A DNA stretch of 52,443 nucleotides from an uncultured bacterium (GTDB taxonomy: Bacteria > Fidelibacterota > Marinisomatia > Marinisomatales > UBA1611): the NCBI GenBank assembly GCA_913020665.1, contig CAJVZI010000007.1, positions 1-52,443 on the forward strand, in the 5' to 3' direction. This document shows, piece by piece, positions 1 to 52,443 of this stretch. The position numbers and the translations under genes were made by a program. The notes beneath the pieces are model-generated. The model was not told the origin of the DNA and searched no databases. It saw only the letters and a program-made list of their open reading frames with translations. How positions within the stretch are numbered: position 1 is the stretch's first letter; each line of letters opens with the position of its first letter.

Positions 1-2093
1 GTGCCGGAAATAGAAGGGGTGACATCCATAACATTATTACCATTGGGAATAATCGCGGGATGAGATTAAAAGGGGATTTTCATGATGTCCATCATGTGAC
101 CGCCTATGATAATAGAATGTTAGATGTTGATCTCTTTGTGGGTAAGTATGGTGAGCCAGATGAGTTCAATCAGGGTTTTCACTTGAACTACACGCCTGGG
201 AACATAAACACTGAGATCAGTAATTCTTTCATAGAGCATTCCTTTACCTGCCCTTCACCAGACTGTTGGACCTATCCTGAGTCAGAGACCGGCATAAACC
301 AACCAATGGATGCATCCCATCTACTCGATCTAGGGATCTGGTTTGGTAGATCGCTAGGCCATAGTGCGATCCATCGAGAAATGGCAGATCCATGGTACCT
401 TAATCTGTATAATGATGAATCAAGTAGTGAACATCCTACTGATCGTTCTCAGGACTATGATTTCAGGCCCAGAAAGGGCTCTAGTTTAATTGATGCAGGT
501 AAGATAATCCCTGGAATAAATGATGGTCAAGACCTACAGTTCAATTGGCCTCCATCCTTTCCAGGGCAGAACCGAAGATATGTGGGTGATGCTCCAGATA
601 TTGGTGCTTACGAGTATGGCGACTCTGTCTATTGGATCCCTGGATATCGCTATCCCCATCCTAGTTTTCCGATCCCTCGAAATAATGCCGTGGATGTGAT
701 CCCAGACTATAGTGTCGTATGGAACTATCCATATAAGAAGGATTATGCCGGGACGACAGCGACCGTAACCATCAATGGTCCTGGTGTCAATAGAACTGAA
801 CTGTTTCATTATCCAAATAACGTATGTTTTCAGCCATTCCAACCAAGCGGAAACTATACCTGGTCTGTGATGGTTGATGGGAAGAGTGGAGGTCTATGGA
901 CCTTCCAAGTTGATGATGACATCTATCCCTTGAATGATCGATCCATAGATACTACGATGCAGGACACCATCCTGCCTACCAAGCAACCGTTTCTAGATGT
1001 GAAACACAACCACGTTGCATTCATTAAGTTCGAGGTGCCACCATCAGTCCAGGGGGACTGGGACACCGATCTGAATCTTTTTGTTAATGAAGTACATCAA
1101 CTTGATAGTGGAATTGTTATCTACAGGTATGATCAAGAGGGCTGGGGTGAAAGCAAAAATGAGATGAACATTGGCGTGGTCGATCACGATCTAGGCACGG
1201 CATTGGATACGATCTTTCCCTTAGACCCCAGTTCAAGCGTATTGATCGACATGAATGATGTTATTACTGGTCCTGGAGAGTATTCCTTTGCACTAGGTGT
1301 GATCGATAGCAGCGACCATGTTAGTTTTTATAGCAATGAGGCAAACAATTTCTCAAAGTTTACACCATATCCCATTTATTACCCGAGTCTCTCCTTTACG
1401 CCAAGCATGGACTTAGTTGACATCGTATTGACTGCGCCTGTGAATGATACCACTATTGCCATGAATTCCTCTTCAGATGACAGTATCCATTTTGAGTGGA
1501 ATTTTTCCCATGGAGTGGATGTGAATATCCAAGAATATCATTTGGTCATTGGTCTTCCATATTCAACCGGAACGAGGGATATGGATACATCCTACATAGA
1601 GTTATATACCCAAGACAACCATGCCAAGATCAGTAAGAGTGATCTCTTGAGCATGCTCATGGGAGTCAACCTCTCCCAAGGTTTGTTCACTTGGACCGTG
1701 ACCGGTGACATGGGAGATGATAAGATGCAGGCGGTCGTATCAAATCGCTTCAGTACTTCTATGAATGAATCTGGTCATGAGACGACAGTGCCTGATGAAT
1801 TTAAATTGTATGAGAATTTCCCTAATCCCTTTAACCCGTCTACTACTATTTCTTATGACCTGAAGGAGTGGTCCTTGGTTAGAATAAATATTTATGATCT
1901 ATTAGGCCGTAATATTTTGGATCTAGACCAGAGAATAAAACCTCCGGGGCAACATACATTTAAATTTCATAGCAAAGATAGAAAAGGATCTAAACTGCCT
2001 TCTGGTATCTATTTTTATCAGTTGATCGTAAATGACTCCATGAATAAAAAAGAGTTGTTCAGTAAAACAAAAAAAATGATGATCGTTAAATAA
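1..2093 (+). CDS. Secreted beta-helix-like surface protein with type IX-style C-terminal sorting domain (5' partial)
   Basis: The frame is open from base 3, so the gene begins left of the window; the first Met at 60 is internal. The visible N-terminus is short Asn/Gly/His/Asp-rich strands like the end of a right-handed parallel beta-helix. The middle holds beta-sandwich-like segments, one (about residues 315-440 from the Met at 60) resembling the CBM96/DNRLR-like class. The last ~95 residues are a FlgD-like Ig fold opening with NFPNPFNPSTTISY and including a VRINIYDLLGR strand. In Ignavibacteria, Marinimicrobia and Bacteroidota this tail directs type IX export and surface attachment. The likely role is a surface or secreted adhesin or carbohydrate-interacting protein; no catalytic motif is visible. 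Sorting domain is confident, function is not. Confidence 0.8.
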   Translation, partial: AGNRRGDIHNIITIGNNRGMRLKGDFHDVHHVTAYDNRMLDVDLFVGKYGEPDEFNQGFHLNYTPGNINTEISNSFIEHSFTCPSPDCWTYPESETGINQPMDASHLLDLGIWFGRSLGHSAIHREMADPWYLNLYNDESSSEHPTDRSQDYDFRPRKGSSLIDAGKIIPGINDGQDLQFNWPPSFPGQNRRYVGDAPDIGAYEYGDSVYWIPGYRYPHPSFPIPRNNAVDVIPDYSVVWNYPYKKDYAGTTATVTINGPGVNRTELFHYPNNVCFQPFQPSGNYTWSVMVDGKSGGLWTFQVDDDIYPLNDRSIDTTMQDTILPTKQPFLDVKHNHVAFIKFEVPPSVQGDWDTDLNLFVNEVHQLDSGIVIYRYDQEGWGESKNEMNIGVVDHDLGTALDTIFPLDPSSSVLIDMNDVITGPGEYSFALGVIDSSDHVSFYSNEANNFSKFTPYPIYYPSLSFTPSMDLVDIVLTAPVNDTTIAMNSSSDDSIHFEWNFSHGVDVNIQEYHLVIGLPYSTGTRDMDTSYIELYTQDNHAKISKSDLLSMLMGVNLSQGLFTWTVTGDMGDDKMQAVVSNRFSTSMNESGHETTVPDEFKLYENFPNPFNPSTTISYDLKEWSLVRINIYDLLGRNILDLDQRIKPPGQHTFKFHSKDRKGSKLPSGIYFYQLIVNDSMNKKELFSKTKKMMIVK

Positions 2094-2118
2094 TGATTTT
2101 ATTTTTTTAGATTAAACC

Positions 2119-4314
2119 ATGTCCAAGCAACACTTGTTATATCTTATCATTCTTTTTTTCCTCTCATGTACAAAAGAAGAAGATCCTTTACCCCAGGACT
2201 GCGCAGGCATTGCTGGGGGTAATAGTATTTGTGGCTGTATGGATAGTACTGCATTCAATTATAATAGCGATGCAACCCATGATGATGGCAGCTGCCAGGT
2301 TCATGTTGATAATGGTGATTTCTACCTTTCTTTTAATGGCTCTAATTCCAATGTAGATCTCGGAGATATGATCGATCAGGGTTCTTATACCAAAGCAGCT
2401 TGGGTAAAAAGGTATTATGGATATGCAGTGAATAATAATATTATCAGCGGCAATACTGGGCATGCATTGTTTGCGCCCCAATCACAGGGCGCTAAACTAT
2501 CGGCAGGTCATAATGGTGATTATTTTATTGTCCAAGACACAGACTCAATTCCAGAGGGTGTGTGGACCTTTGTAGCCGTTACCTATGATGCTAATGTTGC
2601 TTCTGGTACAATGACACTTTATACCAATGGGGTACAGGTTGCACAAGCCACAGGAGTGGAGCCTCCAGATGATAGTCATACAACATACATTGGAAGATTT
2701 GGTAATGGAAAGGTCTGGTGGGGTTTCATAGATGAGGCTGCTATATGGGACAAAGCATTAAGCACCTCTGAGATCGCTGAACTTGCAAATACAACCAGTG
2801 ATTTGAATGCAACCGTAGATAGAGGCAGTTATGTGTCATCAAGTGATCTATCAGGCTACTGGAAAATGAATGAGGGAGAAGGTGATCGCCTATCAGATGC
2901 GAGTGGGAATGGCAATATAGGCATCATAGAACTAGCAACTTGGGAAACATGTGATGAGTGTGGCTGTACAGATCCAAGTGCATGTAATTATGATCCATCA
3001 GCTACCATAGAAAATCGCACGTGTGCGTATGATGATGATCCATGTGATGAATGTGTGAATGGGGAGATCATGGGTAATGATCACGACCTTGACGGCATCT
3101 GTGATGATCAGGATGAGGATGATGACAATGATAATGTTACGGATGATGTTGATATGGACCCATTTGATAATACTGTATGCTCTGATATAGATGGTGATGG
3201 ATGTGATGATTGTTCTTCGGGAATATTTGATACATCGAATGACGGACCTGATGATGATGGTGATGGAATGTGTAATGCATACCTTATAGAAGGTCGTACA
3301 GTATATATGGTTGGAGAATCCTATGATAGTGAAGGGAATTATACGGCATGTTATTGGAAGGATGGGGTTAGGTTCGAATTACCTGGTGGGGCTTGGGCCA
3401 CCGATATCTTTGTTGAAAATGGTACGGTATATACCTGTGGTACAGGAGAATCAACGAACGCATCTTATTGGATAGACCAGACCCGTTACGATCTCCCGGG
3501 GCTATGGGGAGAGGCAGAGGCGATAACAGTACACAATGGTGATATCTATGTAGCAGGCTGGTTTGACGGAGGTTCCTGTTATTGGAAAAATGGTGTAAAG
3601 ATCAATCTAACAACCAATAGAGATTCTCAAGCTTTTGGTATTGCAGTAAAAAATAATGGTGATGTTTATGTGGGTGGATATTTTATGAATAATCATCATT
3701 ATGTTATACCATGTTTTTGGAAAAATGGTAGCAGGACAAGTCTTTCCGTACCTAGTGGAGGTGATGGAGAGGTCTACGATATTGCACTATTGAATGGGAA
3801 CGTACGTTATTTTGCTGGTTATACCATGAAACCCGACAATTTTGCAGGATATACTCCCAAGGCCGCATATTGGCGTAATTCAAGAAGGACAGATCTTCCA
3901 TTAGGAGGGTCATCATGGGATATATATGGCGCTATTGGATATGGTGTATCGCTTGATGGTACAGACGTATATGTTGCCGGTAATACAGACTGGTATGGAC
4001 AATACGATGTAGAACCATCAGGTGGTTCTTTCCCACAATATTGGAAGAATAACAATATTGTGGATCTTCCAGGAGGCCCACTAAATAGCTGGGGAACAGG
4101 GACTGGTTATGATGTCAGGGCAAAAGATGGAAATGTCGTAGTAGTGGGTGTAGCTACAGTTGAGTCACCGGACCCTGCAACTCCAGAGGGTAGTTATATT
4201 ACTCCCTGCTATTGGTTGAATGGTGAACTACATTTTCTAGTGGATCAGTATGATGTGCCAGAAGAAATAGAACGCTGGATGGATGGCTATGCTAGAGGTG
4301 TTTTCATAGAGTAG
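2119..4314 (+). CDS. Surface lipoprotein: Cys-rich modules, LamG domain, Ca-binding repeats and YWKNG-repeat C-terminus
   Basis: Residues 1-17 form a lipoprotein signal with lipobox FLSC (Cys17). A Cys-rich module CGCMDSTAFNY lies at 38-59 and a second, CGCTDPSACNY, at 281-302. Between them (about 65-255) is a concanavalin/LamG-like domain, with strands such as WTFVAVTYD and GYWKMNEGEGD typical of LamG_3. Residues ~320-385 are Asp-rich thrombospondin type-3-like calcium repeats. The C-terminal half repeats a pattern of a Tyr-Trp-Lys-Asn-Gly strand followed by VYVAG-type strands, probably a beta-propeller like those seen in large surface proteins. It starts 25 bp after the sorted protein and 2 bp before the next lipoprotein, so the three are probably co-transcribed. 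Role: extracellular binding or adhesion (inferred). No sorting tail is present. Confidence 0.75.
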   Translation: MSKQHLLYLIILFFLSCTKEEDPLPQDCAGIAGGNSICGCMDSTAFNYNSDATHDDGSCQVHVDNGDFYLSFNGSNSNVDLGDMIDQGSYTKAAWVKRYYGYAVNNNIISGNTGHALFAPQSQGAKLSAGHNGDYFIVQDTDSIPEGVWTFVAVTYDANVASGTMTLYTNGVQVAQATGVEPPDDSHTTYIGRFGNGKVWWGFIDEAAIWDKALSTSEIAELANTTSDLNATVDRGSYVSSSDLSGYWKMNEGEGDRLSDASGNGNIGIIELATWETCDECGCTDPSACNYDPSATIENRTCAYDDDPCDECVNGEIMGNDHDLDGICDDQDEDDDNDNVTDDVDMDPFDNTVCSDIDGDGCDDCSSGIFDTSNDGPDDDGDGMCNAYLIEGRTVYMVGESYDSEGNYTACYWKDGVRFELPGGAWATDIFVENGTVYTCGTGESTNASYWIDQTRYDLPGLWGEAEAITVHNGDIYVAGWFDGGSCYWKNGVKINLTTNRDSQAFGIAVKNNGDVYVGGYFMNNHHYVIPCFWKNGSRTSLSVPSGGDGEVYDIALLNGNVRYFAGYTMKPDNFAGYTPKAAYWRNSRRTDLPLGGSSWDIYGAIGYGVSLDGTDVYVAGNTDWYGQYDVEPSGGSFPQYWKNNNIVDLPGGPLNSWGTGTGYDVRAKDGNVVVVGVATVESPDPATPEGSYITPCYWLNGELHFLVDQYDVPEEIERWMDGYARGVFIE

Positions 4315-4316
4315 AC

Positions 4317-5603
4317 ATGATGAAAAGATCAATTTTTCTTATCCTATTAGCTTTAGTTTTTGCTTTCAATTGCGGTGATCCTAACAATGAATCTGAAACA
4401 TCAAATGCAACAGTTGATTGTGCGGAGCTCCCTGCTGATACAACTGTATGTGGTTGCACAGATAGTATTGCATCAAATTATGATATACAGGCGTTATATG
4501 ATGATGGTTCTTGTTATTATTGTGACATGGATACCACTTTCTCAAAAGTAATGACAGGTACTGCTGGATATGATATCATAAGATCATCTAATTGTAGCTA
4601 TGTCCTATCTGGCTCTAATGGCAGGACCATTCTTTTAAAGATCGATGAACTAGGAAATGAGATATGGAGCAGGTCATATAGCGATATAACAGGGAGTCAC
4701 TGGGGTAATTCTGTAAATATTACTAGTGATGGTGGGTATATTATTGGTGCAGCTCAAAATACGGTCATCAAGACCGACTCAACTGGTTTGATACAATGGT
4801 ACAAAAAACTTTCATATTCTGTGGCTCACTATGTTGAGGATGTTATACAAACATCCGAGGGTGATTATATAGTGGTAGGAGGAGCAGGTGGCGATCCGCT
4901 TGGCGGACACGCAGTCCAAGGGAAAGCCTTTATACTGCGAATGTCTGAGGGTGGCGGTGTGCAATGGATAAAACGTTATGGAATAATTGATACACCTATG
5001 AACAGTTTTTGGGGTGTTGTAGAAGCTGATGATGGTGGTTTTGTTCTTGCTGGCGAAAAACTAGAAGACAGGAATTTTGAGTTTTATGATCATTTCTGGG
5101 TGATGAAGACAGATGCGAATGGCGACGAAGAATGGTCCATCGAATCAGGCGGTAATAAGTGGGATGAGGCTAGGGATATTGTAAAATTGTCAGATGGTAG
5201 CTATATAGTTACAGGAAAGATATCCTTATCATCAACTAATATAAATATGAGGGTCATGAGAGTATCCTCATCTGGAGATATTATTTGGCAAAACAATCAT
5301 GGAAATAATAATTATGATACGGCTACATCAATGACCCTATCTCAGAATGAGGACATCGTTGCTTTGGTTGGCTATACTCGAAGTAGCTCTGGTAGCCCTT
5401 TTAAATATAGGATATGGGGTGTTGATGTTGCTTCAGGTCAAGTTCTTTGGAGTAGGATACATGGCGGGAACCAGGATGATGAATCTTTTGGAGTCGTTGA
5501 AGCTTATGATGGAGGGTTCAATATAGTTGGTAGGTCAGATTCTTTTGGCAATTCACGTGTGAACTGGCTTATAAAAACAGATTCACAGGGAAATGTGAAT
5601 TAA
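4317..5603 (+). CDS. Lipoprotein with Cys-rich module and beta-propeller-type repeats
   Basis: The signal peptide ends in the lipobox AFNC (Cys19). A CGCTDSIASNY Cys-rich module lies at 45-66, the same module found twice in the preceding protein. The rest consists of ~50-residue repeats with a DGGY(I/V)(I/V) strand, a G-rich turn, a strand of the form KTD..G...W and YGG-like ends. This is the pattern of delta-60/PQQ-like propeller repeats common in FCB extracellular proteins. ATG codons at 4317 and 4320 are both possible. There is no C-terminal sorting tail, so anchoring is probably by the lipid alone. Binding partner is unknown; lipoprotein and repeat calls are solid, function is not assignable. 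Confidence 0.7.
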   Translation: MMKRSIFLILLALVFAFNCGDPNNESETSNATVDCAELPADTTVCGCTDSIASNYDIQALYDDGSCYYCDMDTTFSKVMTGTAGYDIIRSSNCSYVLSGSNGRTILLKIDELGNEIWSRSYSDITGSHWGNSVNITSDGGYIIGAAQNTVIKTDSTGLIQWYKKLSYSVAHYVEDVIQTSEGDYIVVGGAGGDPLGGHAVQGKAFILRMSEGGGVQWIKRYGIIDTPMNSFWGVVEADDGGFVLAGEKLEDRNFEFYDHFWVMKTDANGDEEWSIESGGNKWDEARDIVKLSDGSYIVTGKISLSSTNINMRVMRVSSSGDIIWQNNHGNNNYDTATSMTLSQNEDIVALVGYTRSSSGSPFKYRIWGVDVASGQVLWSRIHGGNQDDESFGVVEAYDGGFNIVGRSDSFGNSRVNWLIKTDSQGNVN

Positions 5604-5691
5604 TATTCTGATAAAAAATTAAATTATTCAAATTAAGCTGTTGTAAAATTGCCGGCTGAAATTTTAATTAAAATAAACAAAAGGAAAGACG

Positions 5692-5868
5692 ATGTCTAAG
5701 ACAAGTAAGCTGTATGACCAAATAAAGGGTCATTTTGATACATTCGAATCTGAACATGAAAAAAATATGGGCGGTAATAAAGCTGCCGGGTCAAGAGCAC
5801 GAAAAGCGATCGGTGAAGTAAAAAAACTTGTAACCGAATACCGAAAGTCTTCGGTCGCTGGAGAGTAA
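5692..5868 (+). CDS. Histone H1-like DNA-binding protein (58 aa)
   Basis: A 58-codon gene with a clear ribosome site (AAAGGAAAG, 7-8 bases before ATG) followed by its own rho-independent terminator. The product is lysine/arginine-rich and helical: an N-terminal helix (SKLYDQIKGHFDTFE), then GNKAAGSRARKAIGEVKKL and a basic tail. The GNKAAG-(T/S)-R-x-RK core followed by an E-x-K-K-L helix matches the bacterial histone H1/Hc1-like family (PF07432 type) that is widespread in Bacteroidota and relatives. Family members bind and compact DNA. The gene stands alone between the surface lipoproteins and typA, with its own leader (5604-5691) and terminator, so it is likely an independent, highly expressed unit. 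Family recognition is from motif memory only. Confidence 0.8.
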   Translation: MSKTSKLYDQIKGHFDTFESEHEKNMGGNKAAGSRARKAIGEVKKLVTEYRKSSVAGE

Positions 5869-5881
5869 TAGATCGAACTTA

Positions 5882-5911
5882 AAAAAACCCCGCTTTCTAG
5901 CGGGGTTTTTT
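5882..5911 (+). terminator. Rho-independent terminator after the H1-like gene
   Basis: GC stem CCCCGC (5888-5893) pairs with GCGGGG (5900-5905) around the 6-base loop TTTCTA, followed by a T-run; the flanking A and T runs extend the stem. It separates the small basic-protein gene from typA. Confidence 0.9.
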
Positions 5912-5938
5912 ATTTTTTAAATTATTTATAATAAGATC

Positions 5939-7768
5939 ATGAGAAAAGAATCTATCAGAAATATTGCCATAATCGCACATGTTGATCATGGAAAGACAAC
6001 GCTAGTGGATGGGCTTCTGAAACAAAGTGGGACATTTAAAGAACACCAAAATGTTGAAGATAGAGTGATGGATTCTATGGACCTCGAAAAAGAACGAGGT
6101 ATAACCATAACAGCTAAAAATACTGCAGTTTATTTTCAAGATATTAAGATCAATATTCTTGATACTCCAGGGCATGCTGATTTCGGTGGAGAAGTAGAGC
6201 GAAGTCTAAATCTAGTTGATGGAGCTCTATTATTAGTAGATGCTAGTGAAGGCCCACTGCCACAGACAAGATTTGTTCTTAAGAAGGCACTAGAAAAAGA
6301 GCTTCCCATTATTCTTGTTATCAACAAGATCGATAGATCAGACGCTAGGATAAGTGAAGTTGTTGATGAGGTATATGATCTCTTTATCGATCTTGATGCA
6401 TCAGAAGATCAAATTGAATTTCCGATCATTTATACAAATGCTAAAACAGGCATAGCGCATGATGAATTGAACAGTAGCTCCGATAACTTAATGCCTTTAT
6501 TTAAAGCGATCATCAACACTATCAAAGGTCCAGAGGTTTCGGACGAATCTAAACCACAATTTTTAATCACCAGTCTCGATTATGATCCTTATGTAGGGCA
6601 GATCGCTGTGGGGAGGTTAAATAATGGAAGGTTAATTATGAATCAATCCTATTCCCTATGTACGATAGAAGGGAATAAGGCAAATCAAAAATTTTCAGCT
6701 CTTTATACATTTCAGGGACTCAATAGAAAACAAGTTGATGAGGTAGAGGCGGGAGATATTATTGCGTTTGCAGGAATTGAAAACATATCCATTGGAGACA
6801 CTATATCGGATAATGAAGAGCCGGAACCCTTACCAAGGATAGAGGTTGATGAGCCAACAGTGTCAATGCTATTCTATGTAAATGATAGTCCATTTGCTGG
6901 GCAAGATGGAGATTACCTTACAACTCGCCATTTATCAGATAGATTAGAAAAAGAAATTCTAAGTAATGTATCATTGCAGGTCATACCAACAGAGAGGCCA
7001 GATGTATTTGAAGTTAGGGGAAGAGGTGAACTGCAGATGGCGATACTGATCGAGACCATGCGTCGGGAGGGGTATGAGTTAATGGTATCCAAGCCCCAAG
7101 TGATCACTAAAGAAGAAAATGGTAAGACCCTTGAACCCATGGAAAAAGTATTTTTGGATATACCAGAAGATAAGGTAGGTATCATAACAGAAAAATTATC
7201 TGCGAGAAAAGGTAAAATGACAGATCTTCAAAATCATGGAACTGGTCGAGTGAATCTTGAATTTTCAATACCCTCTAGAGGATTAATAGGATTCAGGTCT
7301 CAGTTCTTGACAGATACGCAGGGTGCAGGTATAATGAATAAACTCTTTGATGGATATGCGCCATGGCATGGTCCCATACCTCAAAGAAACACTGGAGGTC
7401 TGGTTTCAGATCGAAATGGAAAAGTAACAACATATGCATGCATAGGTATGGTAGATAGAGGAGAGTTATTTGTTTCAGTAGGCACTGATGTATATGATGG
7501 TATGGTCATTGGAGAGCGAAATAGAGATGGTGATCTAAATGTGAATATCACTCGAGAGAAAAAACTTACGAATATGAGGGCAGCTGGTTCAGATAATACA
7601 ATAACTATAAGACCTCCTAGGCAGCTATCATTAGATCAATGTATAGAGTTTATAGCGGAGGATGAGCTGGTTGAAATTACTCCAATTCACGTTAGACTAA
7701 GAAAAATGGAGCTGGATAAGAATAAAAGAGCTGCACAAAAAAAGAAGGAAAAATATTCATCAACTTAA
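5939..7768 (+). CDS. typA: Ribosome-associated GTPase TypA/BipA
   Basis: A 609-residue translational GTPase of normal length. The G domain begins IRNIAIIAHVDHGKTT (P-loop/G1), then RGITI (switch I), DTPGHADFGGEVER (G3) and NKIDR (G4). Elongation-factor domains II, III and V follow, then the BipA-specific C-terminal domain. SRGLIGFRSQFLTDTQG and the KLTNMRAAGSD loop are characteristic of TypA rather than EF-G or LepA. It acts in the cytoplasm in 50S assembly and in stress or low-temperature adaptation. The ATG at 5939 gives the usual N-terminus; there is no strong Shine-Dalgarno sequence. The esterase gene follows after 6 bp and is probably co-transcribed. Confidence 0.96.
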   Translation: MRKESIRNIAIIAHVDHGKTTLVDGLLKQSGTFKEHQNVEDRVMDSMDLEKERGITITAKNTAVYFQDIKINILDTPGHADFGGEVERSLNLVDGALLLVDASEGPLPQTRFVLKKALEKELPIILVINKIDRSDARISEVVDEVYDLFIDLDASEDQIEFPIIYTNAKTGIAHDELNSSSDNLMPLFKAIINTIKGPEVSDESKPQFLITSLDYDPYVGQIAVGRLNNGRLIMNQSYSLCTIEGNKANQKFSALYTFQGLNRKQVDEVEAGDIIAFAGIENISIGDTISDNEEPEPLPRIEVDEPTVSMLFYVNDSPFAGQDGDYLTTRHLSDRLEKEILSNVSLQVIPTERPDVFEVRGRGELQMAILIETMRREGYELMVSKPQVITKEENGKTLEPMEKVFLDIPEDKVGIITEKLSARKGKMTDLQNHGTGRVNLEFSIPSRGLIGFRSQFLTDTQGAGIMNKLFDGYAPWHGPIPQRNTGGLVSDRNGKVTTYACIGMVDRGELFVSVGTDVYDGMVIGERNRDGDLNVNITREKKLTNMRAAGSDNTITIRPPRQLSLDQCIEFIAEDELVEITPIHVRLRKMELDKNKRAAQKKKEKYSST

Positions 7769-7774
7769 ACTATT

Positions 7775-8434
7775 ATGTCTGAAATGCATTCATTAGATCT
7801 ACCTTTAGAGAATATTGTGAGAAAAGGAGAGAGCAAAGCACCCAGTATATTTTTTCTACACGGTTTTGGGAGCAATATGCAAGATCTTTATGGGCTCACA
7901 CCATTTTTCCCGGATCACTGGACATGTGTCAGTCTCCAAGCTTCCATACCGATATATTATGGTGGATGGGCATGGGCAGAATTGGACCCCAACAATATTG
8001 GTACCCTTCCTAAACCGGAGCAAATATCAAAGCATCAAGAGCAGATCAATGATTCGATCAACAAGTGTGTAGATGAACTAGGTCTCTTGCATAAAAAGGT
8101 CAATCTTTTGGGATTTAGTCAGGGTGGTTCAATATCTATTTATTGTGGCTTGGTAGATCCTGATAAATTTAGATCTGTGGTCTCACTTTGTGGATTTTTT
8201 CCATCAGAAAGAGCAAGTGAGATAGTTGATAAAAATAAAATAAAAGATCTAAAAATATTTATGGGAAGCGGGAAGTATGATCAGATAGTCCCCTTATCTC
8301 TTTCGCATACAACCAGAGACGGGCTAATAGGTCTAGGTCTTAAACCTAATTACAATGAATATGACTCAGAGCATACGATACCGAATGATTGTTTGAATGA
8401 CGTTCTTTCTTGGCTGAAACAGGTGAATGAATAG
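7775..8434 (+). CDS. Alpha/beta-hydrolase of the phospholipase/carboxylesterase (acyl-protein thioesterase-like) family
   Basis: The 219-residue length is normal for the Abhydrolase_2 family. The oxyanion-hole motif FFLHGFGSN is at 27-34. The nucleophile elbow GFSQGGS places Ser115, the acid is Asp169 in GKYDQIVP and the base is His200 in SEHTIP. A complete catalytic triad is therefore visible. There is no signal peptide, so it acts in the cytosol on short acyl esters or thioesters; the exact substrate cannot be told. It follows typA by 6 bp and ends ~60 bp before the convergent oxidase operon. Confidence 0.88.
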   Translation: MSEMHSLDLPLENIVRKGESKAPSIFFLHGFGSNMQDLYGLTPFFPDHWTCVSLQASIPIYYGGWAWAELDPNNIGTLPKPEQISKHQEQINDSINKCVDELGLLHKKVNLLGFSQGGSISIYCGLVDPDKFRSVVSLCGFFPSERASEIVDKNKIKDLKIFMGSGKYDQIVPLSLSHTTRDGLIGLGLKPNYNEYDSEHTIPNDCLNDVLSWLKQVNE

Positions 8435-8440
8435 GATAGT

Positions 8441-8469
8441 TAAATAAAAAACCCTGCGGTCAGCAGGGT
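8441..8469 (-). terminator. Terminator of the cytochrome oxidase operon
   Basis: Stem CCCTGC (8452-8457) pairs with GCAGGG (8463-8468) around a 5-base loop. Read on the minus strand it is followed by a U-rich run (A-run at 8445-8450 on plus), so it mainly ends the coxB transcript. On the plus strand only a weak T content follows, so it is probably inefficient for the esterase. Confidence 0.75.
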
Positions 8470-8493
8470 CAGTTCTAAAGTAAAATAACTGTT

Positions 8494-9342
8494 TTACCAG
8501 TCATCATCACCCCAATCATCATCATCACCCCAGTCATCTCCTTCTTCTTCAAGGTATCCAGCTTGTTCTTCAAGCCATGCAGAATAATCTTCTTGCTCAT
8601 GTATAGTTAGGTATCCTTTCATACGATAATGACCTAGCCCACATAGCTGTGCACAAGCGATCTCTAAACTTTTACCCTCTCTTTTAGTACCAACAGCTGT
8701 CTCAAGAAACTCTTTTGAAGTGCTAGTTGCAGTAAAGTGAACGGGTATTGTCATGCCAGGTATAGCATCCTGCGAAACTCTAAGTTCAGGCAGTTTAAAA
8801 TTATGGATCACATCCTTAGATGACAGATCTACTCTTATCTTAGTATCTACAGGAATATGCATTTGATTTATTGTATAAAAGTCATCTTTACCAAATTCAC
8901 TATTTCTATCTAAACCAATTGGGTTATCCTGTTCGTCAACTAGCTCAACCTTTGTATCTCCAAATATACCATCTGCTCCAGGGTAGTGGATATTCCATGC
9001 ATATTGCTGTGCTATTACTCTAATATATTCTGCGTCCCTACTATCTGGAACATCATTGACCCTTTCAGCCCATATTGGGAATGCAAATCCAAATAAAATA
9101 ACTATTTCAATAACTGCAACTGCGCCTTCAAGAACTGACGAATAATGGGATTCAACACCTTTGTAATTCGCTTTTTTATTTTTTGACTCACGAAATTTTA
9201 TAAGACTTACAATAAAAAAAATACCCCATCCGACAAAGAGCACTAGCATCAGGTAATGCACAATTACGATGATCTCATCAATTCTACCACTGACGCTTGA
9301 GATACCAACGGGAAGACCAAAATATTGGAGAATTTCTGTCAT
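8494..9342 (-). CDS. coxB: Cytochrome c oxidase subunit II (CuA), with acidic Trp-punctuated C-terminal tail
   Basis: This subunit accepts electrons at the binuclear CuA centre and passes them to subunit I. Two TM helices (23-47, 73-93) precede a periplasmic cupredoxin domain. CuA ligands are visible: His180 (DVIHNF), Cys230, Cys234, His238 and Met241 in CAQLCGLGHYRM. Gln232 replaces the usual Glu, but that position ligates through its backbone carbonyl, so the site should work. There is no CxxCH, so this is an aa3 rather than caa3 layout. After the fold, residues 265-282 are almost only Asp, Glu, Gly and Trp and end DDDW. This tail is not part of the family fold and recurs on the octaheme cytochrome at 15262-18270. 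It is the last gene of the operon, an unusual place for coxB, which usually precedes coxA. Confidence 0.96.
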   Translation of the reverse strand: MTEILQYFGLPVGISSVSGRIDEIIVIVHYLMLVLFVGWGIFFIVSLIKFRESKNKKANYKGVESHYSSVLEGAVAVIEIVILFGFAFPIWAERVNDVPDSRDAEYIRVIAQQYAWNIHYPGADGIFGDTKVELVDEQDNPIGLDRNSEFGKDDFYTINQMHIPVDTKIRVDLSSKDVIHNFKLPELRVSQDAIPGMTIPVHFTATSTSKEFLETAVGTKREGKSLEIACAQLCGLGHYRMKGYLTIHEQEDYSAWLEEQAGYLEEEGDDWGDDDDWGDDDW

Positions 9343-9343
9343 T

Positions 9344-9565
9344 TTATTTTGTCTCGTTCAGTCTCTTTGATTTAATACCTATTGAAATGATCCCTATTGC
9401 TATTGCAAAAAGTAAAGGCCCAATAATACCAAGCAATGTGATGATGGCCATATCCATTCCCTTGCCCGCATTACTATTTGGGTCTCCAAAGCAGGTGGCG
9501 CATGCCATCAGTATTTCAGCGGATGTGTATAGGCCAGAGATAATAATGTATTTAAAATATTTCAT
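9344..9565 (-). CDS. Small membrane protein with CATCFGDPNS motif in the oxidase operon
   Basis: A 73-residue protein one base upstream of coxB. It has an N-terminal hydrophobic segment (about 4-22) that may be a signal or TM helix, then CATCFGDPNSNAGKGM, a second TM helix (about 38-62) and a short basic tail. The two Cys residues (C-x2-C) directly after the first hydrophobic stretch would face the periplasm. The placement between coxB and the other oxidase genes suggests an accessory subunit or an assembly or metal-handling peptide. I recall similar CxxCFGDP peptides near oxidase genes of related bacteria but cannot name a characterised family. Confidence 0.75.
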   Translation of the reverse strand: MKYFKYIIISGLYTSAEILMACATCFGDPNSNAGKGMDMAIITLLGIIGPLLFAIAIGIISIGIKSKRLNETK

Positions 9566-9566
9566 A

Positions 9567-9752
9567 TTATATGGTCTTGAATTTTTTCACTATTGAAAAG
9601 AGGTAGTAAGACAATCCGATAGTGGCAAGTACTCCAATGATGGAAAACAACAATGCATTTTCTAAGCTAGATGAAACCATAAAATAGGAATAGAACGAAG
9701 TAAGCATTATAGAAAGAATTATCACAATTGTATGTGTTATTTTCAAACTCAT
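9567..9752 (-). CDS. Two-helix small membrane protein of the oxidase operon
   Basis: A 61-residue protein with two hydrophobic helices (about 5-27 and 33-53) and a basic C-terminus (YLFSIVKKFK), so both ends are probably cytoplasmic. A longer frame opens with TTG at 9764, but AGGAGG abuts that TTG directly, leaving no spacing; the ATG at 9752 lies 12 bases after AGGAGG and is preferred. The ribosome site sits inside the last codons of the subunit IV gene, implying translational coupling. No family recognised; likely a small accessory subunit. Confidence 0.7.
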   Translation of the reverse strand: MSLKITHTIVIILSIMLTSFYSYFMVSSSLENALLFSIIGVLATIGLSYYLFSIVKKFKTI

Positions 9753-9757
9753 TATTA

Positions 9758-10063
9758 TTACCAACCTCCTACCTGATCGGTCAATGAAATGAGAGGTATG
9801 AATAATAATATTAAGAATGCAACTAAAGTCGTTACTAGCAGCCAGATGATCGCTTGTCTCTCACTGATCAGATGCATGAAATAACATAATACCAAGCTTC
9901 CTTTTATTGTTGCTACAGTTATTGCGATAAAAAATGCTTCAATAAATGATACCTCTAAATAACTTACAGCGACAGTAACTACTGTTAATACTGCTAAGGA
10001 AATGAAAACATTAATATATATTTTTATATGATGCTCGATAGATTCTTTTGAATTCCCTGCCAT
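9758..10063 (-). CDS. Cytochrome c oxidase subunit IV (prokaryotic COX4 type)
   Basis: A 101-residue protein with three TM helices (about 14-34, 39-61, 71-93). The second carries the family's FIAITVATIKGSLVLCYFMHL pattern: a Lys followed by a hydrophobic stretch and the conserved FMHL. This matches the bacterial subunit IV (CtaF/CyoD-like) that stabilises the subunit I-III core. It begins 9 bp after coxC, in the usual I-III-IV order. The final codons double as the ribosome site for the next gene. Confidence 0.88.
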   Translation of the reverse strand: MAGNSKESIEHHIKIYINVFISLAVLTVVTVAVSYLEVSFIEAFFIAITVATIKGSLVLCYFMHLISERQAIIWLLVTTLVAFLILLFIPLISLTDQVGGW

Positions 10064-10072
10064 GGTTGTTCC

Positions 10073-10675
10073 TTATAATAAGTATAAAATTGGAAAAAGG
10101 AATATCCATACTAGGTCAACAAAATGCCAGTATAGTCCTGTTATCTCGATCCTGTTTGCTAAAAGATCTTTATCTTCATTCCACATTTTATCTGATTGTT
10201 TGGACCAGAAAAATATCAATACTAGTAGACCACCAATAATATGTAAAACGTGCAGTCCTGTTAGTGTAAAGTATATACCCATAAAAGTGCTGGAGGATGG
10301 ATAGATACCATGATCGAACTTGCTAGTGTATTCAAAATATTTTACAACCAAGAATGCTAGACCACATAGTATAGTAATACCTAGATACATTTTATACTTA
10401 TCAAATTGTTCTAGTTTCAGCGAAGCCCAACTCATGACCATTGTTACACTTGATGTAATAAGCAACAATGTATTAAAAGTTGCCATTGGTACATTAAGTT
10501 TTGAGCCCCAATATCCAAAATCACCTTCAGGAGCTGCAATTCTCAAAAATACGTAGGCAGAGAATAATCCACCAAAAAGCATTACTTCAGATGCAAGAAA
10601 GATCCAGACTCCTAGCTTGCTGTTATTAAGACCAGTATCCGGTCTTTCTTCTAGTATATATGGTATATTACTCAT
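10073..10675 (-). CDS. coxC: Cytochrome c oxidase subunit III
   Basis: A 200-residue, five-helix subunit III of the short bacterial type. Recognisable stretches are LGVWIFLASEVMLFGGLFSAYV at the start of helix 1 (with the conserved Glu), TGLHVLHIIGGL in the middle and ITGLYWHFVDLVWIFLFPILYL at the end, where WHFVDLVW is diagnostic. The start overlaps the end of coxA by 4 bp (ATGA), so the two are translationally coupled. It stabilises subunit I and supports proton uptake. Confidence 0.95.
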   Translation of the reverse strand: MSNIPYILEERPDTGLNNSKLGVWIFLASEVMLFGGLFSAYVFLRIAAPEGDFGYWGSKLNVPMATFNTLLLITSSVTMVMSWASLKLEQFDKYKMYLGITILCGLAFLVVKYFEYTSKFDHGIYPSSSTFMGIYFTLTGLHVLHIIGGLLVLIFFWSKQSDKMWNEDKDLLANRIEITGLYWHFVDLVWIFLFPILYLL

Positions 10676-12387
10676 GGTGATGTTTGTGGGCAGTAGTCCT
10701 CATCTTGACCAGGAACACTATATTCATAGGGTCCATGATTCACTTCAACAGATGAATCAAAATTAACATGAGGGAGTGGAGGAGAAGGCGCAGACCATTC
10801 GATGGTAGTTGATTTCCAAGGATTCCTATCATCTGATTTTTGTCCAGCTAAGGAAATTATTAAATTAACTATGAATGGGATCTGGGCAGCTCCTAAACAA
10901 AATGCTGAAATGGTCATAAATTCATTCCAATGAAGTACATCAGATGCATGCGCATACTGTTGGCCTCCATCATACATTCTTCTTGATAGTCCGGCTAGGC
11001 CTTGTATGAACATTGGCATAAATACTCCATTCATGAACAACAAGGATGGCCAAAAATGTAGTTTTCCTAATGTTTCACTCATTCTTTTGCCAGTCACTTT
11101 TGGAAACCAGTAATAGATTCCTGCAAAAAGAGCAAAGATCGTACCTGGTGCCACTACGTAATGAAAATGGCCAATAACATAGTAAGTATCATGCAGAAAA
11201 ATATCAGAAGCAGCTACACCTAACGGCAGACCGGTTAGACCACCTATGCCAAACATTGGAAGAAAGGAAAGTGCAAATAACATTGGGGTATTAAACCTGA
11301 TAGACCCACCCCAGAGCGATATAAAGAATGCTGTTAAGACCACGACAGAAGGAATAGAGATGATCATGGTGGTTAATTGGAAAAATGCACTCATTGATTG
11401 TCCCATACCAGTTAAGAACATATGGTGAGCCCATACAATAAAGGACATAAAACCTAAGAATCCAATAGCGTACACTAGTGACTTATATCCCCAGAGTGGC
11501 TTCCTTGTATTATTTGCGATTATTTCTCCAACAATACCTATTGCTGGAAGAATGAGTACGTATACTTCTGGATGAGCAAGAAACCAGAAAAGGTGCTGCC
11601 ATAAAAGTGGAGATCCAGAACCATATGCCTCTACTGGACTTCCTGCATACACAAGACCAGAAGGTAAGAAGAAGCTAGTGCCTACTAGCCGATCCATTAA
11701 CTGCAATATTGCGGCAGACTCTAGTGGAGGGAATGCCAGAATAAGTAGAAATGAAGTGACCAACTGTGCCCAGATAAAAAATGGCAATCTAAACCATGTG
11801 AGACCTGGAGCCCTCAGCTGAACAATGGTGACAATAATATTCATTGAACCTAATAGAGATGAGGTAATTAAAAATACCATACCCAGAAGCCACATTGTCT
11901 GACCTGACTCAAAAATTGAGAGGGGTGGGTATGATGTCCAGCCAGAGCGGGCAGCTCCTTCGGGTGTGAAAAAACTTGCCATCATAACTACACCACCAAC
12001 AAAGTACGACCAGTAACTAGCTGCATTAAGTTTTGGAAATGCCATGTCAGGAGCACCGATCTGAAGAGGTACTAGGTAGTTACCAAATGCTCCAACAGCA
12101 AGTGGAACTACCCCAAGGAATATCATGATCGTACCATGCATAGCTCCGAGAGTATTATAGTTTTCAGGAAGCATAACACCCCCACTTCCTGCAAATAGCC
12201 ATTCACCAAAATAAGGTATAACCGTTTCTGGGTATGCAATTTGGTAACGCATTAACATCATAAGCATAAAGCCAAATAAAAGGAATAAAAGGGAGGTTAT
12301 ACCGTACTGTAAGCCAATTATTTTATGATCGACAGAGAATACATATTTCTGTATAAAATTCTCTTCGTGGTGATGGTCGTTACTCAA
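10672..12387 (-). CDS. coxA: Cytochrome c oxidase subunit I (A1-type heme-copper oxidase)
   Basis: The 571-residue catalytic subunit. Low-spin heme ligand His84 (MHGTIMIF); CuB site His272 with cross-linking Tyr276 and proton-pathway Glu274 in LAHPEVYVLILP; CuB His321-His322 (WAHHMF); heme a3 and heme a ligands His407 and His409 in GHFHYV. The Glu in HPEVY places it in the A1 group of proton-pumping oxidases rather than the YSH-type A2 group. About 12 TM helices; an N-terminal His cluster (HHHEE) precedes helix 1. It reduces O2 to water at the heme a3-CuB site. First of the core oxidase genes, 36 bp after the ferredoxin gene. Confidence 0.97.
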   Translation of the reverse strand: MSNDHHHEENFIQKYVFSVDHKIIGLQYGITSLLFLLFGFMLMMLMRYQIAYPETVIPYFGEWLFAGSGGVMLPENYNTLGAMHGTIMIFLGVVPLAVGAFGNYLVPLQIGAPDMAFPKLNAASYWSYFVGGVVMMASFFTPEGAARSGWTSYPPLSIFESGQTMWLLGMVFLITSSLLGSMNIIVTIVQLRAPGLTWFRLPFFIWAQLVTSFLLILAFPPLESAAILQLMDRLVGTSFFLPSGLVYAGSPVEAYGSGSPLLWQHLFWFLAHPEVYVLILPAIGIVGEIIANNTRKPLWGYKSLVYAIGFLGFMSFIVWAHHMFLTGMGQSMSAFFQLTTMIISIPSVVVLTAFFISLWGGSIRFNTPMLFALSFLPMFGIGGLTGLPLGVAASDIFLHDTYYVIGHFHYVVAPGTIFALFAGIYYWFPKVTGKRMSETLGKLHFWPSLLFMNGVFMPMFIQGLAGLSRRMYDGGQQYAHASDVLHWNEFMTISAFCLGAAQIPFIVNLIISLAGQKSDDRNPWKSTTIEWSAPSPPLPHVNFDSSVEVNHGPYEYSVPGQDEDYCPQTSP

Positions 12388-12423
12388 TTGTTTTTCCTAG
12401 GTATTGATCGATGATAATGATTA

Positions 12424-12747
12424 TTAGTCTATATCTAAACCATAATTTTCTTCAAAATTCTCTGTACCAAGCATCCGGATCGCATCCCATGTCATTTTAG
12501 TACATACTCTCGCACATACCTGACAACCAGTACATTCGTTATATCTTACTTGAACAGGGGGAATCACAGGGAACTCATATTTATCACTGGCAACAGGCTC
12601 AATGCAGTCGACAGGACAGAATGGTACACAAGCCTGGCACCCAGTGCAGTTGTCTTCATCAACAACAGCGATCAGTTTTGGACGCTTGGTCTTCTCCCTG
12701 GCATAATCAGGGAGCTCTGGTATTCCTTTAAAGTAGTTGTAAGCCAT
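12424..12747 (-). CDS. Ferredoxin with two 4Fe-4S motifs, upstream of coxA
   Basis: A 107-residue soluble protein with two tetracysteine motifs: Cys34-37-40-44 (CTGCQACVPFCP) and Cys72-75-78-82 (CTGCQVCARVC). A 24-residue spacer separates them and an extra Cys48 is present. The first motif has the CP signature of 4Fe-4S ferredoxins; the second lacks the Pro. There is no signal peptide and no TM, so it is cytoplasmic. A low-potential ferredoxin is not a known component of cytochrome oxidases, yet the gene lies on the same strand 36 bp before coxA with no visible terminator. It may serve another pathway and merely share the transcript. Confidence 0.9.
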   Translation of the reverse strand: MAYNYFKGIPELPDYAREKTKRPKLIAVVDEDNCTGCQACVPFCPVDCIEPVASDKYEFPVIPPVQVRYNECTGCQVCARVCTKMTWDAIRMLGTENFEENYGLDID

Positions 12748-12809
12748 AATTATTACACTAAATAGACCGGAAATTTAATCAATTATATCCTTAATGAAAT
12801 AAATGAAAT

Positions 12810-12968
12810 TCATTTCAATATATACTTTTCAATGGCCCATCCAGAGCCAAAAAAAACGATTCCAGCGAAAAGTAACTTTGGGTCCATTAGTTTTGGGAAT
12901 TTAACTACAAATCCTACAGCGAGCATGAACATGCCTAACAATTCTAGTCCTTTAGCTGCGTAATACAT
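12810..12968 (-). CDS. 52-aa two-helix membrane peptide
   Basis: A short ORF starting ATG at 12968, 11 bp after the stop of the 4-TM protein gene. The product has two hydrophobic helices (about 9-22 and 32-46) around a KFPKLMDPK turn and ends in a basic IEKYILK. The composition is that of a small inner-membrane subunit, and the gene keeps operon spacing with both neighbours. Not recognised as a family. Coding is supported by context and membrane-like composition only. Confidence 0.6.
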   Translation of the reverse strand: MYYAAKGLELLGMFMLAVGFVVKFPKLMDPKLLFAGIVFFGSGWAIEKYILK

Positions 12969-12979
12969 TAAACCAGATA

Positions 12980-13450
12980 TTATGCAGGTTCCAACTCAGA
13001 GATGATGGATATTTGTTCTTTAAAAGAATTGTTTTTGATCCGTAGGGACCAAAGGTGATGTGTATATGCAAGTATAAATAATAAAGCATGCAACCAGGGA
13101 GGTGATATTTTATTTTCTACAGCACCAATATGGATAAACCATCCTCCAACTAGAAAGATGGTCAACATTAATTGAGGAAATAGAATCATTTTCAGCTTTC
13201 TTTCGCGTGACCATAACTCATCTCTACCTAGCCCGGATTCTATGGCACTTTTTATCGCTTTACCCGTAGATATGAAAAAGTACATCACAATTGTCTCAGT
13301 GATGGTAAAAATTAAAATAGTAAAAAGTGCAAACCTTGTATGGCTAGCTCCCATTATTTCAAAATTCCAATAGCCACTTGCTCCCGTCAATGTGAGATTG
13401 ATGAGATTGATCAACATCAATACGTAGCAGGTTATCATAAAAATGTACAT
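12980..13450 (-). CDS. Four-helix membrane protein with conserved-looking histidines, head of the oxidase operon
   Basis: A 156-residue protein with four TM helices (about 4-22, 38-61, 88-108, 119-136). Histidines fall near helix ends: His37 (GASHTRFALF), His106 (WFIHIGA), His120 (PWLHAL), and His131-132 (YTHHLWSL). A four-helix bundle with such histidines could hold a b-type heme or copper, but this is a guess from composition. The first helix may act as an uncleaved signal. It is the most upstream gene of the transcript that continues through the ferredoxin to coxA and coxB, so a role in oxidase function or assembly is plausible. No family recognised. Confidence 0.7.
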   Translation of the reverse strand: MYIFMITCYVLMLINLINLTLTGASGYWNFEIMGASHTRFALFTILIFTITETIVMYFFISTGKAIKSAIESGLGRDELWSRERKLKMILFPQLMLTIFLVGGWFIHIGAVENKISPPWLHALLFILAYTHHLWSLRIKNNSFKEQISIISELEPA

Positions 13451-13601
13451 GTTCTTATAAAATAAGCTTTTTGAGTACCAAAAATTAATTAGAATACCCT
13501 ATAAAATCATAAAAGCATTAATCTAATTTTTAGTTTCTATGAGAAGGTAAAATCATGGTAAAATATGGCATAGTTAATCTTTGTATTTTAAAGGAAAACC
13601 C
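13451..13601. promoter_or_regulatory. Divergent intergenic region between the oxidase operon and the cupredoxin gene
   Basis: About 150 AT-rich bases separating divergent transcripts, so promoters for both must lie here. I see no convincing sigma-70 hexamer pair or operator palindrome. A good ribosome site (AAAGGAAAA, 13590-13598) sits just before the ATG at 13602. Confidence 0.45.
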
Positions 13602-14309
13602 ATGAAATATAGTAAAACAATTTTGTTGCTAATAACTTTCACAATGATGAGCGTTTCTATTGATGCAGGAACCCTAAAAGGACATGTGAAGTATGATGGT
13701 AAACCTCCTAAGAAAAAAAGACTTAGGATGGATGCCGACCCTGTTTGTGGGTCATCTCACTCAGGTCCTGTTTACAGTGAAAACTTCAAAATGGCTAAAG
13801 ATGGATCAATGGCAGAAGCGTTAGTATACTTAAAAGATGTATCTTATGATGGAGGTGTACCATCAGAGCCAGCAGTGCTAGACCAAAAAGGTTGTATATA
13901 CATGCCTCATGTATTTGGAATGGTTGCTGGACAAGAACTACTTATTAAAAATAGCGATGCCACTCTTCATAATATTCACTCTATGCCAAAGGTAAACAAG
14001 GAATTCAATTTTGCTATGCCAAAAGTTGTTAAGGAAAAGAAATCAACTTTTTCTCTATCCGAACCAGACCCATTTTATATTAAATGTGACGTTCACCCTT
14101 GGATGAAGTCTTGGGTGTTGGTATCAGATCATCCATTTTTTGCGGTTACTGATGAAAATGGAAATTTTTCCATAGAAGGGATACCCGCTGGTACGTATGA
14201 AGTTGTTTGTTGGCAGGAAAAGTTTGGTAAGAGGACTATCACAAAAAAGGTAACCATAGGTGATGGTGATACCACAGAAAACTTTGTATTTAGTCGTCCC
14301 AAGAAGTAA
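13602..14309 (+). CDS. Periplasmic cupredoxin-like (blue-copper-type) protein
   Basis: The ATG at 13602 has a ribosome site (AAAGGAAAA), whereas an upstream in-frame TTG at 13581 does not. A signal peptide (1-22, ending SIDA) gives a mature periplasmic protein of ~213 residues. Type-1-copper-like ligands are visible: His123 in TLHNIH, then Cys162, His165 and Met168 in KCDVHPWM. The C-terminal ~50 residues form a carboxypeptidase-regulatory-like strand pattern (DENGNFSIEGIPAGTYEV). The layout matches the methylamine- and plastocyanin-like proteins found beside respiratory gene clusters. Lying between the reductase and oxidase operons, it may shuttle electrons to CuA or carry copper. Copper binding is inferred from the motif. 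Confidence 0.8.
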   Translation: MKYSKTILLLITFTMMSVSIDAGTLKGHVKYDGKPPKKKRLRMDADPVCGSSHSGPVYSENFKMAKDGSMAEALVYLKDVSYDGGVPSEPAVLDQKGCIYMPHVFGMVAGQELLIKNSDATLHNIHSMPKVNKEFNFAMPKVVKEKKSTFSLSEPDPFYIKCDVHPWMKSWVLVSDHPFFAVTDENGNFSIEGIPAGTYEVVCWQEKFGKRTITKKVTIGDGDTTENFVFSRPKK

Positions 14310-14333
14310 TAATTACTTATAATTCATTTAATA

Positions 14334-14360
14334 AAAGGCGGGGTTCTCTCCGCCTTTTTT
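14334..14360 (+). terminator. Rho-independent terminator after the cupredoxin gene
   Basis: Stem AAAGGCGG (14334-14341) pairs with CCGCCTTT (14350-14357) around an 8-base loop and runs into six Ts. It isolates the cupredoxin transcript from the SCO-type gene 18 bp downstream. Confidence 0.9.
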
Positions 14361-14378
14361 GTATATCAGATATTTGAT

Positions 14379-15212
14379 ATGAAGATCAGACCTATTTATT
14401 TTAGTTTAATTCTTATACTTTTGAGCTGTGAGCAGCAAAATGAATTATATGATGTTAAAGGAACCGTAAGATCGATCGATATAGAATCAAATAATGTGAT
14501 CATTGCTCATGACACCATCGTGGACCTTATGATGCCCATGGTTATGCCATTTAAAGTATTAAATAATAAAGTACTAGATTCTCTTCAGGTTGGTGATAGC
14601 GTTCATTTTGAATTTGTTTGGGATGAGTCAAAACCTTTTGCAAGGCATTTTAATATTGTGGGTATAGGAAACATCCCGGAGGAAGACAGCTTTTTTGATG
14701 ATGAATTTTCTGAAGTCAAAATTGGGCATATTATAGATGATGCGACTCTTTTGGATCTTGATAGTGCTGAGGTGCATTTATCAGATAGCGATGGAAAATT
14801 TAGATTTATATCCTACATCTTTACAAGATGCCCCATGCCAAATATGTGTCCAGCGATCGTTATGAAAAATAGGTATCTGGTCCAGCAGTTCTCGAATAGC
14901 CGATCTATAGACTTTATTATGGTTAGTTTTGATTATAAATATGACACACCTTCAGTTATGGATCGGTATTATGGAGCATCCACTGAAGAATATGATAATT
15001 GGAAGGTCTGGTCTAGTTCAGGTAGAATAGATGATATTTATCGTTTGGTCAAACAGTCAGGTGGTGACTTTTGGGGAATAGAACAAGAGAGGATTGGCCA
15101 CTCACTATCATCTGTTTTAATAGGTCCTGAAAGAGAGGTCTTGGGATCTTGGAAAGGTGAGAATTGGGATGAGTTACACGTAAAAAATGCCATCAAAGTA
15201 TTCATAAAATAA
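14379..15212 (+). CDS. Lipoprotein fusing a CusF-like copper-binding domain to a SCO1/SenC domain
   Basis: The lipobox LLSC (Cys17) marks a lipoprotein. Residues 24-82 form a small beta-barrel with the CusF/DUF-type pattern: GTVRSIDIESNNVIIAHD, then a Met cluster (LMMPMVMPF, Met51, 52, 54, 56) with His44, and VGDSVHFEF. Residues ~112-277 are a thioredoxin-fold SCO domain with Cys151 and Cys157 in RCPMPNMCP and the third ligand His241 (IGHSLSS). The Cys spacing is C-x5-C instead of the canonical C-x3-C of SCO1; I recall this as a variant subgroup. Expected function: periplasmic copper capture and delivery to CuA of CoxB. The neighbouring cupredoxin and oxidase genes support this. Confidence 0.87.
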   Translation: MKIRPIYFSLILILLSCEQQNELYDVKGTVRSIDIESNNVIIAHDTIVDLMMPMVMPFKVLNNKVLDSLQVGDSVHFEFVWDESKPFARHFNIVGIGNIPEEDSFFDDEFSEVKIGHIIDDATLLDLDSAEVHLSDSDGKFRFISYIFTRCPMPNMCPAIVMKNRYLVQQFSNSRSIDFIMVSFDYKYDTPSVMDRYYGASTEEYDNWKVWSSSGRIDDIYRLVKQSGGDFWGIEQERIGHSLSSVLIGPEREVLGSWKGENWDELHVKNAIKVFIK

Positions 15213-15240
15213 AAAGCCCCATTACATAATGGGGCTTTTT
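15211..15240. terminator. Bidirectional terminator between the CusF-SCO and octaheme cytochrome genes
   Basis: A near-perfect palindrome: AAAAAGCCCCATT (15211-15223) pairs with AATGGGGCTTTTT (15228-15240) around a 4-base loop. A and T runs on either side let it terminate both convergent transcripts. It overlaps the TAA stop of the CusF-SCO gene. Confidence 0.9.
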
Positions 15241-15261
15241 ATAAATAATGTCTAAGTTGTT

Positions 15262-18200
15262 CTACCAATCATCATCTTCATCATCCCAGTCGTCATCTTC
15301 ATCATCCCAATCATCGTCCTCATCATAATCGTCTTCACCAGGACTATCAAAATCATAACCATGTTCATCGAAATAGGCTTTAATAAGACCATCAATATTT
15401 GTACTACCCTTAATATTCCATAGATAATCTCGTAGACCATCAAGCATAGCGGTTGAATCACCCTCTAGCTTAACGAGTGCATCTCCCATAATATCTCTGG
15501 CACCTTCTGCAACTAATGTTTCTTTATCAGGTAGGTAGGGTGCTGGCATCTTTGTACCTGGCATGATCTCTTGAGGGTTTTTTAACCATTCACTGACCCA
15601 CTCAGGATTCAAACGTTCTTTAGTAAGTGCAAGATTTGGTGCCCATGTGGGCGCTTCACCACTAGGGAATGTTTTTCCATAAAAGTGACACTTCGCACAT
15701 TCACCAAATTCATGGAGTTTTTCACCAGCTACAAACTCTGTACTTGATATATCAAATTCATGTTCAGCTCTATAATTCACGTTCTCGCCATCCATATGTT
15801 GAAAATAAGCAATGATGGCATCCCAGTCTTCATCCGATATTTGATGGAAGCTAGGCATTTTAACTTGCAGATTAGGTCTAATAATAGATGGGTTATTAAA
15901 GAAGCTCAGGAGCCAGTCTGGATTTGCTTTCCTACCTTCGGTATTTAGATTCGGAGGACCATATTCAGGCGGGCCTATATGTTCTACTAATTGTCCTCCT
16001 CGATTATCAATAAGGTGGCAACCTTGGCAATTGTATTGTTTTACAAGTCGATGTCCTTTTTTATATATATCAGGTGCTTTTTTATAAGCTTTCAGACTTT
16101 CCCCAACTTTATTTGAATTAAAACCTAAAACTGCTGTTGTTATTGCCTCGATCTCTTCTTCAGAAAAATAAAAATTAGGCATTTTTAAAAGATCTAGATG
16201 CTCACTCTCCTTACCTCTGTCATATATCCTTGGTGTCCTAAGTTTATTTTCTATCCAGGCATGTACTGAGTGCTCGATATCATGATATAAACCAAAATCA
16301 AATTTTCCTACAGGTTTAGAACCTTCCTCCGTTATTTCTACTCCTATGGGTTTAGCATCATCAAAACCATCTATATGGTGACAGCCAAAACAACCATAAT
16401 GGCGGATACTCTTTTCACCTATGAAATTTAATTTTTCGTTCTCGTTCATCTTTTCAGCTTTTGCAACTGCAAATCTCTCAGGATTAGATTTTTTTAGCCA
16501 GTTTACAGTTAGCTCATCCAGCACTGCTTTGTCATAATCATGGTCTGGCAGATTATCAAAGGATTCATTTTTATCTTCTAATAGATATGCCGAGATGTCC
16601 TTAGCCTGCTGTGGTTGAAGTCTAAGATTCGGCATTTTTGTATCGGGCATATAGGCTTGGGGATCCATTAGCCATTCATAGAGCCACTCAGCAGATACTT
16701 TAGATCCAAGTCCCACAAGATTAGGTCCATGCACCTTAGTTAAGTTTTTATAATTATTGATATGCGGTGCTGCATCAGGATCCGTTTCTGAGACATGACA
16801 CCCCATGCAGCCTACTGCATTAAAAAGTTTTTCACCATTTATAGGGTCACCAAGGAAGCGACTGCTGTTACTTCCTTTCATTCTATCTTTTCCTGCAAAG
16901 AGGTATTCAGTTATACCAGCAATTTCCACATTATTATACGCTGTAACCTCTTCACTTTCTTGATTTGGTTGTTCAAAAATGGCTGGCATTCTTGTATTAT
17001 ATCTAAAGTGACGTGGATTTTTAACCCATTTAGATACCCAGTCCTCTGTCAATTTTTCATTGACTCTTTTAAGATTAGGCCCAGCTTTCGCTTGGGTAGG
17101 CCAATTTTCATTATGATGGCAACCATTACAGCCTGCTTGATCTATAAGGGTAAGACCAAGGTTGATTTTTTCACCTCCCGCTAGATCACTTGTGTTCGAG
17201 TGACATTTAAAACAACTTGCCTCTGTATACCGTGTAGGTAGCATAGGCGTAAGCCAGTGATGATTTACTTTCCAATCATGTTCTTCTATCCATCTTTCTT
17301 TATCATCAGGTGTATTAGGTGTATGAGATGATGATACAAATGATGTCCCGCGGCTACGACCACCATGACAACTAGTACATCCAAAATTATTCATTGGATG
17401 CGGCGATTTTGATGTTATGTAAAGATCGAGGTTAGGGTGCGTTGTGTATGGCTGAGGTGCATCCGCGAAGTCTGGATTATCTATACCAAGGTGACAGCTC
17501 GTACACCTGTCAACAACTGGAACAGATGCAAAGTTCACATCGTATTTTACATCAGCAACGACGATCTGATTTACCTTATAATAGGGGTCGAGAAAATCTA
17601 GAATAGGAAGATCTCTTACAATATCGCCAAGTTTATTGGCCATTGTCATTCGACTTCGATCTAGTTTAGATAGTTTATTATCCGTAAGTGTATACTGTTT
17701 CAAATACTGATCGAGTTCATCCTGCTTTTGTTTTAGACCCGACTCAATTGATTTTATTTCACTTTCTATTGCTGATATCTCAATTTCTGTCGATTCTTTT
17801 TCAAGTCTTAATTTATCTAACTTGTCTAGCGCAGCTGCATATTCTTCTTTGTAGGATGGACCATGATCAGCATGGGTATTTTCTGCTTCGACTAAATACT
17901 TCAGAGCATCAACATTCGCTTTCTGGCTCTGATATTTCATGTTCTGGTCGTAGTGTTTATTTTTGACAAGACCCAACTTGTCTTCGAGTTCTTTTAGATC
18001 ACCACTCCTAGCATCAAACTCTCTCTGGGCAGAAGCCAGAGCACTATCATAGACATCTCTCTCTTTTTCAACTTGTGATGCCTGCTGCTCGAGTTTCTCC
18101 TGCGCTACCTGTACCTGCATTTTACGAAACTCACGCTGATAATCTTTAAATTCATCATCATTATCATCCACAAAGATCCAGACAGTACAGATCAAGAAAA

Positions 18201-18270
18201 TGATAGAGGATATAGCGAACCACTTATTCAGCAGATTGATGTCCCAGTATCTTTCGTCGTTCTTAAACAT
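15262..18270 (-). CDS. Octaheme c-type cytochrome of the bc-type operon, with N-terminal TM, coiled coil and acidic DDDW tail
   Basis: A 1002-residue periplasmic electron carrier anchored by one N-terminal TM helix (about 15-33). Residues ~38-215 are a long charged coiled coil. Eight CxxCH heme sites follow, with first Cys at 256, 298, 353, 381, 488, 627, 748 and 858. Hemes 4-8 each have a downstream Met in an (R/K)MP context (Met428, 546, 697, 805, 908), as in class-I monoheme domains. Hemes 1-3 lack this and sit among His residues, so they are probably bis-His. The last 24 residues are Asp/Glu with Trp every seven residues, ending DDDW. As the last gene after Rieske and both cytochrome b genes, 6 bp from the latter, it probably replaces cytochrome c1 or f. 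I do not know a characterised homologue with this full layout. Confidence 0.9.
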   Translation of the reverse strand: MFKNDERYWDINLLNKWFAISSIIFLICTVWIFVDDNDDEFKDYQREFRKMQVQVAQEKLEQQASQVEKERDVYDSALASAQREFDARSGDLKELEDKLGLVKNKHYDQNMKYQSQKANVDALKYLVEAENTHADHGPSYKEEYAAALDKLDKLRLEKESTEIEISAIESEIKSIESGLKQKQDELDQYLKQYTLTDNKLSKLDRSRMTMANKLGDIVRDLPILDFLDPYYKVNQIVVADVKYDVNFASVPVVDRCTSCHLGIDNPDFADAPQPYTTHPNLDLYITSKSPHPMNNFGCTSCHGGRSRGTSFVSSSHTPNTPDDKERWIEEHDWKVNHHWLTPMLPTRYTEASCFKCHSNTSDLAGGEKINLGLTLIDQAGCNGCHHNENWPTQAKAGPNLKRVNEKLTEDWVSKWVKNPRHFRYNTRMPAIFEQPNQESEEVTAYNNVEIAGITEYLFAGKDRMKGSNSSRFLGDPINGEKLFNAVGCMGCHVSETDPDAAPHINNYKNLTKVHGPNLVGLGSKVSAEWLYEWLMDPQAYMPDTKMPNLRLQPQQAKDISAYLLEDKNESFDNLPDHDYDKAVLDELTVNWLKKSNPERFAVAKAEKMNENEKLNFIGEKSIRHYGCFGCHHIDGFDDAKPIGVEITEEGSKPVGKFDFGLYHDIEHSVHAWIENKLRTPRIYDRGKESEHLDLLKMPNFYFSEEEIEAITTAVLGFNSNKVGESLKAYKKAPDIYKKGHRLVKQYNCQGCHLIDNRGGQLVEHIGPPEYGPPNLNTEGRKANPDWLLSFFNNPSIIRPNLQVKMPSFHQISDEDWDAIIAYFQHMDGENVNYRAEHEFDISSTEFVAGEKLHEFGECAKCHFYGKTFPSGEAPTWAPNLALTKERLNPEWVSEWLKNPQEIMPGTKMPAPYLPDKETLVAEGARDIMGDALVKLEGDSTAMLDGLRDYLWNIKGSTNIDGLIKAYFDEHGYDFDSPGEDDYDEDDDWDDEDDDWDDEDDDW
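15265..15336 (-). repeat. In-frame 21-bp acidic tandem repeat (C-terminal tail of the octaheme cytochrome)
   Basis: The 3' end encodes about three units of a seven-residue DDDWDDE motif, with near-identical 21-bp units at DNA level. The same style of repeat, with Gly in some positions, ends coxB at 8497-8550. The coding frame is maintained, so it is a protein-level repeat and not a stray microsatellite. Confidence 0.85.
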
Positions 18271-18276
18271 AGTTGA

Positions 18277-19395
18277 TCAAATATTAAAGAAGTATTCAGG
18301 TATGGCTATGAAATATTTCAAGTTAAATATCCACCTGAAGTACATTTTTAGGGGTAGTGAAAGCATAACTAAACCAAATAACATAAGTGATACAAATCTG
18401 ACTGGCCCATAGGCTTCTAACATATCTTTCAGCCAGGTTTTAGCAAGTATTATTGGCAATATAAATAGGTAGATGCCAACAGTAATAAATCCTATAATTT
18501 CTCTGAGTATTATGTTTTCAGGTAGACCCGTACCAAGAAGCTTGACCCAGAAATATTCAGATAGATTGACATTGTTCAATGCTACAACTTTATGCGCATC
18601 CCAATATTCAAAAGGTCCGTAGAAATTCCAATTAGGTCCTCTAAAAAATGTTCCCAGAACAATTAAAAATAGCCATAGAACGATCCACCCATACATAAAA
18701 ATAAAAATCCCAACTCTTCTTTCTTTGAAGGAATAGTATCCATCACCTTTTTTATTGATGTCCATATATGGGATGGCCATGAGGCCTATGATGCAGAACA
18801 ACGGTAGTACAATACCTGCGATCCATGGGTCGTAGTATACAAGCATCTCTTGGAGACCTAAAAAGTACCAGGGGGCTTTTGATGGATTCGGTGTTGCAGC
18901 AGGATTTGCAGGCTCTTCCAGCGGAGCAGCAACTAGGATCGACCACACCACCAAGAAAACAGTGAATAAGATCAGTGCAATAAATTCAATATAGACCAGG
19001 TCTGGCCATACAAGAACCTTGTCATCGGGGTCGTTATACTCTGATGGCTTTAATCCTTTTTCCAGCCTCTCATCATTAATATAGGCTTTGTGCATGCCTA
19101 GCCAAGTAAAGAAGAAAATGGAATAGACCATTAGCACAATTGGAAAATTGTCACCTTTCATCAAAATGACACTGAAATTCTTGTCCATATAGCCAACTGC
19201 AAAAAAGAATGTTATGACTGATAATGCTACGGCACATCCTGTTTTGGTCCATAGCAAGTAGAACCCAAGTTTCCGATTGATCTTATCGAACCAGTCAGTT
19301 GGTGGGAAAAGGATGGGGGTAACGACCGTCAATATTGAGAAACTGATCGTTGGCGATGAAAGATAGTCAACAGTATGCTTAAATGTTTCTAACAT
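18277..19395 (-). CDS. Cytochrome b, C-terminal (subunit IV-like) part of a split b6-type complex, extended
   Basis: This 372-residue membrane protein carries the Qo-side half of cytochrome b. Typical stretches are the VWPDLVYIEF helix start, AAPLEEPANP, and KAPWYFLGLQEMLVYYDP, which corresponds to the PEWY quinol-oxidation motif. Here the motif reads APWY (Ala174-Pro175-Trp176-Tyr177), so the usual Glu is absent; Glu183 lies nearby. The protein is longer than plant subunit IV (~160 aa), with an added N-terminal region (two helices before residue ~100) and two to three further helices at the C-terminus. It pairs with the b6-like gene 12 bp upstream. A proton-accepting role for Glu183 is only conjecture. 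Confidence 0.9.
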   Translation of the reverse strand: MLETFKHTVDYLSSPTISFSILTVVTPILFPPTDWFDKINRKLGFYLLWTKTGCAVALSVITFFFAVGYMDKNFSVILMKGDNFPIVLMVYSIFFFTWLGMHKAYINDERLEKGLKPSEYNDPDDKVLVWPDLVYIEFIALILFTVFLVVWSILVAAPLEEPANPAATPNPSKAPWYFLGLQEMLVYYDPWIAGIVLPLFCIIGLMAIPYMDINKKGDGYYSFKERRVGIFIFMYGWIVLWLFLIVLGTFFRGPNWNFYGPFEYWDAHKVVALNNVNLSEYFWVKLLGTGLPENIILREIIGFITVGIYLFILPIILAKTWLKDMLEAYGPVRFVSLMLFGLVMLSLPLKMYFRWIFNLKYFIAIPEYFFNI

Positions 19396-19407
19396 TTTAC
19401 GATTCCT

Positions 19408-20202
19408 TTATAGTGGCCCTGATATACCACCATCTTTTCTGATGCGCCAGAAATGTACGGCCATAAAGATCATCATTATAAATGGGACTGCAATACAATG
19501 GATCACATAGAACCTTAGCAGTGTAGCCTCACCTACAAAACGGCCACCGATCAGTGCAAATCTCACATCAGATCCAATATGAACCAGATTAATATCTCCG
19601 ATAGCTAAAAGACTTGCGCCAGGACCTTCGTGCCCAATGAATGGATGGGCCCTCGCCATATTTGACCCTACAGTAACTGCCCATATTGCCAATTGGTCCC
19701 AAGGTAATAGATATCCTGTAAAAGATAGGAACATGGTCATTGTCATCAGCAATACTCCCACGCCCCAGTTAAATTCTCTTGGGGGTTTATAAGAACCGGT
19801 CATAAAAACACGAAGCATATGTAACCAGACAACAAGAACCATAGCGTGGGCGGCCCACCGATGCAGTTCTCTCATGATTCCAAGTGGCACCTGTTCTGTG
19901 AGATCGATAATATCAGTGTATGCATATTCAACGGTAGGTCGGTAGTAGAACATGAGCAGAATACCCGTGATCGTCAAATTCACAAAGAGAAAAAACGATA
20001 GTCCTCCCATACACCAGGTATAGCCTACCTTAACAGCATGTTTTGGAAGACGAGCAGGGTGGAGGTGAAGAAATACACTACCAAGAATAGCATGCATTCT
20101 TTGCCTACGAGTATGAGGAACTCCCGATCGAATGATCGATTTCCAAACCTGTGACTCGCCAAGAGTTTGGAGTATTGATTTTTTATTCTTTTTTTCAGCC
20201 AT
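19408..20202 (-). CDS. Cytochrome b6-type subunit (N-terminal half of cytochrome b)
   Basis: A 264-residue diheme cytochrome b. Heme ligands are His114/His128 (13 residues between) and His235/His250 (14 between); this 13/14 pattern is the b6 arrangement, whereas mitochondrial-type cytochrome b has 13/13. Other b6 hallmarks are GFxYRPT-like FYYRPTVEYAY, LHRWAAHAMV, GYLLPWDQ and the C-terminal IRKDGGISGPL. Cys64 in YTWCMGGLSF aligns with the b6 Cys that covalently binds the extra heme c-n (ci), so a third heme is likely. It oxidises menaquinol or similar with the Rieske protein. A ~30-residue cytoplasmic extension precedes the first amphipathic helix. The genes on both sides are its complex partners. 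Confidence 0.95.
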   Translation of the reverse strand: MAEKKNKKSILQTLGESQVWKSIIRSGVPHTRRQRMHAILGSVFLHLHPARLPKHAVKVGYTWCMGGLSFFLFVNLTITGILLMFYYRPTVEYAYTDIIDLTEQVPLGIMRELHRWAAHAMVLVVWLHMLRVFMTGSYKPPREFNWGVGVLLMTMTMFLSFTGYLLPWDQLAIWAVTVGSNMARAHPFIGHEGPGASLLAIGDINLVHIGSDVRFALIGGRFVGEATLLRFYVIHCIAVPFIMMIFMAVHFWRIRKDGGISGPL

Positions 20203-20232
20203 TTTTATTGAATGATTTTATTTATGCAATTT

Positions 20233-20787
20233 CTATACTTTTAGGAATGATTCTGGGTTTTCCCATTCACCCTTCTCCCATTTATAGCTCTTAGTCTTAT
20301 CAACAAGGATCTGTCCATCATTTGCTAAACTGATCTTAAATCTTTCAAGTGGCCTTGGTGCAGGTCCTTCAAAATGAATTCCGGTCATTCTGAAGCCGCT
20401 TCCGTGACATGGACATTTAAATTTTGATTCAACAGGTAGCCAATTTGGAGTACAGCCAAGATGCGTACAAACTGTAGATAGTGCAAAGATCGATTCCTCA
20501 TCTCTAACGATCCACGCGTTGTAAGACTTTTTATATTTTATATCAACAGAGTTCTTAGAGAAGTCTTCTGGGTAACCAATTTTAAATGTCTGAGGCGGTT
20601 CAAATAGTACATTTGGAAAAAGAAACCGGACAATGATCGTGAAGAAACCACCAGTAACGCCTAAGTAAGCTAACCAGCCAACAGATAGCCAACTTAGGAA
20701 ACCTCGTCTATCTGTCTCGGGACCTTTAAACGCGTTCTCAGGAGATGATCCAACCGCGGCATTGGGTATCATTTTTTCTTCAGACAT
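20233..20787 (-). CDS. Rieske 2Fe-2S protein of the quinol:cytochrome c reductase
   Basis: A 184-residue protein with an N-terminal anchor (about 31-55) preceded by Arg27-Arg28 in DRRGFLSWL, a Tat-like signal. The Rieske cluster ligands are Cys107 and His109 (CTHLGC) and Cys125 and His128 (CPCHGSGF). Cys112 and Cys127 supply the structural disulfide. GPAPRPLERF completes the fold. It takes one electron from quinol at the Qo site and swings to the c-type cytochrome. It lies 3 bp after the HEAT protein gene and 30 bp before cytochrome b6. Confidence 0.96.
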   Translation of the reverse strand: MSEEKMIPNAAVGSSPENAFKGPETDRRGFLSWLSVGWLAYLGVTGGFFTIIVRFLFPNVLFEPPQTFKIGYPEDFSKNSVDIKYKKSYNAWIVRDEESIFALSTVCTHLGCTPNWLPVESKFKCPCHGSGFRMTGIHFEGPAPRPLERFKISLANDGQILVDKTKSYKWEKGEWENPESFLKV

Positions 20788-20790
20788 ATT

Positions 20791-21672
20791 CTAAATAATC
20801 CTATTATATGATTTTTTTAAGGTTTTTATAGCAGCATCACGAACCTTTAGACTTTCATCAGATTCTGCAAGCATTACTAGCCTCGGCTCAAAACGGTTAT
20901 CTTCGATCAATGATGAAGTTTCAATCGCAGTGAGAATAACCTTATTGATCTCTTTCGGGTCTAATTCTGGAAAGGTGGTTAAGTAGCTACGATCCATTAG
21001 ATTCTCAATAATTGGGGCTGATGTTATTTCACCCATTTTAGCAAGGGCGATAGCAGCATCCCATCGAATATTTGGTTCTTCATCTTCTAGTAATTGGTTA
21101 AGTATGGGTACAGAACGATCATCGCCAATAAATCCGAGTGACATTGTAGCCGCAAGGCGCTCGTCCTGGTAGTCAGAACGTTCAATGATCATTATAAGAT
21201 CTTCGATAGCTTCTTTCGACTTTACCATTCCTACTGCCTGTATTGCAGCTAGACGGGATTCTCTAGCCTCATCATTTATACCATTTACAAGTTCTTCTGA
21301 ATAAAATTCATCCCCTGTGGCACCCATTGCTATTGCTAGATACGCTCGTACCAATGGGTCATCATTTATGGAATGCTTATACGCAGATATCATTTGGTCT
21401 TTAAATCCCATATCTAGGGGCACTGTCTCTGGATTGTTTAATACTTTTGAAAGTTCATATGCAGACTGCCATCTTTTTGTTTTTGATCCAATTTTAACTT
21501 GGTTCAACAGTTCAGATGCATCATGTGTTTCATATGTAATAAACCTGAATAGCAGAAAGAAGACCGCTCCAAAGATAGCGATCATAAACGGTATCAAGAA
21601 AAATGAATAATAGAGCGTGTAAATACGGCTCGATTCACTTTTTTGATTTTCTATAGTTACACTTTCACTCAT
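20791..21672 (-). CDS. Membrane-anchored HEAT-repeat protein of the bc operon
   Basis: A 293-residue protein with one TM helix (about 22-46) and a periplasmic or cytosolic array of ~30-residue helical repeats. Examples are VNGINDEARESRLAAIQAVG, DYQDERLAATMSLGFIGD and EEPNIRWDAAIALAKMG, each with the D-x2-(V/I)R-x2-A(A/I)-x-AL signature of PBS-lyase/HEAT repeats. About six units are visible. HEAT arrays are protein-protein scaffolds. The gene is 3 bp from the Rieske gene, so the product is likely an assembly factor or peripheral subunit of this complex. Topology (N-terminus inside, repeats outside) is predicted from charge only. Confidence 0.8.
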   Translation of the reverse strand: MSESVTIENQKSESSRIYTLYYSFFLIPFMIAIFGAVFFLLFRFITYETHDASELLNQVKIGSKTKRWQSAYELSKVLNNPETVPLDMGFKDQMISAYKHSINDDPLVRAYLAIAMGATGDEFYSEELVNGINDEARESRLAAIQAVGMVKSKEAIEDLIMIIERSDYQDERLAATMSLGFIGDDRSVPILNQLLEDEEPNIRWDAAIALAKMGEITSAPIIENLMDRSYLTTFPELDPKEINKVILTAIETSSLIEDNRFEPRLVMLAESDESLKVRDAAIKTLKKSYNRII

Positions 21673-21740
21673 TCCGAATAAACAATTAAGACCCTGAATT
21701 TATTTCATAATCTCTTATTAGAGCAAAACTAAAAGTGAAA

Positions 21741-21902
21741 TTAATTCTCATTAGAATCCAATTTAAATTGTTCTATATCTTTTTTCATATGGCCAGTCAA
21801 TTTAGATAATTTCCTTAATTCCTTTTTAAGCTTCATTATTTCACCCATTAATATCATTGAGAATATTAATACGAGTATTGAAATAAGAGGTACAGCATCC
21901 AA
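21741..21902 (-). CDS. Small single-TM protein with basic amphipathic tail (TTG start)
   Basis: A 53-codon frame starting at TTG (21902), with AGGAG nine bases upstream inside the end of the previous gene. Starting there gives an N-terminal hydrophobic helix (about 4-22) and then a charged helix (MKLKKELRKLSKLTG...). The shape resembles the short accessory subunits of respiratory complexes. No family recognised. The reading is supported by spacing and composition; the TTG start is less certain than the frame. Confidence 0.5.
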   Translation of the reverse strand: MDAVPLISILVLIFSMILMGEIMKLKKELRKLSKLTGHMKKDIEQFKLDSNEN

Positions 21903-21905
21903 TCT

Positions 21906-22052
21906 TCAAGTCTCCTCTTTTTTTTGGGCATCTTGTTTTAACTGCCAGCCTAGTAATATTGGGAAAAAAAATAGAATGACGCACCCGATTACTAATAGAC
22001 CTACTGCCCATTCCATATTCTTCATTAGCCATTCCAGAGTAAACCATTCCAT
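21906..22052 (-). CDS. Small single-TM protein with KKEE tail
   Basis: The frame encodes one hydrophobic helix (VGLLVIGCVILFFFPILLGW) followed by a charged tail ending QKKEET. In-frame ATG codons lie at 22091, 22052, 22025 and 22016. The one at 22091 overlaps the preceding small gene extensively and carries an unlikely cytosolic stretch. I prefer 22052 (48 aa), though 22025 has a slightly better purine-rich region. It lies between two other tiny membrane ORFs, 10 bp and 3 bp away. Function unknown. Confidence 0.5.
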   Translation of the reverse strand: MEWFTLEWLMKNMEWAVGLLVIGCVILFFFPILLGWQLKQDAQKKEET

Positions 22053-22062
22053 ATACAGTGAT

Positions 22063-22170
22063 TTATAATACCCACATGACCATAGTAACATAGATGATCA
22101 GTAAAATGGTGCAGGCTACCATGGATATGACCTGTGTTTTAGATAGCGCACTCTTTGATGGTTCGTTCAT
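22063..22170 (-). CDS. 35-aa single-TM peptide
   Basis: A 35-codon ORF whose ATG (22170) lies 2 bases after the TGA of the repeat protein gene. It has a polar N-terminus (NEPSKSALSKTQ) and one TM helix to the end, finishing MWVL. The size and layout match the PetL/CcoQ class of tiny subunits, but there is no sequence motif to prove it. The tight spacing and Met-rich TM composition argue for real translation. Confidence 0.5.
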   Translation of the reverse strand: MNEPSKSALSKTQVISMVACTILLIIYVTMVMWVL

Positions 22171-22172
22171 GG

Positions 22173-23483
22173 TCACTTCGCAGCGCGTTTAGCTTTGACA
22201 ACAGCTGCTTTTATTTTCCCACGGAGTACTCTATTATCTAAAGCATTTATTTCATCCATGTCACCGTCAAGGCCTTTTTGTACAAGGCGCTCAATGAGTT
22301 GCTCTTCCGTCTCTTCCTGTGGCTGCGTTGAATCGGATACGGTTCCTGCTTCACTAATTTCAGGCATGGGAGGTCGATCAACTGCACCTCTTTTGATTTT
22401 CACCATCATGGCCTTTGCTTTACCACGAATAACCTTATCAGTGAATGCATTTACAGTATCCATGTCACCGTCAAGACCTTTATTAACGAGGTAGGCGATC
22501 TGATCTTCTTTTGATAGTGCTTCAACGCCTCCTGCAGAAGAGCTTGCTGTACTGTCACCCGAAGCTTTTTCAGGACAATTCGGTATTACGCCAGTCCTTT
22601 TTGCTTTTACTATTCCAGCTTTTGCCATTCCTCTAATTGGTTTTTCAGGAATCGCATTCACGAAATCCATATTCCCTTGCATTCCCATATTGATCGCATA
22701 GTCTATGTAATCTTGGCGTGAGGAAAATCCTCCAAATTGGGAGTCACCGGACGAACCACCTTGATCTTCTTTTTCATCAGAGCCAAAATTGACCTTGGGT
22801 ACTATTTTATCTAGCTCTTGTAATATCTTTGATTTGTCTTGCCAATTAAATTGATTCAATATTGAAAAGAGTCCTTGCGATTTTCGTCTGCAGGTTACCC
22901 AAACTCCATATTCTGTTTCACGAATCGAAAATTGAATGTATTCACTAGTAAGTGGGGTTGTCCTAAAAGTGAAGCCAAATTCACTTTCTTTTTCAATGGT
23001 CATTATCCTGCATTGAAACCAAGGCGCAACTGTCGATGGTCGTATTTTGAAGTAAGCACCAGGCACTAGTTCCATTTGTGAGAATGAATATTGATGCACG
23101 TACCGTTCAGTGTCTAGGACAGGAAGAGCACGCTGGATACCGTGGAACCAGACATTATACATATCAAGTGACGTAAGCATTTCCCACATGATCTCTTTTG
23201 TCGTTGAGAAATGATGTTCTATGAGGCTTTCGCCTTTAAAAGGAAACCAATCAGACCAAGACTTGCCAATACCATCTGACGGGACAGTTGGAACCTTTAG
23301 TACTGCCTCTTTTTGGTCAATATTATCAAACTCAATATCTTTAGATGTAAAGTGCCCTATATGCCCATCAGGAAATTCAATTTCAAATTTGGTAGGGTAG
23401 AAGAATATTCTATTTACTTTTCCTGTTTCACCACTTTTCCGGACCGTACATGGGGTGCCAGGCTCTATCCTATTCAGAATCAT
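22173..23483 (-). CDS. SRPBCC-fold-like protein with three C-terminal repeats, head of the bc operon
   Basis: A 436-residue soluble protein. Residues ~1-55 look like a small beta-barrel (PCTVRKSGETGKVNRIFF). Residues ~85-230 read as an SRPBCC/polyketide-cyclase-like helix-grip fold: EHHFSTTKEIMWEMLTSLDMYNVW, then strand-rich VPGAYFKIRPS and WVTCRRKS, then a final helix. After a Gly/Ser linker, a ~40-residue unit is repeated at 257-296, 326-365 and 394-433. Its core is GLDGDMDxxNAxxxxxxRGKxKAxxVKxKR. There is no signal peptide or TM. Ligand and partner are unknown. The gene heads the transcript that continues 2 bp later into the small membrane ORFs and then the reductase subunits. The fold call is moderate, the repeats are clear. 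Confidence 0.7.
   Translation of the reverse strand: MILNRIEPGTPCTVRKSGETGKVNRIFFYPTKFEIEFPDGHIGHFTSKDIEFDNIDQKEAVLKVPTVPSDGIGKSWSDWFPFKGESLIEHHFSTTKEIMWEMLTSLDMYNVWFHGIQRALPVLDTERYVHQYSFSQMELVPGAYFKIRPSTVAPWFQCRIMTIEKESEFGFTFRTTPLTSEYIQFSIRETEYGVWVTCRRKSQGLFSILNQFNWQDKSKILQELDKIVPKVNFGSDEKEDQGGSSGDSQFGGFSSRQDYIDYAINMGMQGNMDFVNAIPEKPIRGMAKAGIVKAKRTGVIPNCPEKASGDSTASSSAGGVEALSKEDQIAYLVNKGLDGDMDTVNAFTDKVIRGKAKAMMVKIKRGAVDRPPMPEISEAGTVSDSTQPQEETEEQLIERLVQKGLDGDMDEINALDNRVLRGKIKAAVVKAKRAAK
22185..22715 (-). repeat. Three ~40-residue repeats in the SRPBCC-like protein
   Basis: Each copy has a helix, a (M/L)(Q/D)G(N/D)MD turn, a VNA or INA, an RG(K/M) turn and a basic VKxKR end. The copies are spaced by ~69 residues with variable Ser/Glu/Pro linkers. 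Copies 2 and 3 are more alike than copy 1. Confidence 0.85.
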
Positions 23484-23629
23484 AATTTGTAATTGGTTAC
23501 TTGTTGTAGTTTAATAATGAATTCAAAAGGTCTTAATTCAGGTGCAAAACTTAATGAATTGTGTGCGTATTTGAACTGTAAAAGTTTGGTAAAACAGCAG
23601 GTTTATATTTCTAATTTATCTAGCTATAT
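23484..23629. promoter_or_regulatory. Divergent intergenic region between the bc operon and the heme A/copper assembly operon
   Basis: About 145 AT-rich bases separating divergent operons; promoters for both strands are expected here. I see no clear inverted repeat or sigma-70 consensus pair. No strong ribosome site precedes ctaA. Confidence 0.4.
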
Positions 23630-24565
23630 ATGACATCATTTAGAAACTTTATCTTTTTATCAACGGGTTTGACCTATCTGCTTATATTTATTGGCGGATT
23701 AGTTAGAGTTGCAGGCGCTGGGATGGGTTGTCCTGATTGGCCGAAGTGTTTTGGACGATGGATTCCACCTACTAGCATTGAACAAATACCATCACATATT
23801 GACCCTGCAACATTTAATATAGTTTTAGCATGGATCGAATATTGTAATCGTTTGTTTGGTGCAATTGTAGGCCTATCAATAACCATAACATTATTTTTAG
23901 GTTTAAAACATTACTCTCACTTGCCCCACATTAAATGGCCTCTGATCAGTGCATTTGGACTTACTCTTTTTGAGGGTTGGTTAGGATCGGTACTTATTGA
24001 TACGGTTTTAAATCCAGTGACCATTACATTACATCTATTTTTTGCATTGATCATTGTTATGTTACTTCTCTATGTTTCACAGGAAGCATATTATTTAGAT
24101 AATCCAGATGCTGAAAAGCAAAGCAAGTACCCATCAAATATGAAGGCATTATTTGGGTTGCTTGCATTCACGCTATTGTTTGAAGTAATTCTAGGAACAG
24201 AGATTCGTGGTGGACTAGAAATGATACGTAAAGAGAACCCTATGGTTAATTCACAATTCTTGATAGATATGTTAGGACCTTTTAAATACGCCCATAGCAT
24301 ATTAGGATTTTTTATTACAGTATTATGTGCACTCCTGTGGTATAGGGTAGTAAAACAGTCTTTGAATCCCTCGAACTTAATGGTGCAGACCTCTACGGGT
24401 CTTCTACTTCTTATTATGGTTCAAATAATCACTGGTGAAGTATTGGTGTTTTTTGACGTGATTCCCTTGATACAACTATTTCATCTATGGATAGCTTCTT
24501 GGATACTTGGAATAATTAGTGTACAATATTGTGCATGGAAACGGTCTGGTTTAATCGATGAATAA
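23630..24565 (+). CDS. ctaA: Heme A synthase (CtaA/COX15)
   Basis: A 311-residue, eight-helix protein that oxidises the methyl group of heme O to make heme A for CoxA. The N-terminal GGLVRVAGAGMGCPDWPKCFG is diagnostic, and the Cys34/Cys40 pair is present in the first loop. Expected heme ligands are His135 (ITLHLFFAL), His222 (KYAHSILGF) and His285 (QLFHLWIAS). The first motif reads Glu70-Tyr-Cys-Asn73-Arg, with Asn where the usual EYxHR His lies; I recall this in FCB-group homologues. The stop overlaps the start of sco by 8 bp. Confidence 0.95.
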   Translation: MTSFRNFIFLSTGLTYLLIFIGGLVRVAGAGMGCPDWPKCFGRWIPPTSIEQIPSHIDPATFNIVLAWIEYCNRLFGAIVGLSITITLFLGLKHYSHLPHIKWPLISAFGLTLFEGWLGSVLIDTVLNPVTITLHLFFALIIVMLLLYVSQEAYYLDNPDAEKQSKYPSNMKALFGLLAFTLLFEVILGTEIRGGLEMIRKENPMVNSQFLIDMLGPFKYAHSILGFFITVLCALLWYRVVKQSLNPSNLMVQTSTGLLLLIMVQIITGEVLVFFDVIPLIQLFHLWIASWILGIISVQYCAWKRSGLIDE

Positions 24566-25145
24566 AATACTATACATTATAGTGCCTGGAATATTGTTCC
24601 TTGCATTTGGTGCAAATTGGGTGATACAAAAGGCAGATAGATCTCATGATATTCCAATAATTAAAGAAGTACCAGATTTTATATTTCACGATCAGGCAGG
24701 CAGGCTTTTCAGTAATGAAAGATTAGCGAACAAAATAACAGTTTTAGACTTTATGTTCACCAGCTGTACAGGACCATGCCCATTAATGACATCCAACATG
24801 ACAGATCTTTATCAAGAATTTCGTAATGTTATGGAAGTCCAATTTGTATCCGTTACTGTAGATCCTCTTATTGATTCAGAAAGTAAACTTAAAGAATATG
24901 CAGATTTTGTCGGTGTAGATGATGATCGATGGCAATTTATACGTTCTGACTTAGAATCCACTAAGGATTTAAAACAGAATGGTTTTATGCTTTATGCAGG
25001 GGAACTTCCTCAAGGACATGCAATCAAATTTGTTTTGATAGACCAGGATGGAAATATTAGAAAATACTTTGATGGTACGGATGAGGCTAGTCTCGCAGTC
25101 TTAAGGAAAGATATAACTAACCTTGTAAAGGAGTTACGATCTTAG
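24558..25145 (+). CDS. SCO1/SenC-family copper chaperone
   Basis: A 195-residue protein with an N-terminal membrane anchor (about 4-20) and a thioredoxin-fold domain outside. The copper site is canonical: Cys70 and Cys74 in FTSCTGPCPLM and His154 in LPQGHAIKF. The fold also shows VTVDPLIDSESKLKEYA. It delivers copper to CuA of CoxB or reduces its cysteines. It lies in an assembly operon between ctaA and ctaB. The window thus holds two SCO proteins: this canonical one and the CusF fusion at 14379. Confidence 0.94.
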   Translation: MNKILYIIVPGILFLAFGANWVIQKADRSHDIPIIKEVPDFIFHDQAGRLFSNERLANKITVLDFMFTSCTGPCPLMTSNMTDLYQEFRNVMEVQFVSVTVDPLIDSESKLKEYADFVGVDDDRWQFIRSDLESTKDLKQNGFMLYAGELPQGHAIKFVLIDQDGNIRKYFDGTDEASLAVLRKDITNLVKELRS

Positions 25146-26027
25146 ATGAAACGTATCCCCAAAAAAGCATCAAATAAATACGCAGCTTATTTTGAGTTAA
25201 CAAAGCCTAGTATTACATTTATGATCTTAATATCAACCGCACTTGGTTATTATTTGGGCAGTGATAATACAATAGACTTAAAGAGGTTCTTTTTCACTCT
25301 ATTGGGCTCTGGTCTTGTATCATCTGGCGCTGGGGCATTAAATCATTTTGCAGAAATGGAAACCGATCGTTTAATGACGCGTACCAGCCAAAGGCCAATA
25401 CCCACTGGATTGATAACGCCTGATCATGCCAGGGTCTTTGGAATCACTTTTGTTTTAATTGGGGCATTGCTCTTATATGTTTTTATTGACCCTCTAACTG
25501 CTCTTTTAGCATTGATCACTGCTCTATTATACATTTTCATTTACACTCCGTTAAAAAAAATGACATGGCTCAATACATCTATTGGAGCTATCCCTGGATC
25601 TATACCTCCATTAGGAGGGTGGGTTGCAGCGAGCGGTACTTTAGAACCTGAGGCTTGGGTTTTGTTTGCGATCTTATTTTTTTGGCAGCATCCTCATTTT
25701 TATGCAATTGCTCTTATGTTCAAAGAAGATTATCAAAAAGCAGGGCTAAAAATGTTGACCGTACTAGAGCCTGATGGAAAAAGAACAAACCGGCAAATTA
25801 TTTGGCATTCACTATTATTGATCCCAGTTTCTCTTGTCCCTTTCTATCTGAATCTTTTGGGAATCGTCTATTTTTACGGAGCATTATTATTAGGATTAGG
25901 GTACCTTCTATCAGGCTTTATGCTTGTGAAAAAATATAGTGTAGAAAATGCCAGATTTTTGCTAAAGATGTCAGTTATATATCTCCCCGCATTATTTGGA
26001 ACCATATTATTGGATAGATTTATATGA
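25146..26027 (+). CDS. ctaB: Protoheme IX farnesyltransferase (heme O synthase)
   Basis: A UbiA-family prenyltransferase of 293 residues and about nine TM helices. It attaches a farnesyl group to heme B, giving heme O for CtaA. The prenyl diphosphate-binding motif is NHFAEMETDRLMTRT (Asn66, Glu70, Asp74), then SQRPIPTG. The second region IPGSIPPLGGWVA and FFWQHPHFYAIALM with KEDYQKAGLKML are diagnostic of CyoE/CtaB. The start is directly next to the sco stop; the stop overlaps the DUF420 gene by 4 bp. Confidence 0.96.
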   Translation: MKRIPKKASNKYAAYFELTKPSITFMILISTALGYYLGSDNTIDLKRFFFTLLGSGLVSSGAGALNHFAEMETDRLMTRTSQRPIPTGLITPDHARVFGITFVLIGALLLYVFIDPLTALLALITALLYIFIYTPLKKMTWLNTSIGAIPGSIPPLGGWVAASGTLEPEAWVLFAILFFWQHPHFYAIALMFKEDYQKAGLKMLTVLEPDGKRTNRQIIWHSLLLIPVSLVPFYLNLLGIVYFYGALLLGLGYLLSGFMLVKKYSVENARFLLKMSVIYLPALFGTILLDRFI

Positions 26028-26539
26028 AGAATGATACTTTTTGGATCAGAATTATTTATGTTGTATCCGTTGTAATAAGTTTAGTGGTCGCGTTTTTAAT
26101 ATTGGGCCCTAGACCTGAAGGTATTGAGGGAAGTATTGATGTATCTTTTTTACCTATGGTAAATGCTACGCTGAATGGCATAACCACATTATTATTAATT
26201 ATTGGGTATTATTTGATACTTAATAAAAAGAGAGAGGCCCACAAAAGTGTAATGCTAACCTCTTTTGGTACATCGTCACTTTTTTTGGTCAGTTATGTTA
26301 TTTACCATTGGTTTAAAAGTGGTCCAAAGCTATATACTGGTAATTATGAGACCACATATTACTTTATACTTATAACCCATATTATTCTTGCAGCAATCAT
26401 CATCCCTCTAGCTCTTTTTACACTTTACAGAGGTTGGACATCTCAATTAAGCAAACATCGAAAGATTGCCCGTATCACTTTACCGATATGGTTATATGTT
26501 TCAATTACTGGTGTGATGATATATTTAATGCTTTATTAG
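26024..26539 (+). CDS. DUF420-family membrane protein (oxidase-associated)
   Basis: A 171-residue protein with five predicted TM helices. Conserved-looking features are LPMVNATLNGITT, KKREAHKSVMLTSF, VSYVIYHWFK, HIILAAIIIPLALFTLYRG and HRKIARITLPIWLYVSITGV. These match the DUF420/YozB family, commonly encoded next to ctaA/ctaB and oxidase genes. His residues (His71-like, HWF, THII, KHRK) could bind heme or copper, as proposed for the family. It ends the four-gene assembly operon. The mechanism is unproven. Confidence 0.88.
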   Translation: MKNDTFWIRIIYVVSVVISLVVAFLILGPRPEGIEGSIDVSFLPMVNATLNGITTLLLIIGYYLILNKKREAHKSVMLTSFGTSSLFLVSYVIYHWFKSGPKLYTGNYETTYYFILITHIILAAIIIPLALFTLYRGWTSQLSKHRKIARITLPIWLYVSITGVMIYLMLY

Positions 26540-26608
26540 GATATATTTTATTTTTATTTCTAAACTTTAAATCAATAATAAAGAAGGAGGGCATTATCGA
26601 ACAAATAC

Positions 26609-29600
26609 CTATAATTCTTTAACCATACCTCCATATTGCTTTTCAATTTTAAATCCATTATTGAAAAAGAATTCCTGAGCATAAAAACCAACAGTGATAT
26701 GCGAAATGTTAATATGCTTCATTCGTTTGAAAAAATCAGACATGAGTCTTTTACTCAAAGCGATCTTTTGATATTTATTTTTTATAGCGACCCATTCTAA
26801 ATGAATTCTATCTTTTTCCATATTTTTCCAATAGAGTCCACCAACCAATGTATTCCTGCTATTGAATGCTAATAGAAATTCATGTTCCGATGTGAAAGTT
26901 ACTGAAAGGGCTGATTCAGATAATAATGTGTGGAAATGGGCAATCTCTTTTGGTAAAAACGGTGGTCTTATTCGATATAATTTCCCATCCTTGCATTCTG
27001 TCTGATAGACCAGATTTAAACGAGCTTCTTCACCATGTGTGGTGGTAACCAGTTCGACATAATCTGCTGAATCAACATGCGGGAATAGCATCCTTGCTAA
27101 AAAGAATTCCTCATTTTCATTTAGCTCAAGCCTTGATTGGATCTCAGTGATCCTATCCTGCAAGTTCCATGGGCTCAGGTTACTATTTCGCATATCTTGG
27201 ATCATAGCTTGAAACTCATTAAAAAGTAATTTATCGCTATCTTTAAAACATGTCATCATGAAGAATCTGACTCTAGTTTCTGGGTAATCATCTAAAAGAT
27301 CATTCAATTTATAATCTTTATATAATTCTTTTAGTATTGATGCTTTAGCTTTTAATGTAGCTCCTTGATTGAGATCTAGCCATCGTTCATATCTCAATGA
27401 TGCAAAAACTACTGGTTTGGTCAATACTCCAAATTTATCTACATCATCCAAGAAATCATCTATTCGTTGAATGGTAAGTCCAGTTTGCTCACATTTATTT
27501 TTCACAGTCCGTACAGAGAGTTCTGATCTTAGTTTATTCAGAAGTTCATATCCTTTTTTTACTTTTAATACTTGAATCGTAGCTGTGAAGATAACTTCCC
27601 AATCAGACATATGGCTTAACCCAGGATATTTTTGTTCAGTCTGGATAATATAATCAGTATAGAGTTCAAGAAAATGATCTGAAATGGATTGGATAGGTTT
27701 TCTGCCACTAATAGATATCAACCGAGTTCCAGTTTTATAATCATGTTGAGGAATGATTAGATTTTCAGGTTTTGGTGGCTGAATAGATAATTTAAAATTT
27801 GTTCTGTTCCAGAATCCTTGATACGCCTCAATTCCGCTCCATATGAAGTGGAGCCATCTCATTTGCCAACGATCCATTTTTGATCGATCATTTATATCTT
27901 TTTTATTTCTATTTAAATAATTATCTAATGTTTCGCCTTGGATATATTCTTCTGTATATAATTGATGTTCTGGCCAATATCCTCCAAAATTTTCAACTAG
28001 TGCATCATCTTTAAAACCTGGTCCCATTTTAATAAGCCATTTTGTTTCATCATCGATGAACTCACGTTCCCAACCTTCATTCAGGTTCATGACAAGGTTG
28101 TGATTCCCAAATGATCGGGTTTTAACGATAACCCGGAATACACTTTTATTATTCCGACTTCCCAGATGTGATATCCAAACACCATTATTTGGTATGTCAT
28201 TGAGGTCTATTAGGAAATTTTTTGAGAATAAGAATAAAGATTCTTTGATCAATGAAGTATCGCGGATGGCATGTAAAATTCGATCTTTGTGTCCATGACG
28301 AACATTGTCATCGAAAGTGAGCACATCCTCCCATTGATATTCTTCACCTGTCTCAGGGTCAACTGCAATGTTCGTTGATTGTCCTATCCATGTGCGGAAT
28401 CCCTTTACAAGACCATAATACGCTTTTTGAGCTGTGGATTGTAGAGGTCTTGGGACGTTAGATAATTGCCAATTGATCAACTCAGACCGTGCGATAACAA
28501 ATCTTGTTGGATGGAGTATTCCAAAATCAGCTATTAGAAATAATAGAGTCTTGATGAATTCTTTCTCATCAAGGCTGGCTGTTTCAATATCGGGCATAAT
28601 TTTTTGTAAGTATTGAAGGGTAGAGTGGAAGTGATCGTCATTTGTTCGCCCTATATCGAATGATAATCCCTTCGAAGGGTCAATTTTTCGCTGATATATA
28701 TAAGAATCATGTATCATTGTGATAAAAAGTTCACCGGAAAGTAAAGGAGCCAATGATTCTATCATTTTGATTCGGAATAATGGCTTAGAGTGATCCTGAT
28801 AATTCATATATGTATTGATCAATACAGTTGACCAATTACCTAGGTCATTATCAACTATTGATCGTAGATCATTAAATATTGCTGGATCATCTGAAATAAA
28901 TTCTCGTACAGATCTATGGATGCTATATAGAATAGTTTCAATCTTATTATCATCGAATTCTAATGCATCAAATGAAGTGCCGCTCTCTGGGATTATGATG
29001 TTAATATGATCATATACCTTGGCTTCTTTTAGTCTAAAGATCGATGTTCCTACAAAATCTGAAAATTTAAAATTACCAAGCCAAAGATCAGGAGATTGTA
29101 TCAGCTCATCAAAATCTAATATATCAGCACTGATCTCGTATTGGAAATCACCCAAACTGATAATAGAGCCTGACCAAGTTAATGGTAATGATCTTGGTTG
29201 ATCCGTAATTGATAACATATGGCCATCCCATTTCAAATTGCTTTTTACAGTTCCTATCTCTCTTACTAGCCAATTTGGTATTCTTAATTCTTTGCTTTGG
29301 AAATGGAGCGCCGTATAATTTTTTTCATATAATGGTAAAATAATATCTTTAAAATTTTCCAATATTACTTTTCTTATAAAAGTACCTTTGGGCGTTAGTT
29401 CTCCTTTTTCTTCAGAAAAATTTCTATTTATCACTACATAATTAACAATCCTTTCAAAAGGAGAAAGAAAGCTATTAACTGATAATATCATTGAACTGAA
29501 GAGGTCTCTGATCTCACTTTCTCTGCCTGTTTTTAGATCAATTGATGAGCCCTCATGATCAGGGTAAATGAGAACAGTGTTGAATTCTCTGCCATCTCCA

Positions 29601-31189
29601 ACAAGGAACACTGATTTCACTGAATCAAAATCTTGAAAAAGATTCTCAATTTTTTGTGGTGCGATAGTTTGCCCTCGGCTATTCTTATAGATATCTTTTT
29701 TTCGATCAATTATAAAATAATGACCATTTTTTTGTTCGAAAATATCCTCAGTATGTAGCCATCCATCCTTGTAAATATCTGAATCGTTTTCTTTGTAATA
29801 ATTTTGGGAAACATATGGGCCTTTTATACAGAGTTCGCCATCATCTTCTAATTTTAGTTGAATACCTGGAAGTGCTTCCCCTACAGAGTCTCTGACATAG
29901 CCTCTAGGGGGTGTCATTGTGATCCCTCCTGTCGCTTCCGTCATGCCATACCCGCTAAGAAGCTCTATACCATGTTTATGAAAAAATGTGAAAATATCTG
30001 GGTCTAAATACCCAGCTGCTGACAACCCCCATTTAAGCGACCCTCCTGTTATTTCTTTTAGCTTTTGATCAATGGTCGAATCATCTTCTGAATCAAGTTC
30101 TAATTGGCTATCTAGCATTTCATATAATTGGACCCATCTTTTAGGTATGCTGATAAATATGGTAGGTTTAATGATCTTATAATCATTCAATAAAGAATTA
30201 AATGCAGGTGACTCTGCGAATGAATAGGACGCACCCCAAAAAATACTCCCTATCAATTCAAAATATCTTCCAAATGTATGGAATAACGGAAGATAGCATA
30301 AAAAAATATCATTTGAGCCTATATCAGGCAATGCTAATGCACGTGCGAATCTTTTACTCATAATATTCATTTGATTAAAAACGATCCCTTTTGGGTTTGC
30401 AGTAGTACCAGAGGTATACATAATGGTTTGAATATGCTCCATATCTACCTTACGCAGACGATCATCAGGGTCAAAATCAATTACCCCATCACCTTTTTGA
30501 AGAAACTGGTCCCAACTAGTGATATCACCTTTTAAGCTTTCATTATTATCTAGGGTAACGACTTCAATTGATCTGGTATCTTGGAGTTCATTCCAAAGTC
30601 TTACACCAGCCTTACCACCTATAAAGATGTTTGTTATTTCTCCATGTTCCAATATGTATGAAATATGTTCTGGGGTTGCATTTAATGGAATGGGAATCAC
30701 TCTGAATCCAAATGATAAACAAGCCAGATCTACTAAGACCCCATTTAATTGATTATGAGTTAATAGTCCTATTGAAACAGGCTTGTTTAATTCTTTTTCA
30801 AAGGTTGATAATGCACGACCAACCTCAATAACTGAAGACCATAATGAAGAATATGATATTGTTTTTAATTGGCCTTCTCTAATAAGATTAAAAACAGTTT
30901 TATTATTATATCTATTCGCCCTTTGTTTTAAAAGATGGCCTGTGTGATACTTAGACCTTTTGATTAGTTTGATCAAATTGTTAAGCCATTTATCAATTTG
31001 ATCTAACTCTGAAATATGTTTTGACACACTACTAAAGTGAGCGAGCTCTAAAAATGTATATAGTGTTTCATGGTCGATATCTTCAGCCAAGCAATCTTGA
31101 GACAATTTTATCAGATCAATTTTTTCTAATCCATTGCCCTGAACTTCCTCTAGAGCCTGTTCAATTCGTTGTTGAATATCAGAGTACAT
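26609..31189 (-). CDS. Giant acyl-CoA ligase / kinase-like / GNAT acetyltransferase fusion (1526 aa)
   Basis: Start: the ATG at 31189; an upstream TTG at 31219 lacks support. Residues ~85-620 are an adenylate-forming long-chain acyl-CoA ligase: P-loop YTSGTTANPKG (258-268), GYGMTEAT (413-420), GWLHTED (476-482), DRKKD and KNSRGQTIAP. Residues ~1000-1190 read like a protein-kinase or aminoglycoside-kinase fold. They have an N-lobe-like strand pattern, a hinge YTEEYIQGETLDNYL and PPKPENLII in catalytic-loop position. The usual catalytic Asp (HRD) and DFG are not seen, so it may be a pseudokinase. Residues ~1395-1526 are GNAT-like (LEWVAIKNKYQKIALS, FFFNNGFKIEK). Residues ~630-1000 are unassigned. 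The gene stands alone, divergent from the HD-GYP gene. Function: acyl activation, perhaps with regulation by its own acetyltransferase. Confidence 0.8.
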   Translation of the reverse strand: MYSDIQQRIEQALEEVQGNGLEKIDLIKLSQDCLAEDIDHETLYTFLELAHFSSVSKHISELDQIDKWLNNLIKLIKRSKYHTGHLLKQRANRYNNKTVFNLIREGQLKTISYSSLWSSVIEVGRALSTFEKELNKPVSIGLLTHNQLNGVLVDLACLSFGFRVIPIPLNATPEHISYILEHGEITNIFIGGKAGVRLWNELQDTRSIEVVTLDNNESLKGDITSWDQFLQKGDGVIDFDPDDRLRKVDMEHIQTIMYTSGTTANPKGIVFNQMNIMSKRFARALALPDIGSNDIFLCYLPLFHTFGRYFELIGSIFWGASYSFAESPAFNSLLNDYKIIKPTIFISIPKRWVQLYEMLDSQLELDSEDDSTIDQKLKEITGGSLKWGLSAAGYLDPDIFTFFHKHGIELLSGYGMTEATGGITMTPPRGYVRDSVGEALPGIQLKLEDDGELCIKGPYVSQNYYKENDSDIYKDGWLHTEDIFEQKNGHYFIIDRKKDIYKNSRGQTIAPQKIENLFQDFDSVKSVFLVGDGREFNTVLIYPDHEGSSIDLKTGRESEIRDLFSSMILSVNSFLSPFERIVNYVVINRNFSEEKGELTPKGTFIRKVILENFKDIILPLYEKNYTALHFQSKELRIPNWLVREIGTVKSNLKWDGHMLSITDQPRSLPLTWSGSIISLGDFQYEISADILDFDELIQSPDLWLGNFKFSDFVGTSIFRLKEAKVYDHINIIIPESGTSFDALEFDDNKIETILYSIHRSVREFISDDPAIFNDLRSIVDNDLGNWSTVLINTYMNYQDHSKPLFRIKMIESLAPLLSGELFITMIHDSYIYQRKIDPSKGLSFDIGRTNDDHFHSTLQYLQKIMPDIETASLDEKEFIKTLLFLIADFGILHPTRFVIARSELINWQLSNVPRPLQSTAQKAYYGLVKGFRTWIGQSTNIAVDPETGEEYQWEDVLTFDDNVRHGHKDRILHAIRDTSLIKESLFLFSKNFLIDLNDIPNNGVWISHLGSRNNKSVFRVIVKTRSFGNHNLVMNLNEGWEREFIDDETKWLIKMGPGFKDDALVENFGGYWPEHQLYTEEYIQGETLDNYLNRNKKDINDRSKMDRWQMRWLHFIWSGIEAYQGFWNRTNFKLSIQPPKPENLIIPQHDYKTGTRLISISGRKPIQSISDHFLELYTDYIIQTEQKYPGLSHMSDWEVIFTATIQVLKVKKGYELLNKLRSELSVRTVKNKCEQTGLTIQRIDDFLDDVDKFGVLTKPVVFASLRYERWLDLNQGATLKAKASILKELYKDYKLNDLLDDYPETRVRFFMMTCFKDSDKLLFNEFQAMIQDMRNSNLSPWNLQDRITEIQSRLELNENEEFFLARMLFPHVDSADYVELVTTTHGEEARLNLVYQTECKDGKLYRIRPPFLPKEIAHFHTLLSESALSVTFTSEHEFLLAFNSRNTLVGGLYWKNMEKDRIHLEWVAIKNKYQKIALSKRLMSDFFKRMKHINISHITVGFYAQEFFFNNGFKIEKQYGGMVKEL

Positions 31190-31290
31190 ACTAGAAATTA
31201 ATCTATTGTAGCAAATCAATACCTATTCTAATTGTTAGGCAGCGTTTCTCTGGTGTACATTTATAGTCAATAATTTGTAATATGTAATTC

Positions 31291-32907
31291 ATGATAAATA
31301 TGGATGCACTAAATAGAATAAAATTCCTAGAAGATCGCTTACATCGTTTGAGTGAGATTGGCATGGCTCTTTCCACAGAGAAGGACACTGATCGTTTATT
31401 TGAAATGATATTGGAAGAGGCAAAGCATATTACCAAAGCGGATGGTAGAACCCTATACTCAATGAATGAGGAAGGGGATCTCTCATTTGAGATTCTCAGA
31501 AATGATTCTATGAATACGATTATGGGAGGGACTTCTGGTGTTGAGATCCCATATTACCCTGTCCATCTCTGGCTTGACGACCAAACACCGAATCAAAAAA
31601 ATGTTTCAGCATACGTTGCTCTTACAGGAAAAACGGTCAACATTAAGGATGCATATGAAGAAGAGGGATATGATTTTGAAGGGACCATCAACTTTGACAA
31701 AAAAAATGGATACCGTTCAAAATCGTTCCTAACGGTTCCTCTAAAAAACCATGAAAATGAGATCATAGGTGTTATGCAACTTATCAATGCCCGTAATGAT
31801 AATGGTGATGTAATACCGTTCAATGAAGAGATGGAAGAGCAGGTTGAGTCCTTAGCATCACAGGGTGCTGTTGCTCTTACCAATAAGCGTCTGGTTGAGG
31901 AATTAAAAATATTATTTGAAGCGTTCATTAAGTTAATAGCCACGGCGATAGATAAAAAATCGGAATATACTGGTGGGCATTGTGCGCGGGTACCGGTGAT
32001 AACAATGATGTTAGCCGATGCAGTAGCAAAGATGAAGGATGGAAAATATAAAGACTTCAGTATGAATGATGAAGAACGATACGAACTTTACCTTGCTGCT
32101 TGGTTACATGATTGTGGTAAAGTTGCAACGCCACCACATGTTGTAGATAAAGGGACCAAATTAGAAACGATCTTTGACCGCATTGAGTTAATTCGGACAC
32201 GAATGGAATTATTAAAACGTGATGCAGAGATCGCTTTCTTGAAGCGTCAATTGAATGGTCAATCAACAGAAGCATATGATGATGAGTATCATAAGACCAT
32301 CGAAGTATTAGAAGCCAATATGAAATTCCTTGAAGAATGCAATATTGGAGGTGAATTCATGAAACCAGAATTACAGGATCGAGTCAAATCCATTGGCAAA
32401 GAGATGATCAAATTAAATGGTAGTGAACAGACATTTTTATCTGAAGAGGAGATCCAGAACCTTAATATTCCTAAAGGTACCCTATTACCTGAGGAACGTG
32501 AGATCATCAATGACCATATTGTGATCACTATTGAAATGTTAGAGCAATTACCCTATCCAAATAATTTAAAAAATGTCCCTGAATTTGCTGGAGGCCATCA
32601 TGAAAAAATGGATGGTACAGGTTATCCTAAAGGTTTAAACTCAACACAAATGTCTACCCAAGCAAAGATAATGGCAATTGCAGACATATATGAAGCCTTG
32701 ACAGCAGCCGATCGTCCATATAAAGAAGGTAAAAAATTATCCCAGGCAATGCGTATTATGGGATTTATGAAAAATGATTATCATATTGATGAGGACCTTT
32801 TTGAGATCTTCGTTACCTCTGGAGTTTATAAAAAATATGCAAATGACCACGTCGCAGAATCGCAGATCGATGAAGTTGATGAAGATTCTGTATTGGGAAA
32901 GAAATGA
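31291..32907 (+). CDS. GAF plus HD-GYP cyclic-di-GMP phosphodiesterase
   Basis: A 538-residue cytosolic sensor-effector. Residues ~15-200 form a GAF domain (FEMILEEAKHITKADGRTLY, VPLKNHENEIIGVMQLINA). Residues ~205-515 form an HD-GYP domain with His230, His273-Asp274 (LHDCGK) and HHEKMDGTGYPKGL (436-449), plus ADIYEALTAADRPYK. All metal and GYP residues appear intact, so hydrolysis of c-di-GMP is expected. Between the HD and GYP parts lies an extra ~100 residues, mostly charged helix, seen in a subset of these enzymes. The signal sensed by GAF is unknown. The stop overlaps the next gene by 4 bp. Confidence 0.92.
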   Translation: MINMDALNRIKFLEDRLHRLSEIGMALSTEKDTDRLFEMILEEAKHITKADGRTLYSMNEEGDLSFEILRNDSMNTIMGGTSGVEIPYYPVHLWLDDQTPNQKNVSAYVALTGKTVNIKDAYEEEGYDFEGTINFDKKNGYRSKSFLTVPLKNHENEIIGVMQLINARNDNGDVIPFNEEMEEQVESLASQGAVALTNKRLVEELKILFEAFIKLIATAIDKKSEYTGGHCARVPVITMMLADAVAKMKDGKYKDFSMNDEERYELYLAAWLHDCGKVATPPHVVDKGTKLETIFDRIELIRTRMELLKRDAEIAFLKRQLNGQSTEAYDDEYHKTIEVLEANMKFLEECNIGGEFMKPELQDRVKSIGKEMIKLNGSEQTFLSEEEIQNLNIPKGTLLPEEREIINDHIVITIEMLEQLPYPNNLKNVPEFAGGHHEKMDGTGYPKGLNSTQMSTQAKIMAIADIYEALTAADRPYKEGKKLSQAMRIMGFMKNDYHIDEDLFEIFVTSGVYKKYANDHVAESQIDEVDEDSVLGKK

Positions 32908-33230
32908 ACTTAAATGATCTAGATTCAAAGGGACTAACGGTTGAATTATTATCGTTAATGGATAAAGTGGTTGTCTTGCTGGATGATGATCCCAATGTTG
33001 ACAAGTTTTTAGATGAGACTGATCTTTTTGATAGTTGGGAGTTGGTTCTTCCTGAGGCAGAGTATCCAATTTTCATAATGGCTGTTCTCAATAATATTAG
33101 AAAGCCTTCTATTGTTGATTCCATTATCAAAGCAATTACAAATGAACGTAACCATAACGAACTCTATACAGAGCCTGAACCAAAAAAGCTAAAAATACGA
33201 TCGCATGTTGGTGAGCATCCCTTTAGTTGA
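32904..33230 (+). CDS. Small acidic protein coupled to the HD-GYP gene
   Basis: A 108-residue soluble protein with ATG overlapping the HD-GYP stop (ATGA), so translation is coupled. The sequence is mostly helical, with an acidic central part (LDDDPNVDKFLDETDLFDSW) and a basic, Pro/Lys-rich C-terminus (EPKKLKIRSHVGEHPFS). No family recognised and no catalytic motif. Coupling suggests a partner or regulator of the phosphodiesterase, but this rests on position alone. Confidence 0.65.
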   Translation: MNLNDLDSKGLTVELLSLMDKVVVLLDDDPNVDKFLDETDLFDSWELVLPEAEYPIFIMAVLNNIRKPSIVDSIIKAITNERNHNELYTEPEPKKLKIRSHVGEHPFS

Positions 33231-33263
33231 TATAATAATTGATCTTGGATCAAATCTAACTTT

Positions 33264-35057
33264 ATGACACCGGATATTGTACTTGTTCTAAGCCTTTTAT
33301 TTTTTGGGTTTGTTCTTTTTGTGACAGAAGTCTTTTCTATTGATGTAACGGCAATGATACTTCTCACAGTATTATTCAGTTTAGGTTACCTGACTCCAGA
33401 AGAGGCACTATCTGGATTCTCAAATCCAGCAGTGATCACAATAGCCTTTCTTTTTATCATTAGCCGCGCTCTTCAAAAAACGCGAATATTAGAATATCTT
33501 ATCATTAGGATCAGACGTCTTGCTGACCGGTCAATGACACTTGGTCGTGCTGTTTATCTTTTTACTATAGGCATCGCTTCAGCAGTGGTCAATAATACAG
33601 CTATTGTAGCGATCTTCATGCCCGTTACTATTAGACTAGCTCAAAAATATAAAATTAGTCCTTCTAAAATGTTGATCCCATTAAGCTATGCAGCCATACT
33701 TGGTGGCACACTCACATTAGTGGGTACTTCTACAAACCTACTTGTTAATTCTATTTATATCTCCCAACCAGGTGTTGAGCCTATGGGAATGTTTGAATTC
33801 ATGAGATATGGAATAATATTAATGGGGGTTGGACTGCTCTATGTCCTTTTTATTGCTCCAATGATCTTACCCTCAAGGACTTCCACATCCAGCCTTACGA
33901 GAAGTTACCATTTAGGTGGTTATCTAACGGAAATGAAGATCACAGCAGAATCCCCACTAAATGGAAAAACTTGTCTTGATAGAGGAATAAATAAAAACTA
34001 TGATGTAATGGTTTTGGATATACTTAGAGATGATAAAATGATCACGAATATGATCAGGCTGACGCGATTAAAAGAAGGCGATATTTTATTTGTAAGAGGT
34101 ACTTTAGAAAATTTTCTTCGTATGAAAGAGGTTGAAAAGGTGAAACTACTTACTGATGAAAAATTGACACAAGATGAGCTTGAACAAGAAGACAATATAT
34201 TGGTGGAATGCTTATTGACAGATAAATCTGACCTGGTTGGTAAGAGTTTGATGTCAGGGAATTTCCGAAGAAGATTTGGCACTTTTATCCTTGCGATCAG
34301 AAGGGAAGGGTCTATTCTACGTAAGAAAATTGCACATGTTGTTTTAAATGCATATGATACATTATTGGTTTATGGACCTGGGAGTAAAGTAGATGAGCTT
34401 TCCAAGAGAGGAGATTTTGTTGTTCTGGGAGAGGTCCACGCAGAACTTAGTAAGCAACGTTTTTGGTGGATGACCATTATAGCAATAATTGGGACAATAA
34501 CACTTGCTGCCCTAGGAATAATGCCTATTGTAAAAAGCGCGATGTTAGGGGTTGTTATTTTATTGGCATTAAAGATCATTACCCCCCAGGAAAGTTATCA
34601 ATCAATAAATTGGCAGGTCATTGTATTGATATCTGCACTTATTCCGGTTGGTATTGTAATACAGAAAACTGGTACAGCAGAGTGGATAGGTGGTTTTATC
34701 TCATCAGTTGCCAGGTCCGCACCAACAGAGATACAGCCACAAGTTTTACTTGGTCTCATATATCTAATGACCATTATTTTAACAGAAATATCTTCAAATG
34801 CAGCAACAGCTATAATTATGACACCAATTGCGCTAGCTGTTACACAGCAAATGGGTTTTGAACCCAGAGCTTTTGTTTTTGCTGTAGCATTTGCTGCTTC
34901 AGCTTCATTCATTACACCAGTAGGATATCAGACCAATCTAATGGTCTATGGTCCCGGAGGTTATAAGTTCAGTGATTATATAAGAGTTGGTTTCCCACTA
35001 GCCTTGATATTTTGGTTAATGGCTATTTACATATTGCCAATTCTATGGCCTATTTGA
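33264..35057 (+). CDS. SLC13-family (DASS-type) anion transporter with two TrkA-C domains
   Basis: A 597-residue inner-membrane permease. The N-terminal half has about five TM helices with GFSNPAVITIAFLFIIS and NNTAIVAIFMP. A cytosolic insert (about 210-385) contains two TrkA-C/RCK-C-like domains, and the C-terminal helices include TEISSNAATAIIMTPIALAV and SASFITPVGYQTNLMVYGPGGY. The two NTA-like and TNL sodium/anion loops are the family signature of SLC13/citrate-transporter permeases. Members with the TrkA-C insert transport sulfate, sulfonates or organic acids; the substrate cannot be decided. It lies 33 bp downstream of the small acidic protein. Confidence 0.9.
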   Translation: MTPDIVLVLSLLFFGFVLFVTEVFSIDVTAMILLTVLFSLGYLTPEEALSGFSNPAVITIAFLFIISRALQKTRILEYLIIRIRRLADRSMTLGRAVYLFTIGIASAVVNNTAIVAIFMPVTIRLAQKYKISPSKMLIPLSYAAILGGTLTLVGTSTNLLVNSIYISQPGVEPMGMFEFMRYGIILMGVGLLYVLFIAPMILPSRTSTSSLTRSYHLGGYLTEMKITAESPLNGKTCLDRGINKNYDVMVLDILRDDKMITNMIRLTRLKEGDILFVRGTLENFLRMKEVEKVKLLTDEKLTQDELEQEDNILVECLLTDKSDLVGKSLMSGNFRRRFGTFILAIRREGSILRKKIAHVVLNAYDTLLVYGPGSKVDELSKRGDFVVLGEVHAELSKQRFWWMTIIAIIGTITLAALGIMPIVKSAMLGVVILLALKIITPQESYQSINWQVIVLISALIPVGIVIQKTGTAEWIGGFISSVARSAPTEIQPQVLLGLIYLMTIILTEISSNAATAIIMTPIALAVTQQMGFEPRAFVFAVAFAASASFITPVGYQTNLMVYGPGGYKFSDYIRVGFPLALIFWLMAIYILPILWPI

Positions 35058-35065
35058 TTTTAGAG

Positions 35066-35128
35066 ATGATAATTAGAAAAGCTATGGATGAAGATGCAAG
35101 TCAAATAGCAGAAGTAACCATGGAGTAG
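35066..35128 (+). pseudogene. Remnant of a GNAT acetyltransferase gene
   Basis: Right after the transporter stop, ATG at 35066 opens a 20-codon frame (MIIRKAMDEDASQIAEVTME) that ends in TAG. This is the classic GNAT N-terminus (IRxAxxEDAxxIAE). After the TAG the frame continues WFKLKG before a TGA, where a family member would read ...E-A-W-... So the gene looks truncated after about 20 residues and the rest is missing. The next gene, in another frame, follows immediately. Confidence 0.6.
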
Positions 35129-35148
35129 TGGTTCAAGCTCAAAGGCTG

Positions 35149-35859
35149 ATGAAAGAATATTTTATTAAATATACAATTGAAATAATTGTAATTATTTTTA
35201 GTATTTCCGTTTCAATCTGGTTGAATGATATATCTATTGAAAATCAAAATGAGAGAGAAAGAATAAAGATTTTGTCCAGCCTTCAAATGGAAATCAATGA
35301 AATTAAATTTTACTGTAATGAAAAAAAGCAAACTTGGGAAAATGACACCCGTCTTCTCAATGAATTTTTAATCCATAGCAATGGAACCTTTAATATTGAT
35401 AATATCCTAAAGATCACGACAAGCAAGAATCGAATTGAAACGTTTATGGTTTTGTATCGTGTGTTTGACCCGCCTCTGAATCGGTATCACGCAATTATCA
35501 ATTCCGGGGATTTAAAATTCGTTAAATCTGAAAAAGTAAAAGAAACATTAAGCCGGCTCCATAACACATCTCTTTCCCATCTTGAGACTGCAGTAGAACA
35601 TGAGAAACAATTAAAACAGAGTTTCGTCCCCTTCATTACGGAAAATCACCCGAGATTAATCCTAGCGAGAAATAATAATCAAATATCGGTTAATCAGTAT
35701 TCAGATATCTTAAATGACGCTGTGAATAATGATGATAGGCTAAAAGCCAAATTTGTAATGCTGAAACGATATCTTGAATTCAAAACATCCATTTTAAAAG
35801 TGTATATGATTAATCTTGAAGACTTGGAATATGAGGTTAATCTAGCCTTAAATAATTAA
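35149..35859 (+). CDS. Single-TM membrane-anchored protein resembling the DUF6090 type
   Basis: The preferred ATG at 35149 has AAAGG eight bases upstream; a GTG at 35128 is the alternative. The 236-residue product begins KEYFIKYTIEIIVIIFSISVSIWLND: a TM helix ending in a WLND/WNE-like turn, followed by a charged helix QNERERIKILSSLQMEINE. This architecture resembles the DUF6090 proteins of marine Bacteroidota (a TM helix followed by NNWNE and a cytosolic coiled coil). The remainder is a helical soluble domain. Function unknown. It converges with the SnoaL-like gene, the ends overlapping by 4 bp. Confidence 0.65.
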   Translation: MKEYFIKYTIEIIVIIFSISVSIWLNDISIENQNERERIKILSSLQMEINEIKFYCNEKKQTWENDTRLLNEFLIHSNGTFNIDNILKITTSKNRIETFMVLYRVFDPPLNRYHAIINSGDLKFVKSEKVKETLSRLHNTSLSHLETAVEHEKQLKQSFVPFITENHPRLILARNNNQISVNQYSDILNDAVNNDDRLKAKFVMLKRYLEFKTSILKVYMINLEDLEYEVNLALNN

Positions 35860-36416
35860 TTCAATCCACCCTGCGTTGCATCTGCATTTACATCACCAGC
35901 GGTTAGTTGGTTAACCATGGACATCACATCAAAGAAATCCTGTTCTTTAGCAATTTTACCATCTTTCATTGTCACCATGGTGGTTCCGGATAGATTTAAT
36001 TTATTTCCTGAAGCGGGCATCCCGAAAAAATCACCGGTATGGGTACCCTTAAAATTCCAATGTTTTACGAGCCGGTTCCCTTGACCCACCACCTCCAGTA
36101 TAGTGAATTCTCGATCTGAAAAACCGGTAATATAGTTCATATAATAATTTTTAGTTGCTTCAATTCCCACAATATCTCCTTGGGCAGTGACCACAACAAC
36201 GTCCTCGTGAAATCGATCTGAATTAACCATTGTAGTATCGCCTTGAACAAATTTTGTCCACGTTTCTTCGTACATGATAGCATTTTGTTCAAGCTGTGCC
36301 TGCGCATCTTGTAGTTCTGAAAGTTGCTTGTCTTTTTCCGACGATCCGCAGCCTGTTAGGGTTGCAAAAACTATTGTAGTTAATATTCCGAAAAATATAG
36401 TTTTGAAATATCTCAT
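35856..36416 (-). CDS. SnoaL-like (ester-cyclase family) lipoprotein
   Basis: The ATG at 36416 is preceded by GAGGAAAG, while an in-frame TTG at 36452 is not. The 186-residue product has a lipobox (LTGC) and then a short coiled stretch. The SnoaL/DUF4440-like alpha+beta barrel follows, with the typical GTHTGDFFGMPASGNKL turn and MVTMKDGKIAKEQDFFD C-terminus. SnoaL-like folds include cyclases and many proteins with no known reaction; the periplasmic location argues against polyketide chemistry. Role unknown. Confidence 0.85.
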   Translation of the reverse strand: MRYFKTIFFGILTTIVFATLTGCGSSEKDKQLSELQDAQAQLEQNAIMYEETWTKFVQGDTTMVNSDRFHEDVVVVTAQGDIVGIEATKNYYMNYITGFSDREFTILEVVGQGNRLVKHWNFKGTHTGDFFGMPASGNKLNLSGTTMVTMKDGKIAKEQDFFDVMSMVNQLTAGDVNADATQGGLN

Positions 36417-36743
36417 GACTTTCCTCTTGGTATTGATTTTTACAACTTCCAATCTATTTTAATAGATGATGATGAAATTTACCACCTAAGAATTGCACCA
36501 TTGAATCTTTTTTACATCTACACCACAATCTATTATTTTGTTAGATTTGGGCGACTTGATGAGAATAAAATGAGGAAACTTTATATATTCACTATCAATT
36601 ACGTTTGCTTTCTTATCTAATTTCAAATTTAAAATAAAAGTCAGGAATGGAATTGGGGTTGAAAAAGACAAGTTTGTAACGGTTGAATGATTAATATGAA
36701 TTTGAAGAAGAATATCAATTATAAATATTAAATTAGGATTATT
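36417..36743. other. Intergenic region with no supported gene
   Basis: About 327 AT-rich bases between the divergent SnoaL-like and DUF302 genes. A 91-codon minus-strand frame (36486-36761) exists but has low-complexity, AT-driven composition and overlaps the DUF302 start, so I do not call it. Promoters for both neighbours should be here. No hairpin or repeat stands out; it may hold decayed coding sequence. Confidence 0.5.
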
Positions 36744-37130
36744 ATGAATTATGGATACCAAAAAACGGTCTCAGTCTCTTTTGATGATGTGGATGCAAAA
36801 ATTCGATCTGCACTTGCAGATATTGGGTTTGGCGTTATCACAGAAATAAATATTAAAAAGACCTTCAAAGAAAAATTGAACCTAGACTATCCAAGGTTTA
36901 GGATATTGGGAGCTTGTAACCCAGAATTAGCCGAAAAAGCACTCAACCTTCAACCTGAGGTTGCAATGCTTATGCCATGCAATGTAGTGTTTTGGGAAAA
37001 TAACGATGGATCTGTGACACTATCTGTTGTCGATGCAGAACAGCAATTAAGTGCAACTGACCATGATGATCTGATACAACTAGGAAAAGATGTCGATCTC
37101 ATGCTTAAGGGCGCAATTGATTCAATATAG
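36744..37130 (+). CDS. DUF302-family protein
   Basis: A 128-residue single-domain protein matching DUF302. It shows SFDDVDAKIRSALADIGFGVITEI, then KKTFKEKL...YPRFRILGACNPELAEKAL and the MLMPCNVVFWE strand with a Cys. The family fold is a ferredoxin-like or TBP-like dimer; the RILGACNP and PCNV cysteines are typical. The biochemical role of the family is not established, although it is often found near redox or metal genes. No signal peptide. Stands alone. Confidence 0.9.
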   Translation: MNYGYQKTVSVSFDDVDAKIRSALADIGFGVITEINIKKTFKEKLNLDYPRFRILGACNPELAEKALNLQPEVAMLMPCNVVFWENNDGSVTLSVVDAEQQLSATDHDDLIQLGKDVDLMLKGAIDSI

Positions 37131-37194
37131 ATATTATAGTTTTTAATTCTTTCTTTCTTCTCAAAAATATTTTTTTAACCTGTAAATTTGCTCA

Positions 37195-38586
37195 ATGGAA
37201 TCAAATTCTAGATCAAGATTAGCTTCCTTCCTAGAAAATCCACAAAAAGCATTATGGACATTAGCTATCCCTATTATGTTCGGGATGGGTATACATACTC
37301 TATATAATATTGTTGATATGTTATTTATTGGTCGTTTAGGAGGGGATGCTATTGCAGGGGTCGCATTTAATATGCCGATTTTCTTCTTAATGCTTGGTCT
37401 AACAATGGGTCTTGGTTCAGGGGTCACCGCTTCCATAGCCAGATTGATAGGTGAAAAAGATAAAAGGGGAGCAGATAATAGTGCAGAGCATGCAATTGCT
37501 ATGGCAGCATCTATTTCTGGAGTTTTCACATTATTAGGTATTTATTTTGGTAAAGATATCTTATCAATGTTAGGGGCAGAAGGTGATATCCTTACCCTAG
37601 GTTGGGATTATCTTTCTATGATCGTTCTTGGGTTGCCCTTTATGGTTTTTTCAGGATTTTTTAGGTCTATTCTTGCTGGAGAAGGCGATATGAAATTTCC
37701 AATGATGGTAGCAGGACTTGGTACAATATTGAATATTATTCTTGACCCTATATTCATTTTTGATCTTGAAGATTATGGAAATTTTGGATTAGGAATGGGA
37801 GTGAAGGGTGCAGCTTTAGCAACTGTAGTATCGCAACTAAGCGTATTTCTAATATTTATTTATATGTTATTTGTTAAGGAGCATGCTTATATCACGTTTA
37901 ATCTAAAAGATTTCTCTCCATCAAGATCGATTCTCTGGGATATCATTAAAGTAGGATTACCTGCCTCCTTATCAATGATCATTATGGCTGTAGGTCAAGG
38001 TGTGTTCAATAAGATATTAATTCATTATTCTTCCCAAACCGTAGCAGCATACCAAGTTGCAGGTAGATTAGATATGCTGATATTTCTCCCTATTTTTGCG
38101 ATTGCTGGTGGTATGACTACACTTGTGGGCATGTTCTATGGTGCAAAAGAGATCAGTGCTCTTAACCAGATAATTCGCTATGGGATAAAAAGTTCATTTA
38201 TTATCACTTTAATATCATCGGCATTTGTTTATCTATTTGCAGAGACATTCTCCTCTTGGTTCACAAATGATCAGGAGATCATAGATGTATCCGTTGGCTT
38301 TTTAAGGTTGTTAAGCCTTATATATCCGTTGGTTGCTATTGCAATAACCTCTGGCAGGGTCATGCAGGGTCTAGGTAAAGGGTTACCTGTCTTAATCATT
38401 ACAGTAATAAGGGTATTAGGTATTAGTGCTCCTTTGTCACTTTATTTTAGTTTTATACTAGAAAAACCAGTAGAATGGAATTGGTATGCAATGATGATAG
38501 CTGCAGCTATTTCATTTACAATTGCGGTATATTGGGTACGTTTTGAATTGAATAAGATCAATAAGATACATGGAGAAACTATATGA
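37195..38586 (+). CDS. MATE-family multidrug/cation antiporter
   Basis: A 463-residue, 12-TM transporter. The family pattern is clear: WTLAIPIMFGMGIHTLYNIVDMLFIGRLGGDAIAGV at the start and a second half repeating the pseudo-two-fold order (LPASLSMIIMAVGQGVFNKILIHY). GSGVTASIARLIGEKD matches the loop common in NorM/DinF members. It likely exports cationic drugs or toxic metabolites in exchange for Na+ or H+. The stop overlaps the pterin dehydratase start by 4 bp. Confidence 0.94.
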   Translation: MESNSRSRLASFLENPQKALWTLAIPIMFGMGIHTLYNIVDMLFIGRLGGDAIAGVAFNMPIFFLMLGLTMGLGSGVTASIARLIGEKDKRGADNSAEHAIAMAASISGVFTLLGIYFGKDILSMLGAEGDILTLGWDYLSMIVLGLPFMVFSGFFRSILAGEGDMKFPMMVAGLGTILNIILDPIFIFDLEDYGNFGLGMGVKGAALATVVSQLSVFLIFIYMLFVKEHAYITFNLKDFSPSRSILWDIIKVGLPASLSMIIMAVGQGVFNKILIHYSSQTVAAYQVAGRLDMLIFLPIFAIAGGMTTLVGMFYGAKEISALNQIIRYGIKSSFIITLISSAFVYLFAETFSSWFTNDQEIIDVSVGFLRLLSLIYPLVAIAITSGRVMQGLGKGLPVLIITVIRVLGISAPLSLYFSFILEKPVEWNWYAMMIAAAISFTIAVYWVRFELNKINKIHGETI

Positions 38587-38861
38587 GTCTATTATCTAAG
38601 GCAGAGATCCAAAAAGGTATAAGTGACCTGGATGGTTGGGAATATGTAGATGGTTCGATAAAGAAAACATTCTCATTTGATACATATATGGATAGTATAT
38701 CATTTATCAATTTGCTAGCAAAAAAGGCAGAAATAGAAAACCACCACCCAGATATGTACGTGGGATGGTGTAAGATAAATATAACATTTACCTCACATGA
38801 TCAGGGAGGGGTAACAGCTGCTTGTATAAATATGGCGAAACAGGCAGACAGTATTTTATAA
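38583..38861 (+). CDS. phhB: Pterin-4a-carbinolamine dehydratase
   Basis: A 92-residue enzyme that dehydrates 4a-hydroxytetrahydropterin during pterin cofactor turnover. The active-site motif NHHPDMYVGW (His54, His55, Pro56) and SHDQGGVT (His72) are present; the helix EIQKGISDLDGWEY precedes them. The C-terminal LT-x2-D position reads VTAAC, a mild deviation. No aromatic hydroxylase is visible nearby, so the role may be the alternative folate- or molybdopterin-associated one. The ATGA overlap with the MATE gene implies coupling. Confidence 0.92.
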   Translation: MSLLSKAEIQKGISDLDGWEYVDGSIKKTFSFDTYMDSISFINLLAKKAEIENHHPDMYVGWCKINITFTSHDQGGVTAACINMAKQADSIL

Positions 38862-38865
38862 TATA

Positions 38866-39432
38866 TTATATCTTACGTATAGATGTTATCAGCGTAGCAC
38901 AAACAGCAGATTTGACAACATCTCCTACAAGAAATGGATAGAAGCCCATGAAAAGGGCATCATTGAATCCTAACTTGAAAGCAGCAAGATACATAGTACC
39001 AAAGATCAGGATCAGCGTAGTAGCAGCAAAACAAGATAAAAAACTATTTAGTGGTTTGGATGTCAGGCCATTTTCAGCTAAATATCCTATAAGAAAAGCA
39101 GCTATAACAAATCCCCACAAATAACCGGCTGTTGGCCCCACCAATACATGCGCACCTGCTTTCATTTGTGCAAAGACTGGAAGTCCCATAGCACCTTCTA
39201 TAAGATAGCATAGAACAGATAGTGCACCTTTTTTTGAACCTAATAAAGCCCCAACCAATACAACACCAATAGTTTGCCCTGTGATCGGCACTGGACTAAA
39301 TGGTATCGGTATCGAGACCTGTGCTAGAATACCGATCAATAAAGACCCTATAAGGATAGTGAAAATATTAGCGGTTTTATCATCAATTGATAGAATACCT
39401 GTATCATCAAATAAAATTGTTTTTGTTTTCAT
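38866..39432 (-). CDS. bioY: BioY-family biotin transporter (S component)
   Basis: A 188-residue, six-TM protein with the BioY core: SIPIPFSPVPITGQTIGVVLVGALLGSKKG, then AGAHVLVGPTAGYLWGFVIAAFLIGYLAE and GFYPFLVGDVVKSAVC. It binds and imports biotin, alone or with shared ECF energising components, none of which is visible here. It is the last gene of the large minus-strand operon, 20 bp after the SDR gene. Confidence 0.95.
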   Translation of the reverse strand: MKTKTILFDDTGILSIDDKTANIFTILIGSLLIGILAQVSIPIPFSPVPITGQTIGVVLVGALLGSKKGALSVLCYLIEGAMGLPVFAQMKAGAHVLVGPTAGYLWGFVIAAFLIGYLAENGLTSKPLNSFLSCFAATTLILIFGTMYLAAFKLGFNDALFMGFYPFLVGDVVKSAVCATLITSIRKI

Positions 39433-39452
39433 GTTATAAAATTATTCAATTT

Positions 39453-40211
39453 TTAATTAATTGGCTTATGAAAGATTTTTTTTATTACATAATTATAAAG
39501 CCACTCGGGAATGACCTTAGCGATAAAAATTAATATCTTATAATGCCATGGATATACATATGTATTCTTGCCTTTAGATATGATCTTAACAAATCTTTCA
39601 GCAGCCTTATCAGGTGACTTCATTGGTAGTTTTCTTGCAGGTCCTTTTACAATTGGAGTGTCAACAAACCCAGGACAAATAGATATGGTTTTAATATTAT
39701 GTCTTTGTAGAGTTGGCCTCCATGAATCGAAGATCATCCGTATTGCTATCTTAGAGCTAGTATATCCACCATGAAATGGTAATGGAACATAGCTAGCAAC
39801 AGAACTTATACAGACCAAGGATCCGCTTTTTTGTTCTTTCATATATGGAATAAAAGGCATTAGTGTATTGGTAACACCAAGTATATTGGTTTTTAATACA
39901 TTGTTTATATCTTTACTAGAACCTGAATATATATTATCATTACCTCCAATACCTGCATTTGCTATGACACAATCAATGCCATCCGCATCTTCAATGAATT
40001 GCTTTGCGATCATTTCACATTTATTTCTATCCTGTACATCCAGTTGATAAACGAATGGAGTAGCTCCTAGTTCTTTGCATGCATTTGAAACTTCATTAAG
40101 CATTTCGATCCTTCTTGCTGAAAGCCCTAAGGTACATTTCCTTTTTGCATATGCCAGTGCAAGTGATTTTCCTATACCTGATGACGCACCTGTTATAAAG
40201 ACCTTATTCAT
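39453..40211 (-). CDS. Short-chain dehydrogenase/reductase
   Basis: A 252-residue classical SDR with a Rossmann fold. The cofactor motif TGASSGIG is at 7-14, NAG at 85-87, and the catalytic Ser near 137 with Tyr150 and Lys154 (GGYTSSK). R33-R34 in the SARRIE stretch after the second strand suggests NADP(H) preference. A C-terminal tail with a hydrophobic segment (FIAKVIPEWLYNYVIKKIF) may associate with the membrane. The substrate is unknown. The start overlaps the MBL-fold gene by 4 bp. Confidence 0.88.
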   Translation of the reverse strand: MNKVFITGASSGIGKSLALAYAKRKCTLGLSARRIEMLNEVSNACKELGATPFVYQLDVQDRNKCEMIAKQFIEDADGIDCVIANAGIGGNDNIYSGSSKDINNVLKTNILGVTNTLMPFIPYMKEQKSGSLVCISSVASYVPLPFHGGYTSSKIAIRMIFDSWRPTLQRHNIKTISICPGFVDTPIVKGPARKLPMKSPDKAAERFVKIISKGKNTYVYPWHYKILIFIAKVIPEWLYNYVIKKIFHKPIN

Positions 40212-41110
40212 AAGCTAAATTGGTGGTTCTCTCTTGCAATATTAAATCGTTTAGATCTTATATGGTTTTCCGCTGCACTATTTTTTTTGATAGCAGGGTT
40301 GGAATGATTTAAATGAATAAAGTGAACCTTATTTCTATGCGGTGTACTTAGGTTAAATAGAGTTTCCATGCTTTCTATGATAAATGGATGTGGTATCTCA
40401 TCCATATTTCGATGTGGTAGTTCATCTTGTGAAAAGAATGTACCATCAATTAAAGCAAAATCAATATTCATCACTAATTTATAAATATTTTGTTCCCATT
40501 TTTCCCATTTATCAATATCTGGTATATAGATAAGAGATTGCTCTGGCCCCATTATCCTAAAGCCTACTGTCTCAGAATATTCATCACGGTGTGGCACCAA
40601 GAAAGGTTCAATGAATAATTGTTCACCTATTTTTAATTCTTTGCCCTCTTTAAGAGATTGAATTTTTATATTTTCAAGCTCTACAAGTTGATTCCATGGC
40701 CCATTATTTTCTAAAAAGGATCTCATTCGTGGCATAGCATATATAGGAATATCTTTGGCGCCCATTACTTCTCGACCAAGTTGTAGTAAACCAACATAAT
40801 GACCCATGTGAGCGTGAGTCAAGAAGATTCCAGCTAGCTCAGTTTTGTGATCAAGAGTAAGTGTGCGTAATTGCTCTGGAAGATCCGGTGTGGCGTCGAT
40901 CAGCCAACTTTGTTTTGTTCTTGGGTCTACGACCCCAATGCATGAAACTTTCTCTCCTTCATTGGTTTCCCATAGTCCTTTACAGCAGGTTTTATCACAG
41001 CCTGCATGAGGTAAGCCTCCATCTTGGGCAATGCCAAGAACCACAACGTAAGGTCTATTACTAGAAAATAAGATTCCTATTAGTGACGCTATTATCAACA
41101 GATTTTTCAT
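40208..41110 (-). CDS. PqqB-like metallo-beta-lactamase-fold hydrolase, exported
   Basis: A 300-residue protein with a signal peptide (1-18). Its opening VVLGIAQDGGLPHAGC with Cys38 and Cys42-43 resembles PqqB. The metal motif is FLTHAHMGHYVGL (His99, His101, His104); the usual Asp of THxHxDH is Gly103, as in a known PqqB-like subgroup. Other metal-side residues may be His174-like VPHRDEY, Asp in DIDK and DGTFF, and HLNHSNP near the end. No other PQQ biosynthesis gene is visible, so a role in making PQQ is doubtful; it is probably a periplasmic hydrolase of the sugar-salvage operon. Five bases separate it from the DUF5009 gene. Confidence 0.85.
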   Translation of the reverse strand: MKNLLIIASLIGILFSSNRPYVVVLGIAQDGGLPHAGCDKTCCKGLWETNEGEKVSCIGVVDPRTKQSWLIDATPDLPEQLRTLTLDHKTELAGIFLTHAHMGHYVGLLQLGREVMGAKDIPIYAMPRMRSFLENNGPWNQLVELENIKIQSLKEGKELKIGEQLFIEPFLVPHRDEYSETVGFRIMGPEQSLIYIPDIDKWEKWEQNIYKLVMNIDFALIDGTFFSQDELPHRNMDEIPHPFIIESMETLFNLSTPHRNKVHFIHLNHSNPAIKKNSAAENHIRSKRFNIARENHQFSL

Positions 41111-41115
41111 TGATC

Positions 41116-42234
41116 TTATAATTTGATTTGAATATTCTTTTTATGCATCCAATAAAGAATACACCAGAATCCCAATACATGTGATAATGCAAAAAGTAGT
41201 GATCCGTTAAGATCTCCAGCCATTGGCACAAAAACGGTTTTATAAAGATAATGATAGGCATTTACCATATTACCATCGAGTTCACGATCAATATTTAAGA
41301 TCGTTTTTACCCATAAACCCGAAATAATAAAAAGAAAGATCGAGTTGGTGCCAAATACTTCAAAGAACCAGAATGGCTTTTTCCAATGCTTGATATCAAT
41401 AAGGTATGTGAGGAATGATAAAATAATTGCTGCTATTCCACCAGTAAATAAAACATATGAGCTGGTCCATATGGCTTTGTTGATCGGGAAAATAAAGCCC
41501 CAGATGTAACCTAAAATAGTGATTGCGATACCAAAGATGGCCATTCTTTTTGAGCAGTCGGTATAATTTTTTGTAGTATGTAGCATTCCACCCATAAGAT
41601 AACCAATGATCACGGTGCCAACTGAAGGGATGGTACTTAAAAGACCCTCAGGATCAAAATATACCCCAAATCCGCTGTAGAGATGTTTTTCCCCTAGAAT
41701 GAGGATATCAAGTTTGCGTACTAGATTTGCTTCTAAGCTATAAGGGTCCGATGATACACCTATCCATAGAAGACCCCAGTAAAATAATAAGATTCCAACG
41801 AGGATCTGTGTCATTTGTTTAAAATCAAATCTTATGATCAATAAGGCACTTATTCCGTATGCTAGTGCAATACGTTGTAGTACTCCAAAGACCCTGAAAG
41901 TAGACCAGTCCCAGTCTTGCCTGATGAAGGGGTAGGCATTGAGTATTATACCTGCCATGAAGATTGAAAAAGTTCTCCAGAAAATATGTTTATAGAAATC
42001 TTTTGAAGGGAAATAATGCCATTTTACAAATGCAAATCTCATAGAAGCGCCTACGAGAAAAAGAAAAAAAGGAAATACAAGATCAGTAGGTGTGCATCCA
42101 TGCCATTTTGCATGGAGTAATGGCCCATATACGTGGCCCCAGCTTCCAGGATTATTAACGATGATCATAAATGCGATCGTCATTCCTCTAAAGATATCGA
42201 TAGAATAGATGCGTCTTGGTTCAGACATGTTCAA
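41116..42234 (-). CDS. DUF5009/HGSNAT-like membrane acyltransferase
   Basis: A 372-residue, ~10-TM protein. The opening RIYSIDIFRGMTIAFMIIVNNPGSWGHVYGPLLHAKWHGCTPTDLVFPFFLFLVGASM is split here only for recognition: the key parts are DIFRGM, NNPGSW and WHGCTPTDLVFPFFLF. These match the DUF5009 (COG4299) family related to heparan-alpha-glucosaminide N-acetyltransferase and bacterial NagX. Family members are encoded with N-acetyl-sugar uptake and recycling genes and may acylate a sugar across the membrane. The start overlaps the symporter gene by 4 bp. Confidence 0.9.
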   Translation of the reverse strand: MNMSEPRRIYSIDIFRGMTIAFMIIVNNPGSWGHVYGPLLHAKWHGCTPTDLVFPFFLFLVGASMRFAFVKWHYFPSKDFYKHIFWRTFSIFMAGIILNAYPFIRQDWDWSTFRVFGVLQRIALAYGISALLIIRFDFKQMTQILVGILLFYWGLLWIGVSSDPYSLEANLVRKLDILILGEKHLYSGFGVYFDPEGLLSTIPSVGTVIIGYLMGGMLHTTKNYTDCSKRMAIFGIAITILGYIWGFIFPINKAIWTSSYVLFTGGIAAIILSFLTYLIDIKHWKKPFWFFEVFGTNSIFLFIISGLWVKTILNIDRELDGNMVNAYHYLYKTVFVPMAGDLNGSLLFALSHVLGFWCILYWMHKKNIQIKL

Positions 42235-44063
42235 TTTAATTTTGATATGCTTCTATTCCAGATCAAATAAGATCCTATAAAAGCACAACCGATCAATAAT
42301 ACTGCATTGCTAAAATTATTGAATATCAGATTACCAATCCCAAATGTAAAACCATATATCATCATGATTCCTGCTATCCATTGAACTATTATTCCTTTGC
42401 TTACTGGCTGAACAGTATGTTCAAAATCTTTTGTTATAGGTGCCCACCATCCACCAGGTTGAACACGTTCATAGAATATCTTTAATTGATCAGAAGGCTC
42501 GGGTCTTGTCATGAATGTTACACTTACCCAAGCAATAATAGCACAAGGGACTATGATCATTAGTTTATGATGAACCTGGAGCGTGATACCAAATAGAACT
42601 GGAGCTGCTCCAAATAGTGAGTATGTTTCTCCTGCTGAAATTGTTTGGCTCCATGCAATGAGTTCTAGAGTGATCGTTATGATGATAGATGTAGCTAATG
42701 CGGTGATCTCACTCCAAGCATTTATTCTCCACCAGAACCAACGCAGAATTAAGACCAACCCAATTCCAGCTCCCATAGAAAAAATAAACTCCCATGCTTT
42801 TGAGATACTTTGCATTTTTAATGCTGTGAATGCTGCGAGGATCATTAGCACTACGGTAATTATCTTTCCAATGAATACATAATGTTTTTCTGATTCATTT
42901 GGTTTGAAGAATCTTTTATAGACATCATTTATTAAATAGGAGGCACCCCAGTTCAAGTGCGTGTCAATGGTTGACATGAACGCTGCTAAAAATGAAACGA
43001 TAAGTATTCCTTTCAAACCAGGGCCTAAAAGAGAATTCATAACCAAAGGGTATCCTGCTTTTACTCCAAGTTCACTATAAGAGGCAGGGATCATTGGGAA
43101 CATGACAATAGAAACAACAGCAACAATGATCCAAGGCCAAACCCTTAATGCATAATGCGCAAGGTTGAACCATAGTGTCGCTAATAGTGCGTGCCTTTCA
43201 TTTTTTGCTGAAGACATTCTTTGTATTATATAACCACCACCATCTGTACCGTGGTGGCTCCACCACATGACTGTAATAAAAATAAGGAACTTTGAAAAAG
43301 GAGATTCCCAAAATGTGGATGTGTTGTAAGCAGCATCAGGCACAGGAGGTATGAATTTCAAAGTATTTTCGTTTACTGCATCAGAGCCCATAAGTTGGGA
43401 AAGTTTTAATAATAAATTGTCCATACCGCCAACATGATCCAGTGCTATGATCGCAAGAGCAATGGAACCAAACATAGCAATACAGAATTGGACAAGATCT
43501 GTGACCACTACACCCCAAAATCCAGATAGAATAGCATATACAAGTGCAATGAACACACACAGCCAAACGGCAGTCCATTTGTCCATATTAAGCATCACAG
43601 ATACCACTGATGCCATGGCATTTATCACCCAGCCCATTACAATAAAATTATACAGGATAGAAAAATATCCTGCCTTAAATGCGCGCAAGAATGCAGCAGG
43701 CTTTCCACTATATCGGATCTCTAAGAGTTCATTATCGGTCAGCACCTCTGCTCGACGCCATAGCCTGGAGAAAAGAAAAACACCAAGTAATGAACCCATA
43801 AGTAGGTTCCACCAGAACCAATTCTGCCAAATGCCAGGGCCTCGTACGAACTCAGTGATGGCGAGAGGTGTGTCCGCAGCAAATGTTGTTGCTACCATAG
43901 ATGTACCTACGACCCACCAAGGAAGTGAGCGCCCGGATAAAAAATATTCTTCTGTATTGGACGCTGCTCTTTTTGAAAAATAGATGCCAACGCTTAATGA
44001 GAATCCTATATAAGCTACTATGATCGACCAATCGATCCAATGAAGTGATACTGATTCAGTCAT
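42231..44063 (-). CDS. Sodium:solute symporter (SSS family)
   Basis: A 610-residue symporter with 13-15 TM helices. The N-terminal region has the SSS pattern: GIYFSKRAASNTEEYFLSGRSLPWWVVGTSMVATTFAADTP in several pieces, and the core has FLAAFMSTIDTHLNWGASYLINDVYKRF, the family's sodium-binding helix. The C-terminus is extended with extra helices after a conserved EPSDQLKIFYERVQPGGWWAPI linker, a marker of a subset of FCB-group SSS proteins. Surrounding genes make an amino sugar or peptidoglycan fragment the likely substrate. It overlaps SpoIID/LytB by 8 bp. Confidence 0.93.
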   Translation of the reverse strand: MTESVSLHWIDWSIIVAYIGFSLSVGIYFSKRAASNTEEYFLSGRSLPWWVVGTSMVATTFAADTPLAITEFVRGPGIWQNWFWWNLLMGSLLGVFLFSRLWRRAEVLTDNELLEIRYSGKPAAFLRAFKAGYFSILYNFIVMGWVINAMASVVSVMLNMDKWTAVWLCVFIALVYAILSGFWGVVVTDLVQFCIAMFGSIALAIIALDHVGGMDNLLLKLSQLMGSDAVNENTLKFIPPVPDAAYNTSTFWESPFSKFLIFITVMWWSHHGTDGGGYIIQRMSSAKNERHALLATLWFNLAHYALRVWPWIIVAVVSIVMFPMIPASYSELGVKAGYPLVMNSLLGPGLKGILIVSFLAAFMSTIDTHLNWGASYLINDVYKRFFKPNESEKHYVFIGKIITVVLMILAAFTALKMQSISKAWEFIFSMGAGIGLVLILRWFWWRINAWSEITALATSIIITITLELIAWSQTISAGETYSLFGAAPVLFGITLQVHHKLMIIVPCAIIAWVSVTFMTRPEPSDQLKIFYERVQPGGWWAPITKDFEHTVQPVSKGIIVQWIAGIMMIYGFTFGIGNLIFNNFSNAVLLIGCAFIGSYLIWNRSISKLN

Positions 44064-45312
44064 AAAGTTTTTCTAATGTTGAGGACAAAAAATAATGTGA
44101 GAGTATGTCATCTGATGATATACCTGATAATGCCATTCCTAATGCACCGATCTGGCATAGGCCCACACCATGTCCCCATCCTGCTCCACTTAAGGTTACT
44201 TTATCTAAAGTTCTATTGATGCCAGAATTTGCATTAATGGTAAAAGCAGAACTATATAAAAATTCAGGATGAAGAACTCTGCGTATCTCATATTCACTTT
44301 CTAAAACAATATGATGGTCTTCTCCCTTTGATTGGCCAGATATCTTAAGTTTGATTATTCTTCCAGAAACACCCCGTTGAATAGGATCTATTGATGATAT
44401 GTTTTCAAAGGATTGGCCTGTTTTTTCATTGACCATTTTTAGCAACTCATTTTGATAGTAAGTGAATTCCCATCGAAAATAATTTCCTTTTTCATCAACA
44501 CTGCCGAGGTACTTTTTTAATTGCTCATTATTTACATAATGCTCGCTGCAATAGCACCCATGATCATTTTTTAACCATTCTTTAAAATGAATTGGATCTG
44601 AAAGGTCTGGTAGCCCTTTTTGTTCACTGTCAAAAACTCCCCGAAGATAGGGTTTGGGCTCCATGTCCCATACATTTTCATTATGCTCTGAAACTCCTCC
44701 ACAACTTTTTGAGTAACGAGTGTCACATACCATGTCATTAAAAATTAAAAATTTACCGCGAGTATTATTGGTTGCTGATCTTGCTTGCGTGGATAGATTC
44801 CCTACTCCTTGATATCTCTGGCAGCAATCATCGTTACAAGCATCTAAACCAAGGTCTAAATGTTTTTGTTCTGCAGCTGCCACAAGCCAAGATCGAGCAG
44901 CTATTGTTTGCGCTTCAAGAAGAGCCTGTGGGCAATTACCACTCATTTCTGATGTAGCTACGCACATTAAATATGATTCTAGTTTTAATTGATTAATAAT
45001 AAATAGGGAGCCATCAGAATTAGAGATCTTAAGGGAGCCAATAACCTGAATACTAATATTTTTTTCCCAATGAAAACCTCGTCCTGCTGGAACGGGATCT
45101 AGAGTGTAGCTTGGGTCATCAGCATATCCCATGAGTTCAATGCTTTTGGTTTTATTGCCATTTACCAATAAATGGTCATTCTCCGCTTCAATGATATATG
45201 TTTTTTGCTCTATATCATTAGAAATGGTGATTGAATTTTGTTTGTCGATCGGTAAGATCAGACCAACCGAAATAAGAGGTTCACTTTTTGGTTTTTTCCC
45301 TTTTACAAGCAT
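44056..45312 (-). CDS. SpoIID/LytB-domain protein (lytic-transglycosylase-like), no signal peptide
   Basis: A 418-residue protein from ATG 45312; a TTG at 45324 is less likely. The SpoIID domain is clear: LESYLMCVATSEMSGNCP with the candidate catalytic Glu, EAQTIAARSWLVAA, KSCGGVSEHNENVW, YLRGV and the terminal LSGAGWGHGVGLCQIGALGMA. Family members cleave glycan strands stripped of stem peptides. Unusual are several cysteines (NDDCCQRY, CYCSEHY, KSCGG), perhaps a Zn site as in SpoIID of C. difficile, and the lack of an export signal, which would leave it in the cytoplasm. The gene lies between a sugar kinase and a symporter. Confidence 0.9.
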   Translation of the reverse strand: MLVKGKKPKSEPLISVGLILPIDKQNSITISNDIEQKTYIIEAENDHLLVNGNKTKSIELMGYADDPSYTLDPVPAGRGFHWEKNISIQVIGSLKISNSDGSLFIINQLKLESYLMCVATSEMSGNCPQALLEAQTIAARSWLVAAAEQKHLDLGLDACNDDCCQRYQGVGNLSTQARSATNNTRGKFLIFNDMVCDTRYSKSCGGVSEHNENVWDMEPKPYLRGVFDSEQKGLPDLSDPIHFKEWLKNDHGCYCSEHYVNNEQLKKYLGSVDEKGNYFRWEFTYYQNELLKMVNEKTGQSFENISSIDPIQRGVSGRIIKLKISGQSKGEDHHIVLESEYEIRRVLHPEFLYSSAFTINANSGINRTLDKVTLSGAGWGHGVGLCQIGALGMALSGISSDDILSHYFLSSTLEKLYD

Positions 45313-46247
45313 GCTTTTGACCAAGCCGCACCTAAGGCTGCAGTACGCCTATCTTCAGAAAATTCTATTGGTATCGTTGTACAACCTTTGAATGTTTTAC
45401 CTAATTCATGGTCATGATTTTTTAAATATGATCCAAGTCTCTGCCCAATAACTATCTTTTGAATACCAGTATTATTCTGTTCAAAAAATTGAACTCTGTT
45501 ATCGATGAGAACACTAAATGCCTCCATAGCCTTTTTGACAACATGAATAAAATCTTTTTGTTGAGATAATTCTAGTATAGTAGAAATGTTATTACCCGAT
45601 GATATATTATACCGTTCTATCATTCCAGCTGGTGAAAGACAGGACTCGACCGTTTCACCAGTTTGTGTGAGCAACTCCCATGAACGTTTTACATCATGCA
45701 CAACATTGAAATCAATGATTTCTCCATTGATCACAATACCATCCGCTATACCTGTACCACCTCCAATGTATATACAATTTTCAGCATCTTGCAATTTGCC
45801 TATGGTGGAGTGACATTCGCCTATAACGCAACAATCGGAATCATTATAGATAGCGTCAATTTCTTTTATCCTTTTTTTAAAATCTGGTATTCTGGGCCCA
45901 TTTGCCATAACGACGATACCATCCTTATTTTTTATGCCAGGGAAACACAATCCGATGCTATGACCATTTAATTCAGATATCGCTTTAGTAACGGTTTCAA
46001 TTACAATGTTTCCTTGTTTGATCTCAGTATCTGTAAGACAAATATGACCCTCTGAATACTCAATTCTTTGATCACCAATTGGCTTTGGAATGAAATCATG
46101 CTTCCATTTTGCATGGTCTGAGTAAAGATATTCTTTTTGAAAATTACCAGGCCTGATCTTTTTAGACCTGTTATCAAATGTGGCAGATTGTACCATGATC
46201 TTTGTTGCGCCGCAGTCAATGCCTGCAAAAAAAAGATCATCGCTCAT
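45303..46247 (-). CDS. ASKHA-fold sugar kinase (ROK/BadF-like), probable amino-sugar kinase
   Basis: A 314-residue kinase. Phosphate-1 motif GIDCGATK (9-16), phosphate-2 motif CIYIGGGTGIADGIVING (158-174) and an adenosine-type AALGAAWSKA end are visible, with acidic residues such as GECHS and NGP-rich connect regions. The fold is actin-like hexokinase; I cannot decide between ROK and BadF/BcrA (MurK-type) from sequence alone. The operon with NagZ, SpoIID and a symporter suggests phosphorylation of GlcNAc or MurNAc. The start overlaps nagZ by 4 bp and the end overlaps the SpoIID gene by 10 bp. Confidence 0.82.
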   Translation of the reverse strand: MSDDLFFAGIDCGATKIMVQSATFDNRSKKIRPGNFQKEYLYSDHAKWKHDFIPKPIGDQRIEYSEGHICLTDTEIKQGNIVIETVTKAISELNGHSIGLCFPGIKNKDGIVVMANGPRIPDFKKRIKEIDAIYNDSDCCVIGECHSTIGKLQDAENCIYIGGGTGIADGIVINGEIIDFNVVHDVKRSWELLTQTGETVESCLSPAGMIERYNISSGNNISTILELSQQKDFIHVVKKAMEAFSVLIDNRVQFFEQNNTGIQKIVIGQRLGSYLKNHDHELGKTFKGCTTIPIEFSEDRRTAALGAAWSKACL

Positions 46248-47284
46248 ATATTATATCTTTCTTTGATAGCATTGATTCTATCAATGGACTCCATGATCCT
46301 TTTTTCCGTTATTTTTCCAGATTTAACTAGGTCACAAATAACATCTATTGATCTTGGAATATAATCAGGGTCATATATCAAATTATTACCAAGACAGAAA
46401 AGATCTATTCCGGCATTAAGCATCAACTCAAACGTATCATGTAGATCATAATGGTCTGAAATTGCTCTCATACTGGGGTCGTCACATATAACTGGACCTG
46501 TAAATCCAAGATCATTTCTAAGCATATCATTGATTATTCTTTTTGAAAGAGATGATGGGTATTTCGGATCAAGTTTTGTATCAAAAGCATGGGAGACCAT
46601 TACCATGTCAAGGTCACCAGATTGTATCATTTCATCAAAAGGGATCAGATCCTTTACAGACCAAGTATCTGAAATATCTGTGAAGCCTTCATGCGTGTCT
46701 CCAGAAGCGGAACCCAGTCCAGGAAAATGTTTGCCACAGGTTATGATCTGTGAAGTTTTATGCTGTTCAATAAATATTCTTGAGTGTTCAATAACATTTT
46801 GTGGGTCTGTTGATAAGGCACGTTCAGAATCACTGATCACGGTACCCGGACCGTGATCAAGGTCCAATACTGGTGCGAAATTTAAATTGATACCCATGTC
46901 TGATAGGGTAGAGGCCATTGTTTTTGCAAATTGTTCCGTCATCAATGGATTATTAAGAACACCAATGTGTTGCCAAGATGGTGTCGCTTCAAATCCGTAA
47001 ACTGATTTAAGACGATGGACCTGTCCGCCTTCTTGATCGACCGATATCAAGAGCGGTTGTTCTGAATGATCTTGAAGCTGGCTTATTAGTTCTTTGACCT
47101 GAGCGGGAGATTCTATATTTCGTGTTCCATTTCCACCTATTTCAAGGTCTTCATCATATAAAATGACACCGCCAATATTAAGGTCGGTTATATATTTGGA
47201 AATTTCAGAGTCTTCCTCAAGAGTTTTTCCTCTGAAACCGGCAATAATAATTTGCCCAACTAGCTGTTCAATTGTATTTGACAT
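46244..47284 (-). CDS. nagZ: Cytoplasmic beta-N-acetylhexosaminidase (GH3, NagZ-type)
   Basis: A 346-residue GH3 enzyme without a signal peptide. The NagZ catalytic loop KHFPGLGSASGDTHEG (Lys185, His186, Asp196, His198) carries the Asp-His acid/base dyad that distinguishes NagZ-type GH3 enzymes. The nucleophile region is VICDDPSMRAI (Asp268/269). SVDQEGGQVHRL and NLNFAPVLDLD are further family hallmarks. It removes GlcNAc from GlcNAc-anhydroMurNAc peptides or similar during peptidoglycan recycling. It heads the eight-gene operon and is divergent from the larger exported GH3 fusion. Confidence 0.93.
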   Translation of the reverse strand: MSNTIEQLVGQIIIAGFRGKTLEEDSEISKYITDLNIGGVILYDEDLEIGGNGTRNIESPAQVKELISQLQDHSEQPLLISVDQEGGQVHRLKSVYGFEATPSWQHIGVLNNPLMTEQFAKTMASTLSDMGINLNFAPVLDLDHGPGTVISDSERALSTDPQNVIEHSRIFIEQHKTSQIITCGKHFPGLGSASGDTHEGFTDISDTWSVKDLIPFDEMIQSGDLDMVMVSHAFDTKLDPKYPSSLSKRIINDMLRNDLGFTGPVICDDPSMRAISDHYDLHDTFELMLNAGIDLFCLGNNLIYDPDYIPRSIDVICDLVKSGKITEKRIMESIDRINAIKERYNI

Positions 47285-47384
47285 TACTAAAAACTAATTT
47301 GAAAAAATCTTATCTCTAATAAAAAGTGCATCCATTATGAATTAAAAATTAAAAGATCTGTAATATTCATATTAGTAATTTGTT

Positions 47385-50306
47385 ATGATTAGCTCAATTA
47401 GAAAGCGCCCAACCTATATCCTTTACAGCATACTATTAGCACTAGTAACCAGTTGCGCAACCCTACCTAATGGTTCGAAGAATTGGGCCGAGAATACCTT
47501 GAAAAAATTATCGTTGCGTGAAAAGATAGGGCAAATGCTCATATATCGGATGAGTATGCGTTTAAAAGATATTCCATCATCTAAATGGAAAGAAATAGTA
47601 GATCTAATAGACTCTGATGGTTTAGGCGGTGTACATCTTTGGTATGGCGAAGCAAGTAGTTCATTGACCATAATGAATGAAATGCAGGATAGATCGAGTA
47701 TCCCTATTCTTTTTGATGCTGATATTGAATATGGTCTGCATCAGCGATTTCCAAAGGGGACCGACCTATTACCTTTAATGGCAATTGCAGCAACAAACGA
47801 TCCCAATAATGCATACGATATAGGTAAAGTAATTGCAAAAGAATCAAGAGCAGTGGGTATTCATTGGAATTTTTCTCCAGTTGTAGATGTGAATAATAAC
47901 CCTGCAAATCCAATTATTAATGTGCGATCATTTAGTGAGGATCCTGACATGGTCATTGACTATGGAATACAGTTTATGAAGGGTCTACAAGATCATGGAA
48001 TGCTCGCTACTGCAAAGCATTTTCCCGGTCATGGCGATACAGAAACAGATTCACACTCTTCACTTGCAATGATATCTAGTGATTCACTAAGGCTGTGGAC
48101 TCTGGAGATTCCGCCTTTCCAGTCAATGATCAATAGTGGGGTTGATGCTGTAATGGTTGGACATATTCATGCACCTGATTATCAACCTGAATCTGATATA
48201 CCCGCCTCAATGGACCCATTTTGGGTAAATGATATTTTAAGAAATAGGCTGAATTTCAATGGAGCTATTGTAACCGATGGGATGGGTATGGGTGGCATTA
48301 CAAAGAACTACTCAGATGCATTTGCTCTAGTAGAAGCTGTAAATGCAGGATGCGATATCATTATCCAGAATTATGATATAAGAGGCTCTATTAATACTAT
48401 AGAAAAAGCGGTTATGGATGGTAGGATCTCGGAGAGTAGGATCAATGAATCCGCATTAAAGATGCTAAAAATGAAAGAAAAAGCAGGCCTTCACTTAAAA
48501 CACAATGTTTCCTTGGAAAATATCCAAAATAACCTTGGACATAAAGAGCATAGGGCTACCGCAAAAAGAATAGCCTCGGAAGCTATTACATGTGTAAAGC
48601 TTGATGAGGCCATGCTACCACTAACACAATACCAAGATCAAAATTTATTTGTTATTGATATATATGACTCAGAACACAATCATTCGATCTCCAGCATAAC
48701 CAAGGGACTTATGTCATCTGGATTAAGGGTAAGGCCGTATCAGGTCGATGGATCTGATTCAGAAAATATGCTAAGTGTAATACTAAATGAGATTCCTGAA
48801 AACTCCATCGTAATTCTAAATACATTTGTAAACTATAAGGCAAGAAAAGATAGGATATCACTTCCACCTAATGAACTGAATTTTATTAAGAATTTGCTGA
48901 AGAAGACAAATAAAGTGGTCCTAGGTAGTTTAGGGAATCCATATATCATTCAGGACCTACCTGATGTACCAGTTTATATTTGTGCTTACAAGAATAATTC
49001 CTTGATGAAGCAGGCTTATTTAGATGCTTTACTGGGAAAAACAAAGATAGATGGAAAGCTCCCAGTTAATATTCCTGAGGTAGCGAATATTGGTCATGGA
49101 ATAACTATTGAAATGATAGAGAAAAAGAACAAAAAATTACAATCAAAACCTGGAAAAGAAATAAAGCAGGTGATCCCCTATGAGGTAAATGCAAACACAG
49201 AAAACTTGTCCTTTCTGCTGAATGAAGCAATTCAAAATAAAGCTTGGCCTGGATGTGTTTTACTTGGATCTAAGGATGGAAAGATATTTATACATGAAGC
49301 TTCAGGTTTCCACACTTATGATAAAAAAAGAGAAGTAAGGGAAAGTGATATTTTTGATCTTGCTTCCATTACAAAGGTTATTTCAACCACATCAGCTATC
49401 ATGAAGCTTTATGATAATAAACTATTAGACCTAGACGATCCCGTAATTAATTATCTACCAGAGTTCAAGGGTAAGCAAAAGAAATACTTTGACCATAAGT
49501 CTAGCATTACAATAAAGGATCTACTAACGCACACATCAGGCTTGCCTCCTTTCCGACAGTATTTTCTTATGAAAGGATCCGTAGATGCAAGATTGGATAG
49601 CATATATAACACAGAGCCAGTTTTCAATCTGCATGAGACCATGGTCTATTCTGATGTGGGAATTATTATACTTGGAAAGATCGTTGAAACAATTAGCAAA
49701 GTAAAACTTGATGTATTTGTCCAATCAAATATTTTTGATCCGTTGGGGATGAATAATACTTTCTATAATCCACCAAAAGAAAAGCTACATCGTATTGTTC
49801 CTACCGAAATTGATCCAAAGGGTAAATTGATCAAAGGATATGTCCATGACGAAAATGCCTATAGTATAAGTGGGGTTGCTGGGCATGCGGGACTATTTTC
49901 AAAAACTAAAGATCTAGCAATTTTTTCTCAAATGATGTTGAATAAGGGTCTTTACGGTTGGAAAAGGATCTTTAGATCTGAGACCGTGGATCTTTTTACC
50001 CAAAGATCTAATATTATTCAAGGTGATTCAAGATGCCTCGGCTGGGACAGCCCATCGGGTAAGGCTTCAGGAGGCGTTTACCTAAGCAATGCAAGTTATG
50101 GTCATACTGGTTTCACAGGTACCAGTCTTTGGATAGATCCAGAAAATGATATGATCGTGATTCTTTTAACAAATGCGGTACACCCCGATAGGGAATCAAA
50201 GACCCCAAATTATTTTGATTGGCGTCAGAAGATCCATTCAGCGGTATATGAGTCTATAGGTTTAACTGAAAAAAATCCAGATCTACAATGGCGGAAAGAG
50301 TGGTAG
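47385..50306 (+). CDS. Exported lipoprotein: GH3 N-acetylhexosaminidase fused to a serine beta-lactamase-like hydrolase
   Basis: A 973-residue protein with a lipobox VTSC (Cys24). Residues ~38-370 are the GH3 barrel: KHFPGHGDTETDSH (211-224, NagZ-type dyad) and nucleophile Asp298 in AIVTDGMGM. Residues ~385-565 are the GH3 C-terminal domain. Residues ~600-960 are a class-C-like serine hydrolase: Ser661-x-x-Lys664 (ASITK), Tyr755 in VYSDVG and His907-Thr-Gly (HTG). Fusions of this order are known in FCB bacteria, but the serine hydrolase substrate is not settled (peptide, amide or D-Ala ester). It would degrade glycan or muropeptides at the outer membrane or in the periplasm. Divergent from nagZ, probably co-regulated. 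Confidence 0.93.
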   Translation: MISSIRKRPTYILYSILLALVTSCATLPNGSKNWAENTLKKLSLREKIGQMLIYRMSMRLKDIPSSKWKEIVDLIDSDGLGGVHLWYGEASSSLTIMNEMQDRSSIPILFDADIEYGLHQRFPKGTDLLPLMAIAATNDPNNAYDIGKVIAKESRAVGIHWNFSPVVDVNNNPANPIINVRSFSEDPDMVIDYGIQFMKGLQDHGMLATAKHFPGHGDTETDSHSSLAMISSDSLRLWTLEIPPFQSMINSGVDAVMVGHIHAPDYQPESDIPASMDPFWVNDILRNRLNFNGAIVTDGMGMGGITKNYSDAFALVEAVNAGCDIIIQNYDIRGSINTIEKAVMDGRISESRINESALKMLKMKEKAGLHLKHNVSLENIQNNLGHKEHRATAKRIASEAITCVKLDEAMLPLTQYQDQNLFVIDIYDSEHNHSISSITKGLMSSGLRVRPYQVDGSDSENMLSVILNEIPENSIVILNTFVNYKARKDRISLPPNELNFIKNLLKKTNKVVLGSLGNPYIIQDLPDVPVYICAYKNNSLMKQAYLDALLGKTKIDGKLPVNIPEVANIGHGITIEMIEKKNKKLQSKPGKEIKQVIPYEVNANTENLSFLLNEAIQNKAWPGCVLLGSKDGKIFIHEASGFHTYDKKREVRESDIFDLASITKVISTTSAIMKLYDNKLLDLDDPVINYLPEFKGKQKKYFDHKSSITIKDLLTHTSGLPPFRQYFLMKGSVDARLDSIYNTEPVFNLHETMVYSDVGIIILGKIVETISKVKLDVFVQSNIFDPLGMNNTFYNPPKEKLHRIVPTEIDPKGKLIKGYVHDENAYSISGVAGHAGLFSKTKDLAIFSQMMLNKGLYGWKRIFRSETVDLFTQRSNIIQGDSRCLGWDSPSGKASGGVYLSNASYGHTGFTGTSLWIDPENDMIVILLTNAVHPDRESKTPNYFDWRQKIHSAVYESIGLTEKNPDLQWRKEW

Positions 50307-50360
50307 CTACATGATAATAAATTATTGCAATCAATTTTGATAAAATCATATACTCATTCA

Positions 50361-52443
50361 ATGCAATTGATCAGATTCATAACAATTCTATATATTTTTC
50401 AGGCATTATTAATGGGCGGTGTCACAGGAAAAGTATCGGGCAGAGTCATAGATTCAAATACAAATGAAGCACTTATTGGTGCAAATGTAATGTTGGTTGG
50501 GACTTCTTTAGGAGCAGCCACTGACGAAGATGGTTACTATCATATTTTAAATGTACCACCTGGGTTTTACGACCTTAGGTCAAATATGATAGGGTATGCA
50601 GAAAAAACTATAACAGGAGTAAGAGTTGAGATCGACCTGACAGCTGTAATAGACCTGGACCTTTCTATTGAGGCAATTGAAGGAGAAATGATCACGGTTG
50701 CAGCGAATCAGAAACTTGTAAAAGTTGATGTGGCTTCTAGCCAAAAATCGATTTCATCTGAAAAAATATCAGAAATGCCCGTTAGTAGTGTTACTGAAGT
50801 AGTTGGACTTTCCGCTGGTGTATCAGGTCTCTCGGTACGTGGTGGAAGTTATAATGAAACACAATTCATGGTGGATGGCTTAGTTCTTAATGATGAGCGA
50901 ACTAGCGAACCGACCACAGGTATACCATTGAGTTCTATCCAAGATATATCATTGCAAACAGGTGGATTCGGAGCCGAGTACCGAAATGCTCGATCAGGCG
51001 TTATAAATGTTGTTACCAAAGAAGGTAATAAGGATAGTTATTCCGGATCTATAAGCTTTCGACAGTCACCATCTGGGCAAAAACATTTTGGTATGTCTCC
51101 GTATGATGCAGAATCATTCTGGTTCAAACCATACTTAGATGATGAGGTTTGTTGGACAGGTACTAATAATGGCAATTGGGACGAATATCAACAAAGACAA
51201 TATCCTTCTTTTGATGGTTGGAATAGTATATCAGAGCAAACACTTGCGGATGATGATCCAAGTAATGATCTTACCCCAACAGGTGCGCAAAGGGTTTTCT
51301 CATGGGAGCATCGTTTAAATGGTGCAATACAATTACCAGATATAAATATTGATGCTGGTTTTGGTGGCCCTGTTCCTTTTATATCTGATAGGTTCGGCAA
51401 CCTCAGGTTTTATTTGTCCACAAGGCAAGAACAGGATATGTATCTGTATGAAGTAAGTAGCCCGGGACTTTATAGGACATCCTATCTATTTAAGCTTACA
51501 TCTGACCTTACTGAAAGATCTAAACTGGTCTATTCTTTTTACAATGGCAATATGGAAGGGACAACTCTTTCTCGCGGGGGTGGAACATCGATCATGAATG
51601 ATGTATGGGATCTAGCAAGTCAGGTTAATAGTTCAGGTTTCACAATGCCGTGGCGTCTGTATACGAATGAATACTGGGCTCCAACTCAGGTCAAGAACAC
51701 AACACACGGTTTAAAATATACTCAGTTCTTAAGTAATGATTCTTTTTATGACCTGATTATGAAGATTGATTCTAAAGATTATATAACGGGCCACGGAGCA
51801 AGAAGAGATACAACTACGACCTATACTATCTTCGGTTCAGGTGCAAATGAATGGGTGGCGGATGAAGCCCCCATCGGTTTTTTTGGCGGACCTCTGTTCA
51901 GTGTAGAAGGCAGGCTTGCCTTTGGAGGCGCGATCAGTACATCTAGGGATTCTAGTAAGGTCAGGACCTTTACATTAAAAGGAAATTATACAAAACAGCT
52001 TAATAATCATCATCAGCTTAAAGCAGGTGGTGAGTTTGTATTATCAAACCTTGATCTAAAATATGGCTCTCAAAATGAGTTTTTACCAGGAGGCAATTAT
52101 TGGTCTTTAATGGATGTGGATCCCTATCGCCTTTCGTTCTTTGCACAAGATAAACTAGAGTATAAAGGTTTTGTAGCTATTGCAGGATTAAATCTGGATT
52201 ATATAGATCCAAATGGTGACTGGTATGTTGTTGATCAGTATAATGATGATTTCTTTTCTTCAAACTATACTGCTGCTTCAGAAGGTACTTTTGAGAAAAT
52301 AAAATTAGATCCACAGATAGAACTATCACCAAGGCTAGCCCTTTCGCATCCAATTACAGAGACATCTAAGCTATATTTTAATTATGGTCATTATCTTCAG
52401 ATGCCTATTGCACAGGATCTTTATAGAGTCCGAAGGGGATTCA
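50361..52443 (+). CDS. TonB-dependent outer-membrane receptor with carboxypeptidase-regulatory domain (3' partial)
   Basis: The frame stays open to the right edge from the ATG at 50361 (about 694 codons). A signal peptide (about 1-21) precedes a CarboxypepD_reg-like domain (TGKVSGRVIDSNTNEALIGANVM, then TDEDGYYHILNVPPGFYDL). A TonB plug follows (MPVSSVTEVVGLSAGV, VRGGSYNETQFMVDGL, LSSIQDISLQTGGFGAEY, GVINVVTKEG) and then barrel strands. The start has no clear ribosome site. Receptors of this OmpA/SusC-like build import large or scarce substrates. Its position after the GH3-hydrolase gene (54 bp) suggests a muropeptide or glycan ligand, which is an inference. Confidence 0.9.
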   Translation, partial: MQLIRFITILYIFQALLMGGVTGKVSGRVIDSNTNEALIGANVMLVGTSLGAATDEDGYYHILNVPPGFYDLRSNMIGYAEKTITGVRVEIDLTAVIDLDLSIEAIEGEMITVAANQKLVKVDVASSQKSISSEKISEMPVSSVTEVVGLSAGVSGLSVRGGSYNETQFMVDGLVLNDERTSEPTTGIPLSSIQDISLQTGGFGAEYRNARSGVINVVTKEGNKDSYSGSISFRQSPSGQKHFGMSPYDAESFWFKPYLDDEVCWTGTNNGNWDEYQQRQYPSFDGWNSISEQTLADDDPSNDLTPTGAQRVFSWEHRLNGAIQLPDINIDAGFGGPVPFISDRFGNLRFYLSTRQEQDMYLYEVSSPGLYRTSYLFKLTSDLTERSKLVYSFYNGNMEGTTLSRGGGTSIMNDVWDLASQVNSSGFTMPWRLYTNEYWAPTQVKNTTHGLKYTQFLSNDSFYDLIMKIDSKDYITGHGARRDTTTTYTIFGSGANEWVADEAPIGFFGGPLFSVEGRLAFGGAISTSRDSSKVRTFTLKGNYTKQLNNHHQLKAGGEFVLSNLDLKYGSQNEFLPGGNYWSLMDVDPYRLSFFAQDKLEYKGFVAIAGLNLDYIDPNGDWYVVDQYNDDFFSSNYTAASEGTFEKIKLDPQIELSPRLALSHPITETSKLYFNYGHYLQMPIAQDLYRVRRGF

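Follow-up and report, generated by a model that had tools for sequence, protein, structure and literature searches.

Gene layout and the ligase portion

The window, i.e. the whole stretch of 52,443 nucleotides that was analysed, originates from an uncultured Neomarinimicrobiota bacterium. An open reading frame on its minus strand (positions 26609-31189) encodes 1526 amino acids from an ATG start at 31187-31189; the same frame would encode 1536 amino acids if the upstream TTG were used as the start. The chain (features below are on the minus strand unless indicated otherwise) consists of an ANL ligase, a beta module, an alpha-solenoid, a pseudokinase, a helical segment, and a GNAT domain, in this order, and begins with a weakly conserved extension (residues 1-80; 30950..31189). 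Pfam matches, all over the cut-off, were AMP-binding (residues 88-465, E = 2.8e-53), AMP-binding_C_3 (residues 504-623, 4.6e-13), and Acetyltransf_10 (residues 1413-1514, 1.2e-5); no Pfam match was obtained between the latter two, and neither Rfam families nor tRNA genes were detected in the window. The AlphaFold2 model (pLDDT 87.5) matched kinases and GNATs of the PDB. Judging from sequence and model, the product is very probably an uncharacterised protein in which an intact AMP-forming acyl-CoA ligase was anciently joined, in a single chain, to a beta/solenoid module, a pseudokinase, and a GNAT. The initial annotation, which had proposed a ligase, a degenerate kinase fold, and a GNAT in one chain, was in this respect borne out by Pfam, the AlphaFold2 model, and Foldseek.

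The ANL adenylation core (residues 81-465; 29795..30949) was assigned with PF00501 and conserved motifs, including YTSGTTANPKG and GYGMTEATGG, and the C-terminal subdomain (residues 466-630; 29300..29794; motifs DRKKDIYKN and ELTPKGTFIRK) with PF23562 (above the cut-off) and the alignment. Residues T259, S260, G261, E418, D482, R496, K498, K502, and K601 are invariant in the alignment of 67 homologues. K601, in ELTPKGTF (29387..29389), is presumed from family knowledge to be the A10-type catalytic lysine, and corresponds to the C-terminal ligase lysine that had been placed near residues 601-607. The P-loop, A5, A7, and A8 motifs expected of an ANL ligase are present (PF00501 and invariant residues), and formation of acyl-AMP and acyl-CoA is the predicted activity. 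The ligase domains that Pfam detected in the protein are of the AMP-forming type only.

The N-terminal 630 residues share Pfam domains, motifs, and their order with the AMP-forming fatty-acyl-CoA ligases that carry AMP-binding_C_3 (FadD11-like ligases, the A domain of carboxylic acid reductase). The window protein differs from these in having 900 extra residues, in which neither a reductase nor a thiolation domain was detected. Its best NCBIfam matches, FadD11 and PRK06187, are both far below their cut-offs.

The middle region and the kinase fold

A beta-rich module (residues 632-735; 28985..29296) and an alpha-solenoid of HEAT/ARM-like appearance (residues 750-960; 28310..28942) follow the ligase in the AlphaFold2 models. 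The beta-rich module had no Foldseek match at E ≤ 0.001, the solenoid had no significant match, and residues 632-1000 searched alone gave nothing below E 0.2. Searches of residues 632-1400 against Pfam and PDB sequences, with the single sequence and with profiles, assigned no family; JAK2 JH2 appeared at E 0.07-0.17 only. The helical segment before the GNAT (residues 1251-1400; 26990..27439) was delimited with the alignment and AlphaFold2, and contains the strongly conserved stretch FASLRYERW...YPETRVRFF.

Between the solenoid and the helical segment, residues about 961-1250 (27440..28309) form a protein-kinase fold (pLDDT mostly 85-92) that Foldseek matched to PRPK, JAK2 JH2, and CK2 with probability 1.00 and E about 1e-4, while none of the Pfam kinase models matches the region. 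The order of elements in the model is that of a bilobal kinase: beta1-3 of the N-lobe, alphaC, beta4-5, the hinge, alphaE, and the catalytic loop. Structure prediction had been proposed in the initial annotation as a check, with absence of a kinase fold as the outcome that would speak against it; the fold was predicted. The three residues characteristic of active kinases, assigned by alignment, are all replaced. The VAIK-type Lys of the beta3 strand (residues 1031-1037; 28079..28099) is N1035, and this Lys is missing in 65 of the 67 homologues (retained in L112 and L125 only). The equivalent of the catalytic loop is QPPKPEN (residues 1137-1143; 27761..27781), with P1138 at the Asp position; Asp occupies this position in 17/67 homologues, and N1143 is kept in 56/67. 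The DFG equivalent is ISIS (residues 1158-1161; 27707..27718), with S1159/S1161 in place of the Asp, which is missing in every one of the 67. Thus, the region was correctly described beforehand as retaining the hinge and the Asn of "KPEN" and lacking the catalytic-loop and DFG Asp, and on these sequence grounds it is a pseudokinase. Since deep-branching homologues retain the Lys or the catalytic-loop Asp, the domain is an eroded form of a real kinase.

Two other assignments were considered and rejected. D1150, invariant in 67/67, was considered as a substitute for the DFG Asp and is placed in the beta7-beta8 turn by the secondary structure. An NB-ARC identity (8 of 41 members match, best 3e-4) was discarded, as "GxRxGKS" forms the glycine-rich loop of the N-lobe in the model, which has a kinase fold.

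The GNAT domain, conservation and gene neighbourhood

The GNAT domain (residues 1401-1526; 26612..26989) was assigned with PF13673 over the cut-off, with profiles, and with Foldseek matches to GNATs; its best profile match is Gcn5 of Tetrahymena, a protein acetyltransferase (3.4e-10). The equivalent of the P-loop is QKIALS (residues 1474-1479; 26753..26770), in which, compared with the canonical R/Q-x-x-G-x-G/A, Gly is replaced by Ala and Gly/Ala by Ser. The P-loop is canonical in every homologue outside Neomarinimicrobiota, whereas in the order of the window the Gly has mostly given way to Ala, His, Asn, or Asp (Gly kept in 26/67 homologues overall), a loss that may weaken CoA binding there. 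E1465 (26795..26797), on the strand preceding the P-loop, is a candidate general base, and this position is E or D in 67/67. The invariant acidic residue and the canonical P-loop suggest GNAT catalysis in the other phyla. Degeneration of the GNAT-like tail across homologues, named earlier as a possible objection, is therefore seen for the P-loop Gly in the window's own order, but not for the acidic residue or in the other phyla. Active GNATs with a residue other than Gly at the corresponding position exist, e.g., glucosamine-6-phosphate acetyltransferase.

A search for proteins with the same domain order, suggested in the initial annotation, recovered the full-length fusion in 87 of 245 Neomarinimicrobiota genomes, as one copy per genome, and in six further phyla, i.e. 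in at least seven bacterial phyla. In every complete copy from the seven phyla, the frame lengths, and the sequence where aligned, fit the whole fusion. Profile searches with the middle region plus GNAT found no split arrangement, barring contig ends and single frameshifts; together, these observations fit action in cis. The dN/dS of the closest pair, for the seven domains with estimable dS, was about 0.04-0.14; omega was 0.06 for the kinase fold, 0.06 for the GNAT, and 0.08-0.10 for the ligase, indicating equally strong purifying selection. The single copy, the low dN/dS, and the full-length conservation at 36-78% identity argue that the fusion is not a chance product, and a degenerate pseudogene is ruled out by omega and the full-length conservation.

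In the order of the window, the fusion gene is flanked by a gene of the GAF/HD-GYP type and by genes for haem A/copper assembly; the divergent neighbour (31291..32907, plus strand), encoding a GAF + HD-GYP type protein, adjoins the fusion gene in most loci. No citrate synthase or homocitrate synthase neighbour was found in this order. In other lineages the neighbours include citrate synthase, homocitrate synthase, and glutamate dehydrogenase. Homocitrate synthase is encoded immediately downstream, in the same orientation, in all 10 examined genomes of the family of genome G432, and citrate synthase adjoins the fusion gene in the second Neomarinimicrobiota class and in two members (L152 and L153) of the phylum of G432. 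The informative neighbours are thus genes for central carbon enzymes, not lipid or siderophore genes.

Possible roles of the fused chain

We slightly favour coupled acid activation and N-acyl transfer in one chain (probability roughly 0.4) over in-chain regulation or acyl-CoA sensing. The ligase would adenylate a carboxylic acid and convert it to the CoA thioester; the pseudokinase and solenoid would transfer no phosphoryl group but provide a scaffold and a platform for binding; and the C-terminal GNAT would acylate an amine on this platform with an acyl-CoA, probably either the one formed by the ligase or acetyl-CoA. We infer that both enzymes are active in one pathway, and the substrates are all putative. 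Coupled transfer is supported by the invariant ligase motifs, the GNAT fold, E/D1465, the unsplit fusion, and purifying selection, and is weakened by the central carbon neighbours and the P-loop Gly lost from most of the window's order. It shares the coupling of ANL activation to acyl transfer with Aas, in which a PlsC-type O-acyltransferase is joined to acid activation in one chain, and with mycobactin MbtM/MbtK, in which ANL and GNAT are separate proteins working with a carrier protein.

The same P-loop loss under strong selection on the fold, together with the nearly complete loss of kinase catalytic residues, would also fit non-catalytic GNAT and kinase folds that sense acyl-CoA or CoA, possibly also a nucleotide, and tune the ligase allosterically. 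Type I/II bacterial GNAT protein acetyltransferases (Salmonella/E. coli Pat, PatZ/YfiQ; Streptomyces PatA) likewise have a GNAT fused to an acyl-CoA synthetase-type domain in one chain. In Pat the synthetase domain is inactive and serves the active GNAT as an acetyl-CoA sensor (PMC8556138), an arrangement of which a metabolite-sensing ligase would be the mirror image. However, the Pat domain is NDP-forming, belongs to a different superfamily, and is accompanied by no kinase fold (PMC8556138), whereas the window protein has an AMP-forming ligase (PF00501) with all motifs intact plus the solenoid and pseudokinase. The acetyl-CoA-consuming citrate and homocitrate synthases near the gene in other lineages would suit sensing, but the catalysis suggested for the GNAT outside Neomarinimicrobiota, and the active GNATs with non-Gly P-loops, make it doubtful. 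Acetylation of the ligase at K601 or another Lys by the GNAT of the same or a neighbouring chain, switching it off while the pseudokinase reads a signal, appears unlikely. Known inactivators of AMP-forming ligases are GNATs (PMC11619455), the possible target is tethered to the GNAT, the best profile match is Gcn5, and K601 is invariant; yet catalysis alone accounts for this invariance, the acetylation motif PX4GK occurs in 0/67 homologues, and of 16 near-complete genomes that carry the fusion, 7 lack a SIR2 deacetylase, which is no more frequent there than in genomes lacking the fusion (5 of 8). The proposed acetylation of the ligase Lys was therefore not upheld; the multi-step enzyme proposed beside it may apply. 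Acetylation in trans of adjacently encoded proteins, e.g., citrate or homocitrate synthase, in which the ligase would provide or sense acyl-CoA, is improbable: the synthase adjacencies are consistent with it, but the window's order has no such neighbour and adjacency is no proof of modification.

It is conceivable, at somewhat under even odds, that the tethered GNAT passes on the ligase product or switches the ligase off via the pseudokinase scaffold, as the first such known AMP-forming ligase/pseudokinase/GNAT machine, inherited in at least seven phyla and tied to citrate/homocitrate synthesis in several lineages. To our knowledge, GNAT control of AMP-forming ligases is known only between separate proteins. 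Literature searches retrieved no description of a ligase-pseudokinase-GNAT fusion; the layout recurs across phyla without a name. The bacterial pseudokinase families ActPs1-3, GLW, DLHK, CP1, and DYD likewise have a kinase fold without catalytic residues, and no acetyltransferase or AMP-binding partner is mentioned for these seven in a review that describes bacterial pseudokinases as largely unexplored (PMC12599244). One conserved protein thus allows two questions to be tested, namely the role of a bacterial pseudokinase for a metabolic enzyme and the coupling or control in cis of acid activation and amine acylation. Fusion members are presumably present in culturable bacteria, so that such work would not depend on growing Neomarinimicrobiota; one homologue lies on a single-contig genome of 5,029,329 bp and another on a contig of 4,978,541 bp. 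A tblastn search of plasmids gave no homologue.

Architecture of the fusion protein

The fusion gene lies on the minus strand (26609-31189) and encodes 1526 residues without a stop; one copy is present in the source assembly (1.83 Mb, 70% complete). AMP-binding (residues 88-465), AMP-binding_C_3 (residues 504-623) and Acetyltransf_10 (residues 1413-1514), all on this strand, exceeded the curated Pfam cut-offs, no Pfam domain was detected between the ligase and Acetyltransf_10, and the PDB sequence matches were restricted to the ligase part. The AlphaFold2 model of residues 632-1526 (41 sequences; mean pLDDT, 87.5) contained a beta-rich module (residues 632-735) and an alpha-solenoid (residues ~750-960), neither of which had a significant match in the fold search. 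Next came secondary-structure elements ordered as in a protein kinase (residues ~961-1250): beta1 (1004-1012), beta2 (1015-1023), beta3 (1029-1037), alphaC (1042-1055), beta4-5 (1068-1081), hinge and alphaD, alphaE (1102-1129), and catalytic loop (1137-1143). Foldseek matches included PRPK/Bud32, the JAK2 JH2 pseudokinase, and CK2 (probability, 1.00; E ~1e-4, modest because the query was the whole 895-aa chain). The initial annotation of one chain with a ligase, a kinase-like fold and a GNAT was confirmed. The fusion represents a genuine protein family that spans several phyla, is undescribed, and combines known folds in an unusual way; this identity is well supported, unlike the mechanism, which is not.

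Distribution and inheritance

Full-length homologues were found across the window's order (identity, 36-78%), and phylum-wide, matches were obtained in 87 of 245 genomes, essentially one each; two matches in one genome were mostly one gene split across contig ends. Outside the phylum, profile searches, in which few genomes were sampled per phylum so that the true spread may be larger, detected the same architecture (frames of ~1540-1760 residues) in genomes G309, G250, G342, G348, G595 and G432. The fusion was present in 5/5, 22/40 and 25/195 genomes of the phyla of G309, G595 and G432, respectively (24 of the last in one family). A named-genome scan with two peptide patterns matched Candidatus Neomarinimicrobiota only, probably because both patterns are clade-specific. 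In the FastTree phylogeny (85 sequences), each phylum with several members formed one clade, and the sister clade of Neomarinimicrobiota, itself made of two deep groups, was the phylum of G595 (supports, 0.99 and 1.0), a pattern consistent with old, mainly vertical inheritance. At locus L032, the fusion was in two frames (387 and 1163 aa), most likely by an assembly frameshift.

Conserved and lost residues, and possible mechanisms

The motifs YTSGTTxxPKG, GYGMTEATGG, (G/E)DIF, DRKKxIYKN and ELTxKGTF were kept among the ligases, and E418, D482, R496, K498, K502 and K601 were identical in 67/67 homologues; the ligase is therefore predicted to be active. K601 is presumably the A10 lysine, from its position and invariance.

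The kinase fold had been annotated as lacking the catalytic Asp and DFG, and this proved correct: position 1138 is occupied by P in the window protein, by N in 22 and by D in 17 of the 67 homologues, and by other residues elsewhere, and the DFG position was never Asp (0/67; S1159 in 60). The beta3 Lys position was N1035 in 59/67, and N1143 was kept in 56/67. The Lys was retained in two deep homologues, L112 and L125 ('CVLK'), with Lys, Asp and Asn all together in L112. A separate 1410-aa protein (L116, genome G331; minus-strand ORF) weakly matched the kinase-fold region (E, 2e-10) and had no ligase match; with NDVNPYN and INDIGN, its module has Asp at both the catalytic-loop and DFG-like positions, and it is possibly an active relative. 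These residues, with their loss elsewhere, fit erosion of the pseudokinase from an active kinase.

The GNAT-tail profile matched Tetrahymena Gcn5 (3.4e-10) and many other GNATs, in agreement with Foldseek. The tail was not degenerate across homologues, with an acidic residue (Glu or Asp) at 1465 in 67/67 and G1512 present in 65/67, although the Gly at 1477 of the P-loop (consensus, R/Q-x-x-G-x-G/A; PMC8556138), kept in 7/7 homologues examined from other phyla, remained in 26/67 overall, and most of the window's order had His, Asn, Ala or Asp there and Ser at 1479. Between the window and the nearest full-length relative used, omega was 0.06 in the kinase fold and in the GNAT and 0.08-0.10 in the ligase, values that are approximate at dS of 1.3-2.3.

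We weakly favor, at a probability of roughly 0.4, that the fusion couples acyl activation to N-acyl transfer. A sensing role is a less probable alternative. Self-acetylation is somewhat less probable again: the proposal that the GNAT acetylates the ligase Lys was not borne out, since PX4GK, carried by known acetylated ligases (PMC11619455), occurred between residues 560 and 640 in 0/67 homologues, and SIR2, scored in the relatives set's 24 near-complete genomes, was present in 9/16 with the fusion versus 5/8 without, results that leave room for other lysines or zinc deacetylases. Acetylation in trans appears improbable.

Gene neighbors

Most loci of the window's order have a GAF/HD-GYP gene divergently oriented next to the fusion; downstream lie haem A/copper assembly genes. 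The two flanks are retained as a pair, so simple synteny may explain this arrangement. For the second Neomarinimicrobiota group (f30/f31), the convergent neighbor was citrate synthase in 9/10 loci with that flank fully or partly covered, and the usual divergent one was glutamate dehydrogenase. In the G432 family, the fusion was followed by a co-oriented homocitrate synthase gene (TIGR02146, above cut-off) in 10/10 genomes examined, and citrate synthase adjoined the fusion in L152 and L153. That (homo)citrate synthases recur beside the fusion in separate lineages is a hint of a link to acetyl-CoA/2-oxoglutarate metabolism. The TIGR02146 gene directly downstream on the same strand in L147-L152 and L155 could instead encode Re-citrate synthase.

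In the phylum of G309, a conserved 600-aa protein with no Pfam or NCBIfam match was encoded directly upstream on the same strand (L112:4216-6003, L154:5594-7399), and upstream of the fusion at L140 and L144, from two genomes in the G595 phylum, lay genes for very large Ig/cadherin-repeat proteins that also carry LVIVD repeats. In the window, a minus-strand run (15262-21672) of bc-type complex genes (a 1002-aa multihaem/cytochrome c protein, cytochrome b, petD-like subunits, Rieske and a HEAT-repeat protein) adjoined the haem A and haem O synthase genes (23630-26027). In genome G483 (contig C19), a giant gene with an open frame of 28,618 residues matched the helical region weakly (3e-7, near 312450-312719).
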